Source of the DNA: Gordonia asplenii
GTDB lineage: Bacteria > Actinomycetota > Actinomycetes > Mycobacteriales > Mycobacteriaceae
NCBI RefSeq assembly: GCF_012933505.1
Contig: NZ_JABBNB010000037.1
Location: 1 to 64,000 of the forward strand
DNA: 64,000 bases
Reading direction: 5' to 3'
This document shows positions 1-64,000 of the stretch, piece by piece. Each line of letters starts with the position of its first letter. The first letter of the stretch is position 1. A program made the position numbers and the translations under genes. The notes beneath the pieces are model-generated. The model made no database searches, was not told where the DNA came from, and saw only the letters and a program-made list of their open reading frames with translations.

Positions 1-160
1 GAGCGGCCCCATCCGCTGGTTGAGGGGCCGCCACCCGCTGGTTGACGGGCCCACCCGCTGGTTGAGGGGTCCCATCCGCTGGTTGAGCCGGGCCGAAGCG
101 CTAGCGCAGGCCCGTGTCGAAACCACGCAAGCCGACCACCAAACGCCATGAAACAGTTGG
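1..160. repeat. Cluster of CTGGTTGAG intergenic repeats
   Basis: The motif CCGCTGGTTGA occurs four times at 13, 35, 55 and 76, a period of 20-22 bp. The last copy runs into a complete element that passes a CGCTAGCG core (about 99-106) and ends in GTGTCGAAACC (about 114-124). The same element recurs at many intergenic sites in this window. Positions 160-381 hold no convincing gene; the tail shows degraded copies such as TTTCGACTCGG at 181. Confidence 0.8.
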
Positions 161-381
161 TAATTCGTGTGCCGCGGTGATTTCGACTCGGCTGACGCCT
201 CGCTCAGTCGGCAGACCTTCCGACCACCTCGCTCAATCGGCGCACCTTCTGACGGGCTCGGTACGCAGCCGGGAGATTAAATCGTCGGTGGTTCAACCGG
301 TTTCGTGACGGCCGTGCGTCGATACGGTGTCTGCACCCGACGGCCCCTCGCCGTCTCCAGACACCGTGAGGAACTTGTGAC

Positions 382-1839
382 GTGACCGACCAGACCATCA
401 TCGAAACCTCGCCGGATACGGCGACCCGAGCCACGAAACCCGCTGAACGACAACGACTCACCGGGTCGCTCGGCGTGTGGGGCATCGTCTTCATCGTCGT
501 GGCCGCGGCGTCGCCGCTCGGAGTCATCGGCGGGCCGGTGCCACTGGGCATCGGCCTCGGAAACGGCGCGGGACTGCCCACCGCCTTCGCGGTCAGTACT
601 GTGATCCTGCTGCTCTTTGCAGTCGGCTTCACCGCACTGACGCCGTATGTGCCCAATGCCGGCGCCTTCTACTCCTATATCGGCAAGGGACTCGGGCGAG
701 TCACCGGACTCGGGTTCGCGTTCGTCGCGCTGATTTCCTACCTGGCGTTGGAGATCGGCGTCTACGGGCTGATCGGCCAGGGCGCCAAGGCGCTCGTCGA
801 ATCGTGGGGATTCCCCCAATTGCATTGGGCCGTCTGGGCTCTAGTCGCCTTCGCGGTCGTGTCCGTCCTCGGGCACCGCAACATCGACCTGTCGCGCACG
901 GTTCTCGGCGTGCTGTTGATCGCCGAGGTGGCGATCGTGCTGGTCCTCGACGCCGTGATCGTCGGCAAGGGCGGCGACCATGGCCTGTCGACCGGGTTCG
1001 CATCCATCCACACCGTACTGTCCGGCGCTCCCGGCATCGCGCTGCTGTTCGCGATCCTGAGCTTCGTCGGGTTCGAGGCGACCGCGGTGTTCCGTGACGA
1101 AGCCCGCGATCCCGACCGCACGATTCCCCGGGCGACATACCTGTCACTCGGGCTGATCGGGGTGTTCTACGCCGTGTCGACGTGGGCGCTGCTCAGCGGA
1201 TGGGGCGATGACACGGCCGTTGCCAAGGCGCAGTCGACCCCGGATACGCTGCTCGCACAGACCACCGAACGCTATCTCGGTGCGGTCGGCGGCCACATCA
1301 TTCAGGTGTTGTTCGTGACCAGTCTGTTCGCGTGCATTCTGTCCTTTCACAACATCGGCTCGCGTTATGTCTTCACGCTGGCACAGCGGTCGGCGCTGCC
1401 GTCGCACGTCGGCCGCCCCCACCAGCATCACGGGTCACCGCATCTGGCGTCGGCCGCAGTATCGGTTGTGGTCGGCGTGTTCTTGATCATCGGCGTCCTC
1501 GCCGACCTCGATCCGGTGACGCAGTTGTACACGTGGTTCGCCGGCGTCTCCACCGTCGGCATCGTGACTCTGCTGCTCGCGACGTCGATCGCCGTGCCGC
1601 TGTTCTTCGCTCGCCGACGGCGAGAGGGTGAGCTGACGGTCCCGGCGTCGAGGGCGCTGGTCGCGCCGAGTCTCGCGGTGCTGGGCTTGACCGGGGTGTT
1701 GATCCTGATTCTCGCGAACCTGCCGAGTCTGGTCGGAGATTCGACGGCCATCGCCGTGGGTGTGGTCGCATTGTTGGCGGCGACATTCGCCGCTGGCGCG
1801 GCCCTGGCGTGGCAGCGTCCACAGATCGTCGTGGACTAA
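382..1839 (+). CDS. APC superfamily amino acid/amine permease
   Basis: This 485-residue protein is an integral membrane permease with about 12 hydrophobic segments, matching the amino acid-polyamine-organocation (APC) family, which imports amino acids or amines by proton symport. The first helix starts after a short polar N-terminus (about residue 30) and has the Gly/Ala-rich core expected for substrate binding. The mid-protein stretch FVGFEATAVFRDEARDP (about 228-244) is a family signature and is nearly repeated in the permease at 56577, so the two are paralogues. The GTG start follows GAGGAAC. No copy of the 20-bp operator of the catabolic locus is seen upstream, so it is probably controlled separately. 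The substrate cannot be told from sequence. Confidence 0.88.
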   Translation: MTDQTIIETSPDTATRATKPAERQRLTGSLGVWGIVFIVVAAASPLGVIGGPVPLGIGLGNGAGLPTAFAVSTVILLLFAVGFTALTPYVPNAGAFYSYIGKGLGRVTGLGFAFVALISYLALEIGVYGLIGQGAKALVESWGFPQLHWAVWALVAFAVVSVLGHRNIDLSRTVLGVLLIAEVAIVLVLDAVIVGKGGDHGLSTGFASIHTVLSGAPGIALLFAILSFVGFEATAVFRDEARDPDRTIPRATYLSLGLIGVFYAVSTWALLSGWGDDTAVAKAQSTPDTLLAQTTERYLGAVGGHIIQVLFVTSLFACILSFHNIGSRYVFTLAQRSALPSHVGRPHQHHGSPHLASAAVSVVVGVFLIIGVLADLDPVTQLYTWFAGVSTVGIVTLLLATSIAVPLFFARRRREGELTVPASRALVAPSLAVLGLTGVLILILANLPSLVGDSTAIAVGVVALLAATFAAGAALAWQRPQIVVD

Positions 1840-1894
1840 GGCGTGTCGCGCCTAGTGGTATTGATATCGTGCGCGGATCCTGCTTCGCCGCATC

Positions 1895-2000
1895 CTGCTG
1901 GTTGAGCGAGGCGAAGCCGAGTCGAAACCACTGTGACGCTCCGGGTTGCGTCATCGCCCGGCCGGCGGGTTTCGACTCGCTCCGCTCGCTCAACCGGCAG
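1895..2000. repeat. Inverted pair of CTGGTTGAG elements
   Basis: One element (CTGCTGGTTGAG ... GAGTCGAAACC, about 1895-1930) is followed by a copy in the opposite orientation (GGTTTCGACTCG ... CTCAACCGGCAG, about 1969-2000). Together they form a large imperfect inverted repeat between the 3' ends of the permease and the convergent SDR gene. Confidence 0.75.
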
Positions 2001-2057
2001 AGGAACGCAACGTCATACAACGCTTTAAGTGCGACACCCTGCAAATGTCCCGGGCGG

Positions 2058-2981
2058 TCAAAGGTAGTCGACGCCGGTCAACTTCTCTGCGAGGACCCAC
2101 AGGCCCTCGCCCAGGTCGGGGTCGTAGACAGCGTCGGCCGCCTGTACCAGAACTGGTGCACCGGTGAATTGCAGGCGGCCCGAGGGCCCGTAGAAATGCC
2201 CGCCGCGCGCCGACGGATCGGTGGCGGCGCGAAGCGTGGGCAACGCGCCCTCGGGCGGCTCCTGAATGAACAGGTGCACCAGCCGACGCGTCTTGGGGCT
2301 GTGAAAACCCCACTGCAACAAACGGTTATGCCCCCGCATCACGCCGGTGCGCGACGCGCCGGGGTGCGCCATCACCGACGTCACCTCTCGATTCGACGCC
2401 GACAGCCGACGGTCGAGTTCGGTGGCGAACACCATTTGTGCGAGCTTCGATCGCGAGTACGCGGCGGACACGCTGAAGCTGCGGCGCATGTCGATGTCGT
2501 CGAAGTCGATCGTGCCGCGCCGGTGCGCGACGCTGCCCACGGTGACGATCCGGCCGCCCGGCGCGACGTGGTCGAGCAGGCGTCCGACCAGCGCGAAGTG
2601 ACCGAGGAAGTTGGTTCCGAAGTCCATCTCGAATCCGTCGACGGTGAGGGCGTACTCGCTGGCGATAAGGCCCGCGTTGGCGATCACCAGGTCGACGGCT
2701 TCGGTGAGTCCGATGATTTCCGCGGCCGCCGAGCGCACCGACTCCAGTGAGCTGACGTCGAGTGCGACGATGTCGACGATCGCGTCGGGCAGCCCGCCGA
2801 GGATGTCCTCGCGTGCTTCGCGGGCGGATTCGACGTTGCGGCAGGCCATGATCACCCGGGCGCCGAGCTGCGCCAGCCCGCGAGCGGTCTCCCGACCGAT
2901 ACCCGAGTTGGCGCCGGTCACCACGGCGACCCGGCCACTCTGCGACGGCGCGTCGGACAGCGCCCAGTTGAGGTCAGACAT
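2058..2981 (-). CDS. Short-chain dehydrogenase/reductase
   Basis: A 307-residue NAD(P)-dependent oxidoreductase of the SDR family with a Rossmann fold. Visible motifs are the cofactor loop TGANSGIG (about residues 22-29), NAG (about 102-104) and the catalytic YSRSK with a preceding Ser. The layout (long substrate loop, C-terminal extension FYGPSGRL) resembles the retinol-dehydrogenase/WW-domain-oxidoreductase-like SDRs common in mycobacteria. The ATG at 2981 is preferred over an in-frame GTG at 3005 because homologues begin near this point and a G-rich stretch precedes it. It is monocistronic and convergent with the permease. The substrate is unknown. Confidence 0.88.
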   Translation of the reverse strand: MSDLNWALSDAPSQSGRVAVVTGANSGIGRETARGLAQLGARVIMACRNVESAREAREDILGGLPDAIVDIVALDVSSLESVRSAAAEIIGLTEAVDLVIANAGLIASEYALTVDGFEMDFGTNFLGHFALVGRLLDHVAPGGRIVTVGSVAHRRGTIDFDDIDMRRSFSVSAAYSRSKLAQMVFATELDRRLSASNREVTSVMAHPGASRTGVMRGHNRLLQWGFHSPKTRRLVHLFIQEPPEGALPTLRAATDPSARGGHFYGPSGRLQFTGAPVLVQAADAVYDPDLGEGLWVLAEKLTGVDYL

Positions 2982-3090
2982 CCCCGAAAGCCTACGGGGG
3001 CTCACGGGGGTGAAGGTGTGCGGGGCATTGCTGAGTCAGAAATTGGGACACTTTCGCGTCATCGTCGGGGAAAAGGCTTTCGCTTGTAGT

Positions 3091-3164
3091 CGCACCACAC
3101 CGGACTTGAACCGGCAACATACTGATTTGAAAATCAATCGCTCTGCCAATTGAGTTAATGAAGC
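3091..3164 (-). tRNA. Degenerate tRNA-like gene, UCA/UUC-type loop (possible pseudo-tRNA)
   Basis: On the minus strand a cloverleaf can be drawn. The T arm is perfect (GCCGG, loop TTCAAGT, CCGGT) and the D arm is ACTC/GAGC with loop AATTGGCA. The anticodon stem is ATTGA/TCAGT. The anticodon loop is TTTTCAAA, 8 nt instead of 7, so UUC or UCA could be read. The acceptor GCTTCAT/GTGGTGC has one T-T mismatch, and A10-C25 is unpaired. No CCA is encoded. The variable loop is short, so it is not a selenocysteine tRNA. It is either a decayed tRNA or an unusual suppressor-like species. Functional identity is uncertain. Confidence 0.55.
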
Positions 3165-3703
3165 ATTCGACTGAGGATGCACTTTCCCACGCGGCTCCGA
3201 TACTTTTGGCATCGGAATACCGCGCACCCTCGACCTTTCGATTGTCATTTCTATTCGATCTCTCGCGCGAAGCAGCCCTGCACCGCGCCCACGGTTGTAG
3301 GATCCGCCCTCGACTGACCGTCTCGGACTGTGATTCCCTTCCCCTGCCGCAGTTTTCCGTCGCTTCTGCACAACGCCCCGGCTTGGGGCGATGGGTCACC
3401 GATCGGCTCCCCCGGCGTCGAAAAGCTCCGGCGCCAGCGGTGTCGCTTCGAATCTGCCTCCACCCGGAGATGAAGGATTTCGGCTCAGAGTGCATCGGGT
3501 ACCCGAATCGCTTCGGGCGGGGGTTGTCACCCACCCTTCGCCGAGTCTCCCCGACTTATGCGCCATGCCGCTTATCGCTATTCAATTGTGATCATGCCCT
3601 GCCTCGCGAGCGACAACCTCGTGACGCGAGCACGCATAGAGAATCTCGGCGTACTCGACGACCGGTGCAAGGCGATATTCTCGCCGACCGATAGTGTGCG
3701 GGT
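3165..3703. other. Gene-poor, lower-GC intergenic region
   Basis: About 540 bp between the tRNA-like gene and the TauE gene show no frame with good coding character; short open frames in several phases contradict each other. A few hairpins are visible, for example GCCCCGGCTTGGGGC near 3378. The composition is visibly less G/C-rich than the neighbours. No known RNA family is recognised. Confidence 0.5.
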
Positions 3704-4498
3704 ATGAGCGCCTGGGAGTTGGTCGTCGTCGCGCTCGCGGGAGTCGCCGCGGGTGCCATCAACGCCGTCGTCGGCAGCGGCACGCTGATCACCTTCCCGA
3801 CGCTGGTGGCGTTCGGCATCCCGCCGGTCAGTGCGACGATGTCGAATGCGATCGGACTGGTGGCCGGCGGCGTCTCCGGAACCTGGGGCTACCGGCGTGA
3901 GCTGTCGGGCCAGTGGCCGCAGTTGAAGTGGCAGATCCCGGCGTCTTTCCTCGGCGCTCTGCTCGGCTGCTTTCTGCTGATGCACCTGCCGGAGAAGGTA
4001 TTCGAAAGTGTCGTGCCGGTACTGCTCGTCGGTGCGCTGATCCTGGTGGTGGCTCAGCCGGCGATCGGGCGGTGGGCCGCCGCACGCGTCGGAGTCGCCG
4101 AGGACTCCCCCAGACTCGACGCCGCGCTGCTGACCCCGGGGCGGATCGTGGCGCTGGCCGTCGCAACCTTCGCCGTCGGCGTCTACGGCGGATACTTCAC
4201 CGCGGCGCAAGGGATTCTGCTGGTCGGCGTGATGGGGGTCATCGTTCCCGGCGACCTGCAACGGATGAACGCCGCCAAGAATCTGCTGTCGCTGATCGTG
4301 AATGTGGTTGCCGCACTGACCTACACGTTCGTCGCCGTCGACCGTATCAATTGGGTGGTGGCCGGGCTGATCGCGATCGGTTCGCTGGCCGGCGGCGTCG
4401 TCGGCGCCCGCTACGGACGCCGACTGACTCCGACGGTGCTGCGTGCCGTCATCGTCGTCGTCGGGCTGATCGGGCTGTGGCGGTTGATGACGACCTGA
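3704..4498 (+). CDS. TauE/SafE-type sulfite exporter family permease (TSUP)
   Basis: A 264-residue membrane protein with about eight hydrophobic helices. The opening helix contains AGVAAGAINAVVGSGTLITFP, the typical first repeat of TauE/SafE (DUF81) permeases. A second, similar repeat starts near residue 155 (FAVGVYGGYFTAAQGILLVG). The family moves sulfur-containing or organic anions such as sulfite or sulfoacetate across the cytoplasmic membrane. The substrate here is unknown. The ATG at 3704 is the only well-placed start before the first helix. It stands alone and is convergent with the MpaB-like gene. Confidence 0.88.
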   Translation: MSAWELVVVALAGVAAGAINAVVGSGTLITFPTLVAFGIPPVSATMSNAIGLVAGGVSGTWGYRRELSGQWPQLKWQIPASFLGALLGCFLLMHLPEKVFESVVPVLLVGALILVVAQPAIGRWAAARVGVAEDSPRLDAALLTPGRIVALAVATFAVGVYGGYFTAAQGILLVGVMGVIVPGDLQRMNAAKNLLSLIVNVVAALTYTFVAVDRINWVVAGLIAIGSLAGGVVGARYGRRLTPTVLRAVIVVVGLIGLWRLMTT

Positions 4499-4517
4499 CC
4501 CGACCCACGTCGACCGC

Positions 4518-5447
4518 TCAATGCGGGACGGGACACCCCTTCGCGAAGGTGCCGAGCTTTTCCAGGTCGTAGCCGTTGGGGTAGCTGCGGATGTTCGGCA
4601 GGTCGCGGGTGTACTGCGGTTCGGTACGTGACGGCATCACCGACAGCAGCCGCCCCCGCAGTCGTAACGCGCCGTGCGACACCGCGCGCACCGCCGCGTG
4701 TGGTTGCCGATAGCCGAACGCCGTAATCAACGGCTCGTCCATCAGGGCCCGGCTGAACACCTCGACGGCGCTGCGGGCGGGTCGTGGATAGAAGGTGGTC
4801 ATCAGCTCTTTGGTGGCGTCGGCGACACGCCGCGCACCTGCGTCGTAGTCGAAATGTGCCTCCTCGTAGGAGTCCATCAGGGCGGCGAACTCGTCATATG
4901 TCGCCGGGATGTCTTTGATCGCCATGTGTCGGCCGAGATCCTGGTAGAAATGCACGGTGGCGAGGACCTCGGCGTCGGTCAACTGACGCCATCCGTAGTC
5001 GGCGATCCATCGCGTCGGCACCACCACGAAGGTGCTCAGCACATAGCGCATGTCGTCGTTGGAGATGTCGTACATCTTGTGCATCTGGTTGATCCGACGC
5101 ATCGCGGATTTGCCGGTGGCACTGTCGAATCCGTCGATCAACGGCGCTTCGAGGAGCAGCGCGGTGTCGTCATAGCGCTTCTGGGTGAAGTCGCAGAACT
5201 GCCTGGTCTCATCGAGCAGGGCGCCGATGCTGGGGACCGCGTAGGTCCGAAACAGCGCGAAGCTCAGCGACTGGTTCATGTCCCACGGGAATTCGTAGAT
5301 GGTGAGGTTGCGATAGATCTCGGTGTAGTCCTCGGCTGGATCGAGACCCTCGTTGGGATTGCGTTTGGCTGCCTTGCGCTTGGCGATCGCGGCGCTCGGC
5401 AGCGCCGCCACGGTCGCTGTGACGTGGGCGAGTGTATCGAGTGCCAT
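4518..5447 (-). CDS. Oxygenase MpaB family protein (DUF2236)
   Basis: A 309-residue protein of the DUF2236/MpaB family, heme-b-binding proteins related to fungal MpaB and to latex-clearing protein Lcp. Conserved His and Arg residues appear in the middle (FYQDLGRHMAIKD, about residue 165) and near the N-terminus. Of two nearby ATGs, 5447 is preferred because GGAGG lies 6 nt before it, whereas it abuts the ATG at 5453. The gene is divergent from a TetR regulator, with two palindromes between them, so it is probably that regulator's target. The reaction is not predictable. Confidence 0.85.
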   Translation of the reverse strand: MALDTLAHVTATVAALPSAAIAKRKAAKRNPNEGLDPAEDYTEIYRNLTIYEFPWDMNQSLSFALFRTYAVPSIGALLDETRQFCDFTQKRYDDTALLLEAPLIDGFDSATGKSAMRRINQMHKMYDISNDDMRYVLSTFVVVPTRWIADYGWRQLTDAEVLATVHFYQDLGRHMAIKDIPATYDEFAALMDSYEEAHFDYDAGARRVADATKELMTTFYPRPARSAVEVFSRALMDEPLITAFGYRQPHAAVRAVSHGALRLRGRLLSVMPSRTEPQYTRDLPNIRSYPNGYDLEKLGTFAKGCPVPH

Positions 5448-5476
5448 GGTCATCCTCCAGACGTGTCGACAGCGTC

Positions 5477-5515
5477 GTAAGTCGACTTACAAAGGTACTA
5501 TAAGTCTTGTTATAG
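5477..5515. promoter_or_regulatory. Putative TetR operators between mpaB-like and tetR genes
   Basis: Two inverted repeats lie in the 98-bp divergent gap: a perfect 14-bp palindrome GTAAGTCGACTTAC at 5477-5490 and the dyad CTATAA-N6-TTATAG at 5498-5515. Their position upstream of both starts fits a repressor acting on both promoters. Confidence 0.6.
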
Positions 5516-5545
5516 CGTCCGTGCAACAGGTCACAGGAGATCGTC

Positions 5546-6103
5546 GTGTCGAATCCCACTTCCCCGCAGCTGCGATACCTCGACGCGGGCTTGGCGATCC
5601 TCGCCCGTGACGGCTATCCCGCGCTCAAACTCGCGGCGATCTGCACCGAGACGTCGACGACGACCGGCTCGTTCTACTACGCCTTCCCCAACTGGGCGTC
5701 GTACTGCCAGAAGCTCATCGAATACTGGCGCCACAGCAAGAGTGATGTGCTCATCGACGCCATCAAGTCGATCGACGACCCGCGCGAGCGCTTCGACGCA
5801 CTGGTCGAGGTGTCCCTGAATCTCCCCTACGCGTCCGAAGCCGCCATCCGGATCTGGTCGGCGAGCGACCCCGACGTCGCGAAGGCCGTCGCCGAAGTGG
5901 ACGCCGACCGTGTCGCCGTCATCGCCGAGACCTACACCGCGATCATCGGCGACGCCGCACGCGCCGAGCACATCGCCCGACTGGCGATGATGCTGCTGGT
6001 GGGCCACGAGTTGGGCACCACGTCGACCTACGACGAACTCGAATGGAGTTTTCGCAGCCTCGTCGATTGGGCACTGGCGCCGGTCGACGAAACCACACCC
6101 TAG
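5546..6103 (+). CDS. TetR family transcriptional regulator
   Basis: A 185-residue DNA-binding protein. The N-terminal helix-turn-helix (about residues 12-55) contains the TetR pattern ILARDGYPALKLAAICTET-TGSFYYAFPNW. The remaining all-alpha domain would bind an effector. The GTG start follows AGGAGA. It is divergent from the MpaB-like oxygenase gene and likely represses it and itself through the palindromes at 5477-5515. LysE follows 17 bp downstream and may be co-transcribed. Confidence 0.9.
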   Translation: MSNPTSPQLRYLDAGLAILARDGYPALKLAAICTETSTTTGSFYYAFPNWASYCQKLIEYWRHSKSDVLIDAIKSIDDPRERFDALVEVSLNLPYASEAAIRIWSASDPDVAKAVAEVDADRVAVIAETYTAIIGDAARAEHIARLAMMLLVGHELGTTSTYDELEWSFRSLVDWALAPVDETTP

Positions 6104-6120
6104 GGCGCTAACCTCGCCGA

Positions 6121-6741
6121 GTGCATGTCGCGACTTGGCTGGCGCTGCTCTCCGCCTGCCTGCTGATCAGCTTCACCCCGGGCGCCGGGGCGATCAACAC
6201 GATGAGCAATTCGCTCAACGTCGGCTTTCGCCGCGCACTGTGGGGAATTCTCGGTCAGCAGGCCGCCCTGATGATCCAGCTGGCAATCGTCGCCGCGGGA
6301 CTCGGCGTCGTGATCCAGCGATCACCGACCGCGTTCGACGTCGTGCGCTATCTCGGTGCCGCGTACCTCGTGTATCTCGGTGTGCGCCAATTCTTTCGGC
6401 GCCCCGACCTGTCCGAGGAGGCTGTCGAGCAGCTCGCCGGCGAGTCGTCGTGGTCGATGTTTCTGCGCGGCCTGTGGGTGAACCTGCTCAACCCGAAGGC
6501 CATCGTGTTCCTGCTCGCGTTCATTCCGGGCTTCGTCGCCACCGCCGATCCTCTGCTGCCGCAGTACCTGACGATAGGCGTCACCATCGGCGTCGTCGAC
6601 ATCGCCGTGATGTGGCTGTTCTTCGCCCTGGTGGCCCGCGGGTTCAGGCGCATCACTCGCAGCGAACGAGGGCAACGCAACCTGAACCGGCTGTTCGGCT
6701 GCCTGTTCGTCGCGGTCGGCGTGCTGCTCGCGCTGGTCTGA
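6121..6741 (+). CDS. LysE/RhtB family exporter
   Basis: A 206-residue inner-membrane protein with about six hydrophobic helices, of the LysE/RhtB family that exports basic or neutral amino acids. The N-terminal signature FTPGAGAINTMSNSLNVGFRR matches the conserved family opening (FxPGPxxxxxxxxxxxxGxR). A central NLLNPKAIVFLLAFIPGFV stretch is also typical. The start is GTG, 17 bp after the tetR stop, so the two may form one transcript. The substrate is unknown. Confidence 0.9.
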   Translation: MHVATWLALLSACLLISFTPGAGAINTMSNSLNVGFRRALWGILGQQAALMIQLAIVAAGLGVVIQRSPTAFDVVRYLGAAYLVYLGVRQFFRRPDLSEEAVEQLAGESSWSMFLRGLWVNLLNPKAIVFLLAFIPGFVATADPLLPQYLTIGVTIGVVDIAVMWLFFALVARGFRRITRSERGQRNLNRLFGCLFVAVGVLLALV

Positions 6742-6748
6742 GGCCTAC

Positions 6749-7156
6749 TCAGGCCGCGGTCGCGTTCACCATCCAATTGACGCCGAAGCGGTCGGTGAGC
6801 ATGCCGAACGTGTCGCCCCACGGCGCCTGCATGAACGGCGCGGTCACGGTGCCGCCGTCCGCGAGCGCTTCGAACCATCCGCCCAACGTCTCGACATCGT
6901 CTCCGGAGAGCGACACGGTGATCGAGTCGCCGACGTTGAGCGGCATCGCGTTCGGCGTGTCGGCACCCATCAGGACCAGGCCGTCGGGCGTGGTCAGCAT
7001 CGAGTGCATGATCTTGTCCGCCTCGGCTGGGTCGGAGCCGGGCATCTGCTCGAACGTCATCACCTCCAGTTCGCCGCCGAGCACGCTGCGATAGAACTCC
7101 ATCGCGTCGCGGGCGTTGTCCCGAAAGCTGAGGTAGGGATTGAGTCGGACGGTCAT
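6749..7156 (-). CDS. VOC family protein, PhnB-like
   Basis: A 135-residue protein of the PhnB-like branch of the vicinal-oxygen-chelate (glyoxalase/bleomycin resistance) fold. It starts MTVRLNPYLSFRDNARDAM and contains EFYRSVLGGELEVMTFEQMP, and ends with GDTFGMLTDRFGVNWMVN, the family C-terminus. No assigned enzyme activity. The ATG at 7156 matches the usual N-terminus; the frame stays open further upstream, but that part has no family similarity. It is convergent with lysE, 7 bp between stops. Confidence 0.88.
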   Translation of the reverse strand: MTVRLNPYLSFRDNARDAMEFYRSVLGGELEVMTFEQMPGSDPAEADKIMHSMLTTPDGLVLMGADTPNAMPLNVGDSITVSLSGDDVETLGGWFEALADGGTVTAPFMQAPWGDTFGMLTDRFGVNWMVNATAA

Positions 7157-7384
7157 GGTTGCTCCACAGGTCGACGACGGTATTCGACGCCCATTGTCCC
7201 GCGTCGGCGAGCCGTTGTCCGTCGGTACGACAGATCGGCGACCACACACCCCAACACACCACGCCGCCCGGGCACGCCGGACGCGTACAAATCCGCATTT
7301 CCGCCCACCATCGGGGGCCGGTGGGTCATGATGAACTCGGCGTGTCGCAGATCGCAGGCCCGCTACCAGCGCATATCTCACTAA

Positions 7385-7401
7385 TCTGGATTAATTCCAG
7401 A
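7385..7401. promoter_or_regulatory. Putative FurA operator (TCTGGA-N5-TCCAGA)
   Basis: A perfect inverted repeat TCTGGATTAATTCCAGA lies 41 bp before the furA start in an A/T-rich island. In mycobacteria FurA represses the furA-katG operon by binding an A/T-rich site just upstream of furA, so this is the best operator candidate. Confidence 0.6.
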
Positions 7402-7442
7402 AAACACTTTCCCTTTGGTCACAGCGTCGTTAAGGTGAATGC

Positions 7443-7904
7443 ATGGCCGAGTCATCCACCCACGCCGAACGGTTGCGCACAGCCGATCTGCGTGTGACGA
7501 AGCCACGGTTGGCTGTCTTGACGGCGGTCGACGGCAACCCCCACGCTGACACCGAGACCGTCTTCGATGCCGTGCGCAGCGAGTTGCCCAGCGTGTCCCG
7601 TCAGGCGGTCTACGACGTGCTCCACGCACTCACCGTCGCTCGGCTCATCAGACGCATCCAGCCCTCGGGTTCGGTCGCGCGTTACGAGTCGCGCGTCGGC
7701 GACAATCACCACCACGCCGTGTGCCGATCATGCGCGACGATCGTCGACGTCGACTGCGCGGTCGGTGAGGCACCCTGCCTCGACGCCGTCGACGACAACG
7801 GTTTCGCCATCGACGAGGCCGAGGTCATCTACTGGGGACTGTGCCCGCAGTGCGCGGGAACCAGCACGATCGGTGATTCCCCGCAGGACGTCGTCAGCCC
7901 GTAA
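7443..7904 (+). CDS. furA: Ferric uptake regulator family protein, FurA type
   Basis: A 153-residue metal-dependent repressor, probably the redox- and iron-responsive FurA. A winged helix covers about residues 10-80 (recognition helix around SVSRQAVYDVLHAL). The metal-binding part has HHH at 89-91 and two CxxC pairs, C94/C97 and C134/C137, the structural zinc site. It lies 78 bp upstream of katG on the same strand, the classical furA-katG arrangement, and would repress both genes until oxidised or iron-depleted. Confidence 0.93.
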   Translation: MAESSTHAERLRTADLRVTKPRLAVLTAVDGNPHADTETVFDAVRSELPSVSRQAVYDVLHALTVARLIRRIQPSGSVARYESRVGDNHHHAVCRSCATIVDVDCAVGEAPCLDAVDDNGFAIDEAEVIYWGLCPQCAGTSTIGDSPQDVVSP

Positions 7905-10202
<2,298 letters not shown>

Positions 10203-10235
10203 GCGAATCGGCAAGTGCGACAACTGAATAACTGA

Positions 10236-10277
10236 GCAATGCGATGGCCGGTCCGAATGGGCCGGCCATCGCATTGC
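10236..10277. terminator. Hairpin between katG and convergent SRPBCC gene
   Basis: A perfect 16-bp stem (GCAATGCGATGGCCGG at 10236-10251, complement at 10262-10277) with a 10-nt loop. It has no T-tract. It sits between two convergent stop codons and would end both transcripts. Confidence 0.75.
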
Positions 10278-10279
10278 GC

Positions 10280-10720
10280 TCAGTGCCAGTTGGAGATCTG
10301 CACGTCGCGCGGCGCGGGGGCGCCGGTTCCGGTCTCCACCAGCGCCTTCAGGCTTTGCAGGAAGACCGCCCACTTGGTGCTGCAGTGGTACATGAACTCA
10401 GCCTGCTCACGCCATCCGCGGTGCTCGAACAGCACGACGTTGTAGTCGCCGTCGCGGGTGATGCGCCAATCGATGTCGGTGCCGATCCATTCGGCCGGGC
10501 CGTCGACGACGTGCCATCCGACGTGGTCGGGGGCGACCGAGGTGACGGCGATGTCGAAGCCGCCGTTCTCACCGAAGCGGAAGGCGCTGATTCCACCGGC
10601 CGACGCGCTGCCGGACACATCGGTGGTCCACCAGTCAGCGAGGCCGTCGATGGTGGTCAGTGCGTCGAGCACCTTCTCGGCGGGCTCGGTGGTGGCGATG
10701 CGATGAACGATGGTGAACAT
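10280..10720 (-). CDS. SRPBCC/AHSA1 family protein
   Basis: A 146-residue START-like (SRPBCC) protein of the AHSA1 branch. It shows the Trp-rich TIDGLADWWTTDVSG near residues 27-41 and a C-terminal HCSTKWAVFLQSLKALVETG helix. These cavity proteins bind small hydrophobic ligands; no reaction is assigned. It is the last gene of a three-gene minus-strand operon (SRPBCC, ArsR, SRPBCC), 9 bp after the ArsR stop. Pairs of AHSA1 proteins with an ArsR repressor are common in actinobacteria and may form a ligand-sensing unit. Confidence 0.87.
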   Translation of the reverse strand: MFTIVHRIATTEPAEKVLDALTTIDGLADWWTTDVSGSASAGGISAFRFGENGGFDIAVTSVAPDHVGWHVVDGPAEWIGTDIDWRITRDGDYNVVLFEHRGWREQAEFMYHCSTKWAVFLQSLKALVETGTGAPAPRDVQISNWH

Positions 10721-10729
10721 GATGACTCC

Positions 10730-11092
10730 TTATTTTTGTTTCGGCTGATTGTTGTCGGGATTCTTCGCCTGCTGGATGGCCTCGGCGAGACGCTTGATGC
10801 GTTGCATCCTGCGGTCCCATGCGGCGCCGACCGCGTTGAGTTGGGTCACCGCCCGCGCCAGTTGCGCCTCGTCGACCCGATAGCGGACTTCCCGTCCGAC
10901 GCTGGTGGGATGCACTAAGCCGGCGCGGTCGAGTACGGCCAGATGTTTGGCGACGGCCTGGCGGGTCACCGGCAGTCGATCGGCCAGCACGGTGGCGGTG
11001 GCGACGCCGTCGACGAGCAAGAGGTCGATCATCTGCCGTCGCATCGGGTCGCCGACGGCCGACCACAGTCGATCGTCGACGTCGTCGTTCAT
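10730..11092 (-). CDS. ArsR family winged-helix repressor
   Basis: A 120-residue winged-helix regulator of the ArsR family with the typical start LWSAVGDPMRRQMIDLLL and recognition helix LPVTRQAVAKHLAVLDRAGLV. It has no cysteine metal-binding box, so it is probably not a metal sensor. Its ATG overlaps the stop of the upstream SRPBCC gene by 4 bp (ATGA), which implies translational coupling. Its likely operators are the two palindromes at 11606-11665 in front of the operon, giving autoregulation. Confidence 0.9.
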   Translation of the reverse strand: MNDDVDDRLWSAVGDPMRRQMIDLLLVDGVATATVLADRLPVTRQAVAKHLAVLDRAGLVHPTSVGREVRYRVDEAQLARAVTQLNAVGAAWDRRMQRIKRLAEAIQQAKNPDNNQPKQK

Positions 11093-11586
11093 CGCGGGGC
11101 CGTTCGCCGTGCGCCCACCTGCTCGGCGTAGGCGATCAGGACCGGCAGGTGCTGCCCCCATCCCTGCACGTGATCGTGGTAAATCTGCTCCAATACTGCT
11201 GCCTCCCAACCCTTTTCACGGAATCCAGTCTCCGTCATGGACACCCACGTGCCCGCGCCCCGCGGGGTCAGGGTGAAGGTGACCAACAGCGCCCGGCCGG
11301 CGAGTTCGGCGTCGTCGTCGGGATAGCACCAGTGGAACGAGAAGGTGGTAGGCGGGACGGCCTCGACGATCTGAAACGACTCGGCGTGAAAGTCGGGCCC
11401 GTCGGGTTCACCGAAGGAGATCACGCCCGACGCGCCCGGTTCATCGCCGTCGAGCGTCAATTCGTCCGACCACCACTGCGTGATGTGTTCGGGCTGACTG
11501 ACGACCTCGTAGACGATGTCGGGGGTGGCGTCGATGTACATCTCACGGGTGATGCTGCCCAGTTCTGGGTCATTGCCTTCGGTCAT
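11089..11586 (-). CDS. SRPBCC/AHSA1 family protein
   Basis: A 165-residue AHSA1-type START-fold protein and first gene of the SRPBCC-ArsR-SRPBCC operon. Signature parts are ITREMYIDATPDIVYEVVSQPEH near the N-terminus, HITQWWSDE in the first helical turn, and the closing helix LEQIYHDHVQGWGQHLPVL. Its ligand is unknown. It directly follows two copies of a GCAACC/GGTTGC palindrome, so it is the gene most directly controlled by the ArsR protein. Confidence 0.87.
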   Translation of the reverse strand: MTEGNDPELGSITREMYIDATPDIVYEVVSQPEHITQWWSDELTLDGDEPGASGVISFGEPDGPDFHAESFQIVEAVPPTTFSFHWCYPDDDAELAGRALLVTFTLTPRGAGTWVSMTETGFREKGWEAAVLEQIYHDHVQGWGQHLPVLIAYAEQVGARRTAPR

Positions 11587-11605
11587 CTGCGACTCCCATC
11601 AATAT

Positions 11606-11665
11606 GCAACCTTTGGTTGCTTATTACTGTACGACGACCGTTCGCCATAGGCAACCATTAGTTGC
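11606..11665. promoter_or_regulatory. Two ArsR-type operators
   Basis: Site 1 is the perfect palindrome GCAACCTTTGGTTGC at 11606-11620; site 2 is GCAACCATTAGTTGC at 11651-11665. The centres are 45 bp apart, about four helical turns. They lie 20-80 bp upstream of the SRPBCC-ArsR operon and also in front of the plus-strand gene that follows. Confidence 0.72.
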
Positions 11666-11679
11666 GTATTTCTGCGCTG

Positions 11680-12003
11680 GTGGCGATCGAGCAGCTGCCG
11701 GATCTGGCAAAATCGGTTGACGTGGCGGCATTCGACGACGACGAGCTCGAGCGGTACTACCGGCTCATGGAAGAACGCACCGCCGCGCGCGCCGCCGATT
11801 CGACTACGCGGCGGCTGCACCGTCGAATCGCCGACGAACTCGTCGGATGCCCGACCCCGTCGAAGACCGCGTTCACCAGTCGAGCCGACGCCGCTGCCGC
11901 GATCACCTCGATGTCAGTGGGTACCTGGCGGACCGTGTCGCTGCGTACCTACCGGTGCCAGTGCGGCTCATGGCACCTGACGAGCAGCACCCGCGACGAC
12001 TGA
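11680..12003 (+). CDS. Hypothetical protein with C-terminal CxC motif
   Basis: An approximately 107-residue protein of unknown function. It has a charged helical N-terminal part (DDDELERYYRLMEERTAARA) and a C-terminal RTYRCQCGSWHLTS, a pattern seen in small zinc-ribbon-like proteins. No family is recognised with certainty. The start is unclear: a TTG at 11662 falls inside the ArsR operator and is less likely than the GTG at 11680 or the GTG at 11722. It is divergent from the SRPBCC operon and may share its promoter region. Confidence 0.55.
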   Translation: MAIEQLPDLAKSVDVAAFDDDELERYYRLMEERTAARAADSTTRRLHRRIADELVGCPTPSKTAFTSRADAAAAITSMSVGTWRTVSLRTYRCQCGSWHLTSSTRDD

Positions 12004-12130
12004 ACGAGCGGCGAAAGCCCTCCCCGCTTGATCCATCGATCGACGCACGTGTGAAACTCAACACGCCGGGTTGCGGTTCCACGTACCCGAAATGTCCGCT
12101 TCCGTGCAGTAAACAAGGAGAAGACAAGCG

Positions 12131-13774
12131 ATGATTCAATCGACGATGCAGCATGGCGAGCTGTCGATCGCCCGACTGGTCGAATACAGTCGGCGAGTAT
12201 TTCCCGAAGCCAAGATCCGCACCTGGACGGGCACCGAGCTGCGCGACATCTCGTTCGCCGAGGTCGGCGACAAGGCTGCTCAGCTGGCCAATGCGCTTGC
12301 GAAACTCGGTGTGCAGCGCGGAGATCGCGTCGCCACGTTCATGTGGAACAACAATGAGCATCAGGTCGCCTATGCCGCCGTCCCGGCGATGGGCGCCGTA
12401 CTGCACACACTGAATCTGCGGTTGTCGCCCGAGCAGGCCGTCTTCATCATCAAGCACGCCGAGGACCGCGTGATCCTCGTCGACGCGTCGATCGCACCGA
12501 TGCTCTCGCAGTATGTCGCCGCGACTCCCAACGTCGAGCATGTCATCGTCGTCAACGGCCCGGCGTCGGCGTTCACCGCGCCCGACGGTGTCACGGTGCA
12601 CCAGTTCGACGAACTGATCGCCGACGAGCCCACCGCCTACGCGTGGCCGCAGGTCGACGAGAACGATGCCGCGGTCATGTGTTACACCTCGGGCACCACC
12701 GGCGACCCCAAGGGCGTCGTCTACTCCCATCGCAGCATCTGGCTGCACTCGATGCAGGTGTGCCTGCCGTCGGGGATGGCGCTGTCGAACGCCGACTCGG
12801 TCCTGGCGATCGTGCCGATGTTCCACGTGATGTCGTGGGGCCTGCCGTTCGCCGCGATGATGTCGGGCATCACGCTGATCATGCCGGACCGCTTCTTGCA
12901 ACCGGAGCCGCTGCTGGCGATCATGGCAGCCGGCCAGCCGACCTTCGCGGCCGCTGTCCCGACCATTTGGCAGGGCGTCGCCGCGCAGCTCGACGCTGTG
13001 CCGCAAGACATTTCACATCTGCGCGAGGTGGTCGTGGGTGGCGCCGCAGTGCCGCCGTCGATGATCCGCAAGTTCGACGGCTACGGCGTCCCGATCGTGC
13101 ACGCGTGGGGCATGACCGAGACCTCGCCGCTCGGCTCGGTCGCGCGGCCGCCGTTCGGCGTCGACGACCTGGACGACGAGTTCGCCTACCGCGTCACGCA
13201 GGGACGCTTCCCGGCGTCGGTGGAGGCTCGCCTCATCGCCGACGACGGTTCCGAGCAGCCATGGGACGGCGAAGCGGTCGGCGAGTTGGAGGTCCGCGGA
13301 CCGTGGATCACCGGCGCGTACTACTCCCCCGACGGCCCGGTCTCCGACCCCGCCAAGTTCCACGACGGGTGGCTGCGCACCGGCGACGTCGCGTCGATCA
13401 GCGCCGACGGATTCATGACGATCGTCGACCGCACCAAGGACCTCATCAAGACCGGCGGCGAGTGGATCTCCTCGGTCGAACTGGAGAACACCGTGATGAG
13501 CAACCCCACCATCGCCGAGGCGGCCGTCGTCGCGGTCCCGGATGAGAAGTGGGATGAGCGGCCGTTCGTCCTGGCCGTCGTCAAGGACGCCGCCGACGCC
13601 GACATCGCCAAGCAGCGCGAATTCCTCGGCGGCGTGGTGCCACGTTGGCAGATCCCGGAGCGCTGGGCGTTCGTCGCCGAGGTTCCCAAGACCTCGGTCG
13701 GCAAATTCGACAAGAAGGTGATCCGGGCGCGCTACGCCGACGGCGACTACGACGTCGTGGAGTCCCGCGACTGA
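12131..13774 (+). CDS. Fatty acid-CoA ligase (FadD-type acyl-CoA synthetase)
   Basis: A 547-residue adenylate-forming enzyme that would activate a medium- or long-chain fatty acid to its CoA ester with ATP. Motifs in order are the P-loop YTSGTTGDPKGV (about residues 182-193), the acyl-adenylate motif GWGMTETSPLG region (AWGMTETSPLGS, about 324-335), GWLRTGDV (about 415-422) and the C-terminal PKTSVGKFDKK with the catalytic Lys. The start ATG follows AAGGAGAAGACAAGCG. It is monocistronic and ended by the hairpin at 13790. The fatty-acid chain length cannot be predicted. Confidence 0.92.
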   Translation: MIQSTMQHGELSIARLVEYSRRVFPEAKIRTWTGTELRDISFAEVGDKAAQLANALAKLGVQRGDRVATFMWNNNEHQVAYAAVPAMGAVLHTLNLRLSPEQAVFIIKHAEDRVILVDASIAPMLSQYVAATPNVEHVIVVNGPASAFTAPDGVTVHQFDELIADEPTAYAWPQVDENDAAVMCYTSGTTGDPKGVVYSHRSIWLHSMQVCLPSGMALSNADSVLAIVPMFHVMSWGLPFAAMMSGITLIMPDRFLQPEPLLAIMAAGQPTFAAAVPTIWQGVAAQLDAVPQDISHLREVVVGGAAVPPSMIRKFDGYGVPIVHAWGMTETSPLGSVARPPFGVDDLDDEFAYRVTQGRFPASVEARLIADDGSEQPWDGEAVGELEVRGPWITGAYYSPDGPVSDPAKFHDGWLRTGDVASISADGFMTIVDRTKDLIKTGGEWISSVELENTVMSNPTIAEAAVVAVPDEKWDERPFVLAVVKDAADADIAKQREFLGGVVPRWQIPERWAFVAEVPKTSVGKFDKKVIRARYADGDYDVVESRD

Positions 13775-13789
13775 GATCAGTCGGTCGAA

Positions 13790-13822
13790 CGATGCCTCGG
13801 GCCGCGCCAGCCCGAGGCATCG
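13790..13822 (+). terminator. Hairpin terminator after fadD
   Basis: A perfect 13-bp G/C-rich stem CGATGCCTCGGGC/GCCCGAGGCATCG with a 7-nt loop, 16 bp after the stop. There is no T-run. Confidence 0.75.
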
Positions 13823-13975
13823 GCGTCGGTGGCACCGGCAAACCGGTGCCCCTCAGCCGGGCAGATGCTCCCCCCGCGTTTGCTCCGCTCAGGGGCCCGG
13901 TTTCGCGCTATCCGCGGTCATAACGGATGCGTGGCGGATAGGCGGATCAGATCTGACAGCGTTAGGGTCTCCAGC

Positions 13976-14332
13976 ATGGAGCGGATCGGACAGCGCAAGC
14001 GGAACCTGCCCGCGCCGCCGCACGCGGTATCCGACGATCTCGTGAATCCGCACCGCAGTGCCGTACGACCGTGGCTGATCCTGCTCGACGATGAGATGGA
14101 ACCCGAGGTACTCGACTCGCGTGCGCCTGACCGCGTCGCCTGGTCGTCGTTGTGGAAGCGCCGGCCCGATGCCCGGATCCATTTCGAGCTCGCGGATGCG
14201 GATGGGGGAACCGATCTCATGTGGACGCTAGACGTCGACGGCGAACTACCGGACGCGAGCCTCACCGGGCATCTGCGTAAGAGGATGAACGTGCTGATCA
14301 ACGCAAATCTGCGGTTCACCTACGGAGCGTGA
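13976..14332 (+). CDS. Hypothetical protein
   Basis: A 118-residue cytosolic protein with no recognised domain. It starts MERIGQRKRNLPAPPHAV and reads as a short alpha/beta fold with a C-terminal helix LRKRMNVLINANLRFTYGA, reminiscent of START-like polyketide-cyclase proteins, but this is a weak impression. The ATG at 13976 is chosen because good coding bias starts there; the open frame upstream has poor bias. It is isolated. Confidence 0.62.
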   Translation: MERIGQRKRNLPAPPHAVSDDLVNPHRSAVRPWLILLDDEMEPEVLDSRAPDRVAWSSLWKRRPDARIHFELADADGGTDLMWTLDVDGELPDASLTGHLRKRMNVLINANLRFTYGA

Positions 14333-14499
14333 TTTCCCACCGTTCGACGGGTCCAGACACGAGACGGACTATCGGTTCACCGCTTCTCCGATAACCCGAC
14401 AGTCGCGCCGCCCCCCGTGGGTTGGTCGAGCGGCCCGATCACCACATCAGCACCCTCAACGGCCCAGCCCACCGCGTCGGCATCAGAACGCCCGCGCGG

Positions 14500-14709
14500 C
14501 TAGCAGGTGCCGCCGCTATCGGCTCCGCCACCGCTGCCGCTGTCCCCGCAGCCACCGCTGGAGTCACCACCCCAGCTTCCGGCGTCCCAACCCCCGAAAT
14601 CCCAGCCTCCGTCCGACGAACCGCTCGAGCCGTGACCGCCATGCCCGGAACCCGTGAGTACACACAACGCGACGACAACCACTGCAACCACCACTATCAA
14701 GAACCACAT
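14500..14709 (-). CDS. Small Gly/Ser-rich membrane-anchored protein
   Basis: A 69-residue protein with one hydrophobic helix at the very N-terminus (MWFLIVVVAVVVVALCVL) followed by a low-complexity Gly/Ser/Asp/Trp tail with several Cys. It would be anchored in the membrane with the tail outside or a secreted lipoprotein-like peptide, but no lipobox is evident. The ATG at 14709 or the GTG at 14712 are both possible. No known function; small proteins of this kind occur widely in Gram-positive genomes. Confidence 0.55.
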   Translation of the reverse strand: MWFLIVVVAVVVVALCVLTGSGHGGHGSSGSSDGGWDFGGWDAGSWGGDSSGGCGDSGSGGGADSGGTC

Positions 14710-14815
14710 CACAATCACCGCCTTCGATTCGACGGAGGTTCGCTCGGACCGGCGACCTTTCGTCGGAGCAGCGTAACCCGGGCGATGACCCGACGACCCG
14801 TGTGATCGTCGAGAA

Positions 14816-15889
14816 TCATCGTTGCGCCACAACGGGTTCCTCGGCGAGGAGCTCCCGCACGCGCGGCATCACACGGGTGCCGTAGAGTTCGATGCTCTTC
14901 ATCAGCTGCGAATGCGGCATCGGGCCGCTGGCGTACTTGAAATCGAAGCGGTCCAGGCCGAGCGTGCGCACGGTGTTCGCGATCTTGCGCGCAACCGTCT
15001 CCGGCGAACCCACGTACTGCGACCCCTGCGCCACCTCGGACAGGAACTGCGATTTGTGCATGGGCGGCCAGCCGCGTTCGGCTCCGATGCGGTCATGCAT
15101 CAACTTGGCGTGCGGCCACGCCTGTTCGATGGCGAGCTCATCGGTCTCGGCGATATGCCCGGGCGAGTGAGCGCCCAGCGGCATCGGGCCGGTCAGCCCG
15201 ACGTCGGGTCCGAGCTGCTCCTGCGCGCGCTTGTACAGGTCGACGTACGGTACGAATCGCGCCGGGTCGCCGCCGATGATCGCGAGCATCATCGGGATGT
15301 TGTAGCGAACAGATCGCACGACCGATTCCGGTGATCCGCCGACGCCGATCCACGCGGTGAGCCGCCCGGAGTCGGTCTTCGGATAGACCTCCTTGTTCGC
15401 CAGCGGCGAGCGGTGCCGGCCCGACCAGGTCACCGGCCCCTCTTTGCGCAGCTCCGCGAACAGATCGAGCTTCTCCTCGAACAGCATCTCGTAGTCGTCG
15501 AGGTCGAATCCGAACAGCGGGAACGACTCGGTGAACGAACCGCGGCCGAGGATCACCTCGGCCCGGCCCGACGACGCGGCGTCGAGCGTGGCGAATCGTT
15601 CGTAGACGCGCACCGCGTCGTCGGAGCTGAGGACGGTGACCGCGGTGCCGAGCCGAATGCGTTCGGTCTGGCCGGCGATCGCCGCCAGCACGACGTCGGG
15701 TGCGCTGATGGAGAAGTCGTCGCGATGGTGTTCGCCGACGCCGAAGAAGTCGACGCCCACGTCGTCGGCGAGCACCGCCTCGTCGATCACATCGCGGATG
15801 ACCTGCGGATAACTGGTGCGTTCGCCGTTGTCGTCGACGGTGACATCGCCGAAGGTGTCGAGTCCGAGCTCGACCGTGGTGCTCGTCAT
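14816..15889 (-). CDS. LLM class flavin-dependent oxidoreductase
   Basis: A 357-residue luciferase-like monooxygenase (TIM barrel) that would use FMNH2 or F420. It begins VELGLDTFGDVTVD and has FFGVGEHHRDDFSISAPDVVLAAIAGQTERIRLGTAVTVLSS, the canonical N-terminal barrel strands of the subgroup with alkanal-monooxygenase-like members. RAEVILGRGSFTESFPLFG follows near residue 115. The C-terminus carries the QYVGSPETVARKI motif. Substrate and electron donor are unknown. It is monocistronic. Confidence 0.9.
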   Translation of the reverse strand: MTSTTVELGLDTFGDVTVDDNGERTSYPQVIRDVIDEAVLADDVGVDFFGVGEHHRDDFSISAPDVVLAAIAGQTERIRLGTAVTVLSSDDAVRVYERFATLDAASSGRAEVILGRGSFTESFPLFGFDLDDYEMLFEEKLDLFAELRKEGPVTWSGRHRSPLANKEVYPKTDSGRLTAWIGVGGSPESVVRSVRYNIPMMLAIIGGDPARFVPYVDLYKRAQEQLGPDVGLTGPMPLGAHSPGHIAETDELAIEQAWPHAKLMHDRIGAERGWPPMHKSQFLSEVAQGSQYVGSPETVARKIANTVRTLGLDRFDFKYASGPMPHSQLMKSIELYGTRVMPRVRELLAEEPVVAQR

Positions 15890-16033
15890 TGCTGTCCCCT
15901 CTCTGGGATTCTCACCCGGCTCAACATAAACGGACCGCGGTCCTATTCCTGCCGGATCCGACGCCGATGGGTACTTCTCCCCGGGTACTTCTGCCCATCG
16001 CGCGAACGGCGGACTGCTCTTACGGTCGACAGC

Positions 16034-16396
16034 ATGACTACACGCTCTCGTCTTGCCGCAGGCGCCGCGGTCGTCGCAGCCGCGGCAGCGACCACATTGC
16101 TCGCCGCACCCGCGTCGGCCGCACCCGCCGCCTACTGCGCGGCCGGAAGCAGCCAGGTGCACTCGGTATCCACCGCGACTGCGGTCGTGCGGATCTGCCA
16201 ATTCCCGTCCGGCGCGTTCCAATACCGCGGCACCCTGCGCGAGACCGGTCACACGGGTGTGTTTGCGGCCTCCTATGAGCGAGTCCGCGGCTACTACGTC
16301 GCCCGAAATCGCGGGTACTACTACCTGGTGTGGCGTAATGCCGTCGAAGTACGCGACCCCGGCTACAACTTCGTGTCCTATGAGAGCGCACAGTGA
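16034..16396 (+). CDS. Secreted hypothetical protein
   Basis: A 120-residue exported protein. The N-terminus is a clear Sec signal peptide (basic MTTRSR, an Ala-rich hydrophobic core, and cleavage after APASAAPA near residue 32). The mature part of about 90 residues has two Cys, probably a disulfide, and many Tyr (RGYYVARNRGYYYLVWRNAVEVRDPGYNF). This pattern is seen in small secreted actinobacterial proteins of unknown role. No close family is recognised. Confidence 0.75.
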   Translation: MTTRSRLAAGAAVVAAAAATTLLAAPASAAPAAYCAAGSSQVHSVSTATAVVRICQFPSGAFQYRGTLRETGHTGVFAASYERVRGYYVARNRGYYYLVWRNAVEVRDPGYNFVSYESAQ

Positions 16397-16423
16397 GCGC
16401 CGCCGACCGCAGGCGGCGTTACG

Positions 16424-17122
16424 TCACGTGCGCGCACCACGCGAGTGCTCGATCAGCAGCGTCGCAACAGCGAGCGTCCGATCCCGCACGGTACACACGC
16501 GGGTCCCTGGCTTACGTCCGGCACGGATCTCGCTGACGTCGAAGCCGTTGTCGCGCAACGCTTGCGCGCTCAGCTCGAGGTCTTCGGTGCGCCAGGCGAT
16601 ACCCCAGAACGAAATCTTTTCCGGCACATCGGATTTCGCGACGACCTCGATGATCAGCTCGCCGTCCCGGAAGAACAGCTGGGTGACGGCGGCAGCCTGC
16701 TCGGGGTCGGTGACTCCCGGAATCGATTGCGCCAGACGGAAGTCCATTCCCAGCGTCGCGCCGAACAATGCGACGGCGTGGTCGCGATCGGCAGCGAAGA
16801 ACACCAGGTGATCGACTGCGACGATGCCCGCATCGCCGCCCGCACTGCCTGGCGCCACGCTCGACGATGTGATTCCGACGGGAAGGTCGCGGGCTCGCAG
16901 ACCGTCCGGTATGGCGTCGAGCTCCAGGCCCCGGCGCGTCAGCAGTCGCGTGGTCGACGCCGCGTCGTCGACGCCGACGAGGACCAGATTCTGCGGCGCC
17001 GCGGTTACGCGCAGCCGTGCATTCGGCAGTGACCACGTCCCATCGACGCTGGGGCCCAAGAGTTTTCGGTAGGCATCGAGCACGTCGTCGCCACCGGTGA
17101 GTACCACGTCGGCCAGTCCCAT
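16424..17122 (-). CDS. VOC family protein
   Basis: A 232-residue protein with two vicinal-oxygen-chelate modules: a shorter N-terminal one (about 1-90) and a second starting IVAVDHLVFFAADRDHAVALFGATLGMDFRL (about 100-130). A Glu in LIIEVVAKSD near residue 163 sits where the metal ligand is expected. This matches glyoxalase-like dioxygenase or isomerase folds with no fixed reaction. The ATG at 17122 matches the start of the first module. It is divergent from the AraC-type regulator, about 100 bp apart. Confidence 0.83.
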   Translation of the reverse strand: MGLADVVLTGGDDVLDAYRKLLGPSVDGTWSLPNARLRVTAAPQNLVLVGVDDAASTTRLLTRRGLELDAIPDGLRARDLPVGITSSSVAPGSAGGDAGIVAVDHLVFFAADRDHAVALFGATLGMDFRLAQSIPGVTDPEQAAAVTQLFFRDGELIIEVVAKSDVPEKISFWGIAWRTEDLELSAQALRDNGFDVSEIRAGRKPGTRVCTVRDRTLAVATLLIEHSRGART

Positions 17123-17225
17123 GCGACCACTGTATCGACCGGGGATCGTCGTCGAATCGATGCGTCGCCACATTGAGCAAGAACGGTCAAGCGCCGTCGG
17201 GCGACGGCGGCCGATACTTGCTTAC

Positions 17226-18176
17226 ATGGCCGATGACACGCACGATCCCGATCCGTGGCGGCGCCTGCTCGACGCCGTGCTCGACGCCGACAACCGATCC
17301 CTGACCGCGATGGCCGGCGACGCCCACACCTCGGAGTTCCATTTCACCCGGCAGGTGCGGGCACGCTCGGGTGAGTCTCCGGTCGCGTTGCGGCGCAGGG
17401 TGACACTCGAACGCGCGGCGTGGCTGTTGCAGCGCGGGACGTCGGTGACCGACTGCGCGTTCGATTCCGGGTACGAGTCGGTCGAGGGCTTCTCGCGGGC
17501 ATTCGCCCGAGCGTTCGGACACCCGCCGACCGCGATGCCGCCGGCTGCCGAACGTGGCCATTGGCTGCCCGCGCCGAACGGCCTGCACTTTCACTCCCCC
17601 ACCGTCCTGTACGTCGATTCGGGCGCGGCGTCGGAGCATTCCGCCGGTGATGTCCTCGCCCTGTTGGTCCGCCACGACCTCGACGACACCACGCAATTGC
17701 TGAGCGTCTGCACGGCACTCGCCGACGACGACTACCGCCGCGTGCGCCTGGCCGGACATCGGGTGCTCGAGTGGCACGGTCTGGAGGAATCGATCGCCGC
17801 GGTCCTCACCCGACTGGTTCGTGCGAAGCTCCCCTGGCTCGCCACCGTCGAAGGCGCCGCCGCGCCGAACGTCGACGGCCCCGATGACGTGGCGTCGCTG
17901 CGCACCGATCACGAGAACATCGCCCCACGCTGGCTCGCGATGATCCGCGACGTCGAGCGGCGCGACGCATGGGCCGACATGATCATCGACGCCCTGTGCG
18001 AACCGCCGGAGTCGTTTCTGATGTCGCAGATCGTCGCACACGAAATCACCTTCGCCGCACATCGCCGACAGCTGCTGCGCTGGATGCTCGCCGACGCCGG
18101 CGTCGAATTAAGTTCTCCGGCAACCGATCCCGACCCCATCATGTGGCATCGCCGCACCTGGCACGCCGACACCTGA
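17226..18176 (+). CDS. AraC-type HTH protein with C-terminal DinB-like domain
   Basis: A 316-residue fusion. Residues about 10-105 form two AraC helix-turn-helix units (LERAAWLLQRGTSVTDCAFDSGYESVEGFSRAFARAFGHPPTA). The C-terminal part (about 150-310) looks like a four-helix DinB-type domain with metal-ligand-like His residues in VLEWHGL and AAHRRQLLRW. In such proteins the DinB part may sense or bind a small thiol or electrophile. The gene lies 16 bp before a DHFR-like reductase and is probably co-transcribed with it. Confidence 0.83.
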   Translation: MADDTHDPDPWRRLLDAVLDADNRSLTAMAGDAHTSEFHFTRQVRARSGESPVALRRRVTLERAAWLLQRGTSVTDCAFDSGYESVEGFSRAFARAFGHPPTAMPPAAERGHWLPAPNGLHFHSPTVLYVDSGAASEHSAGDVLALLVRHDLDDTTQLLSVCTALADDDYRRVRLAGHRVLEWHGLEESIAAVLTRLVRAKLPWLATVEGAAAPNVDGPDDVASLRTDHENIAPRWLAMIRDVERRDAWADMIIDALCEPPESFLMSQIVAHEITFAAHRRQLLRWMLADAGVELSSPATDPDPIMWHRRTWHADT

Positions 18177-18192
18177 CCCGAAAGGCAGACCC

Positions 18193-18735
18193 GTGACACG
18201 TTTCCGCTTCTACACCGCATCGAGCATCGACGGCTTTCTCGCCGACGCCGCCGACAATCTCGACTGGCTCTTCACCCAACCCATTGACGAGAACGGGCCG
18301 CTCAACTACAAGGAGTTCATCGCCGACGTCGGGGTGGTGGTGATGGGTGCGACGACCTACGAGTGGATCCTCGCGCGCAATGCGCGGACCGGCGAGGCCT
18401 GGCAGTACACCCAACCCACCTGGATCTTCACGCACCGGCAACTGCGTCCGATCGCCGAGAACGTGCACATCGTCGCGGGCGAACCGACTGACTTCCGGCA
18501 GACACTGATCGACGCCGCCGGCGACAAGGACGTCTGGATCGTCGGCGGCGGTGATCTCGCGACTCAGTTCGCCGACGCGGGACTGCTCGACGACCTGGTG
18601 ATCTGCTACGCGCCGGTGACGCTCGGCGCCGGCCGACCGCTGTTCACCAAACCCTACGACCTCGAGTTGCGCGAACTCGACCGGAACAAGGCGTTCATCA
18701 TGGCCCGCTACGACGTCGTCGGGGCGCGGCAGTAG
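18193..18735 (+). CDS. Dihydrofolate reductase family protein (RibD C-terminal type)
   Basis: A 180-residue NADPH-dependent reductase fold related to the RibD C-terminal domain. Visible are FRFYTASSIDGFLAD at the N-terminus, VVMGATTYEWI near residue 52, and VWIVGGGDLATQFADAGLLDDLVI near 116, the family signature. The GTG start is 16 bp after the AraC-DinB stop, preceded by GAAAGG. Its substrate is unknown; fusion of regulator and reductase in one operon suggests an antibiotic- or stress-type response. Confidence 0.88.
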   Translation: MTRFRFYTASSIDGFLADAADNLDWLFTQPIDENGPLNYKEFIADVGVVVMGATTYEWILARNARTGEAWQYTQPTWIFTHRQLRPIAENVHIVAGEPTDFRQTLIDAAGDKDVWIVGGGDLATQFADAGLLDDLVICYAPVTLGAGRPLFTKPYDLELRELDRNKAFIMARYDVVGARQ

Positions 18736-18738
18736 CGT

Positions 18739-18870
18739 CCCGCTGGTTGAGCCGGGCCGGGGCGCTAGCGCAGGCGCGAGTCGAAACCACGGTGCCACAC
18801 CAGCTTTCGCGGATCGGGGCGGTCGTTGTTGCGTGGTTTCGACTCGGCTGCGCCTCGCTCAACCAGCAGG
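18739..18870. repeat. CTGGTTGAG elements, inverted pair
   Basis: An element in forward sense (CGCTGGTTGAGCCGGGCCGG ... GAGTCGAAACCACGG, about 18742-18793) is followed by one in reverse (GGTTTCGACTCGGCTGCGCC TCGCTCAACCAGC, about 18836-18867). The same ends are seen in the other intergenic clusters. Confidence 0.75.
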
Positions 18871-18906
18871 AGGGGGCTTGGGTTCTTCGTCTCACCGGCC
18901 CCTCGT

Positions 18907-19066
18907 TACACCGAAGCTCGTTCCTCGCTTCGGCACTCGGGGAGCGGGGTGGTCGCCTCGCCGACATGACTCGCGGAGCGACGATGTACACCGAAGCTCG
19001 CTTCGGCACTCGGGGAGCGGGTGGTCGCCTCGCCGACATGACTCGCGGAGCGGGGTGGTCGCCTCG
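18907..19066. repeat. Two-and-a-bit tandem copies of a 66-74 bp unit
   Basis: The unit begins TACACCGAAGCTCG and runs through CGGCACTCGGGGAGCGG, GGTGGTCGCCTCGCCGACAT and GACTCGCGGAGCG. Copy 1 is 18907-18980, copy 2 is 18987-19052, and a short third piece (GGTGGTCGCCTCG) is at 19054-19066. It abuts the 3' end of the thioesterase gene. Confidence 0.75.
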
Positions 19067-19075
19067 GCCGGACGC

Positions 19076-19741
19076 CTAATCTCCCGGCGCCAGGATGCCC
19101 GGGGGCGGGTTGTCGCCGAGGTCGCGGACCGCCTTGGGCAGGATGAAGATGCCCTCGGCTTCGACGGTCACGGCGTCGTCGACGATCACCTGGCCGGAGA
19201 CGAAGGTCTTGACCCCCTCGACGCGGTCGACGGCGGACTGCACACGGATGGGACCCAGCGGCGTGCCCCTGTTGTAGCGGATGCGCAGCGTGCCGGTCAT
19301 GCCGGGGACGCCGGCGTTCACCGCGGCGTCGCCCAGAACCTGGTCGAGCATCGCCGCGATGATGCCGCCGTGCACGAGCGTCGGCGGCCCCTCGTACTGC
19401 GGGCCGATCACGACGTCGGCGTAAGTGAGGTCGCCGCGCTGGCGGATGTCCAGCGGCGGGGCGATGGGGTTACGCAGTCCCACGATCGCATTGCCCCAGG
19501 TACGTCGCTTGCCGTCGGGAGTCCAGCGGACGCCGAATGACCCCTCGACTGCTTTGGTGCCGAGCAGCGCCGTCGCCTCCTCGATGAGTTGGATCGCCTT
19601 CGCGACGTCGGGGGCGGGCACCTCGGTCAGTACCGTCGCCGCAACGAGTTCCCGAACTCGATCGGCGAGCGGCGCGTACAACTGGCTCGCCGCGGCGATC
19701 TCCTCGGGAGTCAGGTCTTCCATCACATGTCCGAACATCAT
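19076..19741 (-). CDS. PaaI family thioesterase (hotdog fold)
   Basis: A 221-residue acyl-CoA thioesterase-like protein. A helical N-terminal extension (about 1-95) precedes the hotdog domain, which carries the catalytic signature VHGGIIAAMLDQVLGDAA (about 122-139). This is the PaaI/4HBT type, hydrolysing acyl-CoA thioesters. Start 19741 is preferred, with AAAGGAG 9 nt upstream. It is divergent from an enoyl-CoA hydratase family gene, which fits a joint role in acyl-CoA turnover. Substrate is unknown. Confidence 0.88.
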   Translation of the reverse strand: MMFGHVMEDLTPEEIAAASQLYAPLADRVRELVAATVLTEVPAPDVAKAIQLIEEATALLGTKAVEGSFGVRWTPDGKRRTWGNAIVGLRNPIAPPLDIRQRGDLTYADVVIGPQYEGPPTLVHGGIIAAMLDQVLGDAAVNAGVPGMTGTLRIRYNRGTPLGPIRVQSAVDRVEGVKTFVSGQVIVDDAVTVEAEGIFILPKAVRDLGDNPPPGILAPGD

Positions 19742-19824
19742 CGACGCCGCTCCTTTACCTTGCCTACTGCTAGAACACGTTACAGTTCCAATCGACGGGA
19801 GTGCGCGGGGTAGCGTTTTCCACC

Positions 19825-20658
19825 ATGACTGATACTTCCCTCGACTGGAAAGCCTTCACCGTCGCGATCGCCGACGACATCGCCGAGGTGACCCTGATCG
19901 GCCCCGGCAAGGGCAACGCGATGGGCCCCGACTTCTGGTCTGAGCTGCCCGTGTTGTTCCGCCAGCTCGACGCCGATCCCGCGGTCCGTGCGGTGGTGAT
20001 CACCGGATCCGGCGCGAATTTCTCCTACGGCCTCGATCTGCCCGCGATGAGCGGCACCCTGGGACCCGTACTCGCCGACGGCGCGAAGGCCGCGCCGCGC
20101 ACCGCGTTCCACGACCACGTGATCGCGATGCAGTCCGGCATCAACGCCGTCGCGGAGTGTCGCAAGCCGGTCGTCGCCGCGGTCAGCGGCTGGTGCATCG
20201 GCGGCGGCGTCGATCTCATCAGCGCCGCCGACGTCCGCTATGCGAGCGCCGACGCCAAGTTCAGCATCCGTGAGGTCCGCGTGGCGATCGTGGCGGACAT
20301 GGGGTCGCTCGCACGACTGCCCGCGATCATCGGCGACGGCCACTTCCGCGAGCTCGCGCTGACCGGCAAGGACATCGACGCCGCCCGAGCCGAGCGGATC
20401 GGCCTGCTCAACGACGTCCTCGACGATCAGGAAGCGGCCCTCGCCGCAGCGCGCGCCACCGCGCGCGAGATCGCCGACAATCCGCCGCTGGTGGTCCAGG
20501 GCATCAAGACGGTGCTCGAACAATCGCGCGCCGCCGACATCGCGGCATCGCTGCGCTATGTCGCGGTGTGGAACTCGGCCTTCATGCCCAGCAACGACCT
20601 CACCGAGGCGATGACCGCCGTCTTCGAGAAGCGCCAGCCGCGGTACCAGGGCGAATAG
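19825..20658 (+). CDS. Crotonase/enoyl-CoA hydratase family protein
   Basis: A 277-residue crotonase-fold enzyme acting on acyl-CoA. The oxyanion-hole segments are FSYGLDLPAM (about 70-79) and AVSGWCIGGGVDLISAADVRYAS (about 117-139). The motif REVRVAIVADMGSLARLP (about 151-168) with Glu and Asp resembles the delta(3,5)-delta(2,4)-dienoyl-CoA isomerase (ECH1) subgroup more than classical hydratases. It could therefore move double bonds during beta-oxidation of unsaturated acyl-CoA. It is divergent from the thioesterase gene. Confidence 0.9.
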   Translation: MTDTSLDWKAFTVAIADDIAEVTLIGPGKGNAMGPDFWSELPVLFRQLDADPAVRAVVITGSGANFSYGLDLPAMSGTLGPVLADGAKAAPRTAFHDHVIAMQSGINAVAECRKPVVAAVSGWCIGGGVDLISAADVRYASADAKFSIREVRVAIVADMGSLARLPAIIGDGHFRELALTGKDIDAARAERIGLLNDVLDDQEAALAAARATAREIADNPPLVVQGIKTVLEQSRAADIAASLRYVAVWNSAFMPSNDLTEAMTAVFEKRQPRYQGE

Positions 20659-20663
20659 CCGAC

Positions 20664-21134
20664 TTAAGTCAAACGTCGCAACTCGAACACCGGAATCTTG
20701 CGATCGGTCCGCTGCTTATAGAGCGCGAAGTTGGGCCACACGGCCTCCAGCGTCTGCCAGGCGGCGTCGTAGGCGGCACCGTCGAGTTCGGTGACCGCGA
20801 CGTCGGTCTCGACGCCGTGGACACCGACCTGCGCTTTGTCCACCGCACGCAGGTTGAACACCCACGCCGGCGTGCGGTGGTCTCCGAAGTAGGAACCCGC
20901 GATCAGCCATCCCTGCGCGGTCGGCGCGCAGAGCAGGCGGGTCGATCGTCGGGCACCCGACTTGCGGCCCACCACGAACAACGTCACGTTGGGCAGCCCC
21001 GCGATGTCGAGCAACGCGACGCGGTTGCGGCTCAGCCGTTGAATCGCCTTGTCGCCCTTCACAATCCACGGGAGAAATCGCGGGAGCCAGGGAATACTGC
21101 CGACCCAGACCGCGACGGGGGTCAAGAAACTCAT
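20664..21134 (-). CDS. Nitroreductase/deazaflavin-dependent oxidoreductase (Ddn-like)
   Basis: A 156-residue F420-dependent reductase of the Ddn (FDOR-A) family. The split beta-barrel signature is TLFVVGRKSGARRSTRLLCAPTAQGWLIAGSYFGDHRTPAWVFNLRA (about 51-97), where the basic residues bind the deazaflavin tail. The family reduces quinones or other hydrophobic substrates at the membrane and is typical of mycobacteria and relatives. It is convergent with the crotonase gene, 5 bp between stops. Confidence 0.92.
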   Translation of the reverse strand: MSFLTPVAVWVGSIPWLPRFLPWIVKGDKAIQRLSRNRVALLDIAGLPNVTLFVVGRKSGARRSTRLLCAPTAQGWLIAGSYFGDHRTPAWVFNLRAVDKAQVGVHGVETDVAVTELDGAAYDAAWQTLEAVWPNFALYKQRTDRKIPVFELRRLT

Positions 21135-21157
21135 GAGCTGCAGTGTACTTTCAGCTG

Positions 21158-22078
21158 ATGGCTCAGCGAATCGCCGTCGACGGTGGCCAGTCCGGTACGC
21201 GGATGCGGATCGACGGGCTCGGCGAGGTCGACGCCGGCCCGATCTACACCGACCGACCGCTGGTCGGGCAGCTGCGCGGATATCTCTCGACGGCGCTCGC
21301 AGACCTCTCCGGACCAGCCGAATATGAACTCGCCGTTGGGATTTCGGGTCTCACGCCAGCCAACTCCCGACCCGACGAACTGCTTGCGGCCTGTCGTGAA
21401 CTCGGCATCGTCCGGGTGGCACTCGCACACGACTCGGTGTCGGCGTACCTCGGCAGCAATGGCTGGAACTTCGGCGCCGTCGTCGCGGCGGGCACCGGGA
21501 TCGTCGGGCTCGGGGTGTCGGCGGACACCGTCGGGCGCGTCGATGGATGGGGGTACCTGTTCGGCGACGCCGGAAGCGCGTACTGGATCGGCCGCGCCGG
21601 AATCGCCGCAGCGCTGCGGGCCTTCGACGGTCGCGCCGCCGCGACGACGCTGGAGGCGCTCACGGTGCAGCACTTCGGTCCGCTTCCCGAACTCTATGTC
21701 GCCGTGCAGTCCGATCCCGACCGAGTCTCGAAGGTGGCGGCCTTCGCCGTCGTCGTGGCGGCCGCGGCCGACGATGGCGATCTCGTCGCGACACAGATCA
21801 TCGACGATGCGGCCGACGAGTTGGCGCACACCGTGTGCACGGCGGCGCGCAACGTCGCACCGCGGTGGCCGGCGCCTCCGCGGATCAGCTGGACCGGAAA
21901 GGTGATCACCGGCAACGACGCTCTGCGCGCACGATTCGTCGAACGGGTACGGGCATCGATTCCCGACGCCGACGTCGCCGCACCGCTGGGAAGTCCGCTC
22001 GACGGCGTCGCGCGGTTGTTCGACGCACCGCAGGGGCATCCGCTGGGACGGGAAATCGCGCTGGCGGCACACCGGTGA
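21158..22078 (+). CDS. BadF/BadG-type ATPase, N-acetylglucosamine-kinase-like
   Basis: A 306-residue sugar kinase-like protein of the ASKHA superfamily. The phosphate-1 loop is IAVDGGQSGTRMRI (residues about 4-17), and the phosphate-2 and adenosine regions are VAAGTGIVGLGV (about 109-120) and the GYLFGDAGSAYWIGR segment (about 133-147), the hallmark of N-acetylglucosamine kinases of this family. It likely phosphorylates an amino sugar for recycling of cell-wall material. The ATG at 21158 is preferred over a GTG at 21143. Divergent from the Ddn-like gene. Confidence 0.85.
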   Translation: MAQRIAVDGGQSGTRMRIDGLGEVDAGPIYTDRPLVGQLRGYLSTALADLSGPAEYELAVGISGLTPANSRPDELLAACRELGIVRVALAHDSVSAYLGSNGWNFGAVVAAGTGIVGLGVSADTVGRVDGWGYLFGDAGSAYWIGRAGIAAALRAFDGRAAATTLEALTVQHFGPLPELYVAVQSDPDRVSKVAAFAVVVAAAADDGDLVATQIIDDAADELAHTVCTAARNVAPRWPAPPRISWTGKVITGNDALRARFVERVRASIPDADVAAPLGSPLDGVARLFDAPQGHPLGREIALAAHR

Positions 22079-22083
22079 CGAAA

Positions 22084-22123
22084 CGACGACACCGGACGCC
22101 CATCAGGGCGACCGGTGTCGTCG
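22084..22123. terminator. Hairpin between convergent genes
   Basis: Stem CGACGACACCGG/CCGGTGTCGTCG (12 bp) with an inner 5-bp stem CGCCC/GGGCG and loop ATCA. It lies between the kinase stop and the stop of the convergent membrane protein and can serve both. Confidence 0.75.
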
Positions 22124-22136
22124 ATGATCTCTCGCG

Positions 22137-23384
22137 TCAGTTCGACGCCGTGAACGTCGGCGTGGACGCCGACAGATCGATGGTGCCGCTCAGATAGTCG
22201 GTGGTGGTGTCGGTCTGCGCACCGTCGTAGGTCGAGGTGTACGAGTACGACCAGGAGACGCTGCCGGACACCTTCACCTTGTTCGGGTCGTCGTAGTCGA
22301 AACGATAGGTGAGGCCGCTGAGGTCGGTGGGCTTGGTCCAGCGGACACTGCCGGGAACCGTCGAGCGGTAGGTCGACTGGTCACAGCCGGGCCGGTCGGT
22401 GCTGGCCTTGGCCTGCGTCGACGTCGCGCAGTTGGTCATGTAGGAGTTGATCGCGGAATCGACCACCTGTTTGCCCTGCGTGCTCAGACTCGTGTCCAGC
22501 GAAGGATAGAACGTGTAGTCCTCGGGACCCAGCGGGAACTGCTTCTTCGAATCGGTGACGTTGATGTTCGCGTTCGACGATCCCCACACCAGCGGGCCGG
22601 GGAAGACATAGATCTTGGTGTCGTCGGAGACGTCGACGCCGAACAGCGACAATCCGGGAATCTTGTTCGTCGAGCTCAAGGTGATGGCGAGCGCACCGTT
22701 GTCGAGCTTCCACTCGTCACCCGACTTGCGTACCCGAATGTCCTCGTCGACGTTCTTGTCTCCGTGCTTGTAGGTGGCGTTCACCGTCGCCATGGTGCTG
22801 AGATTGGTATCCGGCTTGCGCACCGTGATGTCGGTGATCGGGGCCGATTCGCGCTGCTTCTTCACGATCTCGTCGGTCAGCAGATCCTCCGACGCCGGCG
22901 TCACCGACACGCTCAGCGCCTTCTTGGCGTCTCCGCCGGCCAGCGCGTTCAGATACGTCTGCACGGCTGCCTCGGGGCTGCCGGTCGAGTCGTCACCGCC
23001 GGTGAACATGACGACGAGCGAGACCACCAGCACGACGACGAGTACCGCGGCGCCGATGCCCAGCCCGATGAACAGGCCCTTGTTGCTCTTCTTGGGCATC
23101 CCGTTCGGGCCGGGTCCCCATGCGGGCGCACCGCCGGGGACCGGGCCGGTGCCGAACTGCTGCGGCCCGGTGTGGCCGAACTGAGGCCCAGACGGGCCGT
23201 AGCCGGGGGCTTGCTGCTGCGACCACACGTCGCCGGTGGTGGCCGGGTACTGCGGCTGGCCACCGGAGTACTGCGCGTCGCTGAACGGTGCGCCCGGCTG
23301 ACCGCCGGCGGTGTTGATCTGCGTCTGCGCCCACTGCTGGTGACTGGGATCCTGTGGGTGGTTGGGATCCTGCGGGTTCGTCAT
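22137..23384 (-). CDS. Membrane-anchored protein with Pro/Gln/Gly-rich N-terminus
   Basis: A 415-residue protein. Residues 1-95 are low-complexity Pro/Gln/Gly, cytoplasmic. One transmembrane helix follows KKSNKG (about 103-128, GLFIGLGIGAAVLVVVLVVS). The extracellular part begins with an NTF2-like, DUF4878-type segment (SPEAAVQTYLNALAGGDAKKALSVS) and continues with a beta-rich domain. The function is unknown. Its ATG overlaps the htpG stop by 4 bp (ATGA), so it is translationally coupled to the chaperone gene. Confidence 0.8.
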   Translation of the reverse strand: MTNPQDPNHPQDPSHQQWAQTQINTAGGQPGAPFSDAQYSGGQPQYPATTGDVWSQQQAPGYGPSGPQFGHTGPQQFGTGPVPGGAPAWGPGPNGMPKKSNKGLFIGLGIGAAVLVVVLVVSLVVMFTGGDDSTGSPEAAVQTYLNALAGGDAKKALSVSVTPASEDLLTDEIVKKQRESAPITDITVRKPDTNLSTMATVNATYKHGDKNVDEDIRVRKSGDEWKLDNGALAITLSSTNKIPGLSLFGVDVSDDTKIYVFPGPLVWGSSNANINVTDSKKQFPLGPEDYTFYPSLDTSLSTQGKQVVDSAINSYMTNCATSTQAKASTDRPGCDQSTYRSTVPGSVRWTKPTDLSGLTYRFDYDDPNKVKVSGSVSWSYSYTSTYDGAQTDTTTDYLSGTIDLSASTPTFTASN

Positions 23385-25378
23385 TGCTCCGTGTCCTGTT
23401 CGGGGGCGTCGCCCTCGGGCGCGAGCGCCCGGGTCAACGAATCGGCCAACAGCCGGGCGAACGCGGCGGGATCCTCCAGCTCGCCTCCCTCGGCTATCAA
23501 TGCCATACCGTAGACCAGCTTCGCCGAGTCGACGAGTTCGGCGGCGTCGGCGTCAGCGGCGTGAGCGGCACGCAGCGCGACGACGAGGGGGTGGTCCGGA
23601 TTGAGCTCGAGAGCTCGCTTGGACCGCGGAATCGGCTGGCCAGAGGCCCGATACAGCTTTTCCAGCTGGGGCGACATGCTGAACGCGTCCCCGACGAGCA
23701 CTGCCGCGGACTCGGTCAACCGGGTCGAGATCCGCGCCTCGGTGATGTCGTCGGACAGGGCCGTGCCGAGCCAAGTCAGCAGGTCAGCGAACTCTTCGTT
23801 GCGCTTGGCCTGCGCTTCGTCGGCGGCCTTCTTCTCGTCTTCGGTGTCTCCGGCGTCGAGGTCGACGGCGCCCTTGGCGATCGACTGGAAGCGGTGATCG
23901 CTGTAGTCGCCGACGCTGTCGACCCACATCTCGTCGACCGGATCGGATAGCAGGAGGACCTCGAATCCCTTGGCGCGCAACGCTTCCATGTGCGGCGAGT
24001 TCTCGATCTGCGTGCGCGACTCGCCGGTCATGTAGTAGATGACGTCCTGCCCGGATTTCATCCGCGAGATGTACTCGTCGAGCGTGGTGAATCCGTCGTC
24101 GGATGTCGTCGATTCGAATGACGACGCCTTGAGGATCGCGTCCTTGTTGTCGGGGTCGTTGACCAGACCTTCCTTGAAGACGCGGCCGAACTGGGTCCAG
24201 AACGTCTTGTAGTCGTCGGGGCGCGACGACTGCAGGTCGGTGACCGTCGAGATGACCTTCTTGGTCAACCGGCGTCGAATGGCGCGGATCTGACGGTCCT
24301 GCTGCAGAATCTCGCGGGAGACGTTGAGGGAGAGGTCGGCGGCGTCGACGACGCCCTTGACGAAACGCAGGTACTCCGGAAGCAGATTCTCCGAGTCCTC
24401 CATGATGAACACGCGCTTGACGTAGAGATGGATGCCGCCGGAGCGCTCGCGCATGAACAGGTCGAACGGCGCCTGGCTCGGGATGAACAGCAGCGCCTGG
24501 TACTCGAAGGTGCCCTCGGCCTTGAGAGTGATGATCTCCAGCGGGGTGTCCCACGCGTGGCTCACATGCCGGTAGAAGTCGGCGTACTCCTCGTCGGAGA
24601 CCTCGTCGCGTGTCTTGGCCCACAACGCCTTGCGGGAGTTGATCGTCTGGATCTCGGTGATCGTCTCCGGCGTCGCGTCGGACTCGGATTCGTCGTCGTC
24701 GGCCGGCTTGGGAGCGGGCTTCTCCACCTCGATGCGGATCGGCCAGCTGATGAAGTCGCTGTAGCGTTTCACCAGTTCACGAAGCTTGTGTTCGCTCGTG
24801 TAGTCGTAGAGGTGGTTCTCGTCGTCGGCCGGCTTGAGGTGCAGGGTGACCGACGTGCCCTGCGGGGCGTCGGGTGCCTCTTCGATGGTGTAGGTACCGC
24901 CGCCGGTGGACTGCCAGCGCGTTCCGACGCTCTCCCCGGCCCGCTTGGTGACGAGGGTGACGGTGTCGGCGACCATGAAGGTCGAATAGAACCCGATGCC
25001 GAACTGACCGATGAGTTCCTCCGACGCGGCCGCGTCCTTAGCCTGCGCGAGCTTCTGGCGCAGTTCGCCGGTGCCCGAGCGGGCGAGCGTGCCGATCAGG
25101 CCGATCACGTCGTCGCGGCTCATGCCGATGCCGTTGTCGGCGACGGTGAGGGTCCGCAGTTCCTCGTTGGTGTCGAGCATGATGTGCAGGTTCGACGTGT
25201 CGACGTCGAGGTCCTTGTCCTGCAGCGACTCGATGCGCAGCTTGTCCAGTGCGTCCGACGAGTTGGAGATCAGCTCACGCAGGAAACTGTCTTTGTTGGA
25301 GTAGACGGAATGGACCATGAGGTCCAACAACTGCTGTGTCTGCGCCTGAAACTCGAATGTCTCGGCCTGGGAACTCAT
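23381..25378 (-). CDS. htpG: Molecular chaperone HtpG (Hsp90)
   Basis: A 665-residue Hsp90-family chaperone that refolds client proteins with ATP. The N-terminal GHKL ATPase motifs are all present: FLRELISNSSDALDKLR (with the catalytic Glu), DNGIGM, and GQFGIGFYSTFMVAD. The middle domain and the dimerising C-terminal domain complete the usual length. The insert KPAPKPADDDESESDATPE in the charged linker is acidic, as usual. The ATG at 25378 fits the conserved N-terminus after AGGGTCAG. It is coupled to a membrane protein downstream. Confidence 0.97.
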   Translation of the reverse strand: MSSQAETFEFQAQTQQLLDLMVHSVYSNKDSFLRELISNSSDALDKLRIESLQDKDLDVDTSNLHIMLDTNEELRTLTVADNGIGMSRDDVIGLIGTLARSGTGELRQKLAQAKDAAASEELIGQFGIGFYSTFMVADTVTLVTKRAGESVGTRWQSTGGGTYTIEEAPDAPQGTSVTLHLKPADDENHLYDYTSEHKLRELVKRYSDFISWPIRIEVEKPAPKPADDDESESDATPETITEIQTINSRKALWAKTRDEVSDEEYADFYRHVSHAWDTPLEIITLKAEGTFEYQALLFIPSQAPFDLFMRERSGGIHLYVKRVFIMEDSENLLPEYLRFVKGVVDAADLSLNVSREILQQDRQIRAIRRRLTKKVISTVTDLQSSRPDDYKTFWTQFGRVFKEGLVNDPDNKDAILKASSFESTTSDDGFTTLDEYISRMKSGQDVIYYMTGESRTQIENSPHMEALRAKGFEVLLLSDPVDEMWVDSVGDYSDHRFQSIAKGAVDLDAGDTEDEKKAADEAQAKRNEEFADLLTWLGTALSDDITEARISTRLTESAAVLVGDAFSMSPQLEKLYRASGQPIPRSKRALELNPDHPLVVALRAAHAADADAAELVDSAKLVYGMALIAEGGELEDPAAFARLLADSLTRALAPEGDAPEQDTEQ

Positions 25379-25582
25379 CGACTGACCCTCCGGGAAATGC
25401 TCAACCGTCAATAATCCTTCGTGCGCGCGGGTCCGGTCCGCTAGACACCCCCGCGCGCCGCCAGCTCCCACGAAATCGGTTGTGAGAGCCAGCACAGAGT
25501 CTAGCGAGCGGCTCGGACAGTGCTCTCGGGCGGCTATGGTGGAGCGGTCGCAACGGCAGACTGATCGACGCAGGGAGCAGCG

Positions 25583-26347
25583 GTGACAGGTGATGTGCCT
25601 CGCATCCTCGGTGTGCATGCACACCCCGACGATGAGTCCATCTGGACCGGCGGAACGCTGGCCCGCCACATCGAGCGCGGCGGCATCGTCGACACCGTCA
25701 CCTGCACATGGGCCACGGGGACGCCGCGTCACCTCGAGTTGATCGACGCACTCGCCCAGCTCGGCGTCGATCATCCCCCCAAGATGCTCGGATACGCCGA
25801 CGGCGGCGTGCCCGAATCCGCCCCCGACCAGCCGAAGTTCGTCGACTCACGGCTCAACGACGCCGTCGGCGCGGTGGTCGAGTACATCCGCGACGTCAAG
25901 CCGCATATCGTCATCACCTACGACGCCTACGGCGTCTACGGCCACCCCGACCACATCCACGCCCATCGGGTGGCGCTGGCCGCCGTCGAAGCGGCCGCCG
26001 ACTCGCACATGTACATCGACCGGGGCGCCGCGTGGCAGGTTCAGTCGCTGTACTTCGTGACGATCGGCGAGGAGCAGATGGCCGGCGGCTGGAATCGGCT
26101 CGTCGCCAAGACCACCGACCCGATCGCAATTCCCGGTACCCCGGCCGATCGCATCGACGTCATCGCCGACGTCGGGGCGTGGCAGGCGAAGAAGTGGCAG
26201 GCGATCAAAGCCCACCACACCGAGTTCAACCGCAGCCGGACGCTGAAGTCGATGGCCGCGCTGGAGCCCGAGGCGCTCGAACGCCTGATGAGCATCGAGA
26301 GCTTTCAACGGCGAGACCTCGTCCCCGGCGGGTGCGACCTGTTCTAG
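25583..26347 (+). CDS. PIG-L family deacetylase, MshB-like
   Basis: A 254-residue zinc-dependent N-deacetylase. The metal motif HAHPDDESIW (about 12-21) and the later GHPDHIHAHR (about 115-124) are the signature of MshB/Mca/LmbE enzymes. The YDAYGVYGHPDHIHAHR pattern is closest to MshB, which deacetylates GlcNAc-inositol in mycothiol synthesis, but the protein is about 45 residues shorter than typical MshB (a shortened loop after the first motif). It may be a paralogue. The start is GTG with GGGAGCAGCG upstream. Divergent from htpG. Confidence 0.83.
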   Translation: MTGDVPRILGVHAHPDDESIWTGGTLARHIERGGIVDTVTCTWATGTPRHLELIDALAQLGVDHPPKMLGYADGGVPESAPDQPKFVDSRLNDAVGAVVEYIRDVKPHIVITYDAYGVYGHPDHIHAHRVALAAVEAAADSHMYIDRGAAWQVQSLYFVTIGEEQMAGGWNRLVAKTTDPIAIPGTPADRIDVIADVGAWQAKKWQAIKAHHTEFNRSRTLKSMAALEPEALERLMSIESFQRRDLVPGGCDLF

Positions 26348-26364
26348 CCGGCGACCGTCGCCGG
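26348..26364 (+). terminator. Short hairpin after the PIG-L gene
   Basis: CCGGCGA-CCG-TCGCCGG immediately after the stop, 7-bp perfect stem. There is no T-run; likely a weak terminator. Confidence 0.5.
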
Positions 26365-26563
26365 AAATCGGGTTGGTGTGTGGTCTGCCGGGCCCGTCTG
26401 CTGGTCAACTCACGCGTCGCCCCCGACCGATGCACGGCAGGCCACGACCCGGCCGACACCTGAGCCGAACGCCGACGTGACAAGCCCGACCGCGCCAGCC
26501 TCATCAGCCCCACCGGTGACAACGAACCGTTACTGCAGTATGAAGACCCGGTCTAGTGGCGTG

Positions 26564-26716
26564 TTCGACACGTGCGCTACCATCAAATGCATTGTGGTAC
26601 AGGGGTTTCGACACGCTCGTCACTTCGACTCGGCTAGCGCCTCGCTCAGTACGGCGCGCTTGCGCTCCTCACGGCTCAACCAGCAGATGAAGTGCCCGGA
26701 CCTGTGAAACCAGGCT
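26564..26716. repeat. Composite REP-like element, copy 1
   Basis: About 150 bp that starts GTTCGACACGTGCGC, passes TCAAATGCATTGTGGTACAG, GGGTTTCGACACGCTCGTC, GCTCAACCAGCAG and ends GTGAAACCAGGCTC. The outer parts recur almost identically but reversed at 47052-47170, while the centre differs. Positions 26365-26563 hold no gene. Confidence 0.75.
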
Positions 26717-26797
26717 CAACCGGCAGAGAAGCGCAACGTCATACAACTCTCTGAGTGCCAGACGAGGCGAACGTCGAGCTGACTCCCCGCGAGTCGA

Positions 26798-28081
26798 TCA
26801 CCGCTCCGATTTCGGCGCCGCCAACGCGCTCTCGCCGTCGAGCGGCTCCCCCAGCCCCCGACGCCGAGCGTGCCAGCCGACCGCTACGACGACCAGTGCG
26901 ATGGTGCCGAGTTGCAACACGGCTCCGCCGATCAGCGGCGCGCGCGGACCGAACTCCTCGGCGAGCCATCCCATCAGCGGCGATCCGACCGGCGTGCCAC
27001 CCATCAGGACCATCGTGTAGAGCGCCATCACTCGACCGCGGACGTGGTCGTCGGCGTTGGTCTGAACGAACATGTTCGTCGCGGTCATCGTCAACAGGCC
27101 GGCCAGTCCGACGAGCGGCAGGGACAGTGCGTAGGTGGCGTAGGTCGGTGTCAGTCCGCTGACCGCGAGGATCAACCCGAAGATGACCGACGTCCCGACG
27201 ACGAACCGCAGTCCCGGGGCCGACTGTCGGCGGGCGGCCAGCAGCGCACCGGCGAGCGAACCGATTCCCATCACCGAGCCGAGAACGCCGTACGATTCCG
27301 GCCCCAGATGGAATTCGTGCTGCACCATCACGGCGTTGGTCAGTTGGAAGTTCAGGGCGAAGGTTCCCACCGCGAAGCCCACACCGAGCGCAATCAGCAG
27401 TTCGGGGCGCTGAGCCACATATCGAAAGCCTTCGCGCACTTGACCTTTCGCGCGTGGAGCGGGCGTCGACCGGTCCAGCTTGGACGTATCCAGCAGGGCG
27501 AGTGCGATCAGCATCGCCACATAGCTCAGCGCGTTGGTCAGGATCGCCCAGCCGCTGCCCCACGCCGCGATGATGAGCCCGGCCAGACCCGGCCCGATCA
27601 ATCGCGCGACGTTGAACGAGGTGCTGTTGAGACCGATCGCATTGGTCAGATGTTCACGTCCGGCGACCTCGGTCACGAATGACTGCCGGGCGGGGACGTC
27701 GACCGCCGAGCCGATGCCGAAGATCAACGCGATGACGTACACGTGCCAGGTCTGCGCGGCGCCGAGTACGGTCAGCAGACCCAGTGCGAGCGCCGAGCAG
27801 GCCATCCAGGTCTGGGTGATGGCGAGCAGCAGGCGTTTGTCCATCCGGTCGGCGAGCAGCCCGCCGACCGGCGACAAGAGCAGCGCGGGCAGGAACTGCA
27901 GTGCGGTCGTGATGCCGACCGCCACCGCGGAGCCGCCGGACAGTTGCAGGACGAGCCAGTCTTGGGCGACGCGCTGAATCCAGGTGCCGACGTTGGAGAT
28001 GACCGCGCCGGTGAAGTAGGTGCGGTAGTTGGGTACGGCCAGCGATGCGAACATTCTCGACTCAGCCATATTCACACGCAC
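26798..28081 (-). CDS. MFS transporter, EntS-like (DHA3-type) exporter
   Basis: An approximately 427-residue membrane protein with about 12 hydrophobic helices. The opening NYRTYFTGAVISNVGTWIQRVAQDWLVLQLSGGS and the loop ADRMDKRLLL are typical of the EntS/enterobactin-exporter-like major-facilitator group. VDVPARQSFVTEVAGREHL (about 120-138) is another conserved motif. The start is uncertain: the GTG at 28081 has AGGGAAG about 5 nt upstream, while an ATG at 28069 has no good RBS and one at 28138 gives an unlikely N-terminus. The substrate is unknown. Confidence 0.88.
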   Translation of the reverse strand: MRVNMAESRMFASLAVPNYRTYFTGAVISNVGTWIQRVAQDWLVLQLSGGSAVAVGITTALQFLPALLLSPVGGLLADRMDKRLLLAITQTWMACSALALGLLTVLGAAQTWHVYVIALIFGIGSAVDVPARQSFVTEVAGREHLTNAIGLNSTSFNVARLIGPGLAGLIIAAWGSGWAILTNALSYVAMLIALALLDTSKLDRSTPAPRAKGQVREGFRYVAQRPELLIALGVGFAVGTFALNFQLTNAVMVQHEFHLGPESYGVLGSVMGIGSLAGALLAARRQSAPGLRFVVGTSVIFGLILAVSGLTPTYATYALSLPLVGLAGLLTMTATNMFVQTNADDHVRGRVMALYTMVLMGGTPVGSPLMGWLAEEFGPRAPLIGGAVLQLGTIALVVVAVGWHARRRGLGEPLDGESALAAPKSER

Positions 28082-28206
28082 CGCCACTTCCCTGCTCGCC
28101 GGACGTTCTGCTCGTCCTACGTATCGATCATCGGTCACCCCGCCGACCTAGAACAACGCGGGAACACACGTGCGATATTCCCACTTGCGGCGCGTCGACC
28201 GCGACG

Positions 28207-28662
28207 TCAGCCGGCGAGCGCCGCGAGAGCCTGGTCGGCGTGGGTGTCCATGTTCACTTCCGAGGCGACGACGGCGGCGATGGTGCCGTCGGCGCGGATC
28301 GCGAAGGTCGTGCGCTTGGTGGGCATGAACTTGCCGAGCAGCGACCCGCGCGCGACGTCGTAGGCGGTTGCCACGCTTCCGTCGACGTCGGCGAGCAGCG
28401 GATAGTCGAAGGAGTGTTTGTCCGCCCAGTTCTGCTGCTTGTCGACGGCGTCGCGGCTGATGCCGACACGTTGCACGCCGGCCTGGGCGAATTCGCTTGC
28501 CAGATCACGGAAGTGGCACGCTTCCTTGGTGCAGCCAGCCGTCCCGGCGGCCGGATAGAAGAACAGCACCACCGGGCCGTCGGCGAGCAGCGTGGACAAT
28601 TTTCGCAGTTGACCGTTCTGGTCGGGCAGTTCGAAGTCGGGTGCGCGATCGCCAGTTTTCAT
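28207..28662 (-). CDS. bcp: Peroxiredoxin, Bcp family
   Basis: A 151-residue thiol peroxidase that reduces peroxides with electrons from thioredoxin. The active-site motif PAAGTAGCTKEACHFRD has peroxidatic Cys44 and resolving Cys49, the classical Bcp spacing (C-x4-C). The rest of the fold (GISRDAVDKQQNWADKH, RTTFAIRADG) is conserved. It lies just upstream of a MaoC pair but on its own transcript. Start ATG at 28662. Possibly served by TrxA at 59091. Confidence 0.95.
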   Translation of the reverse strand: MKTGDRAPDFELPDQNGQLRKLSTLLADGPVVLFFYPAAGTAGCTKEACHFRDLASEFAQAGVQRVGISRDAVDKQQNWADKHSFDYPLLADVDGSVATAYDVARGSLLGKFMPTKRTTFAIRADGTIAAVVASEVNMDTHADQALAALAG

Positions 28663-28697
28663 GACTCCGACACTAGCCTGCCCGGCCGGCGGCGCGC

Positions 28698-29108
28698 CTA
28701 CTGAGCGTCGAGCGGTGCGATCTGGACGCGCATCGGCCGCAGCACGGCCTTCGTCCCCTCCTCGGTGACCACGGCGACGGAGATGTCGAGGCGGTCGGGA
28801 CGCGACCGCTTGGCCGAAAGTTGAAGTCGTGCAGGGTCTCCCGGAGTCACGTAGACCGGCGCCACGAAGCGGGTGTCATATCCGGCGAGCACGAAGCCGT
28901 TCTCGGTGGCCCATCGCGTCGCGTGCCCCAGCACGATTCCGGCGGTGAGCATCCCGTGCGCGACGGGCGCCGGAAGACCCGCGGCACGGGCCGCCTCCGG
29001 GTCGGTGTGAATGGCGTTCGAGTCGCCCGCGACGACGCCGTAGCGCCGCACGCGTTCGGTGTCGATGATCTCCTCGGCGGTCCACACGACGTCGGTCTGT
29101 TCACTCAT
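28698..29108 (-). CDS. MaoC/HadB-like dehydratase subunit
   Basis: A 136-residue hotdog (R)-hydroxyacyl dehydratase subunit. The hydratase-2 motif YGVVAGDSNAIHTDPEAARAAGL carries catalytic Asp29 and His34, so this is the catalytic partner. The paired 132-residue protein upstream overlaps it by 8 bp, so both are made together and form a heterodimer as in HadAB. Substrate is an acyl-ACP or acyl-CoA. It resembles mycobacterial FAS-II dehydratase or PaaZ C-terminal types. Confidence 0.9.
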   Translation of the reverse strand: MSEQTDVVWTAEEIIDTERVRRYGVVAGDSNAIHTDPEAARAAGLPAPVAHGMLTAGIVLGHATRWATENGFVLAGYDTRFVAPVYVTPGDPARLQLSAKRSRPDRLDISVAVVTEEGTKAVLRPMRVQIAPLDAQ

Positions 29109-29499
29109 CGGCCGCGGCCCCTTCTTCCTCGAATGCGATCGTCGTGGTGACGACGGCGATCTCCGGCTCGGCCGGCGCGTTCACCTTGGTCAGCGTGGTC
29201 ACCGAGACCGCGCCCGCGCGGCGTCGAACCGCGGTGACCTCCAGCGTCGTCGACACGACTTCGCCGAGCCGCAGCGACCGCTTGTACGTCGCGGCTTCGG
29301 CGGTGTGCACGACGCCGTGCTGCGGCACCAGCCCGCTCATCACGAATTCCCCGACGACACCCATCAGCACGACATTGAAATAGCTCGGCGGCACGATGTC
29401 GTCGGGCGCACCGAGCACCGCCGAGAACTCGGCGACGTGCTCGGGATCGACCGCCACGTCATCGACCGCGTAGCTCAGACCTTCCACCAATGAATCCAC
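29101..29499 (-). CDS. FAS1-like/HadA-type dehydratase subunit
   Basis: A 132-residue hotdog protein that lacks the catalytic Asp-His motif and serves as the non-catalytic, acyl-tunnel-forming partner of the downstream MaoC subunit. The pattern SYFNVVLMGVVGEFVMSGLVPQHGVVHTAEAATYKRSLRLGEVVS is typical of the FAS1-DH region. It overlaps the downstream start by 8 bp, indicating coupling. The pair would dehydrate 3-hydroxyacyl thioesters, a reaction in fatty or mycolic acid elongation or a related pathway. Confidence 0.87.
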   Translation of the reverse strand: MDSLVEGLSYAVDDVAVDPEHVAEFSAVLGAPDDIVPPSYFNVVLMGVVGEFVMSGLVPQHGVVHTAEAATYKRSLRLGEVVSTTLEVTAVRRRAGAVSVTTLTKVNAPAEPEIAVVTTTIAFEEEGAAADE

Positions 29500-29631
29500 A
29501 ATCGACCAGCGTATAAGCCCGCCCGGTCATTCTCCGAATAATGAGATGACGACCACGCCACCGGCCGGTAAGGTCAGCGATCTTGTCCACCGACCGGCGG
29601 GCGGACCACAGCATTCGAACCAGTGAAAGAC

Positions 29632-30924
29632 ATGACTACGCACAGCGATCGCGCTACCCTACGCCGCACTCTCGGCGTCCTCGTCGACGCGTTGGCCGAC
29701 GGTGGCGCGCCGTCGGACGAGGAGGCAGCCGCACTGCTCACCCGTCGGCTCAACGCTCGACGATCCGAATTGACCAGCCAGACAATGGAATTGGTGGCGG
29801 GCAACATCATCGCCGCCGGGCTGGTGATCGGTGAGCTGATCGAGAAGCACAGCCCGGAGATCGGCGCCGGCCCCTACGACCGTCCGCCCAAGTGGAAGAA
29901 CTACGAGGTCGGGACCGACGAGGTCGTGGTGCCCGCGAACCTGACCGCCGTCTTCGACGCGAGCACACTGCTGCCGGTCACGGTGGCGATCCAGATCGAC
30001 GCGAGTCTGAGTTATCCCGCGGGCGAGTCGGAGCTCATCATCCTCGCCGGGCCCGGCGCGACCGACCACGTGACCCGCCTCGTCAGTGATCTGCGGTCGA
30101 TGATCGACGCCCGAAATCCGTTGCGCGGGCGTGCGTTGCTCGCCGGCGTGGGTGCAGTGGGACTGGTGTTGTCGGTGATCGCGACGCCGCAGACCAGGCG
30201 TACCGACGTGATTGTGCCCGCGGACGTCTGGGCGGAGATCGACCTCACCGTGTCCTCGGTCACCCGGCGCCGCGACCTGCTGCGAGCAGCGGGTTTCTCG
30301 TCGAGCCGGGGTGTGCTGCTCGCCGGTGCCCCCGGAGTCGGCAAGACGGCGATCACGCGTGCCGTCGCCGCCGAACTGGCGGGCGAATTCACGATCATCC
30401 TCGCCGACGCCACCGCGGCGTCGTCGTATCTGCTGCAGATCTACGCGCATGCGCGAGTCTTCGGCAGGGTCGTCATCATCCTCGACGACGTCGATCTGTA
30501 CGTCCATCGGCGTGGCGTCGGCAGCGACACCGGGCTGGCGGCGTTCCTCTCCGCGCTCGACGGCGTGGCACAGCACGACGACGTGCTCACCATTGCCACC
30601 ACCAACGATCCGCGGGCGCTCGACGGCGCGGCGACCCGATCGGCCCGCTTCGACTCGATCATCACGCTCGACGAGCCGTCGCCGGAGGCGATCGCGCACA
30701 TGCTGCGCAGCGCGCTGGGCCGGGTACCCGGTGCGGACGCCTCGACCATCGACGTCGCGCTCGTCGCTTCGGCGTTTCCCGCGGGCAGCAGCGGCGCCGA
30801 CGTGAGCGAAGCGGTCCGGCGCGCGCTGTTGGTGGCGGGAGCGGCGATCACCACCGCTACCTTGCTCGACGTCGTCGGCGAAGGTTCCCATGCACCGGCA
30901 CTGCCGGTCGGGACCTACCTGTGA
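29632..30924 (+). CDS. AAA family ATPase with N-terminal extension
   Basis: A 430-residue ATPase. The C-terminal half is an AAA domain: Walker A GAPGVGKT (about 232-239), Walker B VVIILDDVD (about 277-285), sensor-1 TIATTNDP (about 318-325) and arginine-finger-like RSARFDSII. The N-terminal 190 residues have a helical part and a beta-rich segment (ELIILAGPG) but no recognised domain. This organisation resembles other FtsH/Vps4-like AAA proteins with unknown partner. A GTG at 29623 is an alternative start. The substrate is unknown. Confidence 0.83.
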   Translation: MTTHSDRATLRRTLGVLVDALADGGAPSDEEAAALLTRRLNARRSELTSQTMELVAGNIIAAGLVIGELIEKHSPEIGAGPYDRPPKWKNYEVGTDEVVVPANLTAVFDASTLLPVTVAIQIDASLSYPAGESELIILAGPGATDHVTRLVSDLRSMIDARNPLRGRALLAGVGAVGLVLSVIATPQTRRTDVIVPADVWAEIDLTVSSVTRRRDLLRAAGFSSSRGVLLAGAPGVGKTAITRAVAAELAGEFTIILADATAASSYLLQIYAHARVFGRVVIILDDVDLYVHRRGVGSDTGLAAFLSALDGVAQHDDVLTIATTNDPRALDGAATRSARFDSIITLDEPSPEAIAHMLRSALGRVPGADASTIDVALVASAFPAGSSGADVSEAVRRALLVAGAAITTATLLDVVGEGSHAPALPVGTYL

Positions 30925-31038
30925 GCCGGTGAGCAGCAGCGGCGGCGTGTTTCCACAGCTGTCACGGCAGACTCGGTTATCCCCGACTCCGGCCCGCGGT
31001 GCCCGGATCGGTCGGTGGGGACCCGTAGATTGTCTTGC

Positions 31039-34000
31039 ATGCCGCCATCCACCCCGTTCACCGTGAGCGACCTTCTCGAGTCGTTTCCCGCCGGTGCGAT
31101 CGAGCGCGGTACCGCCTATGCCCGCCAGGACCGCATCACCGACGCGAGCTGGTCGCCGGACGGCCGTCGGCTCGCGGCGAGTTGCCGCGGCTCGGGCGGG
31201 CATGTCTACCGCACCGTCGTCGACTTCGTGATCAATTCGACGCCGCCGCGGGTCGTGAGCACCAGATGTAGTTGTCCGGTGGCCTTCGACTGCAAACACG
31301 CCGTCGCGCTGATCATCGCCGAGGGGTCGAAATTGGTGCGCGGCAACGACGGCGCCGTCTGGCGTCGGTACGTGGCCGAAGTCGAAGCCGAGGAGAGCCA
31401 TGATCGGCCCCGGACCCAGACGTCGCCGCTGGGGCTGATGATCACCCGCCGCGACCTCCGCGGGGCGGGCGCGATCATCGAGTTGCGCCCGATCACGCTG
31501 GGTGCGCGCGGCCGCTGGATCAAGTCGAAGGCGACCTGGAAGACACTGTCGGCGAGTTTCGAACTCGACGAATACCATCCGCTGCAAGCATCTGCGCTGC
31601 GCGACGTCATGCGGGCGCTGACCGGCACCAGCGGCTACTTCAACCGCGACACGCTCACTCTGGTGACCGCTCCCCCGGACTTCTGGCGCAGCCTCGCCGA
31701 CGCCGTCGCCGCCGGCGTGGTGCTGGCCTGCGAAGGATTCGACGCGTCGACCGTGGCGCTCGCCGAGACGTTGGCCGTGCAGCTCGACGTCGTGCGCGAC
31801 GATTCCGGTCTGCGACTGGTGCCCAATGCGCTGCTCAACGGGCGGCGGGTCGACGGTTCGACGATGACGATGGTCGGCCGCCCGCGGGCGTCGGGCGCCT
31901 TCGTCGTCGACGATTCGACGCTGTGGATCGGCTCGTTCGAATCCCCGCTGACGGTGACCGAGACCAATCTGTTCGGCACTCAGCGGGGTATCTCGATCCC
32001 CGACGCCGACGTCGAGGAGTTCACCGAAGCATTGCCGATGTTGACTCGGCGTCGCGACGTGCGGGTCTCCGACGAGATCTTCAGTCCACCGGTGATCAGC
32101 GCGCCGATCGTACAGCTGGAAATCTGTGCCAGCGATGTCGGCGCGGCCCTCACCTGGCAGATCGCCTACGACGTCGACGGACAGATCAGGTCGTTCGACG
32201 CCGACTCGGCCGTACGCTCGAGCCGCATTCGGGATGCGGCCGCCGAGGACCGGGCGTGGCAGGCCGCGCGCGGTGAACTAGAGACCGTCGCCCTCGCCTG
32301 CGGCACCTGGCGCTACCAGGCGATCGAGCACATTCACGCCACCCCCGGTCTGATGCGCGCGACCGAGGTGTTCTCGGTGCTGACCTCGTTGTCCACGAGC
32401 CCCTCGGTCGCTGAAGCTGTGCGCGGTGCGCCGCTGCGGGTGGTACAGACGCCGCTGGCGCTGTCGCCCGCCGAGCTCGCGGTGCTGTCCAACGAGATCG
32501 TGCCGAAACTCGAGGTGTCCGAGCTGGTCCGAGTGGTGTGGCAGGGCGAAGAGATCGACTTCCGATTGCCCGCGACGCCGCCGGAGATCCGCTTCTCGAC
32601 CGCCGACGGAGACGACGCCCCCGAGCACGATTGGTTCGACCTCGCGATCAACCTGATCGTCGACGACCACGCCCTCCCGATCTCGTCGGTGATCGCCGAG
32701 TTGGCGCGGGGCGCGACGCACATGGTGCTCGACGACGGCACCTACTTCGCACTCGACGCCCCCGAACTCACCCGCCTGGGCGAGCTCCTCGCCGAGGCGC
32801 GGGCCATGGGCGAGCTCGACCACGAGCAGGTCAACGCCGCGACCTTCAACGTCACGCTCTGGGAAGAGCTTCTCGAGCTCGGCGTCGTCGACGAACAGGT
32901 ATCGGCCTGGCACGAGCGCCTCAAACGACTGTCTGAGGCACGTCCGCCGCACTCGGTGACGCCGTCGCCCGGCCTCGATGCCCAGCTGCGGCATTATCAG
33001 CAGGACGGTCTGGACTGGCTCAGCTTCCTGTGGGACAACCAACTCGGCGGAATCCTCGCCGACGACATGGGCCTGGGCAAAACGCTGCAGACGCTGGCGT
33101 TGATCAGCCGGGCCGTCGACGCCGACCCGACCGCGCGCTTCCTCGTCGTCGCACCGACCAGTGTGATCTCCAACTGGGCCGCTGAGGTCCGGCGCTTCAC
33201 GCCGGCCCTCGGGGTCTGCGAGGTGGTGTCGACGCAGGCACGCGCGGGAGCGGACCTCACCGATCAGATCGGCGACGCGCGCATCGTCGTGACGAGCTAC
33301 ACCCTGCTGCGCATCGACTTCGAGGCCTTCGACGCCATCGAATGGTCGGGTGCGATCTTCGACGAAGCCCAATTCATCAAGAATCACAACGGCAAGACGC
33401 ACAAGGCTGCGCGCCGTATCCGGGCGCCGTTCAAACTGGCGATCACCGGTACTCCGATGGAGAACAATCTGATGGAGTTGTGGTCGTTGCTCTCGGTGGG
33501 CGCGCCCGGTCTGTTCGCGTCACCGACGACCTTCCGGGAGTACTTCGCCAAGCCGATCGAAGCCGGTGAAGCTCCCGAACAGTTGGCGACGCTGCGTCGG
33601 CGCATCAAGCCGCTGATGCTGCGCCGCACCAAGACCGACGTGGTCACCGATCTCCCGCCCAAGCAGGAGCAGGTGCTATCGCTGCCCTTGGGCGCCAAGC
33701 ATCGCAAGTTGTACGACACGCATCTGGCGCGCGAACGGCAGAAGGTTCTGGGTCTGCTCGACGACTGGGAGTCGAATCAGTTCATGATCCTGCGGGCGCT
33801 GACCCGGATGAGGCAGTTGAGCCTGCATCCGGGTCTCGTCGACGCCGAGCACCTCGACGTCGCTTCGGCCAAGGTCGACTATCTCGCCGAGCAGATTCCC
33901 GAGTTGATCGCCGAGGACCACAATGCGCTGATCTTCTCCACGTTCACCGGTTTCCTCGACCTACTGCGACAGGCCTTCGACGCCGCCGGCATCGGCTACG

Positions 34001-34380
34001 CGTACCTCGACGGGTCGATGAGCGCCCGCAACCGCAAACGGGCGATCGCCGATTTCACCGAGGGACGGGTGTCGGTGTTCCTGATCAGCCTCAAGGCGGG
34101 TGGTTTCGGCCTGAACCTCACCCAAGCCGACTATTGCTTCGTCTGTGACCCGTGGTGGAATCCGGCGGCCGAAGCGCAGGCCGTCGATCGCGCCCACCGC
34201 ATCGGTCAGCAACGTCCGGTCAATGTGTATCGGCTGGTCTCGGCTGCGACGATCGAGGAAAAGGTCGTCGAACTGCAGGAACGCAAGCGCGAACTCTTCA
34301 ACGCCGTCGTCGACGACGGCAACGCGTTCGCCGCGGGCATCACCGCCGACGATGTCCGGGGCCTGCTGACGACGAGTTGA
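31039..34380 (+). CDS. SWIM zinc-finger SNF2-family DEAD/DEAH helicase
   Basis: A 1113-residue protein. An N-terminal SWIM finger (C77-x-C79-x5-C85-x-H87) is followed by a long poorly conserved region and a C-terminal SNF2/Rad54-type ATPase: DDMGLGKTLQ (I), DEAQ (II, about 776-779), TGTPMENN (III), and QAVDRAHRIGQQRPVNVYRL (VI). Such SWIM-SNF2 proteins (Rv2101-like helZ) are ATP-dependent DNA translocases with unknown role in actinobacteria. Start ATG at 31039; the open frame starts a little earlier. It stands alone. Confidence 0.93.
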   Translation: MPPSTPFTVSDLLESFPAGAIERGTAYARQDRITDASWSPDGRRLAASCRGSGGHVYRTVVDFVINSTPPRVVSTRCSCPVAFDCKHAVALIIAEGSKLVRGNDGAVWRRYVAEVEAEESHDRPRTQTSPLGLMITRRDLRGAGAIIELRPITLGARGRWIKSKATWKTLSASFELDEYHPLQASALRDVMRALTGTSGYFNRDTLTLVTAPPDFWRSLADAVAAGVVLACEGFDASTVALAETLAVQLDVVRDDSGLRLVPNALLNGRRVDGSTMTMVGRPRASGAFVVDDSTLWIGSFESPLTVTETNLFGTQRGISIPDADVEEFTEALPMLTRRRDVRVSDEIFSPPVISAPIVQLEICASDVGAALTWQIAYDVDGQIRSFDADSAVRSSRIRDAAAEDRAWQAARGELETVALACGTWRYQAIEHIHATPGLMRATEVFSVLTSLSTSPSVAEAVRGAPLRVVQTPLALSPAELAVLSNEIVPKLEVSELVRVVWQGEEIDFRLPATPPEIRFSTADGDDAPEHDWFDLAINLIVDDHALPISSVIAELARGATHMVLDDGTYFALDAPELTRLGELLAEARAMGELDHEQVNAATFNVTLWEELLELGVVDEQVSAWHERLKRLSEARPPHSVTPSPGLDAQLRHYQQDGLDWLSFLWDNQLGGILADDMGLGKTLQTLALISRAVDADPTARFLVVAPTSVISNWAAEVRRFTPALGVCEVVSTQARAGADLTDQIGDARIVVTSYTLLRIDFEAFDAIEWSGAIFDEAQFIKNHNGKTHKAARRIRAPFKLAITGTPMENNLMELWSLLSVGAPGLFASPTTFREYFAKPIEAGEAPEQLATLRRRIKPLMLRRTKTDVVTDLPPKQEQVLSLPLGAKHRKLYDTHLARERQKVLGLLDDWESNQFMILRALTRMRQLSLHPGLVDAEHLDVASAKVDYLAEQIPELIAEDHNALIFSTFTGFLDLLRQAFDAAGIGYAYLDGSMSARNRKRAIADFTEGRVSVFLISLKAGGFGLNLTQADYCFVCDPWWNPAAEAQAVDRAHRIGQQRPVNVYRLVSAATIEEKVVELQERKRELFNAVVDDGNAFAAGITADDVRGLLTTS

Positions 34381-34436
34381 ATGAATCTCCACAAATGGGT
34401 AGATATTGCGCTGCAACACACAGTATTGTTAGTTAC

Positions 34437-34667
34437 GTGAAGTACCGCCTAGCGATCTCACTGACTGCTTGCTCCATCGCGGCGGTCGTCTCTCTCGTAC
34501 TTCCAGCCGCTGCATCCGCCAGCACTCCCAACCCCGGTTCGCCCTGCTCGAAGAGCGAAGCGTCGTCGACGCGGCAGAGCGCCAATGGAACTCGTGTGGT
34601 GTGCGTCTACCTCAGTTCGGGTCGCTATCAGTGGCAGCGGGTAAGCCAGCCGACCCCGACGCGCTGA
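34437..34667 (+). CDS. Small secreted protein
   Basis: A 76-residue protein with a Sec signal peptide (VKYRLAISLTACSIAAVVSL, cleavage after PAAASA near residue 28) and a mature peptide of about 48 residues with two Cys (PCSKSEAS, VVCVYLSSG), probably linked by a disulfide. A similar pattern is common in small secreted actinobacterial peptides of unknown role. The GTG start at 34437 is chosen because the signal peptide begins there. Confidence 0.62.
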   Translation: MKYRLAISLTACSIAAVVSLVLPAAASASTPNPGSPCSKSEASSTRQSANGTRVVCVYLSSGRYQWQRVSQPTPTR

Positions 34668-34736
34668 ACCCTGTTCAAGTCCATCGCCAAGTGAGGACCA
34701 AGTAGGCTCCAAGCGGCATCGGCGAAGGTTGTCGCC

Positions 34737-35690
34737 ATGGAGCAGCCAACCGCGACCGCCGTACCGACCGTGACCGTCGGAGACATCGTTGCGGGTCACC
34801 GCGTCGACGCGGTGCTGGGCCGTGGCGGAATGGGTCAGGTCTTCGTCGCACATCACCCGAGCATCGGCCGCTGCGCGCTCAAGGCGGCACCCGCCGACAG
34901 CCCGATGGGGCCCGGTTCCACCGATGTGCGACGGGAAGCAGCGCTGATGACGGCTCTGCGACACCCGCGGATCGTGCGTCCGTTCGGATCGGGGCGTGCG
35001 GTCACCGCCGCCGGACACCACCTCACCTGGATGACGATGCCGCAGATTCCCGGAGTGGATCTGACGCGCGCCGGTCGGCTGCGCGCGGGTGAAGTCCTCG
35101 ACGTCGCGCGCCAGATCGCCGACGCCCTCGACCACATTCACACCGCCGGCATCATTCACTGTGATGTGAAGGCCGCCAACATCATGGTCGAACGCACCCC
35201 GACCGGCCGCATCGGCGGCGCGACCCTCATCGACTTCGGCATCGCACGATACTGGCTGCGGGCGCCCGGGCCCGCCGACCCGTCGTTCGTCGGAACGCTA
35301 ACCACCGCTCCACCCGAAGCACTGCGCGGAGAACTGTGCGGTCCCCGCTCAGACCAATACGGATTGGCCTGCACGGTGTACACGATGCTGGCGGGCTTCC
35401 CGCCCTTTCTCGACGACGGAACGCTGCAGAGCGCACTGGCCGCACGACGTTTCCGTGCCCCCGAGCCGCTCGGCGCCGTCGATTCCGCGCTCGCCGGATT
35501 CGACGCCGTGCTGCGCCGTGCCCTCGCGAGCGACCCGGCCGACAGATTCGGGTCATGCGGCGAATTCGTACGGGCACTGAATTCGCGGGTAGTGCCCCGC
35601 GCCGCCACTCGGCCCTGGATCGACACCGCACCCATCGCGATGTCGCATGCGACCCAGCTTCGCTTGCCGCAGACCTTGATTCCGGCCTAG
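34737..35690 (+). CDS. Soluble serine/threonine protein kinase (PknB-like)
   Basis: A 317-residue protein kinase. The Gly loop is GRGGMGQVF (28-36), the ATP Lys is K49 and the helix-C Glu is probably E67. The catalytic loop reads HCDVKAANIM (141-150) with Asp143 and Asn148, having Cys instead of the usual Arg in HRD. DFG starts at 167. APE is TAPPEAL. Unlike most actinobacterial Pkn kinases it has no transmembrane segment or sensor domain after the kinase, so it is cytoplasmic. Target unknown. Confidence 0.9.
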   Translation: MEQPTATAVPTVTVGDIVAGHRVDAVLGRGGMGQVFVAHHPSIGRCALKAAPADSPMGPGSTDVRREAALMTALRHPRIVRPFGSGRAVTAAGHHLTWMTMPQIPGVDLTRAGRLRAGEVLDVARQIADALDHIHTAGIIHCDVKAANIMVERTPTGRIGGATLIDFGIARYWLRAPGPADPSFVGTLTTAPPEALRGELCGPRSDQYGLACTVYTMLAGFPPFLDDGTLQSALAARRFRAPEPLGAVDSALAGFDAVLRRALASDPADRFGSCGEFVRALNSRVVPRAATRPWIDTAPIAMSHATQLRLPQTLIPA

Positions 35691-35752
35691 ACAGCGATTC
35701 GTTCTTAGCGGGGACACCGCGCCTCGTGACACAAGTTGTTCAGAGTGTTCCT

Positions 35753-35770
35753 ACCGAGCGAACGGTCGGT
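35753..35770. promoter_or_regulatory. Putative TetR-type operator upstream of fadD
   Basis: The near-palindrome ACCGAGCGAACGGTCGGT lies 47 bp before the acyl-CoA synthetase start. It has ACCGA/TCGGT arms and resembles known TetR-family operators of the ACCGACCG type. No tetR gene is adjacent. Confidence 0.55.
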
Positions 35771-35817
35771 GTAGTGTCGAGCGCACCTTCCGTTTCGTGT
35801 TGAGGAGTTCACCGCCT

Positions 35818-37359
35818 GTGTTTCCCGGATCCTTCGTTGCCACCACACCCGACAAGCCCGCGGTCATCCGTCCCGCCACCGGCGAGCAAGTCACCTACCG
35901 ACAACTCGACGAGAATTCACTCAAGGTGGCCAACCACCTTCGGTCCCTGGGCCTCGCGGCGGGCGATTCGGTCGCCGTCGTCACCGACAACGATCTGCGC
36001 GCCTTCGACGTCTACTGGGCCGCGTTGCGTAGCGGGCTCTACGTCACGGTGGTCAACAATCACCTGACCGCCGACGAGGTGAACTACATCCTCGGCGACT
36101 GCGGCGCCAAGGTGCTGTTCGCGAGTGCGACCGTCGCCGACGCGGTGTCCAAGTCCGCCGAGATCGCCGATCTGTCCGTCACCGGTCACCGAATCGCTTG
36201 GGCCGGAAGCATTCCCGGCTTCGACGACTATGCCGAGATTCTCGCCACCGCGTCGACGAACCCGTTGCCGTCGCAGCCGCGCGGCACCGACATGTTGTAT
36301 TCGTCGGGCACGACCGGACGCCCCAAGGGCATCAAGATCCCGCCGCCGGAGGGGCAGGTCGACGAGGTGCCCGATCAATACACCGCGATCTTCGCACCGC
36401 TGTACGGGTTCTCCTCGGACACTGTCTACCTGTCCCCCGCACCCGTGTATCACGCCGCTCCCCTGCGCTATTGCGGCGTGACGGCGTCGGTCGGCGGCAC
36501 CATCATCCTGATGGATCGATTCGATCCGGAACTCGCACTCTCGCACATCGAGACCTACCGGGTGACGCACAGTCAGTGGGTGCCGACGATGTTCATCCGA
36601 ATGCTGAAGCTGCCCAAGGAAGTTCGCGACTCCTACGACGTCAGCAGTCTCCAGGTCGCCGTCCACGCCGCCGCGCCCTGCCCCGTCGAGGTCAAGAAGG
36701 CGATGATCGACTGGTGGGGTCCGGTCATCCACGAGTACTACGCGTCGACCGAAGCCGCGGGCGCCACCTTCATCGGCCCCACCGAGGCGCTCGAGCACCC
36801 GGGCTCGGTCGGGCGGGCCCTGCTGGGCGTCCCGCATATCGTCGACGACGAGGGCGACGACCTGCCGGCCGGCCAGGTGGGGGTGATCTACTTCGAGCGC
36901 GACGACGTCCCCTTCCGCTACCACAACGACGACGCGAAAACCGTTGCCGCGCAACATCCGGCGCACTCGAATTGGGCCACGACCGGCGACATGGGGTACC
37001 TCGACGAAGACGGGTACCTCTACCTCACCGACCGCAAGGCGTTCATGATCATCTCCGGCGGAGTGAACATCTACCCGCAGGAAGCCGAGAACGTCCTGGT
37101 CAACCACCCGGCCGTGTACGACGTCGCGGTGATCGGCATCCCGGACCCGGAGATGGGCGAACAGGTCAAGGCGTGCGTGCAGCTCGCCGACGGGGTAGTC
37201 GGGACCGACGAACTCGCCGACGAACTGATCGCGTTCACCATGGCGCGCCTCGCGCACTACAAGGCACCCCGCAGCGTCGACTTCCTCGACGCACTGCCGC
37301 GTACGCCCACCGGAAAGCTCGTGAAAGGCGAACTGCGCAAACAGTATTGGCCGAAGTAG
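35818..37359 (+). CDS. Acyl-CoA synthetase (FadD family)
   Basis: A 513-residue adenylate-forming ligase. Motifs are the P-loop YSSGTTGRPKGI (about 161-172), the YYASTEAAG adenylate motif (about 310-318), the WATTGDMGYLDEDGYLY hinge (about 388-404), and PRTPTGKLVKGELR with the C-terminal catalytic Lys. It is similar in type to FadD enzymes acting on larger or aromatic/steroid acids. The GTG at 35818 is preceded by GAGGAG (10 nt). A possible TetR operator lies upstream. It is a second FadD in the window, distinct from that at 12131. Confidence 0.9.
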   Translation: MFPGSFVATTPDKPAVIRPATGEQVTYRQLDENSLKVANHLRSLGLAAGDSVAVVTDNDLRAFDVYWAALRSGLYVTVVNNHLTADEVNYILGDCGAKVLFASATVADAVSKSAEIADLSVTGHRIAWAGSIPGFDDYAEILATASTNPLPSQPRGTDMLYSSGTTGRPKGIKIPPPEGQVDEVPDQYTAIFAPLYGFSSDTVYLSPAPVYHAAPLRYCGVTASVGGTIILMDRFDPELALSHIETYRVTHSQWVPTMFIRMLKLPKEVRDSYDVSSLQVAVHAAAPCPVEVKKAMIDWWGPVIHEYYASTEAAGATFIGPTEALEHPGSVGRALLGVPHIVDDEGDDLPAGQVGVIYFERDDVPFRYHNDDAKTVAAQHPAHSNWATTGDMGYLDEDGYLYLTDRKAFMIISGGVNIYPQEAENVLVNHPAVYDVAVIGIPDPEMGEQVKACVQLADGVVGTDELADELIAFTMARLAHYKAPRSVDFLDALPRTPTGKLVKGELRKQYWPK

Positions 37360-37375
37360 GACGCGCATGCGCCGC

Positions 37376-37819
37376 TCAGTGCAGCGTCTGCTCGTTCGAG
37401 GACATCTGGATAGTCCGTGGGGTGGATGCGTTGACCGTCACCGGCCCCTTGCCGTTGCCGCCCCAGCCGATGCTGTAGCAGCAGTTCGGCGACATCTGGC
37501 TCTTCGTGCCGGTGACCCGCAGATCGAAGACACCCGGGCCGCTGATCGTCGCGACGTAGCGATAGCTCCTTCCGGATACCGCCCAACCGTAATATTGAGC
37601 CGTTGCCGCGACCTTGCCGGACTTCGTGTCGAACACCACCACGGTGGGTGGCGGCGCGTTTCCCGCGATGCCGATGGTGATGTCGACGTGAGTTCGGAAG
37701 AACTGAAACGTCTTCGGCGGGAACTTCAACGTCGGTGTCGCGTTGCCCGCTCCAGCCGATGCGACGAGTAGGGCGAACCCGAGTATGAGGGCGCCGATGC
37801 TTGCACTGAACCTGCGCAT
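37376..37819 (-). CDS. Secreted hypothetical protein
   Basis: A 147-residue protein with an N-terminal signal peptide (MRRFSASIGALILGFALLVASAGAG, cleaved near ATPTL at about residue 28). The mature part of about 120 residues is beta-rich, with two adjacent Cys (SPNCCYSIGWGG). No domain is recognised. The start is placed at 37819 because the signal sequence starts there. It is convergent with the fadD gene. Confidence 0.72.
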   Translation of the reverse strand: MRRFSASIGALILGFALLVASAGAGNATPTLKFPPKTFQFFRTHVDITIGIAGNAPPPTVVVFDTKSGKVAATAQYYGWAVSGRSYRYVATISGPGVFDLRVTGTKSQMSPNCCYSIGWGGNGKGPVTVNASTPRTIQMSSNEQTLH

Positions 37820-37925
37820 GACCACTCCTAGTCTGCTGATCTTCGACGAACAACGCGATCTACGCCGTTCTCGATCAATGATCAGCTGACGTCGCACAGA
37901 TCCGACGAGTGGTGAACTACTCGAA

Positions 37926-39554
37926 TCAGGCGAGCTCGATGAGTTCCTGATACTCGTCGGACCAGTGATCTTCGGTGCCGTCGGGCAGCAAGATCACTCG
38001 TTCCGGCTCCAATGCCGCCGCCGCACCGGGGTCGTGGGTGACCAGTACCACCGCCCCGGTGTAGGAACGCAGGGCGTCGAGGACCTGTTCGCGAGACACC
38101 GGATCGAGGTTGTTGGTCGGCTCGTCGAGCAGCAGCACATTGGCGGCCGACGACACCAGTCCCGCCAACGTGAGACGTGTCTTCTCACCGCCGGACAGCG
38201 TGCCCGCGGGTTGGTCGAGCTGCGGGCCGGAGAACATGAACGCACCGAGCAGGCCACGCAGGTCCTGTTCGCCTGCGTCAGGTGCCGCGTGCCGGATGTT
38301 CTCCCAGACGGTGGCGGCGTCGTCGAGCGTGTCATGCTCCTGCGCGAAGTACCCGATCTTGAGCCCATAGCCGGGCTCAAGTTCCCCGGTGTCGGGTTTC
38401 TCCACTCCCGCAAGGAGTTTCAGCAGGGTGGTCTTGCCCGCGCCGTTGAGGCCGAGCACCACGACGCGGCTGCCCTTGTCGATCGCGAGATCCACGCCGG
38501 CAAAGATCTCCAGCGAGCCGTACATCTTGGTGAGGTTCGACGCCATGAGCGGAGTCTTGCCGCACGTCGCGGGTTCCGGGAACCGGATCCGCGCGGTCCG
38601 ATCGGCCACGATCTCGTCGTCGAGTTCGTTCATCATGCGCTCGGCGCGCTTGAGCATCTGTTGTGCCGCGGTCGCCTTGGTGGCCTTGGCACCGAGTTTG
38701 GCCGCCTGCGCGCGCAGCGCTCCGGCCTTCTTCTCCGCGTTGGCGCGTTCACGTTTGCGGCGCTGCTCGTCGGTGGCGCGGGCGTCGAGGTAGCGCTTCC
38801 AGCTCATGTTGTAGATGTCGGCCTCGCCGCGCACGGCGTCGAGGAACCAGACGCGGTTCACGACGTCGGCGAGCAGGTCGACGTCGTGGCTGATCACGAC
38901 GAGCCCGCCGTCGTGGTTCTGCAAGAAACTGCGCAGCCAGGTGATCGAGTCGGCGTCGAGGTGGTTGGTCGGCTCGTCGAGGAGCAGGGTGGTGTCGGAC
39001 TTGCCGCTGCCGTCGGACGCGGCAAAGAGGATGCGGGCCAGTTCGATGCGCCGTCGCTGACCGCCGGAGAGCGTCGAAAGCGGTTGCGCCAGAACTCGAT
39101 CCGGTAGGCCGAGGCTGTTGCAGATGCGGGCGGCCTCGGATTCGGCGACGTACCCGCCGAGCGCGGCGAAGCGTTCTTCGAGCTGCCCGTATTTGCGGAC
39201 GGCCCGGTCGCGGACCTTGTCGTCGGCGGTCTCGGCCATCAGCGCCTGCTGCTTTTCCATATTACGCAGGATGGAATCGAGGCCGCGCGCGGAGAGGACG
39301 CGGTCCTTGGCGAGCACCGACAGGTCGCCCTCTTTGGGATCCTGCGGCAGGTAGCCGAGCTCACCGTTGCGCAATATGGTGCCCGCGTACGGCTCGGTCT
39401 CGCCGGCCAGGATGCGCAGCGTGGTGGTCTTGCCCGCGCCGTTGCGGCCGACGAGGCCGATCCGGTCGCCGGGGGCGATGCGCAGCGCAGAGCCGGGCGC
39501 CGACAGCAATGTGCGGGCGCCCGCGCGCACTTCGAGGTCGGTCGCGGTAATCAC
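37926..39554 (-). CDS. ABC-F family ATP-binding protein (Rv1473-like)
   Basis: A 542-residue cytoplasmic protein with two ABC ATPase domains and no membrane segment, thus an ABC-F protein that acts at the ribosome. Domain 1 has GRNGAGKTTT (about 35-44) and LSGGQRRRIELARIL; domain 2 has GLNGAGKTTL (about 358-367) and LSGGEKTRL. A charged coiled linker (RKRERANAEKKAGALRAQAAKLGAKATK) lies between. From memory it matches Rv1473 closely, including the start MITATDLEVRAG. Members of the family act in translation or in ribosome protection from antibiotics. Confidence 0.92.
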   Translation of the reverse strand: MITATDLEVRAGARTLLSAPGSALRIAPGDRIGLVGRNGAGKTTTLRILAGETEPYAGTILRNGELGYLPQDPKEGDLSVLAKDRVLSARGLDSILRNMEKQQALMAETADDKVRDRAVRKYGQLEERFAALGGYVAESEAARICNSLGLPDRVLAQPLSTLSGGQRRRIELARILFAASDGSGKSDTTLLLDEPTNHLDADSITWLRSFLQNHDGGLVVISHDVDLLADVVNRVWFLDAVRGEADIYNMSWKRYLDARATDEQRRKRERANAEKKAGALRAQAAKLGAKATKATAAQQMLKRAERMMNELDDEIVADRTARIRFPEPATCGKTPLMASNLTKMYGSLEIFAGVDLAIDKGSRVVVLGLNGAGKTTLLKLLAGVEKPDTGELEPGYGLKIGYFAQEHDTLDDAATVWENIRHAAPDAGEQDLRGLLGAFMFSGPQLDQPAGTLSGGEKTRLTLAGLVSSAANVLLLDEPTNNLDPVSREQVLDALRSYTGAVVLVTHDPGAAAALEPERVILLPDGTEDHWSDEYQELIELA

Positions 39555-39619
39555 GACCGACGATGTTACCGGTGAACAGCGGCAATACCCGATTCGTGCA
39601 GGCAGGTAGGCTGTCGGCC

Positions 39620-40774
39620 ATGCCCGCCGACCTCGATCTCATCGTCGCCGGAGCCGGTCCCGCGGGCCGTGCGCTGAGCTGTCGGGCCGCACGAGCGGGC
39701 CTGTCGGTCGCGCTGGTCGATCCCGACCCGCAGCGGCCGTGGCGCGCGACCTACGGCGCGTGGACCGACGAGCTGCCGCCCTGGCTCGACGCCGAGTGCA
39801 TCGCCGCCGGCGCCTCGTCGGCGACGGTCTACACCCCCGGTCGACGGGTCGTCGAGCGGGGCTACAGCGTGTTGGCGACCGGTCGCCTGCAGCAGTCGCT
39901 GAGCTCGTGCGAGGCTCGGGTGATCGCCGCGAGCGCCGCGTCGGTCAGCCGGCATCAGGTCCGCCTCGTCACCGGCGAAACTCTCTCCGCGACAACGGTT
40001 ATCGACGCCCGCGGCACGCCTCGCACGGCGGAACACGCGGTCCCCCGTCAGACCGCCGTCGGCGTTCGCCGCGCGGCGTCGGGCGGCGAGATGGTCGTGA
40101 TGGACTGGCGTCGCGCGGCGTCGGCCCCGACGTCGACGTTCAGCTATCGCATCGCGCTGGGGTCGTCGATCGAACTCGTCGAGGAGACCTGTCTGGCCGG
40201 TGCGCCGCCGGTCGATCTGCACCGGCTCGCGCAGCTCACCGCGTCCCGGATCGGCGGAGCGCCGCCGGACGCCGCCGGCACCGACCCCGACGTCGAGCTG
40301 GTGGACTTTCCGCTGCTCACCCCGCGGCCGCCATGGCGTCGTGGCGCCGACGAACCGCTGCGGTTCGGCGCGGCAGGCGGGCTGATGCATCCGGCGACCG
40401 GCTATTCGGTGGCGGCGTCGCTGTCGGCCGCCGACGTCGTCGTCGAGGCGCTGACCGCGGGCGAGGATCCGCGAAAGGCATTGTGGCCACCGTCTGCCCG
40501 CGCGGTGTATCGGCTCCGTGCGGCCGGGCTGACGGCGATTCTGCGGATGAGCCCCGACGAACTGGTGGCGTTCTTCGACGCGTTCTTCGGTCTGGCGCCG
40601 ACGTCGCAGTACGCCTACCTGTCATCGCGGACCGACCTGGCCGGAGTGATCGCGGCGATGTGGCAGGTGTTCGCACGGCTCGATCGACGCGGGCGGACCC
40701 GCCTGGTCACCGGATTCACCGCGGGGCTGCGACCAGCGATGTTCACCTACGCCCACAGCCGCCGACGGCGCTGA
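39620..40774 (+). CDS. crtL: Lycopene cyclase family FAD-dependent protein
   Basis: A 384-residue CrtL/CrtY-type flavoprotein that would close the end rings of lycopene. It has the dinucleotide-binding motif DLIVAGAGPAGRALS (about 6-20), the cyclase pattern RPWRATYGAWTDEL (about 40-53) and the signature AAGGLMHPATGYSVAASL (about 252-269). No other carotenoid gene lies nearby, so the pathway is elsewhere or this is a stray copy. Start ATG at 39620. It is followed 12 bp later by a TPR gene, perhaps an operon. Confidence 0.85.
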   Translation: MPADLDLIVAGAGPAGRALSCRAARAGLSVALVDPDPQRPWRATYGAWTDELPPWLDAECIAAGASSATVYTPGRRVVERGYSVLATGRLQQSLSSCEARVIAASAASVSRHQVRLVTGETLSATTVIDARGTPRTAEHAVPRQTAVGVRRAASGGEMVVMDWRRAASAPTSTFSYRIALGSSIELVEETCLAGAPPVDLHRLAQLTASRIGGAPPDAAGTDPDVELVDFPLLTPRPPWRRGADEPLRFGAAGGLMHPATGYSVAASLSAADVVVEALTAGEDPRKALWPPSARAVYRLRAAGLTAILRMSPDELVAFFDAFFGLAPTSQYAYLSSRTDLAGVIAAMWQVFARLDRRGRTRLVTGFTAGLRPAMFTYAHSRRRR

Positions 40775-40786
40775 TAGTCTCGTCCA

Positions 40787-42304
40787 GTGTCGACCGATCC
40801 CACCGAACTGCACGGTCTGCTCGCGCATTCCGAGCCCAAACGCACCACGCGTACCACGATGCGCATGACCCCGTTCGGACAGTTGCGCTACGACATCTTC
40901 GGCGACGCCCCCGTGCGCGACGACGGGCGCACGCCGGAGGCGCAGACGGCCCTGACCAATGCGGCGCGGATCGCCGCCGAGGGTCGGATCGCCGACGCGA
41001 TCACGCTGCTGACGAAAGTCGGTGAGGCCGCCCCGGGAAATGTCGACATCGCCCGCATGCTGGGCGCGTTGCACGAGTCGGCAGACGACACCCGCAACGC
41101 GCAGTACTGGTACCGGCAGGCCGTCGCGCTCGACGGCGATCTGCGCAGCGTCGTCGCACTGGGATCGTTGTACGGCCGGGCCGGGCGCACCGCCGACGCG
41201 CTCGCGCTGCATTCCTACGCGTGGGAGCATCGCGACGGATCGGCGTCGGACGACGACAAGGTGGTCTGCGAGAGCTACCTCGCGTCGCTGGCGCGGACCT
41301 TCGACGCCGTCGGGCTGCGCGATGCCGCCGACCTGGCGATCCTGCGCCACGGCACCGACCCGGTCTTCATGTACTACATGGCGTTCGGGCACATCCTGGA
41401 GTCGCATGCCGACGATGCGCGGCGCATCATCAGCACCGTGCTGCCCGAACTCGCACCCGACGACCGGCTGGCACAACCCTTCCTCGACCTTCGCGCACGC
41501 GTCAACGGCCTGAGCACCGTCACCGCGGGCGGCGGATCGGGTGCCGGTCCCACGCCACCGCCCCGCGAAGTGAACCTCGACGTCTTCGACCTGAATGCCC
41601 TTGTCGCGCACTATCTTCCGCCCCGCGGCGACTACGGCGTAGCCACCATCGAGTCCGATTTCGGCGAGTTGCGCTTCGATCTCCACGGCCCGAAAGAGGT
41701 GTACGGCACCTGGTCAGACCACTTCGACGCGCTGTACGCGACAACACAGTCGGCCGATCGCGCCTTCGGTTACGGGCTCTACGACGACGCCATCGACATC
41801 CTCACCGACCTGATGATCAGCGCCCCCGACTTCATGCCCGCGCTACGGCTCCTCGCCGACGCCTACATGGCGAAAGGCAACTACGCCGAGGCCGAGTACT
41901 GGATCAAGCAGTACATCGCCTATACGCAACGACTCGACGGCGTGTACACGCTGAGCATCGTCTACCGGCAGCTCGGGCGCGGTGCCGATTCACTGTGGCT
42001 GCTGGATTACCTGTGGCACAACCGCATCGAGATCGATTGGGAGATCGGTGTTCAGGTGGCGCGCGACCTGCTGTGGATGCTGTCGGCCGAACCGGAGAAC
42101 GGCCGGGTGATGATATCGGTCGGAGAGCGTGCGGCCACCGAGTACGGGCGCGACCCGTGGATCGACTTCTACCGCGGACTCGGCTACCTGTTCGCGCAGC
42201 GCATCGTCGAGGGCGTCGATACGCTGCGCACGCTGCTCACCTATGTCGGCGCCAACGACGAGCTCCGGCGCCGCGCGGAAATGCTGATCGCGGAGCACAG
42301 CTGA
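40787..42304 (+). CDS. TPR-repeat protein with two duplicated halves
   Basis: A 505-residue cytoplasmic protein made of tetratricopeptide repeats, for protein-protein contacts. The sequence is an internal duplication: FGQLRYDIFGDAPV (about 28-41) matches FGELRFDLHGPKEV (about 289-302), each followed by TPR helices. A Gly-rich linker (VTAGGGSGAGPTPPPREV) near residue 245 joins the halves. The start is GTG, 12 bp after the lycopene cyclase stop. The function is unknown. The N-terminal part of each half is not an obvious TPR and could be a small beta domain. Confidence 0.75.
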   Translation: MSTDPTELHGLLAHSEPKRTTRTTMRMTPFGQLRYDIFGDAPVRDDGRTPEAQTALTNAARIAAEGRIADAITLLTKVGEAAPGNVDIARMLGALHESADDTRNAQYWYRQAVALDGDLRSVVALGSLYGRAGRTADALALHSYAWEHRDGSASDDDKVVCESYLASLARTFDAVGLRDAADLAILRHGTDPVFMYYMAFGHILESHADDARRIISTVLPELAPDDRLAQPFLDLRARVNGLSTVTAGGGSGAGPTPPPREVNLDVFDLNALVAHYLPPRGDYGVATIESDFGELRFDLHGPKEVYGTWSDHFDALYATTQSADRAFGYGLYDDAIDILTDLMISAPDFMPALRLLADAYMAKGNYAEAEYWIKQYIAYTQRLDGVYTLSIVYRQLGRGADSLWLLDYLWHNRIEIDWEIGVQVARDLLWMLSAEPENGRVMISVGERAATEYGRDPWIDFYRGLGYLFAQRIVEGVDTLRTLLTYVGANDELRRRAEMLIAEHS

Positions 42305-42361
42305 GGCGACGACGCGCTCACCCCCGAGGGGTATCGGTGTCCGATCTGTACTGTACCGAGT

Positions 42362-42931
42362 ATGAGCTTCACCTCCTCTCATGATGCGGCTCCCTCGCAA
42401 CCGTTTCCTGTTCTCGCCAACCCAGCGTCAGTAGTCCACATCGCACACACCGACATCAATGGAATGGCCCGCGACGCCGCTCGACTGTATGCGCGCACGC
42501 CACGACGTGCTCGCTTGCCGGTTCTGACGTTCGCGCTCGTCGCCGTCATGGCGATTGCGATCACGGGAGTCCAGAATGTCGATTGGGTCTTGCTCGTCTT
42601 GATACTCGTCGCCGCGATACCCACTGTCATCGCCGCCAATTGGATCCAAACACGAACACTCGTTCCTCAGTTCGTCGCACTTCTCACCGGCGACCGGTCA
42701 ATGCACACCTACGTCTACGCGGCGTCCGTCCAGAGCGACTCCATGGATGTAGTCCTGCACGACAGTGTCTACGAACGTCTGCACTTCTCGTCGATATCGC
42801 GCGTGGACCAATCGGCGTCAATTATCGTCGTTCGATCTCTCGGCGGCGCAATACGCCTAATTCCGCGCGCACTCGTTCCGGACGAGTGGTTCGATGCGCT
42901 GCGCAGCGCCGGAGTGCGCGTTCACACCTGA
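42362..42931 (+). CDS. Two-TM membrane protein, YcxB-like
   Basis: A 189-residue protein with two adjacent hydrophobic helices (about 54-70 and 74-94), and a C-terminal cytoplasmic beta-rich domain (SDSMDVVLHDSVYERLHFSSISRVDQS...IRLIPRALVPDEWFDALRSAG). The ending resembles YcxB-like or PH-type domains of small membrane proteins. The gene is visibly less G/C-rich than its neighbours. Its stop overlaps the 3' end of the convergent oxidoreductase gene by 10 bp. Confidence 0.72.
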   Translation: MSFTSSHDAAPSQPFPVLANPASVVHIAHTDINGMARDAARLYARTPRRARLPVLTFALVAVMAIAITGVQNVDWVLLVLILVAAIPTVIAANWIQTRTLVPQFVALLTGDRSMHTYVYAASVQSDSMDVVLHDSVYERLHFSSISRVDQSASIIVVRSLGGAIRLIPRALVPDEWFDALRSAGVRVHT

Positions 42932-43869
42932 CTCGCCACCAGCGCCGACGCCGCTTCCTCGGCGACCAGGTCGGCATTGACCGCGGCGCCCGCCATCACC
43001 CCGGAACCCGACGACGCCGATACCATCGCGCTCAAATCGGTGATGTTTCCCGCGGCCCACACACCGTCGACGGCCGTCTTGCGCATCAGGTCGGTCTCCA
43101 CGAACGTCCCCATCGGATGGTCGGAGACCTCGCCGCCGAGCCGGCGATAGATGTCCGCGCGCGCCTCGAAACGCGGACCGACGACCACCGCGTCGACGCC
43201 GTGCTCGGTTCCGTCGGCGAGCACCACGGCGCCGACCAGACGACCATCATGCGCGAGTCTGGCCACTTCGCCGTCGACCACCGCGATGCCGACCGCGGCG
43301 AGCTGACCACGCGCGGCCTCGTCGAGGTCGGCGGTGTGCGCGAACATCGTCACGTCGTCACTGAGCTGACCGAACAAGAGTGCCTGATGCACAGCCATCG
43401 GACCGGTGGCGAGGATGGCGATCCGTTGCCCGCGTACTTCGTAGCCGTGGCAGTACGGACAATGCAGCACGGTGGCGCCCCAACATTCACGCACGCCGTC
43501 GACGTCGGGCAGCACATCGGTGAGGCCCGTCGCCAGAATGAGTCGGCGCGAACGGATTTCGCGGCCCGACGCCGTGGTGAGAACGAACCTGTCGGCTGAC
43601 CGGGTAGCAGCGGTGACCTCGGCGTCGACGAACTCGACGCCGTAGCCCAGCGCTTCCGTTCGACCCGCGGCGAGCAGATCGAGTGGTGAAACGCCTTCTC
43701 GCCCAAGCACATTGTGCGCATGGTCGGCCGGAGCGTTCCGGGGTTGCCCGGCGTCGACGACGATGACGGACCGCAGCGAACGGGCGAGTGCGATCGCGGC
43801 GGAGAGCCCCGCAGAACCGCCGCCCACGACGACGACATCGGCCGATTGATCTTCTCGAGATGCGTTCAT
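42922..43869 (-). CDS. Thioredoxin-reductase-like NAD(P)/FAD oxidoreductase
   Basis: A 315-residue two-dinucleotide-domain flavoprotein. FAD motif DVVVVGGGSAGLSAAIALARS (about 10-30) is followed by ATVLHCPYCHGYEVRGQ (redox CPYC at about 137-140) and the NADPH motif. The C-terminal GVWAAGNITD binds FAD. This is the TrxR-like family, with CPYC in place of CATC. It may reduce a thiol protein or act on its own. ATG at 43869 is preferred over 43926. It precedes a GATase gene on the same strand, 80 bp upstream, and is not clearly part of the regulon. Confidence 0.87.
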   Translation of the reverse strand: MNASREDQSADVVVVGGGSAGLSAAIALARSLRSVIVVDAGQPRNAPADHAHNVLGREGVSPLDLLAAGRTEALGYGVEFVDAEVTAATRSADRFVLTTASGREIRSRRLILATGLTDVLPDVDGVRECWGATVLHCPYCHGYEVRGQRIAILATGPMAVHQALLFGQLSDDVTMFAHTADLDEAARGQLAAVGIAVVDGEVARLAHDGRLVGAVVLADGTEHGVDAVVVGPRFEARADIYRRLGGEVSDHPMGTFVETDLMRKTAVDGVWAAGNITDLSAMVSASSGSGVMAGAAVNADLVAEEAASALVASQV

Positions 43870-43949
43870 GCCTTTCACCGTACCGACGCTGTGCGTGAAG
43901 GGCACGACGTCTTGCAGGATTGGCAATATGTCGCGGCGGGCCGCGTCGG

Positions 43950-44654
43950 TCAGTTCCGCGCGACCACGTCGAGGAAGCCGTCCACCAGTCGCTGCGCGCG
44001 TATCCGGGATTCTCCCTCCCGAGCCGAGGTGTCGTCGATGAGCGCCCGCACGTCGTGGCCGGCGGCCTCCAGCTGCCGGTCACCGCCGTTGTCGAGCCAC
44101 CCGATTAGCATCGCGGCGTTCAACTCCGGATGAAACTGGACGGCCAGGTTGCGTCGAATCACGAAGCCCTGCGACGACGCGGCGTTGCGCGCGAGTTCGG
44201 TCGCCTTCGGCGGCACGTCCCAGCGGTCGTAATGCCACTGGAACCAGTCGCCGCCGGGCACGACCCCCTCGTCGTCGCTGAACACCGTGCGCCACCCCAA
44301 CTCCGGCGTCGATGAGCGGTAGACCACTCCGCCGTGCGTCGTGGCGAGCACTTGACCGCCGAAACAGATCCCGAGCACCGGAACGCCGGCGTCGTCGGCG
44401 GTGGCCATCATGTCGATCTCCGCGCCGACCCAGTTGCCGATCGTCGCCTCGTCGTACACCGACCACGCGGCCCCCATCGTCACGATCGCGTCGAAGGTCG
44501 TCGGATCTGGTAGATCCGTCGTCACGTTCGGCGACGCGAAGCGCTCGGCGGGAACGACCTGGTGTGACGAAACGTCGTAGCCACGCTCGACGAGTCGCTC
44601 ACCGACGGGTCCGGCCGGAGAGACGTGGTCATGGGAGAGGATGAGGGCTCGCAT
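43950..44654 (-). CDS. Class I glutamine amidotransferase-like protein
   Basis: A 234-residue GATase1-fold hydrolase related to GMP-synthase-type glutaminases. Visible are the nucleophile motif GICFGGQ (Cys about 94) and the catalytic HPE (VQFHPEL, about 172-178). Its fold is also used to hydrolyse gamma-glutamyl-amides, as in the AtdA2/TdnT proteins of aniline oxidation. The ATG at 44654 is 17 bp from a 20-bp operator (44671-44690). It is divergent from the reductase-oxygenase pair and thus probably part of the same catabolic regulon. Confidence 0.85.
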   Translation of the reverse strand: MRALILSHDHVSPAGPVGERLVERGYDVSSHQVVPAERFASPNVTTDLPDPTTFDAIVTMGAAWSVYDEATIGNWVGAEIDMMATADDAGVPVLGICFGGQVLATTHGGVVYRSSTPELGWRTVFSDDEGVVPGGDWFQWHYDRWDVPPKATELARNAASSQGFVIRRNLAVQFHPELNAAMLIGWLDNGGDRQLEAAGHDVRALIDDTSAREGESRIRAQRLVDGFLDVVARN

Positions 44655-44670
44655 GCACCACATCCTACAC

Positions 44671-44690
44671 ATTGTTCGTATCCAAACAAT
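44671..44690. promoter_or_regulatory. Regulon operator, site A
   Basis: ATTGTTCGTATCCAAACAAT, one of six near-palindromes in this locus. It lies 17 bp before the glutamine amidotransferase start on the minus strand, where a repressor could block transcription. Confidence 0.75.
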
Positions 44691-44759
44691 ACACCGCCGA
44701 CCGTTGGAAAAGCCGCGACCGAAGCCCGAAATCCCTTGCGTAACGGCACGTCATGCCAT

Positions 44760-44779
44760 ATCGTTTGTACCCGAATGAA
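44760..44779. promoter_or_regulatory. Regulon operator, site B
   Basis: ATCGTTTGTACCCGAATGAA, 27 bp before the reductase start. Site A is 89 bp away (centre to centre), one site in front of each divergent gene. Least conserved member of the set. Confidence 0.7.
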
Positions 44780-44805
44780 TTATCAGTAACGTCAGAGGCA
44801 GGGAC

Positions 44806-45771
44806 ATGACAGTCACCGAAACAGTTGTCAGAGAGACCGAGTTCGATCTGCGAATAAGCGCCCTCGATCGAGTGTCCGACGGCGTGCTGTCGATCGAGCT
44901 CACGCCGCTAGACGATTCCGCTCTGCCGGCATGGACGCCCGGCGCGCACGTGGACCTGATCCTCGGCCCCGACCTCGTCCGGCAATACTCCCTCTCCGGC
45001 GATCCGGCCGACCACGGCCGCTGGCGTGTCGCCGTCCTCTTGACGCCGGACAGCCGCGGCGGCTCGCGCGCCGTGCACGAGAACCTCACGGTCGGTGACA
45101 CCATCCGCGTACGGGGCCCGCGCAATCACTTCGTTCTCGCCGCAGCGCCGTCGTACGAGTTCGTCGCGGGCGGCATCGGCATCACCCCGATCCTGCCGAT
45201 GATCGCCGAGGCGCAGGCCGCGGGCGCGTCGTGGCGTCTGCACTACGGCGGACGTACCCGCGCATCGATGGCTTTCACCGACGAGCTCGCGCAGTACGGC
45301 GACAAGGTGACCCTGGTCCCGCAGGACGAGAGCGGACACCTCGACCTGCAAGCGATCCTCGGAACGCCGGCGGCCGACACCCTCGTCTACTGCTGCGGAC
45401 CGACACCGCTGCTCGACGCCATCGAATCCACGTGCGAGACGTGGCCGTCGGGGGCCTTGCACACAGAGCGTTTCGCCGCGCAAGAGGTGGACACCTCCGG
45501 TGACTCCGAGTTCACCGTGGTCTTCGCACAGTCGGGCATCGAGGCCAAGGTACCGGCCGACAAGTCGGTCTTCACCGTCGCCCGCGAGAACGACCTCAGC
45601 GTGCTCGGTTCCTGCCTCGCAGGCATCTGCGGCACCTGTGAGACCGACGTCCTCGACGGCGAGGTCGATCACCGCGACAGCGTCCTAGACGAGGATGAGC
45701 GCGCCGCGAACGAAACCATGATGATCTGCGTCTCCCGTTGCCGCGGTCCCCGACTCGTCCTCGACATCTGA
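44806..45771 (+). CDS. VanB/PDR-type ferredoxin oxidoreductase
   Basis: A 321-residue electron-transfer reductase for a Rieske oxygenase. An FMN/FAD-binding beta-barrel (RQYSLSGDP, about 61-69) is followed by the NAD-binding domain (FVAGGIGITPILPM, about 117-130) and a C-terminal plant-type [2Fe-2S] ferredoxin: Cys pattern C-x4-C-x2-C in SCLAGICGTCETDV (about 268-279) and a later Cys in MMICVSR. This is the phthalate-dioxygenase-reductase (VanB) arrangement. It is the first gene of an operon with the Rieske gene 26 bp downstream. Site B controls it. Confidence 0.93.
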   Translation: MTVTETVVRETEFDLRISALDRVSDGVLSIELTPLDDSALPAWTPGAHVDLILGPDLVRQYSLSGDPADHGRWRVAVLLTPDSRGGSRAVHENLTVGDTIRVRGPRNHFVLAAAPSYEFVAGGIGITPILPMIAEAQAAGASWRLHYGGRTRASMAFTDELAQYGDKVTLVPQDESGHLDLQAILGTPAADTLVYCCGPTPLLDAIESTCETWPSGALHTERFAAQEVDTSGDSEFTVVFAQSGIEAKVPADKSVFTVARENDLSVLGSCLAGICGTCETDVLDGEVDHRDSVLDEDERAANETMMICVSRCRGPRLVLDI

Positions 45772-45797
45772 TCACTCCCGCAGCGAAGGAACCGAAC

Positions 45798-46847
45798 ATG
45801 ACTTCCACCTCTGGAACTGAGCGGCGCGCGGCGTCGATCGACTTCCCCACCGGCAGCTGGTACGCCGTCGCAACGAGCACGAGCGTCGGCCGACAGCCCT
45901 CGGCCTGCCGCGTCCTCGGCAAACGCGTCGTGGTCTATCGCGACAGCCGCGGCGACGCCGTCGCGCTCGACGACCGGTGTTGCCACTCGTCCTATCCGCT
46001 CAGCCTCGGCCGCGTCGAAGGCGACGACATCCGTTGCGGCTACAGCGGATTCGTCTACGGCCCGGACGGCGCGGTGCGCAGCGTGCCGACGCAGTCGCTG
46101 GTTCCCATCGGCGCGCACGTGCACGCCTACCCGGTACGCGAGCAGGACGGCCTCATCTGGGTCTGGCCGGGATCGCCCGGTCGAGCGGCGCGGCGAGAGA
46201 TTCCCGCACTCGGCTGGCTGACCTCGCCGGACTGGACGACATTCGGCGACAGCTGGGTCGTGGAGGCGAATGCGACACTCCTGCAGGACAACTTCGCCGA
46301 CATCACCCACATCGCGCACCTCGATCCGGTGGCCGCTCCGCCGGTCCTGTCGAGCCAGACGCCGGAGATCGTCGTCACCGTCAACGAGCTGACCGTCTCG
46401 TTCAGTCGCGATTACCCGGCGTCGGCGCTGCAACCCTGGCAGGCCGAGATCCTCGAGGTTCCCGCGGACTCGCAACACGCTCAACGTGAGGAGGGGACGT
46501 TCCTGTCCCCCGGCCTCTGGGTCGACCGCTGGGACATCAGCGTCGACGGCCACGGCGAGCAGGACGGAACCAAGACGTCGTACTTCACCCACGCGATCAC
46601 TCCGATCGATGAGCGCACAACCGCACACACGTGGCGCGTCAGCCGCAACTACACGCCGTCGGCCGCGGCCACCGGAACGATGGAACCGGTGATGCGCGAC
46701 TACTACCGTTCGGTGCACCGCGCACTGGAGACGATCCAGCGGGTCATCGACGACGACGGCCCCCGCCGCGACGTGACCGTTCGCGCGGACGCGGCGAAAG
46801 TCGCAGTCCGCAAACTGATGCGCAGGCTCGCCGCCGAAGAGGCCTGA
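45798..46847 (+). CDS. Rieske [2Fe-2S] oxygenase (VanA-like) with altered Rieske ligand
   Basis: A 349-residue alpha-subunit-type oxygenase, probably an aromatic O-demethylase or hydroxylase. The Rieske motif is C61-x-H63 but the second half reads RCGYSGFVYG (C80-x2-S83): the expected second His is Ser. The non-heme iron site is probably DNFADITHIAH (D168, H171, H174), with a shorter H-x2-H spacing than the usual H-x3/4-H. ATG at 45798 follows GAAGGA. It is co-transcribed with the VanB-like reductase and ends at the terminator at 46861. Whether it is active with this ligand set is open. Confidence 0.87.
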   Translation: MTSTSGTERRAASIDFPTGSWYAVATSTSVGRQPSACRVLGKRVVVYRDSRGDAVALDDRCCHSSYPLSLGRVEGDDIRCGYSGFVYGPDGAVRSVPTQSLVPIGAHVHAYPVREQDGLIWVWPGSPGRAARREIPALGWLTSPDWTTFGDSWVVEANATLLQDNFADITHIAHLDPVAAPPVLSSQTPEIVVTVNELTVSFSRDYPASALQPWQAEILEVPADSQHAQREEGTFLSPGLWVDRWDISVDGHGEQDGTKTSYFTHAITPIDERTTAHTWRVSRNYTPSAAATGTMEPVMRDYYRSVHRALETIQRVIDDDGPRRDVTVRADAAKVAVRKLMRRLAAEEA

Positions 46848-46860
46848 GCCGTCGTAGACG

Positions 46861-46897
46861 AAAGACCCGATCCCAGGGGCCTGGGGTCGGGTCTTTT
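46861..46897 (+). terminator. Rho-independent terminator after the Rieske gene
   Basis: A 15-bp stem AAAGACCCGATCCCA/TGGGGTCGGGTCTTT with a 6-nt loop and a run of T after it (GTCTTTTCG), 13 bp after the stop. A classic intrinsic terminator. Confidence 0.85.
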
Positions 46898-46929
46898 CGT
46901 GTGGCGTCGGGTCGGGTGCACCGATGGCG

Positions 46930-47580
46930 ATTGGAAGCTGTTGAGCAAGCGAAGTCAGTCCGCACCCGTTGATTGAGCGCGCAGTCCGCTCCCGTTGATT
47001 GAGCACGCGCAGTCCATCCCCGTTGATTGAGCCGGTGATTGAGCCTTGGTTGAGCCTGGTTTCACCGGTCCGGGCACTGCATCTGCTGGTTGAGCCGCGA
47101 GGAGCGCTAGCGACGAGCGTGTCGAAACCCCTGTACCACAATGCATTTGATGGTGGCGCACGTGTCGAACTGCGATGGAATCGAACATCGAGGCGTGTGC
47201 ACCCGTAGAGGGCACACGCCTCACTTGCCGGGTGAGATCTCCGATATTGGCGCGCATCATCGAAAGTCGTTGTGGCTGAGAGGTTTCGACACGGACTGGG
47301 CTAGCGCCTCGTCCGGCTCAACCAGCAGAGGGGCGCTTCGGCCGGTGGATCCAGGTTGAGCGAGCGCAGCGAGTCGAAATCACACTCACAATCGACCTCG
47401 CGCGACCCCACACCCGACTTCTGATTGCCGTGGTCGTCTGACGCCGAACCCAAAAGGTGCATTCGACGGTTCAGCTGTCGAATGCACCTCTAGGCGGCGA
47501 GGCTTCGCCTTTAGTCGGTTGTGTCGCCGGGGTTTCGACACGGGCCTACGCTTGCGCTCCGGCCCGGCTCAACCGGCGGC
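46930..47580. repeat. Repeat-filled gap with composite REP-like copy 2
   Basis: Three copies of a unit with CCGTTGATTGAG (about 46950-47035) are followed by the reversed composite element 47052-47170, matching 26564-26716. A further element with CTCAACCAGC is near 47285-47330. A perfect 13-bp hairpin AGGTGCATTCGAC/GTCGAATGCACCT lies at 47455-47489, and a last reversed element ends at 47577 next to the P450 gene. No gene is seen here. Confidence 0.75.
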
Positions 47581-48851
47581 TACTTCAATGTCACCCGTAC
47601 CGGGAACGACTTCATGCCGTTGACGAAGTTGGATCGGATCCTCTTGGCCTCGCCCGCCAGTTCAATCGTCTTCAGTCGGGGCAGGAGTTCCTCGAGCACG
47701 ATCCTGATCTCCAACCGGGCCAGGTTGTTGCCGAGGCACAGGTGCGGGCTGCCCTTGCCGAAGGTCATGTTGTCGACATTCTTACGGGTCACGTCGAGTT
47801 TGTACGGCTCGGGGAAGATCTCGGAATCCCGGTTGCCCGATGCGAACCAGGTGACCACCTTGTCGCCGGCCTTGATCTGCTTGCCGGCGAGTTCGACGTC
47901 ACGGGTCGCGGTGCGCCGGAAGTGGTACACCGGTGACGCCCACCGCAGCAGTTCTTCGAGTCCGCTACCGATCAACGACGGATCGGCCTGCAGACTGGCC
48001 ATCTGATCGGGCTGGTTGATCAACGCGTAGGTGATGTTGCTGATCGCGTGTCGAGTCGTCTCGTTGCCCGCGATGACGAGCAACGAGAAGTAGTTGTCGA
48101 AGTCGAGATCGCTGAGCGGAATTCCGTCGGTGGGCATCTTGTTGGCCAGCATGCTGACCAAGTCGGTGCCGGAGCCGCCCTTGCGTTCGTCGCGCAGCTT
48201 GCGACCGTAGTCCCACACGTCCTGAATCGTCGGCGACCGGAACGGCAGATGCGCGAACTCCGCGCTCTCGGGGGCGTCGAGGGGGTGGTCGGTGAAGTCG
48301 GGGTCGGTGTTCGCCACTAGTTCGTTGCCCCACGCGATCAGCTGCGGGGTATCGGACCGGGGAACATCGAGCAGCCGGGCGAGAACCTGAATCGGCAGGT
48401 CGGCACTGACCTCTTCGATGAAGTCGAACTCGTCCTTCTCCAGTGCCGCGTCGATTGTCTGCTTGGTCAGCTCCCGAAGGAACGCCTCGTAGTTCTTCAT
48501 CAGGTTGCGGGGCGAGAACTCTCGCTGGATGAGGCCCCGCAACGCCTGGTGGCGTGGACCGTCGGTCTCCAGGATCGAGCGTCGGGCGTCGCGCAGCTCC
48601 GGAGCGACCTCTTCCAGGTTGACGAATTCCGTCGATGTGAAGGTGTCGGAATCCTTCTGGACATCCCAGATGTCGTTGTAGCGGGTGACGGCCCAGAAGC
48701 CGTTCCCGCCGTCGGTCTCCTCATTCCAGTGCACCGGGTCCTCGCGGCGCAGGGTGTCGAACATTCCCCACGGGCCGCCGTCCGCGGCGAAGCGGTCGAC
48801 GTCGGCGAGGTCGACCTGATCGAGGGGTACCGAAATCGGTTCGGTCGTCAT
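47580..48851 (-). CDS. Cytochrome P450
   Basis: A 423-residue soluble bacterial P450 monooxygenase. The I-helix motif AGNETT (about 253-258), ExxR in EELLRWASP and the heme loop FGKGSPHLCLGNNLARLE with the axial Cys are all present. It resembles the actinobacterial CYP124/125/142 group that oxidises steroids and lipids, but the substrate is open. The ATG at 48851 is preferred as AAAGGAG lies 6 nt before it, whereas it abuts the ATG at 48857. It is 40 bp downstream of the GS-like gene and should be in its operon, under site C. Confidence 0.92.
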   Translation of the reverse strand: MTTEPISVPLDQVDLADVDRFAADGGPWGMFDTLRREDPVHWNEETDGGNGFWAVTRYNDIWDVQKDSDTFTSTEFVNLEEVAPELRDARRSILETDGPRHQALRGLIQREFSPRNLMKNYEAFLRELTKQTIDAALEKDEFDFIEEVSADLPIQVLARLLDVPRSDTPQLIAWGNELVANTDPDFTDHPLDAPESAEFAHLPFRSPTIQDVWDYGRKLRDERKGGSGTDLVSMLANKMPTDGIPLSDLDFDNYFSLLVIAGNETTRHAISNITYALINQPDQMASLQADPSLIGSGLEELLRWASPVYHFRRTATRDVELAGKQIKAGDKVVTWFASGNRDSEIFPEPYKLDVTRKNVDNMTFGKGSPHLCLGNNLARLEIRIVLEELLPRLKTIELAGEAKRIRSNFVNGMKSFPVRVTLK

Positions 48852-48891
48852 GTGCATCTCCTTTGATGTCTGGGCTGTGACTGTGGGAGGG

Positions 48892-50256
48892 CTATAGGTG
48901 ATAGGTGTACTCGGCGAATTCCCAGTCGGTGATGAACGACTGGAAGCGGTTGATCTCGTCCCGCTTGTAGGTCAGGAAGGTCTTGACGAAGACGTCACCC
49001 AGAACGTCACGTAGTTCGGTGTCGGCCTCGAGGGCGTCCAGAGCCGCGGAGAGCGTCGTCGGCAGCATCTCCGACCGCTCGGGGTCGTATCCGTAGCCGA
49101 CCAGCGGCTCGGCAGGCTCGATCTTGTCTCGGACTCCGAGGTACGCCGCGGCGAGCAAGCTGGCCGTGGCCAGGTACGGATTGGCGCTGGCATCGCCCAG
49201 ACGCAACTCCAGGCGACTCGCCTTGCCGCGCTCCGGGGGAATCCGCACCATCGCCGACCGGTTGTCCAAGCCCCAGTCGATCAGCCACGGAGCCAGGGTG
49301 TCCGGCCCGAACCGCTTGAACGAATTGATGGTCGGATTGTGCAGTGCCGCCAATGCCGGCGCATGCGCGAGGATGCCGCCGATCGCCCAGTGCGCCACCT
49401 GCGACAGACCGTCCGCCGAGTCGGGGTCGTCGAACAGGGCGGCGCCGTCGTCGGACCACATCGAGAAGTGGATGTGGAAACCGGAACCTCCCTCGTCGTT
49501 GAACGGTTTGGCCATGAACGTCGCGAGTTTGCCGAGTTTGCGCGCCAGTTCCTTCACCGCGGCCTTGAACCGGTGTGCTCGGTCAGCCGAGTCGAGTGCG
49601 TCCGAGTGCCACAGGTTGATCTCGAATTGGCCCGACGAGAACTCGTGATTGGCCGCGACCACTTCGAGGCCGTAGTCACCGAGCTGCCGAAGCGACGACA
49701 GCAGGACGTTCTCCGGATCGCCACGCAGCCCGGACACATAGACGTTGCCGGTCGCTTCGCCGTAGCGCGCCCACCCGTTCGGCGCCTTCTCGTTGGGCTC
49801 CAAGACGTAGAACTCCAGCTCCGGCCCGCAGATGGGGCTCATCCCCAATTCCGCGAACTGCTCGACGACGCGCTTGAGCACCTGTCGCGGGCTTTCCTGC
49901 GACGGTGAGCCGTCCGGGTTGAACACATCGGCGATGCAGTGGGCCACCCCGGGCTCCCACGGAACCGGCTGCATCGTCTCCAGGACCGGGAAGGCGACGA
50001 CGTCGGGGAGGCCTGCGTTCATGCCGCCGTCGATGTCGACGACGCCGCCGCCCGGCGTCGTGCCGTACACCGATCGACAGAAGGCGACGCCACCGCCGAC
50101 CGTCCGACCGAACCGGTTGACGAGGACATCTCGCCCGCGGTCGGTGCCGATGATGTCGCTGTACCCCAGACGCACGACATCAATGCCCTGTGCTTCGAGG
50201 TCGGCTTGTGCCGGCGCTAATCCTGAGGTGTCGAAATGTGCCACGGTTGCCTCCAA
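48892..50256 (-). CDS. Glutamine synthetase-like gamma-glutamylamide synthetase
   Basis: A 454-residue GS family enzyme of the GlnA3/GlnA4/PuuA/IpuC type. The catalytic regions are GPELEFYVLE (about 144-153), ANHEFSSGQFEINL (about 200-213), GSGFHIHFS (about 261-269), NRSAMVRIPPERGKASRLELRLGDASANPYLA. It lacks the adenylylation NLYDLP motif of GlnA. Such enzymes join glutamate to amines (polyamine, ethanolamine, isopropylamine, aniline) with ATP. Its partner hydrolases are at 43950 and 52330. Site C lies 8 bp before the ATG. It leads an operon with the P450. Confidence 0.88.
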   Translation of the reverse strand: MEATVAHFDTSGLAPAQADLEAQGIDVVRLGYSDIIGTDRGRDVLVNRFGRTVGGGVAFCRSVYGTTPGGGVVDIDGGMNAGLPDVVAFPVLETMQPVPWEPGVAHCIADVFNPDGSPSQESPRQVLKRVVEQFAELGMSPICGPELEFYVLEPNEKAPNGWARYGEATGNVYVSGLRGDPENVLLSSLRQLGDYGLEVVAANHEFSSGQFEINLWHSDALDSADRAHRFKAAVKELARKLGKLATFMAKPFNDEGGSGFHIHFSMWSDDGAALFDDPDSADGLSQVAHWAIGGILAHAPALAALHNPTINSFKRFGPDTLAPWLIDWGLDNRSAMVRIPPERGKASRLELRLGDASANPYLATASLLAAAYLGVRDKIEPAEPLVGYGYDPERSEMLPTTLSAALDALEADTELRDVLGDVFVKTFLTYKRDEINRFQSFITDWEFAEYTYHL

Positions 50257-50263
50257 CTGGATG

Positions 50264-50283
50264 ATCGTTCGGGTCCAAACAAT
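50264..50283. promoter_or_regulatory. Regulon operator, site C
   Basis: ATCGTTCGGGTCCAAACAAT, 8 bp upstream of the GS-like gene start on the minus strand, so it overlaps the likely transcription start or ribosome binding region. Confidence 0.78.
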
Positions 50284-50333
50284 ATCGCAATGTTTCCTGC
50301 GTCACAAGGTTTTCAAGAGACTCGGAACCCTGT

Positions 50334-50353
50334 ATTGTTTGGACCCGAACGAC
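50334..50353. promoter_or_regulatory. Regulon operator, site D
   Basis: ATTGTTTGGACCCGAACGAC, 33 bp upstream of the acetoacetate-decarboxylase-like gene. The centre is 70 bp from site C, in the shared divergent promoter region. Confidence 0.78.
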
Positions 50354-50385
50354 TTTCCGAACACCCCGCGAAGGAAGAGACACTC

Positions 50386-51186
50386 ATGGCCACACTCAAC
50401 GGATTCTTTTACCCGCGAACGGAATTGGGGACGGCCGGCATCGTGCCGAATCCGCCGTGGTATTACTCCGGCGACCTACTGACGGTCGAATACCGGACAG
50501 ATCCGGCACGGGTACGTGAGCTGCTTCCCGAACCGCTCGAACTCGCCGACGAGGATCCCGGCGCGGTGGCGTTGATCTGGGCGGACTGGCAGTCGTGCAG
50601 CGGATCGCGCGAGGAGCTTCTCGATCCGGTCCGCGCGCAGTACAAAGAGGCTTTCGTCGTCGTGCGCTGCTCGTATGCCGGCCAGACCTTCTCGCGGTGC
50701 GTCTACATCTGGGTGGACAAGGATTTCGCCATCGCCCGCGGCATCCACCAGGGCTACCCGAAGAAGCTCGGCTCCATGTGGCAGACCCGGCCGCACCCAT
50801 TCCTGCAGGCAGCGCCCGCGATCGGACCGGGCGGTGTGTTCGGCGCGACGCTGGCGGCCGGCGATCGTCGGCTCGCCGACGTCGTGCTGACCCTGCGCGA
50901 AGAGTCCGACACGAACGGCTTCGTCAACGGACACGCGATGGCTCATCACCGCATCCTGCCCGGCATCGAAGCAGGCTCCCCCGACGCCTACAACGAGCTG
51001 ATCTCGTCGCAGGGCGCCGAGTTCGAACGCGGGCAGGCATGGAAGGGCGACGTCGACATCAACCTGTACAGCTCACCGACCGAGGAACTCGATCGACTCA
51101 CCGTCGACGAGATCATCGGCGGCTACTACTGCCAGGTCGGAGTCGTCTGGAACGGCGGACACAGCCTGACTCGCCTGGTTCCGTGA
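50386..51186 (+). CDS. Acetoacetate decarboxylase family protein
   Basis: A 266-residue ADC-family protein. The family signature GIHQGYPKKLGSMW (about 122-135) contains the Lys that forms the Schiff base in true acetoacetate decarboxylase. The conserved N-terminal GDLLTVEYRTDPARVRELLPEPLEL region is also present. Members act as decarboxylases, dehydratases or aldolase-type enzymes on keto acids. Start ATG at 50386 follows AAGGAAG. It heads an operon with the marR gene (37 bp apart) and is under site D. Confidence 0.87.
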   Translation: MATLNGFFYPRTELGTAGIVPNPPWYYSGDLLTVEYRTDPARVRELLPEPLELADEDPGAVALIWADWQSCSGSREELLDPVRAQYKEAFVVVRCSYAGQTFSRCVYIWVDKDFAIARGIHQGYPKKLGSMWQTRPHPFLQAAPAIGPGGVFGATLAAGDRRLADVVLTLREESDTNGFVNGHAMAHHRILPGIEAGSPDAYNELISSQGAEFERGQAWKGDVDINLYSSPTEELDRLTVDEIIGGYYCQVGVVWNGGHSLTRLVP

Positions 51187-51223
51187 CGTAGTCGAGGCAG
51201 CGTCGTCCCATATACTCGCCCGC

Positions 51224-51730
51224 ATGTCCCCTTTCGCCACGCTCCGCGAAACCGAGGAGGCGGTCGGTGAGCGGGTCGGCGCGCTCCCGATCGACTTCAA
51301 CGCGATGCACGCATTGTCGAGCCTGCACCGCGCTGCCAACGCCATCCGAACGCACACGACGAATACCGTCCTACGAGATGCTGACATCTCGTGGACCGGA
51401 TTCGTCGTGTTGTGGTCGGTATGGATCTACGACGGTCTGCCCACGTCGCAGGCCGCCGAGTCGGCGAATATCTCCAAGGCAACCTTGACCGGGGTGGTCG
51501 GAACCCTGGAGAACCGCGGCTGGATCGAGCGATCGACCGACCCCGACGACCGCCGGCTGATCAATCTCGCGCTGACCGACGACGGTCGAGCCCTGATGGA
51601 TTCCCTGTTCCCGAAGTTCAACGCACTCGAGGCCGACATCGTCGCACCGCTCGGCGACCGGAAAGTCCGGGAACTGACGAAAAGCCTGCGCCTGATCGTC
51701 GAGCAGATCGAACAGCTAGAGCTCGACTGA
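51224..51730 (+). CDS. MarR family transcriptional regulator
   Basis: A 168-residue dimeric winged-helix regulator. The central DNA-binding part is TSQAAESANISKATLTGVVGTLENRGWIERSTDPDDRRLINLALTDDGR (about 74-123); the wing DDRRL is canonical. N- and C-terminal helices form the dimer. It is likely co-transcribed with the ADC-like gene under site D. That makes it the best candidate for the protein that binds the six 20-bp sites, perhaps an autoregulated repressor released by an aromatic or amine ligand. Confidence 0.9.
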   Translation: MSPFATLRETEEAVGERVGALPIDFNAMHALSSLHRAANAIRTHTTNTVLRDADISWTGFVVLWSVWIYDGLPTSQAAESANISKATLTGVVGTLENRGWIERSTDPDDRRLINLALTDDGRALMDSLFPKFNALEADIVAPLGDRKVRELTKSLRLIVEQIEQLELD

Positions 51731-51760
51731 CCCGGCGCAGGCCGGACCGGAACGATCCAT

Positions 51761-52280
51761 CCGCTGGTTGAGCCGGACCGGAGCGCTAGCGACGGTCCGT
51801 GTCGAAACCTCGCAAGCCAACGATGCCAACGCATCCAGACACCATGGAACCAGCGGAGATCGGCTCACCGTGGTTCGACGCGAGCGCGTCACTTCGCTGC
51901 GCTCGCTCAGCACGGCGCTCGCTGCGCTCGGCGGGCCCGGCTCAGCGGGTGGGTGTGGTGGTTTCGACACGCTCGTCGCTAACGCTCCTCACGGCTCAAC
52001 CAGCGGCGGGCCTGTCCTCGGTGGATCCAAGTTGAGCCGGACCCCAGCGGCTCCTTCCGCTGGTTGAGCCGGACCGGAGCGCTAGCGAAGGACCGTGTCG
52101 AAACCTCGCAAGCCAACGATGCCAACGCATCCAAACACGATGGAACCAGCGGAGCTCGGCTCACCGTTTCGACGCGGGCGCGTCACTTCGACTCGCTGCC
52201 CTCGACGGGCCCGGCTCACTGGCGGGTGTCGTGGTTTCGACACGTTCGTCGCTAACGCTCCTCACGGCTCAACCAGCGGA
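51761..52280. repeat. Tandem duplication of a roughly 250-300 bp composite element
   Basis: Unit 1 starts at 51761 and unit 2 at 52057; each opens with CCGCTGGTTGAGCCGGACCG, has GTGTCGAAACCTCGCAAGCC, then CAACGATGCCAACGCATCC, and ends with a reversed GGTTTCGACACG...GGCTCAACCAGC element (about 51962-52004 and 52233-52275). The middle parts have diverged. No gene is present between 51731 and 52329. Confidence 0.8.
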
Positions 52281-52329
52281 TGGCTCGGCGGGCCCGGCTC
52301 AGCTGGCTGCGCGGGTCTGGATTCACCCC

Positions 52330-53061
52330 CTACCTCGCCGCATTCACCAGACCGCCGAAGATCGACGCCGACAGCCGATCTGACCCGGCGGTGTCCTCGG
52401 GGTGCCACTGCACTCCGACGAACCATCCCGGGGCGTCGTCGAGGCCCACGGCTTCGATCGTTCCGTCGTCGGCTCTGGCGACGACACTCATCCCCTCACC
52501 CAGCCGGTCGATCGACTGATGGTGGTAGCAGGAGATCTCAATCGTGTCGGTGCCCCATAGGTCTGCCAGCAGACTGCCTTCGGTGACCGCGACCGTGTGC
52601 ACCCGATGACGGTGGTCCGTGCCGCCGGTCGACGCCGCGTCCATGTGCGCGTGCAGCGTGCCGCCCCGCGCCACCGTGACGACCTGCAGGCCGCGGCAGA
52701 TCGCCAGCAGCGGAGTGCCCGACGCGAGCGCGTAGCGGGCCACCGCCATGTCGAAGGCGTCCTGCTCCTCGTCGACGTCATAGTGTTCGGGATGACGCTG
52801 CGCACCGGTCCACACCGGCGACAGGTCACCGCCGCCCGGCAAGAGGATCCCATCGCAGAAACTCAGCCGCCGGGCCACCTCGTCGACGTCGACGACCGCA
52901 CCCGGCGCCACCGGGTGCACGACGACGGGCTCGCCGCCCGCCGCGTAGACCGCGTCGAGCAGTGCGCGAGCCGTCACCTCGGCGCCGTACCGCAGTGCCG
53001 ACGCGTTCTCCGAGAACCGCGCGGGGATCGCGATCAGCGGACGTCGGCCTGCGTCGCTCAC
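52330..53061 (-). CDS. Gamma-glutamyl hydrolase-like protein (peptidase C26, PuuD-like)
   Basis: A 243-residue class I GATase-fold hydrolase of the C26 group. The nucleophile motif is LAICRGLQVV (Cys about 125), with a catalytic pair VQWHPED (about 215-221) and the start RRPLIAIPARF. PuuD in putrescine degradation uses this fold to cleave gamma-glutamyl-GABA. It is last in an operon on the minus strand, overlapping the FAH gene by 4 bp (53058-53061). It is a natural counterpart of the GS-like enzyme. Confidence 0.87.
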   Translation of the reverse strand: MSDAGRRPLIAIPARFSENASALRYGAEVTARALLDAVYAAGGEPVVVHPVAPGAVVDVDEVARRLSFCDGILLPGGGDLSPVWTGAQRHPEHYDVDEEQDAFDMAVARYALASGTPLLAICRGLQVVTVARGGTLHAHMDAASTGGTDHRHRVHTVAVTEGSLLADLWGTDTIEISCYHHQSIDRLGEGMSVVARADDGTIEAVGLDDAPGWFVGVQWHPEDTAGSDRLSASIFGGLVNAAR

Positions 53062-53918
53062 GGCTGCGGCGGCGCGGGCTTGCGGATGCCGCGGAATTCC
53101 CAGTCGCCGCCCTGCGCGGTCGAGAGCACCTCTTCGCTCTCGGTCGGCTGAGCGCCGACGTCGGACCGGATCGGCGTCGGGCCCTCGACGATGTGGTTGC
53201 GCAGTGTGCCCAGCCCTTCCACCTCGACCTCGACGACGTCACCGGGGTACACGGTGCGCGAGATCGCCGGCGTTCCCGACAGCAGGATGTCGCCGGGCTG
53301 GAGGGTGATCGTCCGCGCGATGTCGGCGACGAGGTAGTGCATGTCCCATTCCATCTCGTCGGTGTTGCCGTCCTGACGCACCTCGCCGTTGACGATCGTG
53401 CGGATCCGCTTGCCGCGGAAATCCCAGCCCTCGACGATGCCCGGCCCGATCGGGCACAGCGTGTCGGCGCCCTTGACACGCAGCATCGAACCCGAGTCGG
53501 TGTCGCGGAAATCGTGCAGCCCGTAGTCGTTGGCGACGGTGTAGCCGCGAATGTAGTCCCCCGCTTCGGCGGGCGAGATGTTGCGCGCGGTGCGCCCGAT
53601 GACGATGGCGATCTCGCCCTCGTAGTTGAGCCACTTGCAGCCGACGGGCCGCACCACCGCGGCGTCGTGAGCATTGAGCGCGGAGACCGGCTTGTGGAAG
53701 TAGGTCGGCGCCTTGGGCAGCGCGGTCTGCAGCTCGGTGACCCGGCTGAGGTAGTTGAGGTGGACGCAGATGATCTTGCTCGGCTCGACCGGCGCAAGAT
53801 GCGTCGCGTCGGCGATCGGTGTGCGACGACCGTCGCCCGCGACGAGATCGGTGCCGTCGACCCGGACGTCGACGACGTTGCCGTCCAGCAGGATCCGACG
53901 GTATTCGGTGGTGGTCAT
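53058..53918 (-). CDS. Fumarylacetoacetate hydrolase family protein (HpaG-like)
   Basis: A 286-residue FAH-fold, metal-dependent hydrolase/decarboxylase. SKIICVHLNYLSRV (about 47-60), NYEGEIAIVIGRTARNIS (about 97-114), and DYGLHDFRDTDSGSMLRVKGADTLCPIGPGIV resemble the HpaG 5-oxopent-3-ene-1,2,5-tricarboxylate decarboxylase/isomerase of homoprotocatechuate breakdown. It sits in the HpaE-HpaD-HpaG-C26 operon, 27 bp after hpaD, which supports this role. It overlaps the C26 gene by 4 bp. Confidence 0.88.
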   Translation of the reverse strand: MTTTEYRRILLDGNVVDVRVDGTDLVAGDGRRTPIADATHLAPVEPSKIICVHLNYLSRVTELQTALPKAPTYFHKPVSALNAHDAAVVRPVGCKWLNYEGEIAIVIGRTARNISPAEAGDYIRGYTVANDYGLHDFRDTDSGSMLRVKGADTLCPIGPGIVEGWDFRGKRIRTIVNGEVRQDGNTDEMEWDMHYLVADIARTITLQPGDILLSGTPAISRTVYPGDVVEVEVEGLGTLRNHIVEGPTPIRSDVGAQPTESEEVLSTAQGGDWEFRGIRKPAPPQP

Positions 53919-53945
53919 GGGTGTCCTTCGGGTTCGGCTCGCCGG

Positions 53946-54899
53946 TTATCCGGCTGCGGTCAGGTCGGGGCCGGCGGTCTGCCGGAGGTAGTCGGGATCG
54001 GCGGGAGTGCGGCGCGGGCGCGGGAAGCCGGACTCAGGCCGGTCGAACCAGTAGTGCACCTGGCCGGTTCCCACCGAGTTCTCGTATTCGCCGTAGCGTC
54101 GCCCGGACGCGGTGCAGTCGCCTTCACCGATCGCACCCATCATCATCAGGTAGTGCCCGAAGCGCGCCTCGGGTTTGAATCGGTAGAACTCGTCCATCGT
54201 GTCGAGCACCCGTGCGTGATCACCCGCTTCGAACCACTCCATGCGCTTGGCGTCAGCGGCGGCCGCTTCGGCGGTGAAGATGTGCTCGACGCCCGACGCC
54301 TCGTGGTCGCGCAGCTTGCGCAGCGGCCAGAACGTGTGCGAGAGCGCGCCGGAGGCGATGAGCATGACCTTGCGGTCGGATTGGGCGATCGCGTCGCCCA
54401 GGGCGCGGCCGAGGCGCAGGTTGTCTTCGCCGTCGGCCGTCTGGCAGACGCCGATCGAGATCCACTTCTTGTCCGGCAGGCCCTGCCCGAGGAATTCCCA
54501 CAGGTTGGTGGTGGCGTAGAAGATCGGCAGGTGATCGTCGTCGATCGCGGTGATGAACGTGCTGTGCGCGGGACCCTGCTCGGCGATGCGGTGGGCGAGC
54601 TCGGGATCTCCGGCGAAGTCGTAGTGGCGGCGAGTCATTCCGCGCGGCAACTCTTCGGAGGTGAACAGCCCGGCGCGGCGCTGCTGAGCGGTGACGACGA
54701 ATTCCACCGTGGTCGCCCAGTGCGAGTCCAGCACGACGACGGTGTCGTAGTCGACGGTGTCGAAGACCTCGGAGCGCAGCTGATGCAGCGCGGGCACGAG
54801 GGTCGTGTCCTCGCCGTGATTGAGCTCGCGCCGAATGTCCTCCGGCAGCACGATAGTGGGGACGTGCGCGAGCAATCCCGCGCCGACGACTTCGCCCAT
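53946..54899 (-). CDS. 3,4-dihydroxyphenylacetate 2,3-dioxygenase-like (HpaD, class III extradiol)
   Basis: A 317-residue LigB-superfamily ring-cleavage dioxygenase that would open a catechol ring next to its hydroxyls using Fe(II). It has LLAHVPTIVLPE (His12), VVVLDSHW (His60), LFTSEELPRGMTRRHYDFAGDPELAHRIAEQ and ASGALSHTFWPLRKL, aligned with the HpcB/HpaD of E. coli. Its ATG overlaps the last base of the ALDH stop (TGATG), so it is translationally coupled to HpaE. This suggests a 2-carbon side chain with a carboxyl, as in dihydroxyphenylacetate. Confidence 0.88.
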   Translation of the reverse strand: MGEVVGAGLLAHVPTIVLPEDIRRELNHGEDTTLVPALHQLRSEVFDTVDYDTVVVLDSHWATTVEFVVTAQQRRAGLFTSEELPRGMTRRHYDFAGDPELAHRIAEQGPAHSTFITAIDDDHLPIFYATTNLWEFLGQGLPDKKWISIGVCQTADGEDNLRLGRALGDAIAQSDRKVMLIASGALSHTFWPLRKLRDHEASGVEHIFTAEAAAADAKRMEWFEAGDHARVLDTMDEFYRFKPEARFGHYLMMMGAIGEGDCTASGRRYGEYENSVGTGQVHYWFDRPESGFPRPRRTPADPDYLRQTAGPDLTAAG

Positions 54900-56383
54900 C
54901 AGTTTTCCTTTCCGTCTGCGGTCCAGCCGGCAGGCGAGAAGACCGAGTTCTTGACATTGGTGTAGAAGTCGAAGGACCAGATTCCGCCTTCGCGGCCGAT
55001 CCCGGACTTGCCGTTGCCGCCGAACGGGGCGCCGAGGTCGCGCACGAAGAAGCAGTTGACCCACACGGTTCCGGCGTCGAGGCTGTTGCTGACCCGCTCG
55101 GCCCGCACCGGATCGCCGGTGACCAGCGTGGCTGCCAGGCCGAATCGGGTGTTGTTGGCCAGGTCGACGGCCTGCTCTTCGGTCTCGAAGGTCTCGAGGG
55201 TGAGAACCGGCCCGAAGACCTCCTCGGTGAGGATCTCACTGCCCGGCGTCGCGCCGGTCAGGATCGTCGGCGCGAAGAACAGTCCCCCGAGGTCGCCGTT
55301 GGGTCCGCCGCCGAGGATCGGCTGCGCGCCGTCGGCGATCGCGCGTTCGACGAAGCCCGCGGTGGTGTCGAAATGCCTGCGATGGATCAGCGCCGAGACG
55401 TCGGTCGCCTCGTCGCGCGGATCACCCTGCACCAGGGTCGACGCCTTGTCGACGACGCGGCGGGTGAACTCGTCGGCGATCGATTGCTCGACGATCAGCC
55501 GCGAGCCCTTCAGGCAGACCTGCCCGGCGTTGTCGAACTGCTCGACCGCGATGTCCACCGCGAGGTCGAGGTCGGCGTCGTCGAACACGACCAGCGGTGA
55601 CTTGCCGCCGAGCTCGAAGGACAGCGGCACGATGTTCGGTGCCGCGGCCGCGGCGATGACTCCGGCGGTCGGTACCGACCCGGTGAAGCAGAGTCGGTTG
55701 ATGCCGGGGTGCGCGGTCAGCGGGGCGCCCGCTTGCGCACCGGTGCCCTGCACGACGTTGAAGACGCCCGCGGGCACTCCGGCGTCGTGCATGATGTCGG
55801 CGAGCAGGGATGCGGTCAGCGGCGCCCACTCCGGCGGCTTGACGACGACGGTGTTGCCCGAAGCGAGTGCGGGACCGATCCGCCAGGTCGCGAGCATGAG
55901 TGGGGCGTTCCAGGGTGTGATGATCGCGACGACGCCGGCCGGGTCATAGGTGATCCGTTCGCGGTGGTCACGCACCTCCATATCCGGGTGCGCGAGCTGC
56001 TCCTGCGCATAGTCGGCGAAGTAGCGGAAGTTCATGGCCACACGTGGCATGACACCGCGGCGATGGCTGCGCAGCAGCGAGCCGTTGTCGCGGGTTTCGA
56101 CGACGGCGAGTTGCTCGACGCGCTCGTCCACGAGGTCGGCGACGCGGCGCAGGATGGCGCTGCGCTCTTCGACGGGCATGGCCGCCCAGGCCGGGAACGC
56201 GGCACGCGCCGCGGCGACAGCGGCATTCACCTCTGCCTCTGTTCCGGCGCTGACGCGTGCGATCACCGATTCATCGATCGGCGACACGGAGTCGAAGGTG
56301 GTCGCCGAAGCCACCCGCTCGCCGCCGATCCAGTGCCGGGTGTCGACGTCGACGCCCTCCACCGTGGCATGAAATTCGTTCAT
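54899..56383 (-). CDS. Aldehyde dehydrogenase, HpaE-like (CHMS dehydrogenase type)
   Basis: A 494-residue NAD(P)-dependent dehydrogenase. Catalytic Cys290 (NAGQVCLKGS) and Glu257 (FELGGKSP) are present; the C-terminus WVNCFFVRDLGAPFGG ... GREGGIWSFDFYTNVKN matches 5-carboxymethyl-2-hydroxymuconate semialdehyde dehydrogenases. It would oxidise the ring-cleavage product of HpaD or alternatively a phenylacetaldehyde. It is first in the operon of hpaE, hpaD, hpaG and C26, with site E 21 bp upstream of its start. Confidence 0.9.
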   Translation of the reverse strand: MNEFHATVEGVDVDTRHWIGGERVASATTFDSVSPIDESVIARVSAGTEAEVNAAVAAARAAFPAWAAMPVEERSAILRRVADLVDERVEQLAVVETRDNGSLLRSHRRGVMPRVAMNFRYFADYAQEQLAHPDMEVRDHRERITYDPAGVVAIITPWNAPLMLATWRIGPALASGNTVVVKPPEWAPLTASLLADIMHDAGVPAGVFNVVQGTGAQAGAPLTAHPGINRLCFTGSVPTAGVIAAAAAPNIVPLSFELGGKSPLVVFDDADLDLAVDIAVEQFDNAGQVCLKGSRLIVEQSIADEFTRRVVDKASTLVQGDPRDEATDVSALIHRRHFDTTAGFVERAIADGAQPILGGGPNGDLGGLFFAPTILTGATPGSEILTEEVFGPVLTLETFETEEQAVDLANNTRFGLAATLVTGDPVRAERVSNSLDAGTVWVNCFFVRDLGAPFGGNGKSGIGREGGIWSFDFYTNVKNSVFSPAGWTADGKEN

Positions 56384-56403
56384 CTGTCCCTCGCTTCGTC
56401 GAG

Positions 56404-56423
56404 ATCGTTCGGGTCCAAACGAT
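56404..56423. promoter_or_regulatory. Regulon operator, site E
   Basis: ATCGTTCGGGTCCAAACGAT, 21 bp upstream of the HpaE-like gene start. Its two ends are perfect inverted repeats (ATCGTT/AACGAT). Confidence 0.8.
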
Positions 56424-56531
56424 AGGCGCTTTCGCCTCTCGGGTCAACACCTTTCACCCGACGCGGTCAGTTCCCGCGAATGTCGCCGAAAGTCTTGCGC
56501 GACACAGTGAGATGGATTACCTTTTTGCAAT

Positions 56532-56551
56532 GTCGTTCGGACCCGAACGAT
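56532..56551. promoter_or_regulatory. Regulon operator, site F
   Basis: GTCGTTCGGACCCGAACGAT, 26 bp upstream of the permease start. The best palindrome of the six; its centre lies 128 bp from site E in the divergent promoter region. Confidence 0.8.
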
Positions 56552-56576
56552 GCAGGAACGGCTTAGGAGCCCGCCC

Positions 56577-58106
56577 ATGACAACGCCACCCGAAGCGCAC
56601 CCGCCCTCAGTGCCCACGGACCACATCGAACGTCGCGACAGCCAGAAACTGCGCGCCGGCAAACTCGGCACTCTCGCCATCGCCTTCCTGGTGGTGTCCG
56701 CGGCGGCCCCACTCACGGCAATGGCCGGCGGCGCGCCCGTAGCCATGCTCCTCGGCAACGGACCGGGGGTACCCGCCGCATACGTCATCGTGTCCGCGCT
56801 GCTGATCGTGTTCGCCGTCGGGTACACCGCGATGGCGCGCCACCACACCAGCACCGGCGGCTTCTATTCGTTCGTCGCCCGGGGCCTGGGGCAATACGCC
56901 GGTGGAGCAGCCGCGTGGATCGCACTGCTCGGCTACAACACCATGCAGATCGGTCTGTACGGACTGTTCGGATCGGCGACGGCGTCGTTCCTGTCGGAGA
57001 ACTTCGGCTGGCATGTGCAATGGTGGGTGATCGCGTTCATCGGCATGGCGATCATCGCCGTCCTCGGCTATCGGCAGGTCGACCTGTCGGTGAAGGTCCT
57101 GTCCATCCTGGTCGCCGCCGAATTCCTGGTCGTGATCATCGTCGACGCCGCGGTCGTCGCCAAGGGCGGCCAAGGCGGCACCACCGGTCTCAGCCTCGAC
57201 TCGTTCAGCTGGTCCAGTCTCACCACGGGTTCGCTCGCGGTCGCCCTGTTGTTCAACTCGGCGTCGTACATCGGCTTCGAGGCGACGACCATCTACAGCG
57301 AAGAAGCCCGCGACCCCAAGCGCACCGTTCCCCGCGCCACCTATCTCGCGGTCCTCGTCATCGGCACGTTCTACACGATCACCACCTGGCTCATGGTCAA
57401 CGCTCAAGGCGCGACCGGACTCGTCGCACACCTCGCCGGCCTGCAGCCCGACCCGACGGCATTCCTCTTCGAGATCAGCCAAACCTACGTCGGCACCGCC
57501 GTCACCAGGACCATGTCCCTGCTCTTCGCCACCAGCGTCTTCGCCGCGCTGCTCGCCTTCCACAACGCGGTGGCCCGCTACCTCTACGCACTCGGTCGCG
57601 AAGGCCTGGTTCCCGAGCGGCTCGGCCGGACGCACCCCCGGCACCTCAGTCCGCACGCCGGATCCGTCACGCAGACCGTTCTGGCCCTGGTCGTCGTGTT
57701 CATCTTCGTCGTGACCAATCAAGATCCGGTCCTGGCGCTGTTCACCTGGCTCACCCAGCTCGGCACCCTGTCGATCCTGTTCCTGATGGCTCTCGCATCG
57801 CTCGCGGTGCTGGTGTTCTTCCTGCGCAACCGCGAGCTGGACCGCAACATGTTACGCACCCGAGTCGCCCCGACCGTCGGCTTCCTGGCCCTGGCGACCG
57901 TCGCCGTCTACGCGGCGTCACAGTTCGGGAATCTGATCTCCAGCCCTGGCAGTGCACTGGCCTGGGAGCTGCCGGCGTTGATCGCCGTCGCGGCGGTCAT
58001 CGGTGTGATCTCGGCCGTCGTACTCAAACGACTGTCGCCGGCGCTGTTCGCCAACATGGGCCGCCACCGCGGCGACGAACTCGATCCGACGGCGTCGGAG
58101 GGCTGA
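56577..58106 (+). CDS. APC superfamily permease
   Basis: A 509-residue membrane permease with about 12 helices. SASYIGFEATTIYSEEARDPKRTVPRATY (about 225-253) is the APC signature. It is clearly paralogous to the permease at 382. The location next to the ring-cleavage operon and its own operator (site F) suggest uptake of the substrate, most likely an amine or amino acid. ATG at 56577 is preceded by TAGGAG. A regulator gene follows 40 bp downstream. Confidence 0.9.
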   Translation: MTTPPEAHPPSVPTDHIERRDSQKLRAGKLGTLAIAFLVVSAAAPLTAMAGGAPVAMLLGNGPGVPAAYVIVSALLIVFAVGYTAMARHHTSTGGFYSFVARGLGQYAGGAAAWIALLGYNTMQIGLYGLFGSATASFLSENFGWHVQWWVIAFIGMAIIAVLGYRQVDLSVKVLSILVAAEFLVVIIVDAAVVAKGGQGGTTGLSLDSFSWSSLTTGSLAVALLFNSASYIGFEATTIYSEEARDPKRTVPRATYLAVLVIGTFYTITTWLMVNAQGATGLVAHLAGLQPDPTAFLFEISQTYVGTAVTRTMSLLFATSVFAALLAFHNAVARYLYALGREGLVPERLGRTHPRHLSPHAGSVTQTVLALVVVFIFVVTNQDPVLALFTWLTQLGTLSILFLMALASLAVLVFFLRNRELDRNMLRTRVAPTVGFLALATVAVYAASQFGNLISSPGSALAWELPALIAVAAVIGVISAVVLKRLSPALFANMGRHRGDELDPTASEG

Positions 58107-58128
58107 CTTCTAGCCAAGAGTGCCAAGG

Positions 58129-58167
58129 CGGCATATTCTCTTGCTCATGACGCAAGAGAATATGCCG
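58129..58167. promoter_or_regulatory. 39-bp inverted repeat over the regulator start codon
   Basis: Perfect 16-bp arms CGGCATATTCTCTTGC (58129-58144) and GCAAGAGAATATGCCG (58152-58167) flank a 7-nt loop, TCATGAC, that contains the ATG of the XRE-cupin gene (58147-58149). It may be a DNA operator for that regulator or an RNA hairpin that hides the start codon. Confidence 0.75.
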
Positions 58168-58755
58168 TCTTCTGTCGATCTGGACGTCGTCGTACGCCAG
58201 CGTATCCGCAGCCTCCGACTCGCCCGGGGGTGGTCGCTCGACACGCTCGCCGCGCGGTGCTTCCTGAGCCCTTCGACGTTGTCCCGCCTGGAGACCGGAC
58301 ATCGGCGCATCGCGCTCGACCAGCTAGTGCCCATCGCGCGGGCGCTGGGGACGTCGATCGACCAGCTGGTCGAACCGATCGACGACACCGACGTCGTGAT
58401 CCGCCCCGAACCTCAACAGTGGCCCGGGCGAACCACGTGGATCCTGTCCCGCGACCGCGCCGTCAACGGGGTTACCGTCGCCAAGATGCGAATCGACCCC
58501 ACCCCACCCGGGTCCGACGAACTGCGCGTCCACCCCGGCCACGACTGGTTCACCGTACTGTCGGGCACCCTGCGTCTGCGGCTGGGTGAACGCACCATCT
58601 TCGTCGAGACCGGCGACGCCGCCGAGTTCTCGACGATGGTCCCGCACTGCCTGTCCGCACACGAGGCGACCACCGAAATCCTCACCATCTTCGACCGCGA
58701 GGGTGAACGGGTCCACCTACCCGCCGGCCCGACACCCGACGTCGAGCCGAGCTGA
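58147..58755 (+). CDS. XRE-cupin family transcriptional regulator
   Basis: A 202-residue regulator. The N-terminal HTH-3 domain (about 10-70; RIRSLRLARGWSLDTLAARCFLSPSTLSRLETGHR) is followed by a cupin sensor domain (about 105-185; HPGHDWFTVLSGTLRLRLGERTIFVETGDAAEFSTMVPH). This is the PuuR-like arrangement that controls amine or amino-acid breakdown. The ATG at 58147 lies inside the inverted repeat; a second in-frame ATG is at 58162. It is likely co-transcribed with the permease or has its own promoter, controlled by the 58129-58167 palindrome. Confidence 0.87.
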   Translation: MTQENMPSSVDLDVVVRQRIRSLRLARGWSLDTLAARCFLSPSTLSRLETGHRRIALDQLVPIARALGTSIDQLVEPIDDTDVVIRPEPQQWPGRTTWILSRDRAVNGVTVAKMRIDPTPPGSDELRVHPGHDWFTVLSGTLRLRLGERTIFVETGDAAEFSTMVPHCLSAHEATTEILTIFDREGERVHLPAGPTPDVEPS

Positions 58756-58767
58756 CGGGTTGCGATT

Positions 58768-59070
58768 TCCGCTGGTTGAGCCGGGTCGAAGCGCTACGAG
58801 GGTGCTGATCAATCCAACGGGCGGCGCGCACCCGCTGGTTGAGCCGGGCCCGACGAGCGAAGCGAGACGCGCCCGCGTCGAAACCAAGGTGAGTCGAATT
58901 GACAACTGTCACAAGGCGTTTGGATTCGTTGGCATCGTCGTCTTGCGAGGTTTCGACACGGGACTCCGCTTGCGCTCCGTCCCGGCTCAACCAGCGGGTG
59001 AGGGACGTTTCGGCGTTAATCAGCACCGTCCTAGCGCAGACCCGTGTCGAAACCACGCAAGCCGACGGGG
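58768..59070. repeat. CTGGTTGAG repeat cluster
   Basis: Several elements in both orientations: CGCTGGTTGAGCCGGGTCGA near 58770, a second CGCTGGTTGAGCCGGGCCCG to GCGTCGAAACC (about 58837-58883), a reversed GGTTTCGACACGG...GGCTCAACCAGCG (about 58950-58998), and GTGTCGAAACCACGCAAGCC (about 59043-59062). No gene is present between 58756 and 59090. Confidence 0.8.
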
Positions 59071-59090
59071 ACCAACACAGAAGTCGGCCC

Positions 59091-59456
59091 CTAGACGTCC
59101 TTCGCCGCGGCCTGCTCCGCGACGGCCTTGTCGATGTCGAGGTCGACGACCTGCTCGACCAGCGACTCAAGCGCCTTGGGCGGCAAAGCTCCGGCTTCGT
59201 TGAAGACGAGGTAGCCCTTCTTGAAGACCATCAGCGTCGGGATGGAGCGGATGTTCGCGGCGCTGGCGAGCTGTTGTTGAGCTTCGGTGTCGACCTTGCC
59301 GAAGACTAGGTCGGGGTACTTCTCGGAGACCCGCTCGAAGACGGGGCCGAACTGCTTACAGGGCCCGCACCACTCCGCCCAGAAGTCGACGAGGACGATG
59401 TCGTTGTCTTGGACGGTTTGGTCGAATACTTCGCCGGTCAGCTCAATCGTTGCCAT
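59091..59456 (-). CDS. trxA: Thioredoxin
   Basis: A 121-residue thioredoxin-fold protein. The active site is WCGPC (29-33), and the cis-Pro loop is SIPTLMVF (about 72-79). It is longer than classical thioredoxin by a C-terminal helical tail (LVEQVVDLDIDKAVAEQAAAKDV). It donates electrons to peroxiredoxins and other disulfide reductases. It lies near the suf operon as in mycobacteria (trxA, Rv1470). The start is ATG at 59456. Confidence 0.95.
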   Translation of the reverse strand: MATIELTGEVFDQTVQDNDIVLVDFWAEWCGPCKQFGPVFERVSEKYPDLVFGKVDTEAQQQLASAANIRSIPTLMVFKKGYLVFNEAGALPPKALESLVEQVVDLDIDKAVAEQAAAKDV

Positions 59457-59514
59457 GGTGTGTGTAACGCGCCCGCATCCCGATTTGTTTCGCGGGCGCA
59501 CTCACGGCGCATTT

Positions 59515-59570
59515 CCGACAGAACGGCCCAGATCCGACACCTGAGTGTGGGATCTGGGCCGTTCTGTCGG
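59515..59570. terminator. Long hairpin between trxA and sufT
   Basis: A 21-bp perfect stem (CCGACAGAACGGCCCAGATC plus C at 59515-59535, complement at 59550-59570), extended by an inner ACAC/GTGT stem with loop CTGA. It lies after the suf operon and before trxA, and could end suf transcription or attenuate read-through. There is no T-run. Confidence 0.75.
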
Positions 59571-59585
59571 AATTGCGGTCCGCCG

Positions 59586-59963
59586 CTAGACAGTGAAGCC
59601 GAGCGCCCTCAGCTGCTCACGACCGTCGTCGGTGATCTTGTCCGGACCCCACGGCGGCAGCCACACCCAGTTGATCTCCAGCTCGGTACACAGGCCGCTG
59701 GAGACCAGAGCCGCGCGGGACTGGTCTTCGATGACATCGGTCAGCGGGCACGCCGCTGACGTCAGGGTCATGTCGATCTTGGCGACGGCATCGTCGGTCA
59801 CTTCGATTCCATAGACGAGCCCCAGATCGACGACGTTGATGCCGAGCTCGGGGTCCACCACGTCGCGCATCGCCTCCTCGACGTCGTCGATCAGCGGCAA
59901 CGCCGTCGCGACCGGCGCCGGTACGGCTGCCTGATCGGTTGTGGTCACGGTGTCTTCACTCAT
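59586..59963 (-). CDS. sufT: SufT/MIP18-like (DUF59) protein
   Basis: A 125-residue DUF59 protein that helps Fe-S cluster delivery or maturation. Core motif: DVVDPELGINVVDLGLVYGIEV (about 34-55), with LTSAACPLTDVI (conserved Cys) and LPPWGPDKITDDGREQLRALGF at the end. It is the last gene of the suf operon, as Rv1466 is in M. tuberculosis. ATG at 59963 overlaps the sufU stop by 4 bp (ATGA), indicating coupling. Confidence 0.93.
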   Translation of the reverse strand: MSEDTVTTTDQAAVPAPVATALPLIDDVEEAMRDVVDPELGINVVDLGLVYGIEVTDDAVAKIDMTLTSAACPLTDVIEDQSRAALVSSGLCTELEINWVWLPPWGPDKITDDGREQLRALGFTV

Positions 59964-60430
59964 GCGGATTCCTCGCTCACGTCGCCGTCGAGATGCACTG
60001 CCTGACTCAACGCGTCCTTGAATGCCATCCATCCCAGCAGCGCGCACTTCACCCGCGCCGGGTACTTGCTCACACCGGCGAATGCTACGCCGTCGCCGAT
60101 GATCTCGTCGTCTCCCTCGTCGGTGCCGCGGGAGGTCATCATCGCGTTGAACGAGTCGAGCGTCGCCAACGCCTGGTCCACCGGCAGGCCGACGATCTGG
60201 TCGTACAGCACCGACGTCGACGCCTGCGAGATCGAGCAGCCCTGACCGTCATACGAGATGTCGGCGACGGTGGCGTTGTCGTCGGACAACGCCACGCGTA
60301 GGGTCACCTCGTCGCCGCAGGTCGGGTTGACATGGTGCACCTCGGTGGCGAACGGATCGCGCAGGCCACGACCGTGCGGGTGTTTGTAGTGATCGAGGAT
60401 CACCTCTTGGTACATCTGTTCCATCCGCAC
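59960..60430 (-). CDS. sufU: SUF system scaffold/sulfur-transfer protein SufU
   Basis: A 156-residue zinc protein of the SufU type that accepts sulfur from SufS. Zinc ligands are a Cys in PTCGDEV (about 38), a conserved Asp, a Cys in GQGCSIS (about 65) and a Cys in VKCALLGW (about 128). The GTG at 60430 gives the usual start MRMEQMYQEVILDHYKHP, with an ATG at 60424 as an alternative. It lies 3 bp after the sufS stop and overlaps sufT by 4 bp. Confidence 0.94.
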   Translation of the reverse strand: MRMEQMYQEVILDHYKHPHGRGLRDPFATEVHHVNPTCGDEVTLRVALSDDNATVADISYDGQGCSISQASTSVLYDQIVGLPVDQALATLDSFNAMMTSRGTDEGDDEIIGDGVAFAGVSKYPARVKCALLGWMAFKDALSQAVHLDGDVSEESA

Positions 60431-60433
60431 GGC

Positions 60434-62513
<2,080 letters not shown>

Positions 62514-62562
62514 ATGGGAGGTGCTTTCCTTGGGCTGTTAGGTTCTGGGATGCGGGTCGCCG

Positions 62563-63786
62563 TCAGGCGCCGGCGGATTCGAGTTCTTTTTCGACCGCGG
62601 CGGAGAGGCGTTCGCGCAGGTCGGGTACGGCGATCTTGGCGATGATCTCCCCGAAGAAGCCACGAACGACGAGGCGTCGGGCCTGGTCCTCGGGAATGCC
62701 GCGGGCCTGCAGGTAGAACAGTTGCTCGTCGTCGAATCGTCCGGTGGCGCTGGCGTGGCCCGCCCCGACGATCTCGCCGGTCTCGATCTCCAGGTTGGGC
62801 ACCGAGTCGGCGCGGGCGCCGTCGGTGAGCACCAGGTTGCGGTTGAGCTCGAAGGTGTCGGTGCCCTCGGCTTCCGGACGGATCAGCACGTCGCCGATCC
62901 ACACGGTGTGCGCCTCGCGCGCGCGGTTGCCCGGATCTCCCTGCAGCGCACCTTTGTAGGTGACGTGCGAGCGGCAGTTGGGCTGACTGTGATCGACCAG
63001 CAGTCGCTGCTCGAGATGCTGTCCGGCGTCGGCGAAGTAGAGACCGAGCAGTTCGGCATCGCCGCCGGGGCCGTCGTAGTGCACGACCGGTGCCAGGCGG
63101 ACGAGGTCGCCGCCGAGGCTCACGGCGAAGTGGCGGATCACCGCGTCGCGGCCGAGCCGGATGTGGTGCGCGGCGACGTGGACGGTGTCGTCGGCCCAGT
63201 CATGGACGTTGACGACGGTCAGGTGCGCCGAGTCGCCGACGATGAACTCGATGTTCTCGCCGTAGGTTCCGCTGCCGCGCTGGTCGATCACGACGACGGC
63301 GCGCGCGAAGGCTTCCAGCCGGACCTGCAGATGACCGAAGGCCACCTCGCCTTCCCCGGGGCCGTCAACGGTGACGGTGATGGGGTCGGCCACCTCGACC
63401 TCCCGGCCCACGGTGACCACCGTGGCGGAGGTGAACGATGAGTACGACTGTGCCGCGACCCGATCGAAGGGCACACCGCCCTGACCGAGGCGGGCGTCGG
63501 TACGCTCGACTGTCTCGGCGGTGACGCCGTCGACGAGGCCCTCGACCGTCACCGTCGCATCAGCGGTACGCACCGCCGACCCGTCGTGCAGTCCGCGCAG
63601 GCGGCGGAACGGGGTGAACCGCCACGCCTCTTCCCGCGGGCTGGGTACCTCGAAGGCGTCGACGTCGAACGAGGTGAAAGCCTCGCCCTTGCTGTGCACG
63701 ACGCCCGGGGTCGCTGAAGTGAGCCCGCTCGCTGCGCTCCCGGCGCTCGTTGACTCCAAAGCCTCGGCTACATTCTCGGCACTCAT
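62563..63786 (-). CDS. sufD: SUF complex scaffold protein SufD
   Basis: A 407-residue beta-helix scaffold protein that pairs with SufB and SufC. The right-handed helix has repeats, and the SufBD core is visible in ADAGQHLEQRLLVDHSQPNCRSHVTYKGALQG and EGTDTFELNRNLVLTDGARADSVPNLEIETGEIVGAGHASATGRFDDEQLFYLQARGIPEDQARRLVVRGFF. The stop of sufB is directly next to its ATG, so they are tightly coupled. Confidence 0.96.
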   Translation of the reverse strand: MSAENVAEALESTSAGSAASGLTSATPGVVHSKGEAFTSFDVDAFEVPSPREEAWRFTPFRRLRGLHDGSAVRTADATVTVEGLVDGVTAETVERTDARLGQGGVPFDRVAAQSYSSFTSATVVTVGREVEVADPITVTVDGPGEGEVAFGHLQVRLEAFARAVVVIDQRGSGTYGENIEFIVGDSAHLTVVNVHDWADDTVHVAAHHIRLGRDAVIRHFAVSLGGDLVRLAPVVHYDGPGGDAELLGLYFADAGQHLEQRLLVDHSQPNCRSHVTYKGALQGDPGNRAREAHTVWIGDVLIRPEAEGTDTFELNRNLVLTDGARADSVPNLEIETGEIVGAGHASATGRFDDEQLFYLQARGIPEDQARRLVVRGFFGEIIAKIAVPDLRERLSAAVEKELESAGA

Positions 63787-64000
63787 TTAGCCGACGGCCC
63801 CTTCCATCTGCAGTTCGATCAGGCGATTGAGTTCGAGCGCGTATTCCATCGGCAGCTCCTTGGCGATCGGCTCGACGAAGCCGCGCACGACCATCGCCAT
63901 CGCCTCGTCCTCGGTCAGACCGCGGCTCATCAGGTAGAACAGCTGGTCGTCGGAGACCTTCGACACGGTGGCCTCGTGGCCCATCGTGACGTCGTCCTCG
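63787..64000 (-). CDS. sufB: SufB, 3' end only
   Basis: The last approximately 70 residues of the main SUF scaffold protein; the rest lies beyond the window end. The C-terminal SufBD motif is [20 protein letters not shown] followed by [41 protein letters not shown]. The upstream His of GHEA corresponds to the conserved C-terminal core. The TAA stop abuts the sufD start. The sufR regulator expected upstream is not visible. Confidence 0.95.

Follow-up and report, generated by a model that had tools for sequence, protein, structure and literature searches.

The window analysed here, a stretch of 64,000 nucleotides of the Gordonia asplenii genome, holds a catabolic locus in which a 20-bp near-palindrome occurs six times. 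The locus raises the question which regulator reads these sites and what kind of pathway is placed under its control.

Candidate operators in the window

All six near-palindromes reported in the preliminary description are present (Table 1). They share the 20-bp consensus RTYGTTYGGNNCCRAACRAY and read GTTYG-N4-CRAAY. Their coordinates bear out the proposed layout of three divergent promoter regions with two sites each, one per gene. The distance between site and start codon had been given as 8–33 bp, and the gaps found are 16, 26, 19, 32, 20 and 25 bp, taking as likely starts 44654 (GATase), 44806, 50244 (GTG, GS-like), 50386, 56383 and 56577, which were chosen from the start codon and the position of the Shine-Dalgarno sequence.

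Table 1. Genes and candidate operators of the locus (window coordinates)
Feature	Position	Strand	Remarks
Class-I glutamine-amidotransferase (GATase)-like protein	43950..44654	-	putative AtdA2/NpaA2-like role
VanB-type reductase	44806..45771	+	Fer2 and NAD-binding domains
Rieske oxygenase	45798..46847	+	VanA_C domain
Cytochrome P450	47580..48857	-	
GS-like protein, putative gamma-glutamyl amine ligase	48892..50244	-	two true-GS residues replaced
Acetoacetate-decarboxylase (ADC)-family enzyme	50386..51186	+	upstream of marR, same strand; MppR model 164.5, below cut-off 380
MarR-family regulator, 168 aa	51224..51730	+	Pfam MarR; proposed binder
Peptidase C26 protein, relative of gamma-glutamyl-GABA hydrolase PuuD	52330..53061	-	90.4 bits, below cut-off 266
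HpaG-like fumarylacetoacetate-hydrolase-family protein	53058..53918	-	212.8 bits, below HpaG-C-term cut-off 276.4
HpaD-like extradiol dioxygenase	53946..54902	-	119.9 bits, below HpaD_Fe cut-off 315.95
HpaE-like aldehyde dehydrogenase	54899..56383	-	508.3 bits, below HpaE cut-off 638.35
Amino-acid permease	56577..58106	+	AA_permease_2
XRE-cupin regulator	58147..58755	+	outside conserved regulon
Operator 1	44671..44690	-	before GATase-like gene; candidate -10 TATTGT 44686-44691; poor GGCTTT at -35 position
Operator 2	44760..44779	+	before VanB-type reductase/Rieske genes; candidate -10 TATCGT 44759-44764, -35 TTGCGT 44736-44741, 17-bp spacer
Operator 3	50264..50283	-	before GS-like/P450 genes; candidate -10 TATTGT 50279-50284, -35 TTGTGA 50302-50307
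Operator 4	50334..50353	+	before ADC-like/marR genes; candidate -10 TATTGT 50333-50338, weak -35 TTTTCA 50310-50315
Operator 5	56404..56423	-	before hpaE/D/G-like and C26 genes; candidate -35 TTGACC, 17 bp, -10 TATCGT (56447-56419)
Operator 6	56532..56551	+	before amino-acid permease; only TGTCGT in -10 register

A search of the window with the degenerate 20-mer, up to three mismatches allowed, scores 12 hits over the two strands. All of these are the six sites, each counted once per strand; the expected number is 1.41, and none of 100 shuffles exceeds 6. A symmetric matrix built from the six scores them at 25.7–31.9 bits. The next best place in the window reaches only 13.2 bits and lies within an AMP-binding ORF.

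The gaps of the locus (46950-47580, 51750-52300 and 58767-58870) also contain intergenic dispersed repeats of about 45–65 bp. They read GGTTTCGACACG...GGCTCAACCAGC or the reverse of this, and two copies of 116 bp (51756 and 52052) are 95% identical.

Occurrence in the rest of the genome

Across all 131 contigs of the genome (6,640,957 bases), the 14-bp core GTTYGKRYCCRAAY has no exact copy besides the six sites. Elsewhere, the 20-mer has no copy with zero or one mismatch and five with two mismatches, four of which sit under stop-free frames of 318–474 codons. The fifth (C57:116203-116222, i.e., L079:1501-1520; 23.8 bits) has a stop-free frame of only 150 codons and is located 80 bp before a frame resembling a GDSL-type hydrolase; its sequence makes it a weak candidate for a seventh operator, unlinked to the locus.

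A random spread of the motif over the genome, named in the preliminary description as an argument against a regulon, is not seen at full stringency, while looser matches do exceed the backward control: the core with up to one mismatch has 76 strand matches genome-wide against 18 for the backward pattern, and the 20-mer with up to three mismatches has 91 against 17 (the six sites included in both cases). This surplus may reflect base composition or weak sites. A dispersed repeat was rejected as the identity of the sites, as the full-length motif is unique in the genome.

Recurrence of the motif around MarR homologues

In a sample of 395 other genomes from across the phylum, 36 carry a homologue of the MarR protein (E 1e-15 or better). 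A tblastn search of plasmid records gave 100 records with a match, of which the best four, from Embleya and Streptomyces, were used. The matrix derived from the six window sites alone was applied to the DNA around the 36 genomic homologues and to the four plasmid records; its weights differ slightly between scans, and many of the stretches from relatives end at short contigs. Sites above 14 bits number 82 in these 775,867 bases (one counted twice, since two S. canus stretches overlap) and occur in 29 of the 40 records. Control DNA of 328,342 bases from 26 of the same 36 genomes has one such site, and reversed sequence has none. Above 18 bits, 56 sites are found in 28 sequences versus at most two across 60 symmetric column permutations.

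Location was assessed for 63 sites from 23 sequences, the window included: 55 lie within 350 bp upstream of a locus-gene homologue and eight are without a labelled gene, with two L054 sites flagged as falling within a neighbouring match, where an extension artefact is suspected. At least one site stands beside a labelled locus-gene homologue in 25 of the 40 records. The other four site-bearing records (G323, G355, G409 and G607) have no site beside a labelled gene, and no site above 14 bits was detected in 11 of the 40 records with a MarR homologue; the siteless records with four or more locus-gene homologues include G307, G337, G359, G413, G472 and G392. In G557, a site found by blind motif search precedes ADC and P450 homologues on one contig (C50), and marR is located on another (C43).

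At least three other locus genes surround the MarR homologue in 27 of the 40 records and at least one in 36 (E 1e-8), which is a generous count, as the HpaE query picks up further aldehyde dehydrogenases too. The fullest loci among the relatives are those of Embleya (L053, L054), G598, G477, G655 and G677. The proposal that the sites unite the locus genes in one regulon is therefore supported by the recurrence of the motif with MarR and locus-gene homologues in many, not all, records of the phylum.

Of 301 genomes sampled from the family, none but the own one yielded a match to marR (at E 1e-20) or to the GS-like gene (at E 1e-120). A separate scan of genome contigs, on which we do not rely, revealed just two weak MarR relatives. 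The locus looks to have been acquired, or retained by this genome alone among the family genomes sampled. Such a joint restriction of marR and the GS-like gene is consistent with regulator and pathway arriving together.

A blind motif search over the phylum returned nine of 396 genomes; five of the eight besides the own one have MarR (hypergeometric 2.2e-4). We set this p-value aside because only two of the eight (G557 and G643, both with MarR) have the site before locus-gene homologues. In the other three genomes with MarR the site is found at FTR1 iron genes (G371, G402) or in a long coding frame (G634). The three genomes without MarR are G347, with the site in an AMP-binding frame, G449, with the site before a ParA-like gene, and G462. 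The look-alike palindrome at the FTR1 iron-permease genes, TCGTTCGGNNCCGAACGA, occurs in two genomes of one family (near position 1500 in both L101 and L102), and a DtxR-like regulator adjoins it in L102.

On a Sagittula stellata plasmid, consecutive GS-like, GATase-like and P450 genes are neighboured by a gene for an AraC-type regulator (L058, 9959-13266), and no site above 14 bits was found within the 25 kb examined. The S. canus plasmid locus has one-carbon genes (aminomethyltransferase, purU and methylene-THF dehydrogenase; L056, 18836-21696), which may hint at a demethylation step.

Candidate regulators

The product of the gene at 51224 has a MarR winged-helix domain (PF01047, 7.5e-14, 51.8 bits against a gathering score of 24.6). 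Its designation as the most likely binder finds comparative support, as in nine relative loci (L054, L055, L056, L061, L067, L068, L110, L111 and L127) no more than 130 bp separate a site from the marR gene downstream of it, most of these sites sharing the region with a nearer divergent gene. We also compared the presence of a relaxed dyad between classes of the MarR recognition helix. It was present in 19 of 23 records of the K class (SKAT, TKGT, etc., own record included), 7 of 14 of the RP class (SRPT) and none of four others; the control for this count is imperfect (42 dyads in the K class versus 13 with swapped letters, some dyads looking like chance) and the trend is confounded by relatedness, which the helix classes follow. 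The trend may thus be said to have the direction expected of a cognate pair, and no more.

The second candidate of the preliminary description, the XRE-cupin protein, has a DNA-binding domain and adjoins the locus downstream of the permease gene, and in such a scheme MarR would have another role. Its gene has no preceding site among the window matches, and no homologue was detected at E 1e-8 in the stretches of the 40 relative records, many of them short contigs, while 29 of these keep the sites. We rejected it as a binder on account of this absence, and regard it as extremely unlikely.

Conserved sites do not in themselves name their binder, and the palindrome at the FTR1 genes indicates that other regulators may use similar sequences, so a regulator whose gene lies elsewhere in the genome, unlinked to the locus, was considered as well. 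We find it improbable: the sites stay with the MarR gene in distant lineages, including the nine loci where they lie close upstream of it, and marR shares its restriction to one of the 301 family genomes sampled with the GS-like gene. The local MarR protein is thus retained as the proposed binder.

Promoter register and proposed mechanism

In the direction of the gene, all six window sites are immediately preceded by a T, and a -10-like hexamer TATYGT is found at five of them. A TTG is present 24 bp upstream of the operator in front of the VanB, GS-like and HpaE genes, where the respective hexamers TTGCGT, TTGTGA and TTGACC are placed exactly 17 bp upstream of TATYGT. This register was also evaluated in 61 sites above 16 bits with a labelled gene within 150 bp, taken from 30 sequences. 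T precedes the operator in 34 of the 61 versus 14 at the mirror position, and TTG peaks at the -24 offset with 12 of 61 (mean 0.79 and maximum 3 at other offsets). Without two sister records the peak amounts to 9 of 53. Relatives taken by themselves give 6 of 47, no other offset exceeding 3, and their -35 signal is modest, with 1.77 mean matches to TTGACA versus up to 1.72 elsewhere. A general promoter scan of the region yielded one promoter (HpaE) versus 1.3 by chance.

Since the operator overlaps the -10-like hexamer, a bound repressor would block polymerase. Judging from sequence comparison, we hold with good confidence that the local MarR repressor (51224) has the 20-bp site as its operator and would work by covering the -10 element, as at five of the six promoters. 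A MarR protein could instead activate transcription, or repress some promoters and activate others, as PMC7180172 describes for HpaR, itself a MarR protein, in Yersinia; the overlap with the -10-like hexamer at five of the six promoters is the position expected for repression, and we think activation, in whole or in part, quite improbable here.

Repression by the MarR protein could then proceed as follows. Without substrate, the MarR dimer would occupy all six operators. At five promoters the operator starts one base after the T of TATYGT, so bound repressor would cover the -10 element and keep polymerase off the three divergent promoter pairs, among them presumably the promoter of ADC and marR, which would amount to autoregulation. 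The inducer that releases MarR would be a metabolite of the pathway, perhaps the amine, its gamma-glutamyl conjugate or a ring-cleavage product. Release would jointly turn on uptake by the permease, gamma-glutamylation by the GS-like protein, oxygenation by the P450 and Rieske proteins, deglutamylation by the C26 and GATase proteins, and meta-cleavage by the relatives of HpaD, HpaE and HpaG. The sequences show the site, its position, its uniqueness in the genome and its conservation with marR and the locus genes, while we infer MarR binding, the promoters, repression by covering of the -10 element as opposed to activation, the inducer and the substrate.

The putative pathway

When the GS-like protein is aligned to 7ten, FDGS is replaced by FCRS and GYEAP by DTLAP, which puts Cys in place of the Asp and Leu in place of the Glu. 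We take these two residues to be Asp50 and the flap Glu of GS. On this assignment the protein has a GS fold without the ammonium-site Asp and the flap Glu. According to PMC11335346, GoaS has lost the Glu of the Glu-flap and Asp50' of GS, a loss described for enzymes whose glutamylation target is an organic amine instead of ammonium. The pathway probably degrades an organic amine, and the GATase-like and C26 proteins fit deglutamylation.

The relatives of HpaD, HpaE and HpaG all score below their cut-offs (Table 1) and do not qualify as equivalogs of the homoprotocatechuate pathway, so the ring-cleavage substrate need not be homoprotocatechuate. The substrate amine would probably be aromatic or arylalkyl. 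We speculate, as something possible rather than probable, that a single MarR clade, through an operator embedded in the -10 element, controls a pathway that is widespread among actinobacteria and has not been described. Its substrate, an aromatic or arylalkyl amine, would first be masked by gamma-glutamylation and oxidised by the P450 in this form; after deglutamylation it would enter a homoprotocatechuate-like meta-cleavage, and a gamma-glutamyl intermediate would act as inducer.

Relation to known systems

By function, the nearest known regulator is HpaR, the MarR-type repressor of the hpa operon for homoprotocatechuate catabolism. Both systems combine a MarR protein with a local catabolic regulon and relatives of HpaE, HpaD and HpaG, to which the window locus adds the GS-like ligase, P450, Rieske, C26 and ADC-like proteins. 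The sites of HpaR on the hpaG1 promoter are given in PMC7180172 as TTAA-N4-TTAA, in contrast to GTTYG-N4-CRAAY in the window. The HpaR model TIGR02337 gives the window MarR 42.2 bits, below the cut-off of 121.2, and membership in HpaR was rejected on both model score and operator.

In GoaS and the pathways for aniline and 1-naphthylamine (AtdA1-A2, NpaA1-A2), too, a GATase-like protein and a Rieske oxygenase accompany the GS-like ligase, and the GoaS-type loss of Asp50' and the flap Glu has its parallel in the replaced residues of the window protein. Distinctive of the window are the P450 gene placed after the GS-like gene and the VanA_C domain of its Rieske protein.

The Puu pathway (PuuA-PuuC-PuuD) shares with the locus the GS-like ligase and C26 hydrolase, and in Embleya L053 also a PuuC-like second aldehyde dehydrogenase (best NCBIfam match PuuC, 554.3 bits, below the cut-off of 850), which together with C26 faces HpaE across an interval that holds operators; tblastn shows this arrangement in L055 as well. 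No second aldehyde dehydrogenase was seen in the window locus, and no PuuB-type oxidase was identified for it. Unlike in the Puu pathway, ring-cleavage genes belong to the same regulon, and the window proteins score below PuuA- and PuuD-type cut-offs.

Local catabolic regulons under a MarR repressor are well known as a kind of system. Our literature search turned up no description of this locus, operator or gene combination; in line with the earlier remark that no published motif of this kind was known, exact core strings are absent from the open-licence papers searched. Very probably, one repressor of a familiar type runs an undescribed pathway.

The operator provides a sequence handle on this pathway, as distant actinobacteria have the regulator, its site and the set of genes in combination again. 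The motif helps to decide which genes belong to the pathway, and release of MarR from the operator could serve as an assay for the inducer, and hence for the substrate.
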